Positions 1 through 32,644 of a stretch of DNA of 32,644 nucleotides are shown here, in pieces; within the stretch, counting starts at the first letter, position 1, and the number at the start of each line of letters is the position of its first letter. Source of the stretch: Acidobacteriota bacterium (GTDB taxonomy: Bacteria > Acidobacteriota > Vicinamibacteria > Vicinamibacterales > 2-12-FULL-66-21); assembly GCA_013813355.1 (NCBI GenBank), contig JACCRT010000045.1, forward strand, positions 1 to 32,644, given 5' to 3'. Both the position numbers and the translations under genes were made by a program. Under the pieces are notes generated by a model, which saw nothing but the letters and a program-made list of their open reading frames with translations, was not told the DNA's origin and ran no database searches.

Positions 1-2
1 GG

Positions 3-47
3 CGTGTCCTCCGTGGTTAGACCGGTGTCGAAACCACGGAGGACACG
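3..47 (-). terminator. Perfect 16-bp stem hairpin behind the sulfatase gene
   Basis: Positions 3-18 are exactly complementary to 32-47, with a 13-nt loop. The hairpin starts a few bases after the stop codon of the minus-strand gene ending at 54, so it could end that transcript. No U-tract is visible before the window edge, so a Rho-independent terminator is only one reading. The arm contains an ACCACGGAGGACAC-type sequence that resembles the ACCACAGAG-type repeats near 7.7 and 19.9 kb, so it may be a repeat-family member instead. Confidence 0.5.
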
Positions 48-53
48 GCCGTC

Positions 54-2141
54 TCACCGTCCCAGCGCGCTCAACAACTCCTGTGCCGCCTGTCGCTCCC
101 GCGATCCCGGGGGCGCGCGAGCAATGAGGTCCCGGTAGACGGACCTGGCGCGCTCGGGCTGGCCACTCTCCTGCCACGCGATTCCAAGATTCAAGCGCGC
201 CTCGTGAAAGTCGGACGAGGCGGCCACGGCACGTTCGAACCACGGCACCGCGTCAGCCGCGCGGCCGTCCTGCACGCGCATCACGCCGAGGCCGTTGGCG
301 GCGTCGGCGTGGCCCGGCTCGGCATCGAGCGCGCGGCGGTAGGCCGACTCGGCACCCTCCATGTTCCCCAGCTCACGCCACGCGTTCCCGAGGTTCGTCC
401 AGTACGATGGATGGTTCGGATCGCCTTTGGTTGCCCGCTCGAAGAACGCCGCCGCCTCCGACGGCCGTCCCTCCTCGATGTGCAGCAGCCCGAGGCCATT
501 CAGCGATGAGGGGCTGCCGGGGTTCAGTGCGAGGGCAGCCTGCTCCGCCCGCAGCGCCTCCTGGCGATCGCCGGCCGCCCGCGCGGCCACGGCCAGATCG
601 TGGAACAGCGTGGCGTCGGACGGCCAGCGATCCACCGCACGGCGATACACCTGCACGGCTTCGCGGGCACGTCCCGCGTCCTTGAGCGCGCGCGCGAAGG
701 TGGCCTGGAAAACCGGACCGTCTGGAAATCGCACCGCCAGACCCTCGAGCGCAGGGAGCGCGTCGCGCGCGCGGCCCGCGGTCACCAGCGAGAGCGCCGC
801 CTCGAAAGCGTCCCACGCCTCGATGACGCGCGCGGGGTTTGGCGCATCGGTCGGCACCGGGCCGGCCGGCGCAAATCCGACGTACCCGAGCGCGCGCAGC
901 CGCTCCGCCGCCTCCGGACTGACAGTCCGCACCCCAGCGGCCGCGGTCACGCGCTGCAGTTCGTGGATTCGCGCGGTCATGTCCTGGGTGACGCGCGGGC
1001 GCTCGGCCGCCAGGTTCCTCGTTTCGGCGGGGTCCTGCTGCACGTCATAGAGCTCCGGCTCCGACGTGAGGACCAGCTTCCATCGACCGCCAGCCAGCGC
1101 GGCGACCGGATGCCAGCCGGCTGTTCTGGGATACTCCGTCTCGGCGTAGCTGCCCTCACCCTCGGCCTGAGATTGCAGCCCCGGCAGGCCGGGCCGGCCC
1201 AGACCGTCACCGACACCCGGCACACTCGCCAGTGCCAGCAGGCTCCCCGGCAGGTCCGCGTGCGACACCGGCATGGTGATGACCTGGCGGCCGGCGATGC
1301 CCGGAGCGGCGATAATGAGGGGCACGCGAAGGGTCGAATCGTAGGCGAGCATCCCGTGCGTCAGCTCGCCATGCTCGCCGAGACCCTCGCCGTGGTCGCC
1401 CGTCACCGCCACGATCGTCTCCTGCAAGAGCCCGCGGCCCTCCAGCCACGCCAGCAGCCGGCCCACCTGGGCGTCGGCATACGCGACTTCCCCGTCATAC
1501 GCGTTCCCGCGCGCCTGCGTGAGAAACTCCGCTGGCGGCTCGTACGGGGCGTGGGGATCGTAGAGGTGGACCCAGAGGAAGAATGGGGACGCAGCCGGTG
1601 TCCCAGCCAGCCATGCGAGTGCCGCGTCCAGCACCTCGGCACCCGGCCGTTCGGCCTCCAGCCGCGCGGGCGCGTCCGGATCGCGCCGGATGCGATCGTC
1701 GTAGTGCTCGAAGCCATCGTCCAGGCCGAACCGGCGGTCGAGCACGTAGGCGCCGACGAACCCTCCGGTGCGGTAACCCGCGTCACGGAACACTCGCGCG
1801 AGCGTCGGACGATCCTTCGCGAAGGGGACGCCGTTCTCCCGCACGCCGTGCGCCGGCGGCAGTTCGCCTGTCATCATCGTCACGTGCGCCGGCAGCGTCA
1901 GCGCGACCGTCGTCCTGGCGTTCTGGAAGACCGCCCCCGCAGACGCCAGGCGATCGAGGTGCGGCGTGAGCTGCCCGCGGCCCAGCCGGTCGGCGCGCAT
2001 CGTGTCGATCGTCACCAGCACGACGTTCGGCCGGTTGGCTGCGCCTGCGGACGCTGGCGCGGTCCCGTCAGACCTTCGGGCGAGCCACCAGCCTGCCAGC
2101 AGCATACCGGCCAGGATCGCGAGCAAGACTACTCGCTTCAT
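54..2141 (-). CDS. Sulfatase-like (alkaline phosphatase superfamily) hydrolase with C-terminal TPR repeats
   Basis: This 695-aa protein has an N-terminal hydrophobic anchor (about residues 4-20), then a sulfatase/alkaline-phosphatase fold to about residue 400, then roughly six TPR units to the C-terminus. The metal-binding start of the fold is visible (NVVLVTIDTMRAD, Asp46), as are a GDHGEGLGEHGE metal motif and a HLYDPHAPY segment. The place where true sulfatases carry C/S-x-P-x-R reads TLPAH at 82-86. Thr82 is therefore the likely nucleophile and no formylglycine can form, so a phosphatase, phosphodiesterase or transferase role is as likely as sulfatase. The start at 2141 is chosen because AAGGGGG lies about 8 nt upstream and the signal anchor follows directly; the longer open frame upstream overlaps the next gene. 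The protein is probably anchored in the inner membrane facing the periplasm. The substrate is unknown. Confidence 0.85.
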   Translation of the reverse strand: MKRVVLLAILAGMLLAGWWLARRSDGTAPASAGAANRPNVVLVTIDTMRADRLGRGQLTPHLDRLASAGAVFQNARTTVALTLPAHVTMMTGELPPAHGVRENGVPFAKDRPTLARVFRDAGYRTGGFVGAYVLDRRFGLDDGFEHYDDRIRRDPDAPARLEAERPGAEVLDAALAWLAGTPAASPFFLWVHLYDPHAPYEPPAEFLTQARGNAYDGEVAYADAQVGRLLAWLEGRGLLQETIVAVTGDHGEGLGEHGELTHGMLAYDSTLRVPLIIAAPGIAGRQVITMPVSHADLPGSLLALASVPGVGDGLGRPGLPGLQSQAEGEGSYAETEYPRTAGWHPVAALAGGRWKLVLTSEPELYDVQQDPAETRNLAAERPRVTQDMTARIHELQRVTAAAGVRTVSPEAAERLRALGYVGFAPAGPVPTDAPNPARVIEAWDAFEAALSLVTAGRARDALPALEGLAVRFPDGPVFQATFARALKDAGRAREAVQVYRRAVDRWPSDATLFHDLAVAARAAGDRQEALRAEQAALALNPGSPSSLNGLGLLHIEEGRPSEAAAFFERATKGDPNHPSYWTNLGNAWRELGNMEGAESAYRRALDAEPGHADAANGLGVMRVQDGRAADAVPWFERAVAASSDFHEARLNLGIAWQESGQPERARSVYRDLIARAPPGSRERQAAQELLSALGR

Positions 2142-2215
2142 CGCTTCATCCCCCTTGACCTCTCGCCAGCCGCGGGGCGAAGCCTGACCACGCGTGGCCG
2201 CATTCCGACCCCACA

Positions 2216-2974
2216 TCAGACCTCCCCGGGCCCCGCCTCTCCCGCGGCGCTCCCTGACACCCGCCCGGCGCCCCATGACGCCACCTTGTCCAGCTTGGTG
2301 TAGATCACCGGGATGATCGAGAACAGCGTGGCAAAGACGACCGTCAGGCCAAAGGCGTAGAAGAACTGCCCGATGATCCCGCCTATGAAGGCGATCGGCG
2401 TGAACACGACGAGGTTCGTGAGCGTCGACGCCGCCACGGCCAGCCCCACCTCCGCCGTGCCGTTCGCGGCTGCCTCCGCCGGCGAGCTGCCCGCGTCGAG
2501 ATGACGGTAGATGCTCTCCAGCACCACGATCGTGTTCGTGACCAGGATTCCGACGGTGATCCCAAGGACCATGAGCGTCATGACGTTGAGCGGCTGCGTC
2601 AGCCGGAGCGTCGCGTTCCAGGTGTTCGGCTGCCCAAAGGGAAGCGCGGCAAAGGGGTTCTCGTCGTCTCCGTTCCCGTTGCCGGGCGCGGGGAAGGTGA
2701 TGTCCTGGAAAAGCGATGCGAGCGTGCGGGTGTAATTCACCGTCGCGGTGAGCTGGGGCATCACACCGGCACGCACCTCCTGGATCTGCCCCTCGGCGCT
2801 CGCCTGTTGGGCACGGGACAATCCAACCTCCTCGCTGAGGGCCACCGCGCGGGACACGGCGGCATCGAGCGAGAGCACGAGCGGCACCGGCTCCTGCGCG
2901 GTGGCCGGCAGCCGCAGGCACAGGGGCGCCGCGCACGTGAAGAGCACCAGCGCGGGACGCGACATCGAACGCAC
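2216..2974 (-). CDS. Chimeric TolC-family / RND efflux permease remnant
   Basis: This open frame of 252 aa is built from pieces of two different efflux proteins. Residues 1 to about 128 look like the N-terminus of a TolC-type outer-membrane factor: a signal peptide ending near ATAQE, then a coiled-coil beginning (LDAAVSRAVALSEEV, GVMPQLTATVNYTR). From about residue 129 the sequence is RND permease membrane core (NVMTLMVLGITVGILV, VVLESIYRHL, ASTLTNLVVFTPIAF). Near residue 219 it jumps to what resembles the end of an RND protein (PVIYTKLD). It cannot be a working pump or channel by family standards, which need about 450 and 1050 aa. A GTG start at 2974 is preferred because AGAGG lies 7 nt upstream; ATG 2965 is possible. 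It follows the TetR-type gene closely, as an efflux operon would. It is either a deletion relic or an assembly artefact. Confidence 0.75.
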   Translation of the reverse strand: MRSMSRPALVLFTCAAPLCLRLPATAQEPVPLVLSLDAAVSRAVALSEEVGLSRAQQASAEGQIQEVRAGVMPQLTATVNYTRTLASLFQDITFPAPGNGNGDDENPFAALPFGQPNTWNATLRLTQPLNVMTLMVLGITVGILVTNTIVVLESIYRHLDAGSSPAEAAANGTAEVGLAVAASTLTNLVVFTPIAFIGGIIGQFFYAFGLTVVFATLFSIIPVIYTKLDKVASWGAGRVSGSAAGEAGPGEV

Positions 2975-3011
2975 GGCATTACCTCTGTTCACGAACCTGA
3001 CCTCATTTGGA

Positions 3012-3680
3012 TCACGCACGCTTCGCAAGCCCTCCGAAGACGATCTCGAGCTGGCCTGCCACCTCGCGACGGAACGCCCGCTCGGCGATGCCCCCGTTCA
3101 GCCAGTCGAGCATTGTCGTGAAGAAGGCCGCCTCGATGAGGCGTGCCGCGGCCTCCAGCCGCAACGACGGGTCCAGTTCACCCCTCGCGCGGCCAGCGGT
3201 CAGCGCGCTGCGCACCGAAGACTTGACGTGATGACTGAGCGGATCCTGCTGCGCGTCACGCCAGAAGTCGCGCAGGTTCTGGTTGAGCACGAGCCGGAAG
3301 ACGACCCGATCCTCCTGCGCGAGCCGGGCGAGCGTCAGCAGCAGTCGCACGACCTGCTCGCGGCACGTGCCGGACCAGGATTCGAACGTCCCGAGTTCGT
3401 CGAGGAGCCTCACGTGCACGTCGGACGCGAGCGCGTGGAGCAGCGACTCCTTGGAAGGGAAGTAGTTGAACACCGTCCCCTTGGCGACATCCGCGCGCTC
3501 GGCAATCTGCTCGACCGTCGTCGCCTCGTAGCCCTGCTTACGGAACAGCGCCACCGCCGCCTGGTGAATGCGGCGGTACACGTCGAGCTTGTGCCGCTCA
3601 CGCCGCCCGATGACGGGGTTGTGTGCTGGAGCCGGCCGACGTCCGCGTGGGCTGTCTGAAATGGGAGGCAAATTGACCAC
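3012..3680 (-). CDS. TetR/AcrR-family transcriptional regulator
   Basis: The protein is up to 222 aa with a classic TetR N-terminal DNA-binding domain. The helix-turn-helix runs from about residue 36 to 82 (AAVALFRKQGYEATTVEQIA, then ADVAKGTVFNYFPSKESLL). The all-helical C-terminal ligand domain is typical in length but does not reveal the ligand. The gene lies directly upstream of the efflux remnant, ending about 40 nt before its likely start, so its original job was probably to repress an efflux operon. The start is uncertain. The frame opens with GTG at 3680, inside a pair of direct repeats that look like an operator. TTG at 3671 is the next candidate, and no ATG is available before the HTH. 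No Shine-Dalgarno sequence is visible, so leaderless translation is possible. Confidence 0.88.
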   Translation of the reverse strand: MVNLPPISDSPRGRRPAPAHNPVIGRRERHKLDVYRRIHQAAVALFRKQGYEATTVEQIAERADVAKGTVFNYFPSKESLLHALASDVHVRLLDELGTFESWSGTCREQVVRLLLTLARLAQEDRVVFRLVLNQNLRDFWRDAQQDPLSHHVKSSVRSALTAGRARGELDPSLRLEAAARLIEAAFFTTMLDWLNGGIAERAFRREVAGQLEIVFGGLAKRA

Positions 3681-3705
3681 AGTTTAAAATTGACCAGAGT
3701 TCAAC
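3671..3705 (-). promoter_or_regulatory. Putative TetR operator: two direct repeats 17 bp apart
   Basis: AATTGACCACAGTT (3671-3684) is repeated as AATTGACCAGAGTT (3688-3701), matching at 13 of 14 positions with a 17-bp period. Each copy has TTGA/TCAA-type half-site character. The pair overlaps the proposed start of the TetR gene and is locally AT-rich in an otherwise GC-rich region. Autoregulation is the usual arrangement for this family; binding itself is inferred. Confidence 0.5.
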
Positions 3706-3785
3706 TTTAGACTGCCAGGAGAGGTCGCGTCAAGGGACGATGGCGGAACAGCAGAGACGGAGAGGAGAGAGCGGGGGGCCGCCCG

Positions 3786-4229
3786 TCAGGAGGTTCGAGG
3801 ACGCCGGAGCCGGAATTCCCCGTGGTCCATGCGGCTCCGGTAGCGGAACACGAGCTCGGCGGCACTGCCGTGGCCGTCGAACTCGTAGGCGCCGCCCGCG
3901 GCCCAGCCGAGATCGGTCTTGCCGCTGAACGTGTAGCGATCGGGCCCGAGCTTCGCGGTGTGCAGGTCAGTGGCGTAGCAGGCGCGGAAGACCTTGGCAT
4001 AGCGGCCGCGGAACGTGCCCGCCCACCGCTCCGGCGTCAGCACCTCCATCACGCAGCGCAGCGGCCCGCGGTGGCCAGTGGCCGCGCTGATCCACTCACC
4101 CTCCCAACGCCCGGACATGTCTTCCCGATCGTCGGGAACTCCGGCCGCCTTCCACCGGGCGTAGAACTCCTTGCAGTTCGAACGGAGCGGCGCCAGCAGG
4201 TGCTTGGCGTTCTCGAGCACCCGGCGCAT
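3786..4229 (-). CDS. Conserved hypothetical protein, about 147 aa
   Basis: I do not recognise a named family. The protein is soluble and has no signal peptide. The N-terminal 35 residues look helical and basic. After that comes a beta-rich segment with the pattern GRWEGEWISAATGHRG, LRCVMEV, WAGTFRGRYAKVFRACY and DRYTFSGKTDLG. Such alternation of short strands would fit a small beta-barrel or lipocalin-like fold, but this is inference. I chose ATG 4229 because AAGGG lies 5 nt upstream. An ATG at 4259 would add ten residues and also has GAAGG 7 nt upstream, supplied by the last unit of the heptamer repeat. It lies downstream of the S9 peptidase on the same strand, separated from it by that repeat. 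Confidence 0.6.
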   Translation of the reverse strand: MRRVLENAKHLLAPLRSNCKEFYARWKAAGVPDDREDMSGRWEGEWISAATGHRGPLRCVMEVLTPERWAGTFRGRYAKVFRACYATDLHTAKLGPDRYTFSGKTDLGWAAGGAYEFDGHGSAAELVFRYRSRMDHGEFRLRRPRTS

Positions 4230-4266
4230 GCTTTCCCTTCGATCCTTCGAGGCCTTCATCCTTTTT

Positions 4267-4309
4267 CCTTCAGCCTTCAGCCTTCAGCCTTCAGCCTTCA
4301 GCCTTTCAG
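4267..4309. repeat. Tandem heptamer repeat, five perfect CCTTCAG units plus one degenerate
   Basis: Five exact units run from 4267 to 4301, followed by an 8-nt variant (CCTTTCAG). The array contains the stop codon of the S9 peptidase gene (4298-4300) and supplies a GAAGG ribosome-binding-like sequence to the hypothetical gene downstream. It resembles the short tandemly repeated repetitive heptamers described in other bacteria. Confidence 0.85.
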
Positions 4310-6361
4310 AAGATGCTTCTGCAGCCACCCGAACACCGCCTCGTGCCAGTACCGGCTGTTGAGCGCCTTGAGGACCCAGTGCCCTTCGTCGGGGAACACG
4401 ATCGCCTCGGCCGGCACGCCGTTGCGCCGCAGCGCGGTGAACATCTGCAGGCCCTGGTCGACAGGGACACGGTAGTCGAGTTCGTTCGTGATGATGAGCG
4501 TGGGCGTCTTGATCCGGTGGGCGTGATGGTGCGGCGAGAACTTCGCGAACTGTTCGCGCGCCCTCGAATCCCACGGGCGCCCGTGGAACTCCCACTCCGT
4601 AAACCACAACTCTTCGGTTGACAGGCTCATCGACTCGAGGTTGAACACGCCGTCGTGCGAGACGGCCGCCCGGAACCGGTCCGGCTGCTGACTGATGATC
4701 CAGTTGACGGCGTAGCCGCCATAGCTCGCGCCGGCTACCCCCATCCGCCCGGCGTCGACGAAAGGCATCGCGGAGACGGCCTGGAAGACGGCGTCGAGGT
4801 CCGTCATGACCTTTCCCGCCCAGTCGCCGGTGATCTCGTCGACGAATTGCTGGCCGAACCCAGTCGATCCACGGGGATTCGGCGCGGCGACGACGTAACC
4901 CTGCGCGGCCCACAGCGCCGGGTTCCAGCGCGTGGACCAGGCGTCCATCCACGCACCTTGCGGACCGCCGTGAATGAGAAACACGACGGGGTAACGGCGG
5001 GAGGGATCAAAGCCGGGCGGCCGAATCAACCAGTACTGGATTGGGTCCTGCCCGTCACCAGCAACGGTCCGGCTCTCCGGTTCAGCGAACGCCACTTCCT
5101 TCATCCATGATGCGTTCGCCCGGGTCAGGGGCCGCAGGGCGGCGCCATCGAGACCTGCGCGGTAGATGTCGGGTGGAGCCGTCAGGGACGATCGCGAGAA
5201 GACGAGAGCGTCCGCACCGACCTGGATGCTCGAGATCATCCCTCCCTGCATGACGCGGACGGGTTCGCCGCCGGCCGCTGGAAGTCGAAACAGGTTCTCG
5301 CGCCCTTCCTGCTGCGCCGTGAACCAGATCGTGCTGCCATCCTTTGAGAGCGAGTAGTGGCCGAGCGAGAGGTCGGGCGTCGTGAAAAGCGTGCGCGTCG
5401 TCCGGCTGGCCAGGTCGTACGCGTCGAGGTACCAGCGGTCCGACTCGAACGCGGCACGGCGCTGCGCCCGGACGAACAGCGTCCGCCCGTCCCGTGAGAA
5501 CACCGGCTCGACGTCGGCGGCCGGGTTAGCGGTAATCTTCCGCGCGTCCCCGCCCGTGACGGGCACCATCCAGATGTCGGTGTTGGTCGTCCACGCCTCG
5601 CGATCGTTGCCCTCGCGGTTCGAGACGAAGGCCACGTGCTGGCTGTCAGGCGAGAAGGCAATCGCCGCGTCTTCCTGGAAGTGCGGGGGTGAATCGTAGT
5701 CGCCAGGCGTGAGGTCCCGCGCCTCGCCACCCTCAACACCGACGGCGAAGATGTGGTGACGCGTGTTCTCGCGCCACGAATCCCAATGGCGGTAGAGCAG
5801 GCGCGTCAGGCGGCGCGCCTTCACGGGGTTCTGTTCCGCCTCCTCCATCCGGCGCCGGTTGCAGGCCTCGTCCGGGCAGTCGGGATAAACGTCCGAGACA
5901 AAGACGACCGTCCGGCCATCGGGTGAAAACACGAGCGGCGGCTGGACGCCACGCGCGAGGTCCGTCAGCTGCCTGACATTGCCGCCATCGGCGGCCGCCA
6001 GGTAGACCTGCGGGGCGCCATCCCGGGCAGAGATGAACGCGATCCGCGTGCCGTCGGGCGAAAAGCGCGGCGTGCTCTCGCCGCGCGGCCCGCCAATCAG
6101 CTCCCTCGGCTCCGATGATCCGTCCGCAGGAACGACCCAGATATCCGCGTTGCGCGCGCCGGTCTTCAAGTCCGTCGTCGTGCGCACGAACGCCACCGTG
6201 TGGCCGTCGGGGGAGAGCTGCGGGTCCGCGATACGGACCGCCCCGATCAGGTCGTCGATCGCCATCGGCCGGCCGGCCGGCGCCTGTGCGTTCAGGAGCC
6301 CCACGGCCCCTGCGAGGACGCAGACCGACAGCAGGATGCGGGAGAGATTACGGAGCGCCAT
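4298..6361 (-). CDS. Secreted S9-family prolyl oligopeptidase (acylaminoacyl-peptidase / dipeptidyl-peptidase type)
   Basis: This 687-aa serine peptidase has an N-terminal signal peptide that appears to end near LLNAQA (about residue 26). Residues 35-400 form a WD40/PD40-type beta-propeller with repeated SPDG, FSPDGTRIAF and FSRDGRTLF blades. Residues 430-687 form the alpha/beta-hydrolase catalytic domain. Ser546 lies in GASYGGYA, Asp629 in NELDYRVP and His661 in DEGHW, completing the catalytic triad. Such enzymes release short peptides or acylated residues from oligopeptides; the signal peptide places this one in the periplasm or outside. It starts 3 nt after the stop of the four-helix membrane gene, so the two are almost certainly co-transcribed. 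Its last codons lie inside the heptamer repeat. Confidence 0.93.
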   Translation of the reverse strand: MALRNLSRILLSVCVLAGAVGLLNAQAPAGRPMAIDDLIGAVRIADPQLSPDGHTVAFVRTTTDLKTGARNADIWVVPADGSSEPRELIGGPRGESTPRFSPDGTRIAFISARDGAPQVYLAAADGGNVRQLTDLARGVQPPLVFSPDGRTVVFVSDVYPDCPDEACNRRRMEEAEQNPVKARRLTRLLYRHWDSWRENTRHHIFAVGVEGGEARDLTPGDYDSPPHFQEDAAIAFSPDSQHVAFVSNREGNDREAWTTNTDIWMVPVTGGDARKITANPAADVEPVFSRDGRTLFVRAQRRAAFESDRWYLDAYDLASRTTRTLFTTPDLSLGHYSLSKDGSTIWFTAQQEGRENLFRLPAAGGEPVRVMQGGMISSIQVGADALVFSRSSLTAPPDIYRAGLDGAALRPLTRANASWMKEVAFAEPESRTVAGDGQDPIQYWLIRPPGFDPSRRYPVVFLIHGGPQGAWMDAWSTRWNPALWAAQGYVVAAPNPRGSTGFGQQFVDEITGDWAGKVMTDLDAVFQAVSAMPFVDAGRMGVAGASYGGYAVNWIISQQPDRFRAAVSHDGVFNLESMSLSTEELWFTEWEFHGRPWDSRAREQFAKFSPHHHAHRIKTPTLIITNELDYRVPVDQGLQMFTALRRNGVPAEAIVFPDEGHWVLKALNSRYWHEAVFGWLQKHLLKG

Positions 6362-6364
6362 GCC

Positions 6365-6823
6365 TTACCACCCGAACAGCGCGCGGCCGGCGGGCATGCC
6401 GGGCCACGGAATCGAGACGAGAATCGCGAGAAGGGCGAGACCGTAGAAGATTGCCGCGGTGCGGTGCTTCCGCGCCGCGGGAGCCCTGCGGGAGCGGACG
6501 CGGCCGATGTGGGCCAGCGCGGCGCCGACGATCATGCCGAAGGTGTGCTCCACGGCCCAGAAGCGCAAGACGGAGTTGCGCATGGCGCCGCCGAAGTCCT
6601 CGAAGGCCCCGGTCGTGAGCGGGCTCAGGAAGAAGTACAGCACCAGGCCGATCAGCACCTGCAGGTCGAGCGTCGCGACGAACCAGAACCCCGCCCGTTC
6701 ATCGACCCGTGTCCAGGCCCTGACGCCCGACCAGCCGCCCATACCGCGGACGAGGGCGAAGAGCCCCGCAAGAATGACAGCCCAGCGAAGCCAGGAGTGG
6801 AGGAGCAGAACTGTGGAATACAT
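6365..6823 (-). CDS. Four-helix membrane protein, cytochrome-b-like hypothetical
   Basis: The protein is 152 aa with four hydrophobic helices at about residues 4-26, 45-67, 88-108 and 122-140. It carries histidines close to the membrane in helix 1 (LLHSWLRW, His9) and helix 3 (AVEHTFG and ALAHIG). The layout, with the opening LLLHSWLRW, resembles small uncharacterised proteins often annotated as cytochrome B; heme binding is unproven. The ATG at 6823 has no Shine-Dalgarno but sits 6 nt after a TACAAT box, suggesting a leaderless message. It is the first gene of a two-gene unit with the S9 peptidase, 3 nt apart. No functional link between the two is evident. Confidence 0.72.
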   Translation of the reverse strand: MYSTVLLLHSWLRWAVILAGLFALVRGMGGWSGVRAWTRVDERAGFWFVATLDLQVLIGLVLYFFLSPLTTGAFEDFGGAMRNSVLRFWAVEHTFGMIVGAALAHIGRVRSRRAPAARKHRTAAIFYGLALLAILVSIPWPGMPAGRALFGW

Positions 6824-6829
6824 TGGGTC

Positions 6830-6835
6830 ATTGTA
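6830..6835 (-). promoter_or_regulatory. -10-like box TACAAT, 6 nt before the start codon
   Basis: Read on the minus strand this is TACAAT, followed by six bases and then the ATG at 6823. Transcription starting about 7 nt downstream of the box would begin on the start codon. The same box and spacing precede the M28 peptidase gene at 20020. Confidence 0.5.
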
Positions 6836-6838
6836 GTC

Positions 6839-7690
6839 TCAGGGTGCAGCGGGGTGCTGTTTTGCCCCTCTCCCCTCGATCGCAGCAACAAACGCGTCGA
6901 TGGCCCTCCAGTACTGCACGGGATTCACGAGGTGCAGGTCATTGTGGTCGGCGCCGGGAATCGGGACGAAGGTCTTGCGGGTGCCGCGGGCTTCCTCGAA
7001 AACCCGGCGACCCGCGCGAAACGGGATGATTCGATCGGCGTCGCCGTGGATGACGAGCAGCGGGCCGTCATACTCCTCGAGGAACCGGGATGTCGGGAAG
7101 CGGTAGCTGGAGAACAGGTGCAGGAACCGCATCACGGGGTTGCGGCCGATGATGGCGATGACGTCGGCGAAAGGGCTCTCGAGGACGAGGGCGTCAGGCG
7201 GCGCTTTGCTGGCCGTGTAGGCCGCGACAGGTGCCCCGATCGAACGCCCCCAGTGAATGACCGGTACGCCTGGCGTACGCAGCCGCTCCTCGAAGACCCG
7301 CAGCGCGGCGTCGGCGTCGCGGTAGAGCCCCTGCTCACTGGGCCGGCCCGTGCTCGCGCCGAAGCCGCGGTAGTCCACCGCGAGCACGCTGAAGTCCTGG
7401 CGGCGCAGCCCGGCGATCACATCGAGCCACAGCGCGAGGTTGCCGCCGTTGCCATGCCAGAAGATGACCTGCGCGCGTGGCTCCGGCGCCGGGAGCCACC
7501 AGGCATGCAGCGTCTCGCCATCCGCCGTCTCGATCGCCACGTCCTCGAAGTCCAGCTTGAACACTGCCGGGGTCTGCTGCACTCCCTCGAGCGGGAAGAA
7601 CGCCATGCGCGGCTCGAGCCACCACACCAGCAGCTTGAGGCCGACAATGGCGACACCGATCGTGATGGCGAGGCGCATGGGTCTTCGCAT
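6839..7690 (-). CDS. Alpha/beta hydrolase (Bem46/FrsA-like), membrane-anchored
   Basis: The protein is 283 aa and opens with one hydrophobic helix (about residues 6-25), which could anchor it to the inner membrane. The hydrolase fold follows: the oxyanion HGNGGNL motif, the nucleophile elbow GRSIGAP, the acid in HGDADRIIP, and the catalytic His in PGADHNDLH. This order matches serine hydrolases of the Bem46/ABHD13 type; the substrate cannot be read from sequence. ATG 7690 is chosen over a TTG at 7699. ATG 7678 is also possible, and no clear ribosome-binding site separates them. The start abuts a long palindromic repeat element, so the promoter would have to lie in or before that element. It ends 15 nt before the start of the next minus-strand gene. 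Confidence 0.85.
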   Translation of the reverse strand: MRRPMRLAITIGVAIVGLKLLVWWLEPRMAFFPLEGVQQTPAVFKLDFEDVAIETADGETLHAWWLPAPEPRAQVIFWHGNGGNLALWLDVIAGLRRQDFSVLAVDYRGFGASTGRPSEQGLYRDADAALRVFEERLRTPGVPVIHWGRSIGAPVAAYTASKAPPDALVLESPFADVIAIIGRNPVMRFLHLFSSYRFPTSRFLEEYDGPLLVIHGDADRIIPFRAGRRVFEEARGTRKTFVPIPGADHNDLHLVNPVQYWRAIDAFVAAIEGRGAKQHPAAP

Positions 7691-7700
7691 GAGAGTCAAC

Positions 7701-7830
7701 GGAGGGGACGGAGAAAACGGAGGTTTTTCACCACAGAGAAACGGAGATAACGGAGAACACTAATTTTAGTAGATCTCTGTTTGCTCCGTTCCTCTGTGGT
7801 TGAAATGGCTCCGCTGCCTCCGTCCCCTCC
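7701..7830. repeat. 130-bp imperfect palindrome of the ACCACAGAG / CTCCGT family
   Basis: The outer arms GGAGGGGACGGAG (7701-7713) and CTCCGTCCCCTCC (7818-7830) are perfect complements. An inner pair (TTTTCACCACAGAG against CCTCTGTGGTTGAAA, 7791-7805) and ACGGAG/CTCCGT pairs continue the symmetry toward an AT-rich centre near 7765. The right half is closely similar to 19957-19994. The element fills the gap between the amidohydrolase stop and the hydrolase start and contains no gene. Confidence 0.85.
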
Positions 7831-7836
7831 CCTGGC

Positions 7837-9498
7837 TCAGCGCGCCGTCGTGGTCTTTGCGGCGCGCTCGCGCTTCTGTTTCTCCACCATGGCGGCGACG
7901 TCCGCGAGGAGCTGCTTCGCGTCGTAGACGATGCCGTCCTTGATCGTGTACTTCACGCCGCCGACGCGCTCCACTTCGCGGGTCTCGTCGTTCAGCTTCA
8001 CGGCACCGTTGCCGTACAGCACCTTCAGGTTCTGCAGCGGGTTCTGGTCCACGATCACCATGTCGGCCAGCATGCCGGCGCTGACGACGCCGAACTCGGG
8101 GGTCTGCCCCTTCGGCTCCATCAGCGTCAGCGCCCCGTTCATCGTCGCCGCCTGGATCACCTCCAGCGGATGGAGGCCGGCCTCCTGGAGCATCTCGAGC
8201 TCGGTGACGTAACCGAAGCCGTAGGTCTGGTAGATGAACCCGGAGTCGGAGCCGGCGACGATGCGGCCGCCCAGCTTCTTGTAGTCGTTCACAAGCTTGA
8301 ACCAGACCTGGTAGAAGTTGCGCCACGCAATCTCGTCTTCTGTCGTCCAGTAGAACCAGTAGGAGCCGTGCGCGGCCCGGCTCGGCGTGTAGAAGTCCAT
8401 GAGCGACGGCAGCGTGTACTTGTCGTGCCACTCGGCGTTGCGGAAGGCCATGACGTGCCGCCCTGCCGAGTAGATGTTGAACGTCGGATCGAAGACGGTC
8501 CCGAGCTTCAGGTGTTCCTGGAGGTAGGCCTTCCACTCCGGCGAGCCGGGCTCGTGGATCTTGTCCCACAGCCGGGCGACCTGGCCGAAGCGCCACTGCT
8601 CGTCGGCGGCGTTCATGTCCACCGGCCACGGCTGGACGACGTAGTCCTTCAACAGCGACTCGAAGTGGCCGTAGAAGTGCGTGACGGTGCCGAGGCCGAG
8701 GCGCGCGGCCTTGATGGCGTTCATGTGCGCGACGCCGCTCTGCTGGAGGTGCGCGGTGCTGCCGAGGCCGTGCTTCTTGGCCTCGTCGAGGACGGCGGTC
8801 ATCAGGGTGGGCTCCATCGCGCCCAGCTTCAGGCCGTCCACGTTGTTGGCGGCGGCCCACTGGACCCACCGGCGCGCCTTGTCGGGCGAGTCGATATCCC
8901 CCTCGGACCAGCCGCTGCCGGGGCGCTGGTAGTTGAAGATCCGGGGCGCCACGATCTCGTTCTTCGCGCTGCGGTCCTTCTCGCGCGCGCTGAAGTCTTG
9001 CGGCCCGAGCCCGACGCCGCGGACCGTCGTCACGCCGTGCGCCATCCAGAGCTTGTAGGCGTACTCCGCCTCCTCGTTCTTCGGCGAGCCCCCTGCGTGG
9101 ACGTGCATGTCGACGAAGCCGGGCATCAGGTACATCCCGGTGGCATCGATCTCGTGGTCCGCCTGCGGCGGGCGGTTCGGGCGAAGGGGCAACCCGGGCG
9201 TGCCGGCGGCGCGGACGGCCGTGATGCGGTTGCCGGAGACGATGATGTCCATCGGCCCCTGCGGCGGCGCGCCGGAGCCGTCGATGAGCATGACGCCGCG
9301 GATCGCAAGGGTCTTGAATGGCCCGAGCCCCTCGCCCTGGCGGCGGTCGGGGGCGCCGATCAGGGACTCGCGCTGCTGCGCCTGAACCGCCGGCACCTGC
9401 TCGGCGCTGACGGATACCCGCCCCACGCCCGCGACGAGCGTGGCCACGCCCGCGGCCATTCCCACTGCCATCACGACTGCACGCCTGGTCATGCTCAT
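7837..9498 (-). CDS. Secreted metal-dependent amidohydrolase
   Basis: The protein is 553 aa, with a twin-arginine-like or Sec signal at residues 1-32 (TRRAVVMAVGMAAGVATLVAG). It belongs to the amidohydrolase superfamily. The metal motif HxH is at His132 and His134 (DMHVHAG). Lys224 in DGLKLG is a candidate bridging or carboxylated lysine. STAHLQ and THFYGH supply further histidines and AGSDSGF gives the catalytic Asp. The C-terminal part rebuilds the small beta domain (MLADMVIVDQNPL). Related proteins hydrolyse cyclic amides, dipeptides or N-acyl compounds; the substrate is not predictable. The start is supported by AGGGGAG about 7 nt upstream of ATG 9498. That ribosome site lies inside the perfect palindrome CCCCTGCAGGGG. 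The ADOP permease gene lies 66 nt upstream on the same strand, so joint transcription is plausible. Confidence 0.9.
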   Translation of the reverse strand: MSMTRRAVVMAVGMAAGVATLVAGVGRVSVSAEQVPAVQAQQRESLIGAPDRRQGEGLGPFKTLAIRGVMLIDGSGAPPQGPMDIIVSGNRITAVRAAGTPGLPLRPNRPPQADHEIDATGMYLMPGFVDMHVHAGGSPKNEEAEYAYKLWMAHGVTTVRGVGLGPQDFSAREKDRSAKNEIVAPRIFNYQRPGSGWSEGDIDSPDKARRWVQWAAANNVDGLKLGAMEPTLMTAVLDEAKKHGLGSTAHLQQSGVAHMNAIKAARLGLGTVTHFYGHFESLLKDYVVQPWPVDMNAADEQWRFGQVARLWDKIHEPGSPEWKAYLQEHLKLGTVFDPTFNIYSAGRHVMAFRNAEWHDKYTLPSLMDFYTPSRAAHGSYWFYWTTEDEIAWRNFYQVWFKLVNDYKKLGGRIVAGSDSGFIYQTYGFGYVTELEMLQEAGLHPLEVIQAATMNGALTLMEPKGQTPEFGVVSAGMLADMVIVDQNPLQNLKVLYGNGAVKLNDETREVERVGGVKYTIKDGIVYDAKQLLADVAAMVEKQKRERAAKTTTAR

Positions 9499-9564
9499 GA
9501 GATGTCTCCCCTGCAGGGGCGTATGTTACTTCAGGGGGATTCGCGGTGCAGCAGGGTGCTTCCG

Positions 9565-12000
9565 TCAGTCGGAGCGCAGGGCCTGGATGACGTCGACGCG
9601 GGAGGCGCGGGCGGCGGGCAGCAGGGAGGCGGCCAGGGCGGCGACTAGGAGGACGGCGGCCGCGCCCGCCAGTGCGACGGCGCCGGGCATCTGGACCTGC
9701 TCGACCCACGCGGCCGCCACCCTCGCAAGGACATAGCCGCCGACCACTCCCGCGAGAATCCCGGCCGCTGCGATCGTCGCCCCTTCGCGGAGCACCCCCT
9801 GCAGCAGGTGCCGGGGCTGCGAGCCGACCGCCAGGCGGATCCCGAACTCGCGTGTGCGCGCGCTCACCGAGAACGCCAGCACGCCGGCCACCCCTACCAC
9901 CGCGATCGTCAGGGCGACCACGGCGAAGCCGCCGAAGACGAGGACGTTCAGCCGGTCCGGCGCCAGCACTTCCGCGCGCACGTCCTCGAGCGTCGCGGCG
10001 CGTTCCACGGGCTGGTCGGGGGCGAGGTCGCGGATGATCCGCGTGATGGGTGTGACGAGCGCATAGGGATCGGTCGCCGCGTGGACGAACAGCCGGCCGC
10101 CGCCGATCTCCTGCTCGAGCGGGTGGTACACGGTCATCGCCGGACCCGGCACGACGTTCTCGTCGTCCACGTCGGCGGCAATGCCGATAATGCGGCGCTG
10201 GCCGGTGCTGACGCCGATGAACTGCATGACCGGGTCCGACCAGCGGAGCTGCCGCTCGAGCGCTTCGCGCGTGCCGAACATCCGCTGCGCGACGCTCTGG
10301 CTGATGATCACGACCGGCGTCGTGTCGCGGCGATCGGCGTCCGAGAAGTCGCGTCCGGCGATGATCGGCACGCCGAGCGCGGCGAAGAAGCCGGGCGACA
10401 CGGTGCGGAACCGCGCGCGGGGATCCTCCTCGTTGTCGGCGCGCGCGTAGCCGTCGATGGTGAACTGGAAACCCGGACCGAACACGTTGGCGTCGCGCCA
10501 CGGCACCGCCGTGCCGATGGCCACGCGCTCCACGCCGGGGACCTCGCCGACGCGGCGCAGGACCTCTCTGTAGAAAGTTGCCGATTCGGCGTGCGGACGC
10601 GTGTAGGACACGGGCACGTGCAGCGCCAGCACCTGGGTCAGGTTGAAGCCGCTCGGCGCGGTCTGGAGTGCAACGAGCGCCCCCAGCAGCATGCCGGCGC
10701 CCGCGAGCAGCAGGAACGACGCCGCAATCTGCGTCATGGCGAACAGGCGCAGCCGGCGGGTCGTGCCCGCCGTGAGCCGCGTGCTCCCGCTCGACATCCC
10801 CAGACCCTGGACCGCATCGCTCGAGGGCAGGCGCGGGACGAAGGCGAGCAGGACGGCGGCCAGGAGCGCCAGGCCGACACCCACCCACAGCACGCTCAGA
10901 TCCACGGTCAGATCCAGCGCGCGGACGGAAAAGCGCGACGCGTACCGGGCCAGCACCGACACCATCGGCCCGGCCAGCGCGACCCCGAGCAGGGCGCCGG
11001 CCCCGCAGAGCAGCAGGCTCTCGGCCAGCAGCGTCCGGCGAAGCGCACCCCGCCCCGCACCCAGCGCGGCCCGGATGGCCAGCTCCCCTTCGCGCCGCAC
11101 CGAACGCGCGAGGATCAGGTTTGCGACGTTCGAGCACGCGATGATGAAGACGAGCGCGGACGCGGCGAGCAGCACGAGCAGGACGGTCCGTGCCGGCGCG
11201 GCAATCTGATCCCTCAGCCGCACGGCGCTGATCCCGAACCTGGCGCTGTCGGGATACGCGTCAGGGTGCTGCTGGAGGATCGAGGCGTGCGTCGTGCGGA
11301 GCTCGGCCACGGCCGCCTCGAGGTCCGCACCGGGCGCGAGCCGCCCGAACAGCTCCGTCATGCGGTGGACCCGCCCTTCCACCATCGTGGCGTCGAGATG
11401 GTGCGGGCTCGTCACGACGTTGGCGACGATCTCGGTTGCCGCCGGATACGGCACCGACGGCTGAAGGACGCCGACGATCGTCGCCGCCCGCTCCCCGAGG
11501 CGGATCGTCCGGCCGATCATCGCCGGGTCGCTCCCGAGCGTCGTCCAGAAGCGATGCGTCAACACCACCACGCCGTCGGCCCCAGGCCCATCGTCGGACG
11601 GGCCGATGAGGCGGCCCAGCGAGGGCCGCAAACCGATCACGTCGAAATACGAGCCGTTGACCACGCCGGCGCGGACCACCCGCGGCTCGCCAAGGCCGAC
11701 CATCGTGAAATCGATGGTCGAAAAATCCCCGAACGCCGACAGTGTCGAGGCGCGGGACTCGATGTCGCGGATCTCCGGGATGGAGAAATAGGCGTTGTCC
11801 ATCCCGATGCCAGGCGCGCTCTGGCGGATGTAGATGAGGCTGTTCTCGTCGTGGTTGGCGAGCGGGGCGAGCAGCACCCCCTTGACGACGGTGAACATCG
11901 CCGCGTTGGCGCCGATGCCAAGCGCCAGGGTGACCACAACCGTGGCGGTCAGGCCGCGGGCGCGCGTGAGCGATCGCCAGGCAAATCGAAGGTCGGTCAT
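9565..12000 (-). CDS. ADOP-type ABC transporter permease (duplicated MacB_PCD/FtsX)
   Basis: The 811-aa protein contains two copies of the MacB-type periplasmic core plus FtsX permease. TM1 lies at about residues 18-41 (TATVVVTLALGIGANAAMF). A periplasmic domain follows, then FtsX helices at about 275-400 (FIIACSNVANLILARS, ELAIRAALGAG). A second core runs from about 430, and a final FtsX block from about 690 to the end (FGGFAVVALTIAVVGV, REFGIRLAVG, RASRVDVIQALRSD). This duplicated design without an attached ATPase gene is characteristic of acidobacterial duplicated orphan permeases. The start at 12000 has GGAA about 7 nt upstream and begins with the usual MTDLRFAWRSL; the open frame extends further but overlaps the divergent gene. 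No ATPase partner is nearby. Export of an unknown compound, or mechanotransmission, is inferred. Confidence 0.93.
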   Translation of the reverse strand: MTDLRFAWRSLTRARGLTATVVVTLALGIGANAAMFTVVKGVLLAPLANHDENSLIYIRQSAPGIGMDNAYFSIPEIRDIESRASTLSAFGDFSTIDFTMVGLGEPRVVRAGVVNGSYFDVIGLRPSLGRLIGPSDDGPGADGVVVLTHRFWTTLGSDPAMIGRTIRLGERAATIVGVLQPSVPYPAATEIVANVVTSPHHLDATMVEGRVHRMTELFGRLAPGADLEAAVAELRTTHASILQQHPDAYPDSARFGISAVRLRDQIAAPARTVLLVLLAASALVFIIACSNVANLILARSVRREGELAIRAALGAGRGALRRTLLAESLLLCGAGALLGVALAGPMVSVLARYASRFSVRALDLTVDLSVLWVGVGLALLAAVLLAFVPRLPSSDAVQGLGMSSGSTRLTAGTTRRLRLFAMTQIAASFLLLAGAGMLLGALVALQTAPSGFNLTQVLALHVPVSYTRPHAESATFYREVLRRVGEVPGVERVAIGTAVPWRDANVFGPGFQFTIDGYARADNEEDPRARFRTVSPGFFAALGVPIIAGRDFSDADRRDTTPVVIISQSVAQRMFGTREALERQLRWSDPVMQFIGVSTGQRRIIGIAADVDDENVVPGPAMTVYHPLEQEIGGGRLFVHAATDPYALVTPITRIIRDLAPDQPVERAATLEDVRAEVLAPDRLNVLVFGGFAVVALTIAVVGVAGVLAFSVSARTREFGIRLAVGSQPRHLLQGVLREGATIAAAGILAGVVGGYVLARVAAAWVEQVQMPGAVALAGAAAVLLVAALAASLLPAARASRVDVIQALRSD

Positions 12001-12047
12001 GACAGGTTCCGGAAGTTTAGACTGGCGGACGGCAAAATTATCATCGG

Positions 12048-12053
12048 TAGAAT
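12048..12053 (+). promoter_or_regulatory. -10-like box TAGAAT, 6 nt before the GTG start
   Basis: TAGAAT is followed by six bases and then GTG at 12060, with no Shine-Dalgarno between. This fits a leaderless transcript. It lies in a 59-bp AT-enriched divergent promoter gap shared with the ADOP permease gene. Confidence 0.5.
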
Positions 12054-12059
12054 GTATTC

Positions 12060-12710
12060 GTGACTGACCTCGTGGTATTCGACCTTGACGGCACGCTCGT
12101 GGACTCGGGGGCGGACCTCGCGACCGGCGTGAACCGGATGCTGGCATGGTGCGGCGGGGCGGAACTGCCGGAGGATGATGTCGTCGGCATGGTGGGCGAT
12201 GGCGCGTCAGTGCTCGTGGGGCGGGCGCTGGCAGCCGCCGGGCTCGACCCGGACCATCCGGGGGCCTTCGAACGATTCCTGGCGGCCTACGACGAGTGCC
12301 TGCTCGATTGCACGAAGCCGTACGACGGCATCCCTGAGTTGCTCGAAGAGCTGGCGACGACGCGGCGGCTCGCGGTGCTGACGAACAAGCCGACGACCGC
12401 AACTGAACGGATCCTGGACGCGCTCGACCTGCGGCGGTTCTTCGCCACGGTCCTCGGTGCCGACACCCCGTTCGGCCGCAAGCCGGATCCGGCCGGTCTC
12501 GAACACCTCATCCATCAGGCGAACACGTCGGCCGGCGCCACCCTCCTCGTCGGCGATTCCCCCATCGATCTGGAGACCGCCCGCCGCGCCGGGGCTCGGA
12601 TTGTCCTGGCCCGCTATGGGTTCGGCTTCCGGTTCGAGGAGGGAGTCTTCCGCGGCGACGAGCTGTTCATCGACAAGCCCGCCGATCTGATCGATCTGGT
12701 CAGCGCCTGA
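12060..12710 (+). CDS. gph: HAD-superfamily phosphoglycolate phosphatase-like enzyme
   Basis: This 216-aa HAD hydrolase has all four motifs. Motif I is FDLDGTLVDS, with nucleophile Asp8 and Asp10. Motif II is VLTNK with Thr108. Motif III has Lys141 in GRKPDP. Motif IV is VGDSPIDLE, with Asp166 and Asp170. The cap inserted after motif I (about residues 18-85) is helical, as in phosphoglycolate phosphatase and related sugar-phosphate phosphatases. The likely role is hydrolysis of 2-phosphoglycolate formed during DNA repair or oxygenase side reactions, but substrate drift is common in this family. GTG 12060 is the only sensible start; it lacks a ribosome site and follows a -10-like box. The gene ends 13 bp from the convergent IMPDH-family gene with no evident terminator between. 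Confidence 0.85.
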   Translation: MTDLVVFDLDGTLVDSGADLATGVNRMLAWCGGAELPEDDVVGMVGDGASVLVGRALAAAGLDPDHPGAFERFLAAYDECLLDCTKPYDGIPELLEELATTRRLAVLTNKPTTATERILDALDLRRFFATVLGADTPFGRKPDPAGLEHLIHQANTSAGATLLVGDSPIDLETARRAGARIVLARYGFGFRFEEGVFRGDELFIDKPADLIDLVSA

Positions 12711-12723
12711 CACCGGCTCGCGA

Positions 12724-14247
12724 CTACCGCTCGTAAGACTCCCGGCGCGCGGACTCGGACTGCCGAATGAGGTAGCGATCCGGATCCTTCCAGAACATCT
12801 CGCGCAGTTCGGCGAGGCTGCCGGCGCCACCGTAGCTGATTGACGAGCAGAGATGTTTGATCATGTCTCGAACAATCGTCCGCGCGGAGCCCCGGGCGGG
12901 CACGCTGATCTCCATCCCCTCGGCCCCGATGGCCTCGAGTTCGACCTTGTCGGCATCCTCCACGTCGAGGCGATCGCGGATGGCTGTAAGCGAGGCCATC
13001 CCGCGCAGCACCTTGAAGGGCACCTTGACCGTCTTCTGCGACTCTGGCAGCACGACGGACTTCTGAACAATCTCGCCCGGCGACTCCTCCGTGCCGGCAA
13101 AGGCGCTGCCGAGCATCACGGAATCTCCACCGAACATCAGCGCCATGAAGATCGCGCCGTGCCGCTTCACACCGCCATCCGCTATCAGCGATACGTCCGA
13201 TCCCGACAGGGCCCGGCGGCACTCGACTAGCGCCTGCACCTGCGGAACGCCGAAGCTGGTCGTCATCCGCGTGGTGCACCCGCCGCCGGGCCCGATGCCC
13301 ACCTTGACGGCGTCGGCGCCACGCTCGAGCAGGAACGTCGCGCCGTCGGCGGTCGCCACGTTGCCGGCAATCAGTTCGAAGTCGCCGAAGCGCGCCCGAA
13401 AGGCGGCCAGCGCGCGGTCCATGACGATGGAGTGGCCGTGGGCGATGTCGATGACCAGGACGTCCACGCCGGTGCGGATCAGTTCGGCCGCGCGTTCGAG
13501 GTAGTCGCCCGTGGCTCCGATGGCGGCGCCGACGCGCAGCCGTCCCTGCGCGTCACGGGTGGCAAACGGCAGGCGCCGCTGTCGCAGGAGGTCGCGGGCG
13601 GTGACCAGGCCCATGAGGATCCCCTCCTCGTCCACGAGCGGCAGTTTCTTGACCTTTCGCTCGGCCATCAGCCGCTGGGCGGCATCCGGCGTAATCGGGC
13701 CCGGATGGACGACGAGTCGATCCACGGGCGTCATCCGGTCGGCCACCCGCAGCCCCTCGCGCGGCACGAACCGCATGTCCCGCTCGGTCAGCAGCCCCAG
13801 CAGCCGCCGCGATCCGTCCACGACCACCAGCGAGCCTACACCCGAGCGGCGCATGATGGAGGCCGCCTCGTCCAGCGTCGCGGAGGCGCTGACGTTGAAG
13901 GGATCGGCGATCACGCCGTGCTGCGTCCGCTTGACGATCCCGACCTCGCGGACCTGTGGCTCGATTTCCCCTGGCCGGAACCCTCGATCGATGATCCCGA
14001 TGCCTCCCTCCTCGGCCTGCACGATGGCCATGGGCGCCCGGGTGACGGTGTCCATGTTGGCCGAAACGACCGGCCGCTTCAGGACGATGCGGCGCGAGAG
14101 CCGGCACGACAGGTCGATGACGGCGGGATCTCGCCGCTCGAGCACGCTGCTCTGCGGCGAGAAAATGAAGTCGTCGAACGTGCAGCCGCGTACCTCGTTC
14201 AGCACCCGGCTGGCAACAGCCGGATCGACGGGCGGGAAGCGGTCCAT
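12724..14247 (-). CDS. guaB: IMP dehydrogenase / GMP reductase family protein with CBS domains
   Basis: The protein is 507 aa. The (beta/alpha)8 barrel is split by two CBS domains (about residues 98-225: VADRMTPVDRLVV, VKKLPLVDEEG). Catalytic Cys324 lies in GIGPGGGCTTRM; the NAD/IMP phosphate motif ADGGVKRHG and the GTEESPGE segment follow. In purine metabolism the family oxidises IMP to XMP or reduces GMP to IMP. The assignment between the two is open. The usual GPGSxCTTR loop is changed to GPGGGC, and the stretch after the Cys (TTRMTTSFGVPQVQALVEC) recalls GuaB1-type GMP reductases. The mobile flap is short and lacks an evident Arg-Tyr pair (RGMASLTAIRDRLDVED). No strong ribosome-binding site precedes ATG 14247. 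Upstream lie four 25-bp tandem repeats that could be regulatory. Confidence 0.85.
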   Translation of the reverse strand: MDRFPPVDPAVASRVLNEVRGCTFDDFIFSPQSSVLERRDPAVIDLSCRLSRRIVLKRPVVSANMDTVTRAPMAIVQAEEGGIGIIDRGFRPGEIEPQVREVGIVKRTQHGVIADPFNVSASATLDEAASIMRRSGVGSLVVVDGSRRLLGLLTERDMRFVPREGLRVADRMTPVDRLVVHPGPITPDAAQRLMAERKVKKLPLVDEEGILMGLVTARDLLRQRRLPFATRDAQGRLRVGAAIGATGDYLERAAELIRTGVDVLVIDIAHGHSIVMDRALAAFRARFGDFELIAGNVATADGATFLLERGADAVKVGIGPGGGCTTRMTTSFGVPQVQALVECRRALSGSDVSLIADGGVKRHGAIFMALMFGGDSVMLGSAFAGTEESPGEIVQKSVVLPESQKTVKVPFKVLRGMASLTAIRDRLDVEDADKVELEAIGAEGMEISVPARGSARTIVRDMIKHLCSSISYGGAGSLAELREMFWKDPDRYLIRQSESARRESYER

Positions 14248-14277
14248 ACGGGCAACCGTATCACGGGCAATCGACGC

Positions 14278-14375
14278 CGTTCACCCTTCTGAACTCCTGG
14301 GCCGTTCCCCCTCTTGAATTCCCAGGGCGTTCACCCTCCTGAATTCCAAGGGCGTTCACCCCTCTGAACAGAAGG
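14278..14375. repeat. 25-bp tandem repeat, four copies, upstream of the IMPDH-family gene
   Basis: Units begin at 14278, 14303, 14328 and 14353 (the last is partial), each opening CGTTC and carrying TGAA in the middle. The first unit contains the perfect inverted repeat GTTCA-N6-TGAAC and the others carry variants. There are no unique spacers, so this is not a CRISPR array. It begins 31 bp before the IMPDH-family start codon, where operators or a promoter would be expected. Confidence 0.85.
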
Positions 14376-14392
14376 TCAGGAGATCAGGAGGT

Positions 14393-14967
14393 TTTCACTT
14401 GGGTGCGTAGGGGCGGGCTTGCCCCGCCCCGATCCGGGCGGCCGCCCGCCTTCGCCCAAGGGCTTCGGCGCGCCAGGCGGACGGGGCGCCCCCTACGTGC
14501 CATTCAAGTTCAGCGCGTCGCGTGCCGCGACGCCCCACACCACGAAGAGGCGCGACACGCACGCGCGGGTGCACTGGCGTGGGGGCGGCATCAGGGCCGC
14601 GGCGCAATGCGGCGCCGCCTTCGCGCACCGATGGCGCTTCGGCGCCCAGGCACGCCGCTGCGCCTGCCCGCCGTAGCCTTGGCGAAGGCGGGTCAGGCCC
14701 GAAAATCGGGCCGCAGGCGTCCCGATCGGCGGAGGCGCGGTTTCGCCACTGGCGTACGGACCACCCGGACCCACACGTGATTCCAGTCCGGCTTTCGGAA
14801 AACCCGAGCCGGAGCCGCCATCGTCAGGCACGCGCCGGAGGCCCGATTTTCCGGCCGTAGGCCGAGGCGCCGCGGACCTGATGCCGCCCCGACGCCTTCG
14901 CGACCCGCTCAGCCGGCACGCGAATCTTCGTAGCAGGGCCGCCCCTACGTGCCATTCAAGTGAACAC
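14393..14967. mobile_element. Gene-free ~575-bp repeat element with imperfect terminal inverted repeats
   Basis: The left end (14393-14418: TTTCACTTGGGTG then CGTAGGGGCGGGC) is inverted at the right end (14937-14967: GGGCCGCCCCTACGTGCC then ATTCAAGTGAAC). The right-end motif also occurs internally: the same 20 bp, CCCCTACGTGCCATTCAAGT, lies at 14490-14509 and 14942-14961. Inside are several strong hairpins, for example GGGGCGGG/CCCGCCCC at 14410-14430, CCCGCC/GGCGGG at 14667-14692 and GGCCCGA/TCGGGCC at 14696-14712. Open frames in it are short, conflict with one another and show no recognisable product. It looks like a non-autonomous or composite repeat filling the gap between the IMPDH-family gene and the propeller gene; mobility is inferred, not shown. 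Confidence 0.5.
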
Positions 14968-14990
14968 CGGGATTAGGGGTCACGGATGCG

Positions 14991-16250
14991 CTACTGGCCG
15001 ATCGCGATCAGCTCGCGGTCGGTTCGCCAGTACCACGTGCCGTCAACGAGCGCCGGCGACGCGAGCGTGCGCGCGTTGAGCTTGTTGACGTGCAGGAGGT
15101 TGAACTCGCGCCCCGTCTTCAGCACGAACGTTTCGCCCTGGTCGTTGGTGAAGAATACCTTCCCGTCCACCAGCACCGGTGAGACGGAGAAGCTCTCGCG
15201 CGCGGCCTCGCCAAGCCGACCCTGCCACAACACCTCGCCAGATTTCGAGTCATATGCGGTGGCAATGCTCTGCATGTCGTTCACCATGTACAGAATTCCG
15301 TCGTGCACGAGCGTGGATGGAATGAAGGGCGAGCCCTTGGCGGCGGACCAGACCACGTGGGTGTCCGTGACGTCACCGCTGCCACCGGGGCGGATCGCCA
15401 GCGTGGGACCGGCACGGCCGGAAGAGGCAAACACCATCCCGTCAGCGACAACAGGGGTCGGGATCACTTCCACGAGGTTTCCGCCTGCCGTCCACAGCTC
15501 CCGGCCCGTGTCAGGATCGTAGGCGTACACGCGCCGCATGCTGCTGACAATGATCTCGTCGCGGTCGCCGGCCCTGATGGCGATGGGCGTACCCCATCCG
15601 ACGGTTTCTTTTCGTTCGGTCCGCCACAGCGGCTTGCCGGTGGCCGCGTCGAACGCCCCCACGAACGAACCGCCGGGGGCGCGCTGATCCTGGTAGAAGA
15701 TGACACGATCCTTGTAGAGCAGCGGCGATCCGGCGGTCCCGTGAAACGCGTTGAAGGGACCGACGGTCTGGTGCCACACCTGCTTACCGTCCATGTCCAG
15801 GGCGAGCAGACCGTGGTTCCCAAGATACGCGTAGATGCGGCGGCCGTCGGTGGCCGGCGTTCCGGAAGCGTGGCCGTTCTTCGCGTGCGGCGTCTCGGGC
15901 GGTGCGTCCGGCGCGAAGGTTTCCCAGACCTTCTTTCCATCCTTGCGATTGAAGGCGACGATCGCCTTGCGCCGCCCTTCGTCATACGAGGTGGCCATGT
16001 AGATACGTTCGCCCCACACGATGGGCGACGAGTTGCCGGTGCCCGGCACGGGCACTTTCCAGAGAACATTCTGGGATTCGGACCACGTGTCCGGGTACCC
16101 GGTTCCGTGCACGTACCCCTGATAGGAGGGCCCGCGCCAATTGGGCCAGTACTTCATCGCGTCGCCGTCGCGAACGATCATCTCGACGCTCATCGTGGGA
16201 GCCGACGCGGCGGTCAGCGCCAGGGCGGTCAGCAGGGTGAAGATTCGCAT
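14991..16250 (-). CDS. Secreted PQQ-like beta-propeller protein
   Basis: The protein is 419 aa with a signal peptide (about residues 1-21, ending near TAASA). The mature part opens with WPNWRGPSYQG, a typical beginning of PQQ-like propellers found in Planctomycetes and Acidobacteria. About seven blades follow, marked by recurring AFNRKDGKKVWE, ALDMDGKQVWH, AFDAATGKPLWR, AYDPDTGRELW and AYDSKSGEVLWQ strands. The nearest familiar fold is BamB or the quinoprotein dehydrogenase propeller. However, no PQQ-binding active-site residues or heme motif are visible, so a scaffold or binding role is more likely than a dehydrogenase. A CACAAT box 9 nt before ATG 16250 could be its promoter. It diverges from the Nudix gene. 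Confidence 0.85.
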   Translation of the reverse strand: MRIFTLLTALALTAASAPTMSVEMIVRDGDAMKYWPNWRGPSYQGYVHGTGYPDTWSESQNVLWKVPVPGTGNSSPIVWGERIYMATSYDEGRRKAIVAFNRKDGKKVWETFAPDAPPETPHAKNGHASGTPATDGRRIYAYLGNHGLLALDMDGKQVWHQTVGPFNAFHGTAGSPLLYKDRVIFYQDQRAPGGSFVGAFDAATGKPLWRTERKETVGWGTPIAIRAGDRDEIIVSSMRRVYAYDPDTGRELWTAGGNLVEVIPTPVVADGMVFASSGRAGPTLAIRPGGSGDVTDTHVVWSAAKGSPFIPSTLVHDGILYMVNDMQSIATAYDSKSGEVLWQGRLGEAARESFSVSPVLVDGKVFFTNDQGETFVLKTGREFNLLHVNKLNARTLASPALVDGTWYWRTDRELIAIGQ

Positions 16251-16429
16251 AGTGGGTCCATTGTGTAATCAACACGGGCCACGTGCAATGGGCGCAGGGC
16301 AGCGGTGACCTGCTGCTCTCGCGCACGCGCGACGTGGGCGGGTGCGATTCGGGCTGGCAGCTCGACCGTGGCTTCTTGTTGCATAGCGCGTTACATGGCC
16401 GCACGCGGGACGTTAGATACTTGTAGTTG

Positions 16430-17056
16430 ATGCGCCTGCCCGATATCGAATCCGCACTCCGCGCCCGGCTTGCCGGCACACTGCCGGGGCTCGAATCCCA
16501 GCGGCGGTTCGCCCCCTACCCCGTGGGCCCTGACTGGGAAGCGCCGGCCAACGGCCGACTCGCCGCGGCCCTGCTGCTGCTTTACCCGCACCAGGACGGC
16601 GTCGCGGTTCCGCTCACCGTGCGGGCCAGTCACCTCGCCCGCCATGCCGGGCAGATCAGCCTGCCCGGCGGCGCCACCAATCCCGGGGAGACGCTGGTCG
16701 ACGCGGCGCTGCGCGAGACAGCCGAAGAGATTGGCGTGGACCCGCAACTGGTTCGCGTGCTGGGGGAGCTCACGCCGGTGCACGTGCTCGTCAGCGGGTT
16801 CACCCTTCACCCGATCGTGGGCATTACCGACCGCCGGCCCGCGTTCCAGGCAGCGCCGGGGGAAGTCGAGGAGGTCCTGGAGGTGTCGCTGGAGCATATC
16901 CGTGACGCGTCACGCATCCGCCAGGGCACTCGGATCCGCGAGGGTGTCGCCGTCGAGTATCCCTACTTCGACATCCTCGGGCACCAGGTCTGGGGCGCCA
17001 CGGCGATGGTGCTGGGGGAGTTCATCTGCTTACTGTCGGAGGAGGGAAGCGGGTAG
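16430..17056 (+). CDS. Nudix hydrolase, CoA pyrophosphatase type
   Basis: The protein is 208 aa. The Nudix box is complete at residues 81-102 (GGATNPGETL, then REtAEEIG, with Glu96, Glu99 and Glu100). Immediately before it stands the signature of the CoA/NUDT7-NudL group: PLTVRASHLARHAGQISLPGG, residues 61-81. This group cleaves coenzyme A or its thioesters to 3',5'-ADP and phosphopantetheine, a way to recycle or limit CoA. The C-terminal region (LEVSLEHI, YPYFDILGHQVWGATAMVL) matches the family. ATG 16430 is preferred over an adjacent TTG at 16427. No Shine-Dalgarno is visible, and a GATACT box lies 8 nt upstream. Confidence 0.9.
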   Translation: MRLPDIESALRARLAGTLPGLESQRRFAPYPVGPDWEAPANGRLAAALLLLYPHQDGVAVPLTVRASHLARHAGQISLPGGATNPGETLVDAALRETAEEIGVDPQLVRVLGELTPVHVLVSGFTLHPIVGITDRRPAFQAAPGEVEEVLEVSLEHIRDASRIRQGTRIREGVAVEYPYFDILGHQVWGATAMVLGEFICLLSEEGSG

Positions 17057-17082
17057 CGCGTCACGACTCAGGACCACGCCTC

Positions 17083-17310
17083 TTACTCCTTCTCCCGTGC
17101 CGCCGTCCTGATCGCGTACAGGTGCTGCTCGCCACGGATGAAGATTGTGCCACCGGCCAGCGCGGGTGAGGCATAGACCGGCCAGTTGACGTCTGACCGC
17201 TCCAGCAGCGCACCGGACGCACTCGTGTGAACAGGAATCGTTGAGGAAGTGACCATTGCCAGGCCGCATACGGTCGCGCTTGCCAGCAGAACGCGTCGAT
17301 AGCTGAGCAT
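17083..17310 (-). CDS. 75-aa remnant of a secreted PQQ-like propeller (signal peptide plus last strand)
   Basis: The peptide keeps a convincing export signal (RRVLLASATVCGLAMV, about residues 5-20). After about 25 linker residues comes WPVYASPALAGGTIFIRG and EQHLYAIR, which is how PQQ-like beta-propeller proteins commonly end. Everything in between, roughly 350-400 aa of blades, is missing, while the frame stays open. A GGGG stretch about 11 nt upstream of ATG 17310 is a weak ribosome site. By comparison with the intact propeller gene nearby this is most simply an internal-deletion relic. It could alternatively be expressed as a small periplasmic peptide. Its upstream region is a long inverted repeat. 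Confidence 0.6.
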   Translation of the reverse strand: MLSYRRVLLASATVCGLAMVTSSTIPVHTSASGALLERSDVNWPVYASPALAGGTIFIRGEQHLYAIRTAAREKE

Positions 17311-17320
17311 GACAGCTAGG

Positions 17321-17476
17321 CCCCTGGAAGCGTGATGCGTTGCATACGTCCCGGAGCGCGGCGCCCGGATCGCCAGGCGCGACGACCGCGCATCGTGGGC
17401 CTCTGTAAGGGAGGAGCAACGCCGCGAGCCGGGATGCCCCGCCCGGGACGTATGTGACGCATCACGTGTCCAGGGG
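17321..17476. repeat. Long inverted repeat with 34-bp arms
   Basis: 17321-17354 and 17443-17476 are reverse complements at 30 of 34 positions. The arms include CCCCTGGA, CGTGATGCGT and CATACGTCCCGG. Weaker pairing extends a few bases further outward. The 88-bp centre is GC-rich with smaller hairpins and no gene. It begins just upstream of the 75-aa propeller remnant on its 5' side, so it could be a MITE-like insertion or a large leader hairpin. The rest of the gene-free stretch to 17617 shows nothing else I can name, apart from the ribosome site of the next gene. Confidence 0.8.
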
Positions 17477-17617
17477 ACCAGCATACATCCCACGGCTCAT
17501 CCGGCCTTCCTACCTGCGCGCCTTAGACGGTCCGTCAATGGGTCTGTAGTTTGCAGTTCCAACGCTGTCAGACGACCGGACACCGAAATTACGCAATCAC
17601 TCAAGAGGGGGGACCGT

Positions 17618-17875
17618 ATGGCTTACGCAACAATGGAACGGCAGCAGCATTCGGAAGGCGCGGTCGCGCGCGCGATCGAGGATCAGACGGCAAAGCTTCC
17701 GTCCGACGCCTTCCTGTGGATGGCGGTCGGCGCGATGGCGACATCGGCGACACTGCAGGTGATGGGGCAGCGCCACGTCAGCCTGTTCATCGGCCAGTGG
17801 GCGCCGACATTCCTGATTTTCGGGCTCTACAACAAGCTGGTGAAACAGCTCGGGTCGGACCGCATCCATAACTAG
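17618..17875 (+). CDS. Small two-helix membrane protein
   Basis: The protein is 85 aa with an excellent ribosome site (AGAGGGGGGA, 4 nt before ATG 17618). The N-terminal 30 residues are polar and helical (AIEDQTAKLPSD). Two hydrophobic helices follow at about residues 32-50 (FLWMAVGAMATSATLQVM) and 55-73 (VSLFIGQWAPTFLIFGLY), ending in a short basic tail (NKLVKQLG). I recall the KLPSD...FIGQWAPTFLI pattern from uncharacterised acidobacterial proteins, so it is probably conserved. No function is known. It stands alone, convergent with the PAS kinase across a strong hairpin. Confidence 0.78.
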   Translation: MAYATMERQQHSEGAVARAIEDQTAKLPSDAFLWMAVGAMATSATLQVMGQRHVSLFIGQWAPTFLIFGLYNKLVKQLGSDRIHN

Positions 17876-17902
17876 TCGTTCGAACCCGGCTGGCGTCGAG
17901 GT

Positions 17903-17926
17903 CCGGTCCAGGCACACCTGGACCGG
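17903..17926. terminator. Bidirectional hairpin between convergent genes
   Basis: CCGGTCCAGG (17903-17912) and CCTGGACCGG (17917-17926) form a perfect 10-bp stem with the 4-nt loop CACA. It sits in the 63-bp gap between the stops of the small membrane protein and the PAS kinase. It has no U-tract on either strand, as is common in GC-rich genomes. Confidence 0.7.
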
Positions 17927-17938
17927 CATCTCGCCGCC

Positions 17939-19855
17939 TCACCGGCCCGGCGACCCGCTGACAGGAAGCCACACGCGGAACGTCGCTCCGTGGCCAGGCC
18001 CTGCACTCTCGGCCGATACGGTGCCTCCGTGAAGTTCCGCCAGGTGGCGAACGATGGCGAGTCCCAGGCCAAGCCCGGTGTGCGCGCGCGTCGGCGACGC
18101 ATCACCCTGGGTGAAGCGCTCGAAGACGTAGGGGAGGATCGTCGGGGAGATTCCGATCCCGGTATCGCTCACGGTGATGAGCAGGTTGCGTTCCTCGTTC
18201 ACCAGGGACAGAGACACGCGTCCGCCCGCCTCGGTGAACTTCACGCCGTTGGATAACAGATTCCAGAGCACTTGCTGCAGGCGCTGCGCATCGCCCGCGA
18301 TGAGAGGCAGGTGATCCTGCGCCTGGAATTCGATCCTGACGCCGCGCGCGTCTGCGGCGGGCCGCACGGTCTCGAGCGCGGCCCTGGCGACCCGCTCGAG
18401 ATCCACCTGCTCGACCCGCAGCGCGACCTTGCCGGTGATGATCCCGGAGACATCCAGCAGGTCGTCGATGAGGCGCGCCTGCGCCACCGCGTTGCGCTCG
18501 ATCACCTCCAGCGGGTGCAGCGCCTCGGGATCCGAGGATCGGATCCGGAGAATGCGGGCCCATCCGAGGATCGCATTCAGCGGCGTCCGCAACTCGTGAG
18601 AAAGCGTCGCCAGGAACTCGTCCTTGACGCGGCTGGCCGCTTCGAGATCGCGGTGTGCCCGGCGGGTCTGCTCGAGCATGCGCTCGCGCTCGGCCTCGGC
18701 GGATACCCGTTCGGTTTCGTCCCTGACGATCAGCACGGCCCCGGCGGGGCGGCCGTCGGGTGTTTGCAGGGGGGCGGCCGTTCCGATCATCGGCCGAAGC
18801 GTTCCATCGGTCCACTGCACCTGCCAGCGGAAATCACTGACCAGCTGGCCGTGCACGGCGCGATACAGGGCCGTCTCCTCGAACGGCAGCGAGGTGCCAT
18901 CCATCCGGAGCAGCCGATAGTGTTCGGTCCACTGCTCCGGCCGCGTGGGTGCGGCTTTCACGCCGTACAGCCGTTCAGCGGCAGGGTTGAAAATGCGAAC
19001 CACGCCGTCGGCGTCCGCAACGATGACCGCATCGCCGCTCTGCTGGATGACCCGCTGCAGGAGCTCGGTCGCCTCGCGGCGCTGCTCATCGGCCAGCATC
19101 TGCGCGCTGATGTCCTCGTGGATCAGCACCACCTCGCGAACCTGCCCGTCATCATCCTTCAGCGGGTACATGACGGCGCTCACCCAGCGGCCGTGGCCCG
19201 GCGCCATGCCCGGGACCGTCGCGGCGGGATCGTAGTGAACGGCGGGAATGAGGACGGTTTCACCGGCGAAGGCACGCTGGATGTAGGTGAGGATGCCAAG
19301 CGCCTCGAGCTGCTTGTCCTCGAGCATGTTGTAGCCGGCGACCTGCTCGGGCGTGGCGCCCCACAGTCGCTCCCACGCGGCGTTGACCTGGCGGGTCGTG
19401 CCGTCCGGCGCCAGGATCTGGATGCTCAGCGGGGCCTGCTCAACGAGTGCGCGATAGCGCTCCTCCGACAATCGCAGCGCCGCCTCCGTGCGCTTCCTCT
19501 CCGTGACGTCATGCAGTACTGCGAGGCACATCACCGGTGCGCCGGCATCATCCCTCACGAGCGAGACGCTGAGATCCACGTCCCGGGGTTCGCCGCTCCT
19601 GCTTCGATACCGTCGCTCCACGCGGTATGAGTCAATCTCTCCCTTGACCAGCGACTCGAAGTGCCCGCTCGGCCCCTGCCCACGGCCCGGCGCGACGAAA
19701 CTCGAAAAGGGGAGCCCGCGCAGCTCCTCGAGCGCATAGCCCGAGGCAGCGAGGAGCGGCTCGTTGGCGTCGAGTACGCGTCCCTCGAGGTCAAGTGCCA
19801 CCACGGCGACCGGAGCCGCATGAAGGAGTGGCGGGAGGGTGGATATCGGGGTCAC
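17939..19855 (-). CDS. Soluble PAS-domain hybrid-type sensor histidine kinase (three PAS, HisKA, HATPase)
   Basis: The protein is 638 aa with no membrane segment, so it is probably a cytoplasmic sensor. Three PAS domains occupy about residues 8-118, 133-250 and 268-390; the first two end in typical PAC strands. A coiled-coil linker (SAEAERERMLEQTRRAHRDLE) leads to the HisKA domain with phospho-accepting His420 in ATLSHELRTPLN. The ATPase domain has the N box (LWNLLSNGVKFT), the G1 box (DTGIGIS) and the G2 box (GLGLGLAIV). It lacks a receiver or output domain, and no response regulator is adjacent, so it is an orphan kinase in this window. The start is GTG 19855 with only a weak ribosome site. 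The ligands of the PAS domains cannot be read from sequence. Confidence 0.92.
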   Translation of the reverse strand: MTPISTLPPLLHAAPVAVVALDLEGRVLDANEPLLAASGYALEELRGLPFSSFVAPGRGQGPSGHFESLVKGEIDSYRVERRYRSRSGEPRDVDLSVSLVRDDAGAPVMCLAVLHDVTERKRTEAALRLSEERYRALVEQAPLSIQILAPDGTTRQVNAAWERLWGATPEQVAGYNMLEDKQLEALGILTYIQRAFAGETVLIPAVHYDPAATVPGMAPGHGRWVSAVMYPLKDDDGQVREVVLIHEDISAQMLADEQRREATELLQRVIQQSGDAVIVADADGVVRIFNPAAERLYGVKAAPTRPEQWTEHYRLLRMDGTSLPFEETALYRAVHGQLVSDFRWQVQWTDGTLRPMIGTAAPLQTPDGRPAGAVLIVRDETERVSAEAERERMLEQTRRAHRDLEAASRVKDEFLATLSHELRTPLNAILGWARILRIRSSDPEALHPLEVIERNAVAQARLIDDLLDVSGIITGKVALRVEQVDLERVARAALETVRPAADARGVRIEFQAQDHLPLIAGDAQRLQQVLWNLLSNGVKFTEAGGRVSLSLVNEERNLLITVSDTGIGISPTILPYVFERFTQGDASPTRAHTGLGLGLAIVRHLAELHGGTVSAESAGPGHGATFRVWLPVSGSPGR

Positions 19856-19913
19856 GGTGAGCGCCGCTCAAGTGTAGCAGCAGCCACACATGCTCACGGG
19901 CCGGGACAATGGT

Positions 19914-19994
19914 AACGGAGGAGGCGGAGGGAACCGTCCTTCGGCGACCGATCGACTCCATTCCTCTGTGGTAGAAACTCTCCGCTACTCCGTT
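19914..19994. repeat. Second copy of the CTCTGTGG / CTCCG palindromic repeat family
   Basis: AACGGAGGAGGCGGAG (19914-19929) pairs imperfectly with CTCCGCTACTCCGTT (19980-19994). Between them CCTCTGTGGTAGAAA (19963-19977) matches 14 of 15 bases of 7791-7805. The element sits in the 176-bp divergent gap between the PAS kinase and the M28 peptidase, ending about 25 bp before the peptidase's -10-like box. Confidence 0.75.
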
Positions 19995-20019
19995 CCCCAT
20001 CCCCCACCACAACTCACGG

Positions 20020-20025
20020 TACAAT
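20020..20025 (+). promoter_or_regulatory. -10-like box TACAAT, 6 nt before the M28 peptidase start
   Basis: TACAAT is followed by CCCCTG and then ATG 20032. There is no Shine-Dalgarno, so a leaderless message is likely. The box and spacing are identical to those at 6830-6835. Confidence 0.55.
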
Positions 20026-20031
20026 CCCCTG

Positions 20032-21747
20032 ATGAAGAAACTCACAGTCGTGGCGGCCCTGGTGGCCCTGTCGACGGCGTGTGCCGGGCAGGCGGCGGAT
20101 ACGGCACAGGCTGCCGAGCAGCAACAGCAGCAGCACCAGCTTGCCGTCGCCGACATGCCGACTATCGATCAGGACGCGATCCTCGAGCGGATCCGGGTGC
20201 TCTCGTCCGACGAGTTCGAGGGACGCGCCCCCGGCTCTCGCGGAGAGGAACTGACGGTCAAGTACCTCCTGGACGAGTTCCAGAAGCTGGGCCTGAAGCC
20301 GGGGAACCCCGACGGGACGTTCATCCAGCAGGTTCCGCTCGTGGGGATCACGGGCGCCGAGGCGCAACCATTCACCGTTTCGGGAGAGGGCAAGAAGCGC
20401 ACATTCAAGTATCGGGACGAGGTTGTCGCGTTCTCCCAGCGCGTGACCGCCAGCGTCCAGATCCAGAACTCGGAGCTGGTTTTCGTCGGGTACGGCGTCA
20501 CCGCGCCCGAGTACAGCTGGGACGACTTCAAGGACGTGGACGTCAAAGGCAAGACGATCGTCGTACTCGTCAACGACCCGCAGGTGCCCGACCCGAAGGA
20601 TCCGTCACGGCTCGACGACAGCCTCTTCAACGGCCGCGCCATGACTTACTACGGCCGCTGGACCTACAAGTACGAAGAGGCCGCCCGCCGCGGGGCCGCT
20701 GGTGTCTTCATCGTGCACGAGACCAAACCGGCTGGTTACCCCTTCCCGGTCGTCCAGGGCTTCCTTGGCGAGCGGTTCGACCTGATTTCGGACGACAAGA
20801 ACATGGGGCGGGCGGCCATCCAGGGGTGGTTCTCGCTCGAGACGGCCAGGGCGATCTTCCAGATGGGGGGCCAGGACTTCGATGCGCTGACGAAGCAGGC
20901 CATCACGCGCGAGTTTCGGCCGGTGCCGCTCGGGCTGCAGGCATCGATGGGGCTCCGACAGACCATGCGCACACTCGACTCGCAGAACGTCGTCGCGAAG
21001 CTCGAGGGCAGCGATCCGAAGCTGCGCGATGAGTACGTCGTCTATACCGCGCACTGGGATCACCTGGGTACCGGCGAACCGGTCAACGGCGACACCGTGT
21101 TCGACGGCGCGCTCGACAACGCATCCGGCGTGGCGAGCGTGCTCGAGATGGCGCGCGCCTTGACGCAGATCAAACCGCAGCCGCGGCGCTCCATCCTGTT
21201 CCTGATGGTTACGGCCGAGGAACAGGGGCTGCTGGGTTCGCAGCACTACGCGACACGCCCGCTGTATCCGCTCGAGAAGACGGTGGCGAACATCAACGTC
21301 GACGGGGTCAACCAGTGGGGACGCACGCGCGACTTGACGGTGATCGGCATGGGCGCCTCCGAACTCGACGACTATTTGCGCGACGCGGCACAGGAACAGA
21401 AGCGGACGCTTCGGCCGGATCCCGAGGCCGAGAAGGGCTTTTATTACCGCTCCGATCACTTCAACTTCGCCAAGGTCGGCGTGCCGGCGCTTTACATCGA
21501 CTCGGGCGTGGAGTACATCGGCAAGCCGGCCGAGTACGGCCAGCAGAAACGCGACGAATACACCTCGCGTGACTACCATAGCCGCAGTGACACCATCAAG
21601 CCCGACTGGGATTTGACCGGCGCCGCCGAGGATGGGCGCCTCCTGCTTGCCGTCGGCTATCGCGTGGCCAATGCCGACCGCTTCCCGGAGTGGAAGGCGG
21701 GCAGCGAATTCAAGGCGCGGCGGGATGCCATGATGGGCGGCAAGTAA
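20032..21747 (+). CDS. Secreted M28-family zinc aminopeptidase with PA domain
   Basis: The 571-aa protein has a signal peptide with a possible lipobox (ALSTAC, Cys17), so it may be a lipoprotein. A Gln-rich stretch follows at about residues 30-34 (QQQQQ). The PA insert lies at about 130-270 ([40 protein letters not shown]). The peptidase domain has all expected metal ligands: His in TAHWDHLG, bridging Asp in [10 protein letters not shown], the catalytic Glu pair in TAEEQG, Asp in NINVDGVN and His in RDYHSRSDT. It should trim N-terminal residues from peptides in the periplasm or outside. It starts an apparent two-gene unit with the bacilliredoxin 46 nt downstream. Confidence 0.94.
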
Positions 21748-21793
21748 GAGCGCCGCCGCGCAGACACCAGACACAGACAAGGAGACAGCAACA

Positions 21794-22213
21794 GTGCCAT
21801 ACCCGGAGATGCTGATAGCCCCCATGCGGGGCGAGATGACCGCGATGGGCGCGCGTGAAGCGCGCACAGTGCAGGATGTGGACGACGTGGTGAAGAACAC
21901 CAGCGGCGTCCTGATGATGGTGGTGAACTCGGTGTGCGGCTGCGCCGCCGGCAAGGCGCGGCCCGGTATCGCCCTGGCGCTGCAGCACGAGAAACGGCCG
22001 GATGTCGTCGCGACCGTGTTTGCCGGCGCCGACATCGATGCCACCGACCGGGCCCGGGCCTATTTCACCGGCTACACGCCCTCGTCACCGTCCATCGGCC
22101 TGCTGAAGGACGGCAAGCTGGTTTACATGATGGAGCGACGCCAGATCGAAAGCCGCTCGGCCGAGATGATTGCGGATGAGCTGAAGCAGGCCTTCGACCA
22201 GCACTGCGCCTGA
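21794..22213 (+). CDS. BrxA/BrxB-family bacilliredoxin
   Basis: The protein is 139 aa, the normal family length (YphP/YqiW). The active-site CGC motif is at Cys48-Gly49-Cys50 (NSVCGCAAG). The typical opening MPYPEMLIAPMR and the closing MIADELKQAF are present. In Firmicutes these thioredoxin-fold proteins remove bacillithiol from oxidised protein thiols. In the lineage suggested here the thiol partner is unknown, though many acidobacteria carry the family. It starts with GTG 21794, with AAGGAGA about 9 nt upstream. It follows the M28 peptidase closely and ends at a hairpin shared with the convergent speA. Confidence 0.92.
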   Translation: MPYPEMLIAPMRGEMTAMGAREARTVQDVDDVVKNTSGVLMMVVNSVCGCAAGKARPGIALALQHEKRPDVVATVFAGADIDATDRARAYFTGYTPSSPSIGLLKDGKLVYMMERRQIESRSAEMIADELKQAFDQHCA

Positions 22214-22223
22214 TGCCTCGCAC

Positions 22224-22245
22224 GGGGCGGGGGACGCCCCGCCCC
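22224..22245. terminator. Nine-bp GC hairpin between bacilliredoxin and speA
   Basis: GGGGCGGGG (22224-22232) and CCCCGCCCC (22237-22245) form a perfect stem with the loop GACG. Its last base is the last base of the speA stop codon, and CTAC follows. The same GGGGCGGG/CCCGCCCC palindrome next to GTAG or CTAC occurs at 14407-14430, so this is also a dispersed repeat. It may end transcription from both sides. Confidence 0.65.
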
Positions 22246-24194
22246 TACTTGTCCCGGGGCTCCTCGAGGTAGGTATACCCCTGGAGCCCCTCTTCGTAGA
22301 ACTCCAGCAGGCGGCCTGACTCTTCGTACGAGATCTTCCCCTCGCGCACGGCGTGCTCCACGTCGCGCCGCAGCTTGCGCACCAGCGTCTCGGCGTCGAA
22401 CTCCACGTAGTCGAGCACTTCCCGGACGGTGTCGCCCTTGATGACGGCGTCGAGCACGACGCTGCCGCGCTCGTCGAGGCTGACGTGCACCGCGTGGGTG
22501 TCGCCAAAAAGATTGTGCAGGTCGCCCAGGATCTCCTGGTAGGCCCCGGTCAGGAACACGCCCAGGTAGTACGGGTCCCCGTTCAGCCTGTGCAGAGGCA
22601 GGGTGCGCTTGACATCGCGGCGGTCGATGAATTGATCGATCTTGCCGTCGGAATCACAGGTGATGTCGCCGAGCACGCCGTGCTTGGTCGGCGGCGTGTT
22701 CAGCCGGTGGATCGGCATCACCGGGAACAGCTGCTTGATCGCCCAGCTGTCCGGGCACGACTGGAACAACGAGAAATTGCAGAAGTACGTATCAGCCATC
22801 GCGTCGTCGAGGCCCTGCAAATCCTCGGGGACGTCCTCCATCTGGGCGACGAACTTCTTGAGCTTCACCAGGATCGCCCAGTAGAGGTTCTCGGCCTGGC
22901 AGCGCTGTTCGAGGGGCAGGTAGCCGCCGCTGAACAGGTTCATGGCCATGTCGAGCGCCTGCTGGGCGTCGTGATAGCTCTCGAGCGCGTTCCGCGGCCC
23001 CAGGTTCTGGTAGGTTTCGAGCAGATCGATGAGGGGCTGCTCGGCTTCCTCTGGCTTGATGGTCTCGGGAATCTTCTCCTCGCCAAAGGCCGACACGCCG
23101 AGCACGTTGAAAATGAGCACGCTGTGATACGCAACGATCGCGCGCCCGCTTTCCGAAACGATGATCGGATGCTTCACGCCGGCGTCGTCGCACACGGTCT
23201 GGATGTGATAGACGACGTCGTTGGCGTACTCCTCGAGCGTGTAGTTCATGCTCGATTCGAAGTTCGTCTGGGATCCGTCGTAGTCGACGCCCAGGCCGCC
23301 GCCGACATCGAGGTACTCGAGACCGGCCCCCGCCTTGACCAGCTCGGTGTAAATCCTCGCGGCCTCGTTGAGCGCGGCCTTGACGATACGGATGTTAGGG
23401 ATCTGTGAGCCGAGGTGGAAGTGCAGGAGCTTGAAGCAGTCCTGCATCCCCTGGGCTTTCAGCTCCTCCAGGCCGCGCAGGATCTCAGCGACGGTGAGCC
23501 CGAACTTCGAGCGGAAGCCGCCGGAGCTCTGCCACCGGCCGCCCCCCCGGGCCGCCAGCTTGACGCGCATGCCGATCTGCGGGCGGACGCCAACTTTGGC
23601 GGCGTACTTGAGGATGAGCCCCAGCTCGGTGTATTTCTCGACTACGGGGATGACCTGGCGGCCAATCTTCTGGGCCAGCATCGCCATCTCGATGAACTCG
23701 GCATCCTTGAAGCCGTTACAGATGATCGGCGTGTCGTTGTAGGCCTGCGCGGCAACCGCGAGGAGCTCGGGCTTGGACCCGGCTTCCAGCCCGAACCCGT
23801 ATTCGCGCCCGAAATCCAGCACTTCCTCGACCACCTGGCGCTGCTGATTCACCTTGATGGGGTACACACAAATGTAGCGCCCCTCGTACTGGTGCTGCGT
23901 GATGGCGGATTGAAACGCGTTGTGAATCTCGCCGACCCGGTGCCGCAGGATATCGCGGAAACGGACGAGCACTGGCAGCCCGATGCCTCGCAGCTGCAGG
24001 TGATCGGTCAGTTGCTTCAAGTCGATGGAGCGCGCCGGATCCTTCGTGGGATGCACGAGCAGGTGCCCGGACGAGGCAATGGAAAAATAGCCCTTCCCCC
24101 AACGGTCCACCTCGTACAGCTCGGTGGCATCGGTGACAGTGAAGGCCTCACCGGACTTCCAGTTGCGATGGCTTTTCGAGGTGGGACTGCTCAC
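22245..24194 (-). CDS. speA: Biosynthetic arginine decarboxylase
   Basis: The protein is 649 aa, the normal length for SpeA. It converts arginine to agmatine, the first step of one polyamine route, using PLP and Mg2+. Lys114 in the YPIKVNQ motif binds PLP. HFHLGSQIPN, the glycine-rich LDVGGGLGVDYDGS and ESGRAIV are family hallmarks. Cys513 in TCDSDGKID is the active-site cysteine of the partner subunit. The C-terminal helical region (VREVLDYVEFD, LLEFYEEGL) matches. The start is GTG 24194, with no Shine-Dalgarno and a TATCAT box 9 nt upstream. The gene stands alone; no agmatine-processing partner is in the window. Confidence 0.96.
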   Translation of the reverse strand: MSSPTSKSHRNWKSGEAFTVTDATELYEVDRWGKGYFSIASSGHLLVHPTKDPARSIDLKQLTDHLQLRGIGLPVLVRFRDILRHRVGEIHNAFQSAITQHQYEGRYICVYPIKVNQQRQVVEEVLDFGREYGFGLEAGSKPELLAVAAQAYNDTPIICNGFKDAEFIEMAMLAQKIGRQVIPVVEKYTELGLILKYAAKVGVRPQIGMRVKLAARGGGRWQSSGGFRSKFGLTVAEILRGLEELKAQGMQDCFKLLHFHLGSQIPNIRIVKAALNEAARIYTELVKAGAGLEYLDVGGGLGVDYDGSQTNFESSMNYTLEEYANDVVYHIQTVCDDAGVKHPIIVSESGRAIVAYHSVLIFNVLGVSAFGEEKIPETIKPEEAEQPLIDLLETYQNLGPRNALESYHDAQQALDMAMNLFSGGYLPLEQRCQAENLYWAILVKLKKFVAQMEDVPEDLQGLDDAMADTYFCNFSLFQSCPDSWAIKQLFPVMPIHRLNTPPTKHGVLGDITCDSDGKIDQFIDRRDVKRTLPLHRLNGDPYYLGVFLTGAYQEILGDLHNLFGDTHAVHVSLDERGSVVLDAVIKGDTVREVLDYVEFDAETLVRKLRRDVEHAVREGKISYEESGRLLEFYEEGLQGYTYLEEPRDK

Positions 24195-24203
24195 GGCTTA
24201 GAC

Positions 24204-24209
24204 ATGATA
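24204..24209 (-). promoter_or_regulatory. -10-like box TATCAT before speA
   Basis: On the minus strand TATCAT lies 9 nt before GTG 24194, so the mRNA leader would be only a few bases. No convincing -35 is visible at the usual distance. Confidence 0.4.
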
Positions 24210-24551
24210 CACACCTTCACCGCGATTTTCGCCTGCCGGGCTTGCCGCGCGGGCCGACGATGCCGGCCTGTTCGGATTCGGGCGGACGCCTGACCGGATC
24301 CGGGCAGCGGCCGGGGACGCGAGCGCGGCCACTGCGAGGAACGAAACGCGTCAAACCGGCGCGAACAAGGCAATTTTGCTGGACCGATGGGCGAAGGACA
24401 TGGCGCGGGACTGTTGGCGGGCTGAATGCAACGGTCACTATCCTGACGCCAAGAACTCCGGCAGGGCGGACGTCATTCGAACGCCGTCTAAACCGGGGAG
24501 GGGACGTCCAGAATCTCGAACCCCCCCGGGCGCCGGCACGATCCAGAAATC
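24210..24551. other. Gene-free divergent intergenic region
   Basis: This stretch separates speA (minus) from the LytS-like kinase (plus). I find no convincing gene in it; the short frames lack family features and ribosome sites. The only structure noted is the palindrome-containing 12-mer GGACGTCCAGAA at 24502-24513. The same 12-mer recurs at 26578-26589, just after the kinase/regulator pair. Confidence 0.5.
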
Positions 24552-25784
24552 ATGAAACCGCCAGCCGACCGACAATTGGATACGACCGGCGCCGGGACTG
24601 ACGTGCAGGTCACGGCCGTGCGCTACGGCGTGCGCTGGCGCGTCGTGTTCCTCGTGGCCACCCTGCTCGGTGCGGTGTCCTCGCTGATGGCGTGGAACTT
24701 CACCCGGTCGATGCCCGCGATCGAGCCTCCTTGGTCATGGTGGATGCTGATCGTCCTCAACTACACCTACTGGTATATCTGGGCGGTATTCGCGCCGGCC
24801 GTCATCTGGCTGTCGCAGCACTTCCGCTTCGAGCGCCATGGGTTGCTCCGGGCGCTCGCCGTCCACCTACCCGCGGTCGTAGTCTTTTCGCTGACGCACA
24901 TCGCCTTGCTGCAGGGCATGCACTGGTGGCTCGCCGTCAGCCAGCGCCAGCCGTTCGCGTGGTGGGCGGAGGTTCGGCGCGGCGCGCTCCTGAACTTCGA
25001 CTGGGAAATGATGACCTACTGGGCCATCGTCGGCATCAGCCACGCGGTGCTCTACTACCGCGAGTCGCGCGAGCGGGCGGTGCGGGCGTCTCAGCTCGAG
25101 ACCCAGCTCGTCGAGGCTCGCCTCGCCACGCTCCAGCAGCAACTGCACCCGCACTTCCTGTTCAACACGCTCCACGCCATCTCGGCGTTGATGCACCGGG
25201 ATGTGGACGCGGCCGACCGCATGCTGATGCGGCTCAGCGATCTTCTCCGGATGACACTCGACAACATCGGGCAGCAGGAGGTCACGCTCGAATCCGAGCT
25301 GGAGTTCCTGGGCAAGTACCTCGACATCGAGCGCACGCGGTTCGCGGATCGGCTCTCCGTCCGCCTCGATGTACAGCCAGAAACCCTCGACATCCTCGTG
25401 CCGAGGCTGTTGCTGCAGCCCCTGGTCGAGAACGCCATCAAGCACGGCGTCGCGCGGCAAGCCGGTCCCGGCCATATCGACATCACCGCGCGGCGCTCGA
25501 ACGACAAACTCTGGATCGAGGTGCGCGACGACGGCGCAGGGCTATCGGAGACGGCGCTCAACGCGCTGCAGAAAGGGATTGGGGTGTCGACCACCCGCGC
25601 CCGGCTGCAGCACCAGTTTGGCGCCGAGTACAGATTCGAGTTCCACCGCCTGCCACAGGGGCTGGCGGTGGTGGTAGCCATCCCGTGGCGCCGCGCCGAG
25701 CCAGGGGCCATGCACGCAACCGAACCAGGCGCCGTCAGCCGGCCGACAGCCGGCCGGCCATTATGGAGTTGGAAGACCTCATGA
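24552..25784 (+). CDS. LytS/YehU-type membrane sensor histidine kinase
   Basis: The protein is 410 aa. Four hydrophobic helices lie at about residues 28-48, 64-87, 100-123 and 150-168. A short coiled coil follows, then the His_kinase domain of the LytS group. Its phospho-acceptor is His201 in QLHPHFLFNTLHAIS. The ATPase lid carries LLLQPLVENAIKHGV (N box) and VRDDGAGLS (G box), with a GIGVSTTRARLQHQFG segment. Family kinases sense membrane or extracellular cues and phosphorylate LytTR regulators. Its stop codon overlaps the start of exactly such a regulator (ATGA), so the two are translationally coupled. The start at 24552 has no clear Shine-Dalgarno; the next in-frame ATG is far inside the membrane region. 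Confidence 0.93.
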   Translation: MKPPADRQLDTTGAGTDVQVTAVRYGVRWRVVFLVATLLGAVSSLMAWNFTRSMPAIEPPWSWWMLIVLNYTYWYIWAVFAPAVIWLSQHFRFERHGLLRALAVHLPAVVVFSLTHIALLQGMHWWLAVSQRQPFAWWAEVRRGALLNFDWEMMTYWAIVGISHAVLYYRESRERAVRASQLETQLVEARLATLQQQLHPHFLFNTLHAISALMHRDVDAADRMLMRLSDLLRMTLDNIGQQEVTLESELEFLGKYLDIERTRFADRLSVRLDVQPETLDILVPRLLLQPLVENAIKHGVARQAGPGHIDITARRSNDKLWIEVRDDGAGLSETALNALQKGIGVSTTRARLQHQFGAEYRFEFHRLPQGLAVVVAIPWRRAEPGAMHATEPGAVSRPTAGRPLWSWKTS

Positions 25785-26551
25785 AGAAGATACGAACGCT
25801 CATCGTGGACGACGAACCGCTGGCGCGCGAGCGGCTGGCCACGCTGCTCCAAGCGGAGCCGGACATGGATGTGATCGGGCAGTGCCGCGACGGCGAGGAG
25901 GCAACCACGGCCATCCACGACCATTCCCCGGATCTCGTCTTTCTCGACGTGCAGATGCCGCAGATGAACGGCTTCGAGGTCATCGACGCGATCGGGACTG
26001 AGAAGATGCCGCTCGTGATCTTCGTGACCGCCTACGATCAGCACGCGCTCAAGGCGTTCCAGGTGCGGGCGCTCGACTACCTGCTCAAGCCGTTCGACCG
26101 GGAACGGTTCACCGAGGCGCTCACGCGCGCGCGGAAACAGATCGAGCGGGACGAGACGGGGGATATCGGACGCCGGCTGCTGGCGCTGGTAAAGGATCTG
26201 CGGCGCGACCAGCCGCGGACGGAGCGGCTCGTGGTGAAGTCGGGCGGCCGGTTGTTCTTCCTTCGCGCCGACGAAATCGACTGGATCGAGGCCGCCGGCA
26301 ACTACGTACGGCTGCACGTTGGCACCACGTCGCACCTGTTGCGTGAAACGATGAACGCCATCGAGGGGCGGCTGGACCCCGAGAAATTCTTCCGAATCCA
26401 CCGCTCGCGCATCGTCAACATGGACCGGATCCAGGAACTGCAGCCGTGGCTGAACGGCGAGTACGCCGTGCTGCTCCAGACCGGCACCCGCTTGACGCTC
26501 AGCCGGGGCTGCCGCGAGAAGCTCCAGGAGAGACTTTCCCGGAGCCTGTGA
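25781..26551 (+). CDS. LytTR-family DNA-binding response regulator
   Basis: The protein is 256 aa. The receiver domain (residues 1-120) has the acidic pair Asp10-Asp11, phospho-acceptor Asp56 in LVFLDVQMP, Thr83 in VTAYD and Lys103 in LLKPFD. A linker helix leads to a LytTR DNA-binding domain (about 150-255) with ADEIDWIEAAGNYVRLH, FRIHRSRIVNM and a terminal SRGCREKLQERL. The partner is the overlapping LytS-like kinase. I chose ATG 25781, which overlaps the kinase stop as ATGA, with GGAAG about 6 nt upstream, over ATG 25763, which would add six residues. Targets are unknown. A repeated 12-mer flanking the operon is one possible site. Confidence 0.95.
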   Translation: MKKIRTLIVDDEPLARERLATLLQAEPDMDVIGQCRDGEEATTAIHDHSPDLVFLDVQMPQMNGFEVIDAIGTEKMPLVIFVTAYDQHALKAFQVRALDYLLKPFDRERFTEALTRARKQIERDETGDIGRRLLALVKDLRRDQPRTERLVVKSGGRLFFLRADEIDWIEAAGNYVRLHVGTTSHLLRETMNAIEGRLDPEKFFRIHRSRIVNMDRIQELQPWLNGEYAVLLQTGTRLTLSRGCREKLQERLSRSL

Positions 26552-26724
26552 TCAGCACCTTCGGCCGTGGCGGCGACGGACGTCCAGAAGTGTGATCGGG
26601 CGCGAAAACCGTGATCCGGCGGCCCGGGCACCGGATGAGTCTCGGCTGATTTCCTGCGAATCGTGGCGGCACTTCTCTTGCCTCTTGCCTCCGCGTTCCA
26701 TTACTTCAGGACGGGAGACGGGCG

Positions 26725-27132
26725 ATGCACGCGGAGACGGTGCGGCGGGTAAACATTCCGCTCGAGAATTTCAGCCGGCCGGCGCGCATGACGGTGCTGC
26801 TCGTGATCGGTGACGCGGATCTCAGGCTGGGGGCTGCGCGCGCCCTCGAGGCGGCCGGCTTCGACGTGCTGACGGCCGCGCACTCCGGTCACGCGCTCCT
26901 GGCGGCGTTTTCGGCCGGCCATATCGACATCCTCGCTGCGGATCTGTCAATGGATGACCTGTCGGGCCCGACGCTGGCCGCCCGCCTGCGCCGCCACCAC
27001 CCCGCACTCCAGACGCTATTCGTCGCCAAGGCGGGCACCCCCGAATGCGAAGGACTGATTGTGCGGCCCTTCACGCGCGACGACCTCCTCGAGGCGGTAT
27101 CGAGGACCCTGTCTACCTGCCAGGCATGCTGA
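26725..27132 (+). CDS. Stand-alone, degenerate receiver-domain protein
   Basis: The protein is 135 aa. After about 22 residues of unclear function comes a CheY-like fold: VLLVIGDADLRLGAARALEAAGF with acidic residues Asp30 and Asp32, then the phospho-acceptor candidate Asp73 in ILAADLSMDDLSGP. The alpha-4/beta-5 region is unusual. The conserved Lys is replaced by Arg114 (RPFTRDDLLEAV) and the Thr/Ser position before it is not obvious. Reduced or altered phosphorylation is therefore likely. The start at 26725 follows GGGAGACGGG; Met22 is an alternative that would leave just the receiver. It lies 173 bp after the LytTR operon and may belong to the same signalling group. Its last 20 bp overlap the convergent LolA-like gene. 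Confidence 0.75.
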   Translation: MHAETVRRVNIPLENFSRPARMTVLLVIGDADLRLGAARALEAAGFDVLTAAHSGHALLAAFSAGHIDILAADLSMDDLSGPTLAARLRRHHPALQTLFVAKAGTPECEGLIVRPFTRDDLLEAVSRTLSTCQAC

Positions 27133-27853
27133 ACAGGTTCTCCCGGAACGGGACGTTGAAAACCACTTCCTCGAAACTGATCTCCGCCGCAAGCTGCCCG
27201 TTGACGAACTGCCGCGCCTTGAAGGGCGCGCGCCGCCCATCGATCGTTCGGTAGTCTGACAGAAGCATCTCAGACACCACCCGCTGCCCGGCGATGTTGG
27301 ATTCGGTGGTCACCTTGTGCTCGAGGCCAGTCTCGACATCGAGGTAGTAGGTCTGGATCGGCCCCTCCTTGCGTTGCACCCGGATGCGATGCACTCTCTG
27401 GCTGTCGAGTGTTTCGTCACTGAGCAGCTCTACCAGGTGCCCCTGTTCCTGGTACGTCAGGAGGACGCTGTCGAACTCCCCCTCGGACCTGAACGCATCG
27501 GCTTGCGGCCCCGTAACCGGCGCGACGCCAGCTGGGGTGCTCTGCCAGACCGTCTTGCCATCGAAGCCCAGTGTCCGCGTTTCGTCGCCGACGGTCATGT
27601 CCCGGCGCACCAGGTTCGGCCGTTGGGTCCAGACGATTATCCGCATCACCAGGGGATCAGCGTCCGGCCGCGGGGGGGGGATGCTGACCCTCGCCTGAAG
27701 CCGGGCGGTATTGGTGGCCCGCAAGGTTTCGGCACCGCCCTTCGCGGCAAGGTTCTTGGCGACCACCTCTTCAAGGGTTTGCGCGAGCAGCCCGGGCTGA
27801 GAGAATGCCACGAGGCCGAGGACCGCCGCGGCCAGCTGAAACGAGCGGAACAT
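27113..27853 (-). CDS. Secreted LolA-like / outer-membrane lipoprotein-sorting family protein
   Basis: The protein is 246 aa with a signal peptide (FRSFQLAAAVLGLVAFSQ, cleavage near LLAQT). The mature part opens with LEEVVAKNLAAKGGAETLRA, common in acidobacterial proteins of the LolA/LolB-like half-barrel class. Repeated antiparallel strands follow (RRDMTVGDETRTLGFDGKTVWQ, TYYLDVETGLEHKVTTES, FKARQFVNGQLAAEISFEEVVFN). Known relatives carry lipoproteins across the periplasm, but many members have unknown cargo. ATG 27853 is chosen because GGGAG lies about 6 nt upstream; ATG 27859 would overlap that site. The 3' end overlaps the receiver gene by 20 bp in convergent orientation. Confidence 0.78.
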   Translation of the reverse strand: MFRSFQLAAAVLGLVAFSQPGLLAQTLEEVVAKNLAAKGGAETLRATNTARLQARVSIPPPRPDADPLVMRIIVWTQRPNLVRRDMTVGDETRTLGFDGKTVWQSTPAGVAPVTGPQADAFRSEGEFDSVLLTYQEQGHLVELLSDETLDSQRVHRIRVQRKEGPIQTYYLDVETGLEHKVTTESNIAGQRVVSEMLLSDYRTIDGRRAPFKARQFVNGQLAAEISFEEVVFNVPFRENLFSMPGR

Positions 27854-28014
27854 GGTCATCTCCCGTTGGCGCGGCTGGCACCACCAATGCCACAGAACGT
27901 CCCCAACTGTAACGGCTAAGCTAACCCCTCCGGACTGGCGGCGTGCATAGCGAAACGCATAGGTAGATCGTCTCCCATGCGCTTCAACGCCCACGCCGTC
28001 TCCGGCCTCGCGGT

Positions 28015-28266
28015 TCAGGCGCGGCGACGAACCAGCAGCCGGTACAAAACCAGCAGAACTATGGCCCCCAGGATGGACATGATCCACCCTGCCGCTTCAT
28101 CCTCCCGATACAAGCCCATCGCGCGGCCGAGAAACCCGCCGATCATGGCCCCGGCGATACCGAGCAGGATCGTGACGATCAACCCGCCGGGATCCTTCCC
28201 GGGCATCAGGAGCTTGGCAATAATGCCGACGACGAGGCCGAACAGAATCCACGCGAGAATACCCAT
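28015..28266 (-). CDS. GlsB/YeaQ/YmgE-family membrane protein
   Basis: The protein is 83 aa, the usual size. Three hydrophobic glycine-rich helices are visible at about residues 2-20 (GILAWILFGLVVGIIAKLL), 27-48 (GGLIVTILLGIAGAMIGGFLG) and 60-78 (GWIMSILGAIVLLVLYRLL). The PGKDPGG turn after helix 1 and the second glycine motif are family hallmarks. The family is linked to general or envelope stress in several bacteria; the mechanism is unknown. AAGGGG lies about 11 nt before ATG 28266. It diverges from the HTH membrane protein, with a 22-bp palindrome between the two starts. Confidence 0.9.
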   Translation of the reverse strand: MGILAWILFGLVVGIIAKLLMPGKDPGGLIVTILLGIAGAMIGGFLGRAMGLYREDEAAGWIMSILGAIVLLVLYRLLVRRRA

Positions 28267-28334
28267 CAGTGGCCGTCCCCTTCCATCTGCCGTCGCCGCT
28301 GCAAGCTGCTGACCAGATGCCATGTTGAGCTTGC

Positions 28335-28356
28335 ATGTGGGAATCCTATCCCACAT
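28335..28356. promoter_or_regulatory. 22-bp palindromic operator candidate
   Basis: ATGTGGGA (28335-28342) and TCCCACAT (28349-28356) are a perfect 8-bp inverted repeat around the 6-nt centre ATCCTA. The site lies between the divergent GlsB-type gene and the RodZ-like HTH gene, 42 bp before the latter's start. Its size fits a dimeric HTH repressor; the binding protein is unknown. Confidence 0.5.
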
Positions 28357-28397
28357 ACTGCGGAAACCCTGCGACTGAACCGATCCGAAGCCACCGA

Positions 28398-29093
28398 ATG
28401 AACGAACTCAGTGTTGGCCTCTGGTTGCGCCGCGAGCGTGAGCGGCGCGGCGTCACGCTCAGACAGATTGCCGATCAGACCAAGGTCGCGGTCCCCTTAC
28501 TCGACGGGCTGGAACAAGGCGACCTGTCGAGGTGGCCCGGCGGAATCTACCGGCGGGCATTCGTGAAGTCCTACGCCGCAGCCCTGGGGCTGGACCCTGA
28601 CGCCGTGCTGCACCGGTTCGAAGAGGAGCACCCGGCCCAGCCTGACGACGCCGCGGCGCTGCAGGCACCGGTGTCCGCTCACGCCGTATCCGCAACACCC
28701 GCTGTGTCGCCACCGCATCAGCCCATGTGGGCGGCCAGCATCCCGCAGCGCGCGCGACTGCTCGGCACCATGGCCGACCTGGCTGTTGCGGTCGTCCTCG
28801 GTCTCGGCAGTGCCGCCGCCGGCTCGCGCCTGCTGTGGCCGGTGCTGTTCATCTCGCTGTATTACGCGATAGGCGTCCTGCTCACGGGCACCAGCCCGAT
28901 GGTCGCCCTGCTCTCGGATCAGCCCGAGCCCGATCCGGCCATCAAGGTCGACGGCGACGAGCCCGCCGTCAGCGCCATCCCGGCGGAGGAAACACGCGTC
29001 ACCCATCGACCTTCGCCTGACCGCCGGCCGACGACCCGCAGGGTGTCACGGGCCCAGCGGGCGCCCAAGGCTTCGCGGCCCCGCGTGCAGTAG
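28398..29093 (+). CDS. RodZ-like HTH protein with RDD-like membrane segment
   Basis: The protein is 231 aa. Residues 5-65 form the helix-turn-helix of the RodZ/HTH_25 type (LRRERERRGVTLRQIADQTK, then GIYRRAFVKSYAAALGLDP). A proline/alanine-rich linker follows to about residue 120. A hydrophobic part then has two helices (about 128-146 and 149-170: ADLAVAVVLGLG, LLWPVLFISLYYAIGVLLTG) that read like an RDD-family segment. The tail is polar, with basic Arg/Pro-rich residues. RodZ anchors MreB through its HTH, but here the C-terminal periplasmic domain of RodZ is absent, so a cell-shape role is doubtful. A membrane-bound regulator is another option. The start at 28398 lacks a strong ribosome site. 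Confidence 0.7.
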   Translation: MNELSVGLWLRRERERRGVTLRQIADQTKVAVPLLDGLEQGDLSRWPGGIYRRAFVKSYAAALGLDPDAVLHRFEEEHPAQPDDAAALQAPVSAHAVSATPAVSPPHQPMWAASIPQRARLLGTMADLAVAVVLGLGSAAAGSRLLWPVLFISLYYAIGVLLTGTSPMVALLSDQPEPDPAIKVDGDEPAVSAIPAEETRVTHRPSPDRRPTTRRVSRAQRAPKASRPRVQ

Positions 29094-29143
29094 GACCACC
29101 CGCCGCCCGGGTACAGCCGCAATCAGCGGGACCCGCCCCGTGC

Positions 29144-29149
29144 TAGGCT
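29144..29149 (+). promoter_or_regulatory. -10-like box TAGGCT, 7 nt before the amidase start
   Basis: TAGGCT is followed by seven bases and then ATG 29157, with no Shine-Dalgarno. This is the same arrangement as at 6830, 12048 and 20020. Confidence 0.4.
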
Positions 29150-29156
29150 CTTCGCC

Positions 29157-30761
29157 ATGCGACGCCTTGCGCTCCTTCCGGCCCTCGTGTGCCTGGTCTG
29201 CGTGTCGAGTACCTGTGCGCGGCACGACCGGGAAGCGCCAACGCCCGGCCGCGCGGCGTTCGAACTCGACGAACTGACAATCTCCGAGCTCCAGAACGAG
29301 ATGGCGGCCGGCCGCTACACCTCACGGCAGCTGGTGGAACTCTACCTTCGGCGCATTGAGGAGCTCGATCGGAGCGGCCCCACCCTCCGCTCGATCATCG
29401 AAACGAATCCCGACGCGCTGCGCATTGCCGACGAACTCGACACGGAGCGCCGCGAGCGCGGGCCGCGAGGCCCGCTGCACGGCGTCCCAATCGTCGTCAA
29501 GGACAACATCGACACGGCGGACCGGATGACGACGACCGCCGGGTCCCTGGCACTGGAGGGCTCGATCGCCGAGCGCGACGCTTTTGTGATCGAACGGCTC
29601 CGCGCGGCGGGTGCGGTCATCCTCGCCAAGACCAACCTGAGCGAGTGGGCGAACATCCGCTCCACGAATTCGTCAAGCGGCTGGAGCGCGCGCGGCGGAC
29701 AGGTGAAGAATCCGTATGCGCTGGACCGCAACCCTTGCGGCTCGAGTTCAGGCAGCGGAGTCGCCGTCGCCGCGAACCTTGCCGCTGCCGCCATCGGCAC
29801 CGAGACCGATGGTTCGGTGGTCTGCCCGGCAGGCGCGAACGGTATCGTCGGGATCAAGCCGACCGTGGGTCTGGTCGGCCGGTCCGGCATCATCCCGATC
29901 TCGCACACGCAGGACACCGCGGGGCCAATGGCTCGGACGGTAACGGACGCCGCGATCCTGCTCTCCGCGGTGGCGGGCCGCGACCCGCGCGACCCGGCAA
30001 CCGGGCCAGCGGCCGACCGTGCGCAGGATTTTGCGGCAGGGCTCGACCCCGACGCCTTGCTGGGCGCGCGCATCGGCGTCTCCCGAAAGCGGCACTTCGG
30101 CTATAGCCCCGAGGCCGACCGGGTCATCGAAGCTGCCATCGAAGCGATGAGGGCGCAGGGCGCCGTCATCGTGGATCCTGTGGAGATCCCGACCGTCGAG
30201 CAGATCTTCGAATGCGAGCTGGAAGTACTGCTCTACGAGTTCAAAGCCGGTCTCAACGAGTACCTGGCAGGCCTTGGTCCGGACGCTCCCGTGCGGACCC
30301 TTGCTGACGTCATCGCGTTCAATCGGCGCGAGCGGGAACGCGAAATGCCCTTCTTCGGGCAGGAGCTGTTCGAGATGGCCGAGACGAAGGGCCCGCTCAC
30401 CTCCAGGGAGTACCGGACCCACCTGGAGTCGTGCGCGAAGAGAGCTGGGGCCGACGGGATCGACGCCGTGATGAAGCAGCACCAGTTGGATGCGCTCGTC
30501 GCACCGACGGGCAGCCCGGCTTGGCCCATCGACCTGGTGAACGGCGATCACTTCCTCGGCGCAAGCTCGGGGCCCGCGGCGGTTGCGGGGTACCCGAACA
30601 TCACTGTTCCGGCGGGCGAGGTGTTCGGTCTTCCGGTGGGCATCTCGTTCTTCGGCACTGCCTGGTCGGACGCGAAGCTGATCCAATTGGCTTATGCCTT
30701 CGAACAGGCGACGCGCCACCGCCGCGGTCCAGGGTTCCTGCCGACGCTGGTGCTGCATTGA
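29157..30761 (+). CDS. Secreted amidase (amidase signature family)
   Basis: The protein is 534 aa with an N-terminal export signal (RRLALLPALVCLVCVSSTCA, possible lipobox at Cys21). The full Ser-cisSer-Lys triad is present: Lys115 in VVKDNID, Ser196 in PCGSSSGSG and nucleophile Ser220 in TETDGSVVCPA. The family includes GatA, but the signal peptide, the lack of gatB/gatC neighbours and the C-terminal layout (FGLPVGISFFGTAW) point to a periplasmic amidase acting on an unknown amide. The opening of the mature part (ELDELTISELQNEM...YTSRQLVELYLRRIEELD) is typical of such secreted members. A D-lactate-dehydrogenase-type gene follows 74 bp downstream on the same strand. Confidence 0.93.
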   Translation: MRRLALLPALVCLVCVSSTCARHDREAPTPGRAAFELDELTISELQNEMAAGRYTSRQLVELYLRRIEELDRSGPTLRSIIETNPDALRIADELDTERRERGPRGPLHGVPIVVKDNIDTADRMTTTAGSLALEGSIAERDAFVIERLRAAGAVILAKTNLSEWANIRSTNSSSGWSARGGQVKNPYALDRNPCGSSSGSGVAVAANLAAAAIGTETDGSVVCPAGANGIVGIKPTVGLVGRSGIIPISHTQDTAGPMARTVTDAAILLSAVAGRDPRDPATGPAADRAQDFAAGLDPDALLGARIGVSRKRHFGYSPEADRVIEAAIEAMRAQGAVIVDPVEIPTVEQIFECELEVLLYEFKAGLNEYLAGLGPDAPVRTLADVIAFNRREREREMPFFGQELFEMAETKGPLTSREYRTHLESCAKRAGADGIDAVMKQHQLDALVAPTGSPAWPIDLVNGDHFLGASSGPAAVAGYPNITVPAGEVFGLPVGISFFGTAWSDAKLIQLAYAFEQATRHRRGPGFLPTLVLH

Positions 30762-30835
30762 TACGTGCCCGTCGCCGTACGCCACCGGGCCAGCCCCGCG
30801 CCCTTCCGCATGGTGTCATGGCATGATGGAGCCTC

Positions 30836-32245
30836 ATGGCCCAGGGTAATGACGTCCTGCCGGGGACGGTGTTCGACGACCTCCGAGCCCTCCTTGGCGA
30901 TCGGCTGTCCACCGCCACCTCGGTCCGCGACCATCACAGCCGGGGGGAATCCCACCACGCGCCTCACCTCCCGGCCGCGGTCGCGTTTCCGCTCACCACG
31001 GAGGACGTGCAGGGTATCGTGGTCGCCTGCGCGAAAGGCCAAGTCCCCATGGTCGCGTTCGGTGCCGGATCGTCGCTCGAGGGCCACGTGGTGCCGCTGC
31101 ACGGCGGCCTGACGATTGATTTGTCCCGCATGACGCGCATCGTGCGCACCAGCGTCGATGACCTGGACGTGACTGTCGAAGCTGGCGTCACCCGCAAGCA
31201 GCTCGAAAAGCACCTGCAGTCGACGGGCCTCACGTTCCCGCTCGATCCGGGGGCCGACGCGACGATTGGCGGTATGGCCGCGACCCGCGCGTCGGGCACC
31301 ACCGCGGTCAGGTACGGCACCATGCGGGAGGTCGTGCTCGGCCTCACGGTGGTGCTCGCCGATGGGCGCACGACCCGCACGGGCACACGGGCGCGGAAGT
31401 CGTCGGCCGGTTACGACCTCACCCGGCTGTTCGTCGGCGCCGAGGGCACGCTCGGCATCATCACCGAGGTCACGCTCAGACTGGTCGGCCGGCCGGAGGC
31501 CATCGCCGCCGCCACCTGCTGCTTCGACGACATCGAGAGTGCCGTTCGGACGGTGATCACGACGATCCAGCTCGGCGTGCCGGTGGCGCGCATGGAGTTG
31601 CTGGACGACGTGCAGATGGGCGCCGTGAACAAGCATTCGAACCTGTCGTGCCCGGTCGCGCCGACGCTGTTCTTCGAGTTCCACGGCCTCAGCGAGCAGG
31701 ACGTCACCGCACAGGCCGAAGAGGTGGCGACGATCGCCCGCGAGAACGGGGCTCGCGAGTTCGATCGCGCCGTATCACCCGAGCGCCGCGCGCTCCTCTG
31801 GCAGGCGCGGCACGACGCCTATTACGCCGCGCTGGCGCTCCGGCCCGGCGCGCGCGGCTGGACGACGGACGTGTGCGTACCGATCTCCAGCCTCGCCGAG
31901 TGCATCCGCGAAACCAAGGTTGACCTCGCGTCATCGCCACTCGTGGGTCCGCTGGTCGGCCATGCGGGCGACGGCAACTTCCACCTGATTTTTCCCGTGC
32001 GTCCCGACGATGCAGCCGAAATGGCCGAAGCGGCTCGATTGACCGATCGCCTCGTCGAGCGTGCGCTCGCGATGGGCGGAACCTGCAGCGGCGAGCACGG
32101 CGTCGGCATCGGCAAGATGAAGTTCATGGAGCGCGAGCACGGCCCGGACGCGCTCGACGTGATGCGCACGATCAAACAGGCCCTCGATCCACTCGGCCTG
32201 ATGAATCCCGGCAAGCTGCTCCCGGCCCGCCCGCAACAATCCTGA
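30836..32245 (+). CDS. FAD-linked oxidase, D-lactate dehydrogenase (cytochrome) / GlcD type
   Basis: The protein is 469 aa. An N-terminal FAD-binding PCMH domain (about residues 40-220) carries VAFGAGSSLEGHVVPLHGG, FPLDPGADATIGGMAAT and FVGAEGTLGIITEV. The C-terminal domain carries HAGDGNFHLIF and CSGEHGVGIGK, which bind metal and the 2-hydroxy acid. It ends in LDPLGLMNPGKLLP, as usual. Length and motifs match the single-subunit D-lactate dehydrogenase (LDHD/Dld1) group, which oxidises D-2-hydroxyacids and passes electrons to a cytochrome or quinone. Glycolate oxidase GlcD is the main alternative, but no glcE/glcF genes are adjacent. GGAG lies 5 nt before ATG 30836. Confidence 0.93.
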   Translation: MAQGNDVLPGTVFDDLRALLGDRLSTATSVRDHHSRGESHHAPHLPAAVAFPLTTEDVQGIVVACAKGQVPMVAFGAGSSLEGHVVPLHGGLTIDLSRMTRIVRTSVDDLDVTVEAGVTRKQLEKHLQSTGLTFPLDPGADATIGGMAATRASGTTAVRYGTMREVVLGLTVVLADGRTTRTGTRARKSSAGYDLTRLFVGAEGTLGIITEVTLRLVGRPEAIAAATCCFDDIESAVRTVITTIQLGVPVARMELLDDVQMGAVNKHSNLSCPVAPTLFFEFHGLSEQDVTAQAEEVATIARENGAREFDRAVSPERRALLWQARHDAYYAALALRPGARGWTTDVCVPISSLAECIRETKVDLASSPLVGPLVGHAGDGNFHLIFPVRPDDAAEMAEAARLTDRLVERALAMGGTCSGEHGVGIGKMKFMEREHGPDALDVMRTIKQALDPLGLMNPGKLLPARPQQS

Positions 32246-32274
32246 GCCGTCTCCCGTGAACCTCCAGCCCTGCC

Positions 32275-32644
32275 CTACCTCCGGGTGACCTGGATGCCGC
32301 CGTTGGTCGTGCCGACGCGGATGACCGGGCCACCGCTGCCAAGGTCCGCCTCCACACCGCGATCGATCCGTCCCTGCACAGTCATCGGGAAGTCGACACG
32401 GGTCCGGCCGTTCTCCGTCCGGGCTTCGAGCCTGGCCGAGTAACCCTCCGGAATGGCCAGCTGCACGGCTCCGTTGCGGGTTTCGACGTCCAGTCCCGGG
32501 CCCGTCCAAGTGGGGCCGTCCAGGACCACCCGTACCGCCCCGTTCGTCGTCGAGCCCTTCACCTGACCGGCCAGATTGGCGAGGCTCACGGCACCATTTG
32601 TCGTCCGGAAGTCGATCTCGCCCTCCACGTCGCGGATGGCGAGA
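32275..32644 (-). CDS. DUF4097-family beta-strand repeat protein, 5' end outside the window
   Basis: Only the C-terminal part (about 122 aa) is visible; the frame stays open to the window edge. It has five short repeats, each a strand ending in an Asn-Gly turn: TTNGAVSL, TTNGAVRV, TRNGAVQL, TENGRTRV and TTNGGIQV. This pattern is typical of DUF4097 (putative adhesin / DUF4098-type) proteins, which form a right-handed beta-helix-like stack and often have a signal peptide. Function is unknown. The gene is convergent with the FAD oxidase, 29 bp between stops, with no hairpin seen. Confidence 0.85.
   Translation of the reverse strand, partial: LAIRDVEGEIDFRTTNGAVSLANLAGQVKGSTTNGAVRVVLDGPTWTGPGLDVETRNGAVQLAIPEGYSARLEARTENGRTRVDFPMTVQGRIDRGVEADLGSGGPVIRVGTTNGGIQVTRR

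Follow-up and report, generated by a model that had tools for sequence, protein, structure and literature searches.

An in-frame chimera of outer-membrane-factor and RND permease sequence behind a tetR gene: probable remnant of an efflux operon in an Acidobacteriota contig

RND permeases are built from two internal repeats, and the full protein has 12 transmembrane (TM) helices and two large periplasmic loops; in a tripartite efflux operon, the permease is encoded together with a membrane-fusion protein (MFP) and an outer membrane factor (OMF), whose two OEP repeats (PF02321) form a barrel and a helical tunnel. The closest system to the locus described here is the TetR-regulated HAE-1-type RND operon, for which we use as reference an intact copy in a genome of the same order (G017, contig C21), referred to below as L033. 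It carries the genes for TetR, OMF, MFP and RND permease in this order on one strand, and its permease aligns over the full length with E. coli-type MdtB (E 2e-119).

The window analyzed here, 32,644 nucleotides, is the whole of contig C4 of a draft assembly (G000; 1.22 Mb, 60 contigs, 57% complete). On its minus strand, an open frame runs from 2974 to 2216, encoding 252 aa from GTG 2974 or 249 aa from ATG 2965, with the stop at 2216-2218 and no stop within. It is composed of three pieces joined in frame: an OMF N-terminus, about 90 RND permease residues spanning TM4 to TM6, and the C-terminal end of an RND permease, approximately its last 33 residues (Table 1).

Table 1. Features of the chimeric frame and the adjacent regulator, in window coordinates
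Feature	Coordinates	Strand	Match or remark
Two tandem 17-bp copies, AAATTGACCACAGTTTA / AAATTGACCAGAGTTCA	3670..3703	-	at tetR promoter/start
TetR-family regulator, intact, 222 aa	3012..3680	-	Pfam TetR_N 3-47/47, E 2.4e-18
Piece 1: TolC-type OMF, N-terminal ~126-129 residues	2588..2974	-	55% identity to L033 OMF 9143-8784; OEP 1-74/187
Junction 1 (QPL/NVMTLM)	~2587/2588	-	L033 gap 3244 bp
Piece 2: RND permease, 90 codons, TM4-TM6 of first membrane repeat	2318..2587	-	ACR_tran; 85.6% identity to L033 5539-5270
Junction 2 (TLFS/IIPVIY)	~2317/2318	-	L033 gap 1614 bp
Piece 3: RND permease, last ~33 codons (IIPVIYTKLDK...) and stop	2216..2317	-	14/19 identical to L033 RND C-terminus 3655-3599

The first-pass annotation of this DNA had read the frame as an in-frame chimera of TolC-type and RND proteins left behind a TetR regulator, and both Pfam and the comparison with the G017 operon confirm this. 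In Pfam, the RND part matches positions 383-476 of the 1021-position ACR_tran profile (PF00873; E 1.1e-23, 83 bits against a cut-off of 28), and the OMF part matches OEP weakly and below cut-off (E 0.005). This weak assignment is nevertheless certain, because residues 6-127 align with the intact G017 OMF at E 9e-34 and 55% identity. The retained sequence thus belongs to the ACR_tran family within that profile stretch only: about 123 of roughly 1035 permease residues remain, with three helices and no porter domain, far from the full protein. Likewise, 74 of the 187 positions of a single OEP repeat do not make an outer membrane factor, and with the MFP missing at the locus there is no tripartite efflux operon. 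The start of the frame resembles a signal peptide, with GAGG 7 nt before GTG 2974, both as read from the sequence.

Aligned by blastn, the window and L033 share four collinear segments (E 2e-73, 3e-33, 6e-23 and 5e-11) in equal order and on the same strand; the match at the C-terminal piece is 78% over 78 bp, and the TetR proteins are 48% identical over their whole length, alongside the values for the OMF and RND pieces in Table 1. Since the pieces and TetR align collinearly with L033, the earlier three-piece assignment is right. Gene order, strand and retained sequence are alike, but the window lacks about 4.9 kb of the L033 operon, comprising most of the OMF, all of the MFP and most of the RND gene. 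The stretch missing at junction 1 holds the rest of the OMF, the whole MFP and the first third of the RND gene, and that at junction 2 amounts to 538 RND codons; here the first half of TM6 runs on into the second half of TM12, at almost equivalent places in the two repeats of the permease. This collinearity and these gaps support the proposal that a TetR-controlled TolC/MFP/RND operon lost several kb in two deletions, and both junctions fall inside the ranges given for them at first pass.

The regulator itself has the N-terminal helix-turn-helix domain of the TetR family, and its true start may be slightly downstream of GTG 3680. The minus-strand core ACTGTGGTCAAT of the 17-bp repeats also occurs upstream of tetR in L033, and the tandem copies are candidate TetR operator half-sites.

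Comparison of the locus with relatives, which had also been suggested, yielded the intact collinear operon in one genome: among 60 relatives, G017 alone matched both halves of the frame, on one contig and 3.2 kb apart, and among the 162 genomes of the order no other carried the intact operon. In a scan of genome contigs, RND relatives of the operon were found in Gemmatimonadota MAGs (L022-L029), where the permeases are 77-84% identical to the RND piece of the window and six of the eight loci have an OMF gene upstream, on the same strand; unlike the window, these loci hold unfused frames of about 960-1100 codons. The operon may plausibly have been acquired horizontally.

The lost OMF, MFP and RND stretches were not found elsewhere in the assembly, and we rejected the idea that they had been split onto another contig. 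Across all contigs of G000, ACR_tran has a single match, which is the fragment itself, OEP has none above cut-off, so that there is no intact OMF gene, and the only trace of the MFP is a distant 29% match at C8:3524-4087. This last, an MFP-like frame with one internal TGA, may be a further broken export gene. The single ACR_tran match in 1.22 Mb compares with 7-43 first-look candidates per relative in genomes of 2.5-7.5 Mb, so the assembly is poor in such pumps; the low count may reflect either a pump-poor genome or incompleteness.

The contig around the frame is of ordinary appearance. Members of the same family carry the sulfatase-TPR gene (54-2141) at 57-62% identity, and in other family members the genes at 3786-4259, 6365-6823 and 6839-7699 are neighbors too. 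Because the flanking genes at 54-2141 and 3786-7699 fit the family, the contig belongs to the lineage, and a foreign origin of the contig was rejected; between the conserved flanking genes of other family members, no efflux operon was matched. Among the 20 other predicted genes on the contig that were scanned with Pfam, those with matches lack a comparable truncation and the matches mostly cover most of the profile, so scrambling is not a general feature of the contig.

We then consider how the frame has evolved. Over the 90 codons of the RND piece, 38 third positions differ from L033 as against 13 differences at first and second positions together, giving dN 0.077, dS 0.82 and a dN/dS of about 0.09, an ordinary purifying-selection signature, and GC3 is 0.91, as in intact genes. 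When eight outgroup sequences were used to place the derived amino acids of the RND piece, 2 fell on the window branch, 4 on the G017 branch and 7 were ambiguous, and the OMF piece has 16 on each of the two branches; in pieces this short, a modest recent relaxation would escape such a test. Given the purifying signature and the lack of an excess on its own branch, nearly all evolution of the RND piece would have taken place inside an intact pump, and with nearly all the divergence of each piece accrued in a working pump the fusion is either very recent or an artefact. The deletions, if real, would be recent.

The fused architecture across the junctions was absent from the 60 relatives, the 162 genomes of the order and 396 of the phylum. 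In a genome-contig scan with peptide patterns, among them the junction peptide PLNVMTLM, 11 loci came up, each matched through the RND part; no place among 72,556 plasmids covered 80% of the query; and the exact junction-1 33-mer had no match in viral contigs, which says little. With no second case among relatives, order, phylum, genome contigs or plasmids, the fusion as an existing family was rejected, and nothing in these searches places the frame in a conserved fusion-protein family, which would show the same architecture in several genomes. A literature search on chimeric deletion remnants gave nothing useful.

Several further statements of the first-pass annotation can be set against these results. 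It had named a full-length family of this exact architecture in many genomes as what would overturn its reading, and no second genome was found. The Ka/Ks analysis it had called for gave the low ratio above, with no excess on the piece's own branch. Its suggestion that the frame decays slowly is unsupported, as evolution of the RND piece was neither relaxed nor accelerated on the window branch, and so is the suggestion of a micro-protein, with no such rate shift in the RND piece and no genome found to share the architecture. It had also placed the joins where both partners could share similar codons, which the junctions do not demonstrate: bases shared according to the homologues are at most the 5-bp CGCTC at junction 1 and ATC at junction 2, and with L033 as proxy the breakpoints agree in 7 of 16 and 6 of 16 bases, respectively, compared to about 5.3 of 16 expected for random in-frame breakpoints (P 0.26 and 0.46). 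A one-codon shift raises junction 2 to 10 of 16, which was discounted since nine shifts were tried. Junction microhomology as the mechanism was therefore rejected, the similarity to the L033 proxy not exceeding that of random in-frame breakpoints.

The locus is probably the wreck of a TetR-regulated tetR-OMF-MFP-RND operon, in which two deletions left three scraps that stand in one frame by chance. The composition of the locus, its order, its collinearity with L033 and the absence of the missing stretches from the rest of the assembly are direct observations. A deletion of about 3.2 kb would have removed the end of the OMF, all of the MFP and the start of the RND gene, and one of about 1.6 kb most of the remaining RND gene; the simplest cause would be recent illegitimate recombination in the organism, with little or no sequence homology. 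If frame did not matter, both deletions would be in frame with a chance of 1/9, which is no strong argument. Besides this chance, the incompleteness of the assembly and the lack of clear junction microhomology count against such a collapse, and the absence of a decay signal requires that the deletions be recent. An intact operon falsely joined would likewise show no decay, and it is conceivable, at well under even odds, that the organism has the intact operon and that the contig was joined wrongly, twice within 270 bp, by an assembly or amplification artefact (a chimeric amplification product or mis-joined fragments). The draft state of the assembly, with its 60 contigs, favors such an artefact, as does the comparison of only one assembly of the genus, which leaves no replicate. 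Against it, no other contig holds the missing OMF, MFP and RND sequence, the few bases at most shared by the breakpoints are too short for the usual k-mer collapse, the remaining contig looks normal, and two neighboring false joins would, by coincidence, both have to keep the frame and the order of the operon.

Selection for the fusion, with the chimera expressed under TetR control as a micro-protein that is exported or sits in the membrane, is very unlikely. Both junctions are in frame without a stop, the ribosome-binding site ahead of GTG 2974 is plausible, an intact regulator lies upstream and, by its sequence, the joined TM6/TM12 helix remains hydrophobic; yet none of the genome and plasmid collections searched holds a second case, the substitution pattern shows no post-fusion change, and each piece lacks parts that its parent's function needs. 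We give slightly less credence still to the proposition that the frame is expressed as a small, exported membrane protein of three helices with an OMF N-terminus, a new protein born by collapse of the operon and still TetR-controlled after the loss of the pump. Least credible is an older, slowly decaying pseudogene: three scraps of an operon are a typical stage of gene loss, and ACR_tran matches nothing else in the assembly where the relatives give 7-43 first-look candidates per genome, but long decay would raise non-synonymous changes and bring stops or frameshifts, and the GC3, the dN/dS and the derived residues of the RND piece show no such trend. Returning to collapse by deletion, the 252-aa product, an OMF N-terminus with three TM helices, is unable to pump and probably non-functional, and the intact TetR is probably still in control of its own promoter.

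An efflux operon lost through large deletions is a case of ordinary gene loss, of little significance alone. Such a remnant can pass for a new fusion gene in annotation, of which this locus is a clear example, and comparison with the intact operon together with the branch-rate test makes it clear that this one is probably no new fusion gene. Were it expressed, two genes of a single operon would have given direct rise to a new frame.

Two short repeats were noted elsewhere on the contig. An inverted repeat at 1-52 (GTGTCCTCCGTGGTT ... AACCACGGAGGACAC) opens it, just past the end of the sulfatase-TPR gene, and resembles a terminator hairpin where the contig breaks off; a short tandem CTTCAGC run (ccttcagccttcagccttcag...) occupies 4260-4300, between the genes at 3786-4259 and 4298-6361.

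A separate observation concerns the intact RND permeases of this subfamily. In AcrB, substitution of proton-relay residues abolishes export (PMC8277102). MdtB and AcrB have the proton-relay Asp-Asp pair (D407/D408) in TM4, and the relay Lys (K940) is expected in TM10, whereas in the nine intact loci inspected (L022-L029 and L033) TM4 reads VTNT, with Thr-Asn in place of the Asp pair, and TM10 reads GIVVNNAI, with Asn where Lys is expected. Because the AcrB substitutions abolish export, the energization of these pumps is in question, and an RND subfamily without the proton-relay residues, unrelated to the fusion, may merit more attention than the fusion itself.
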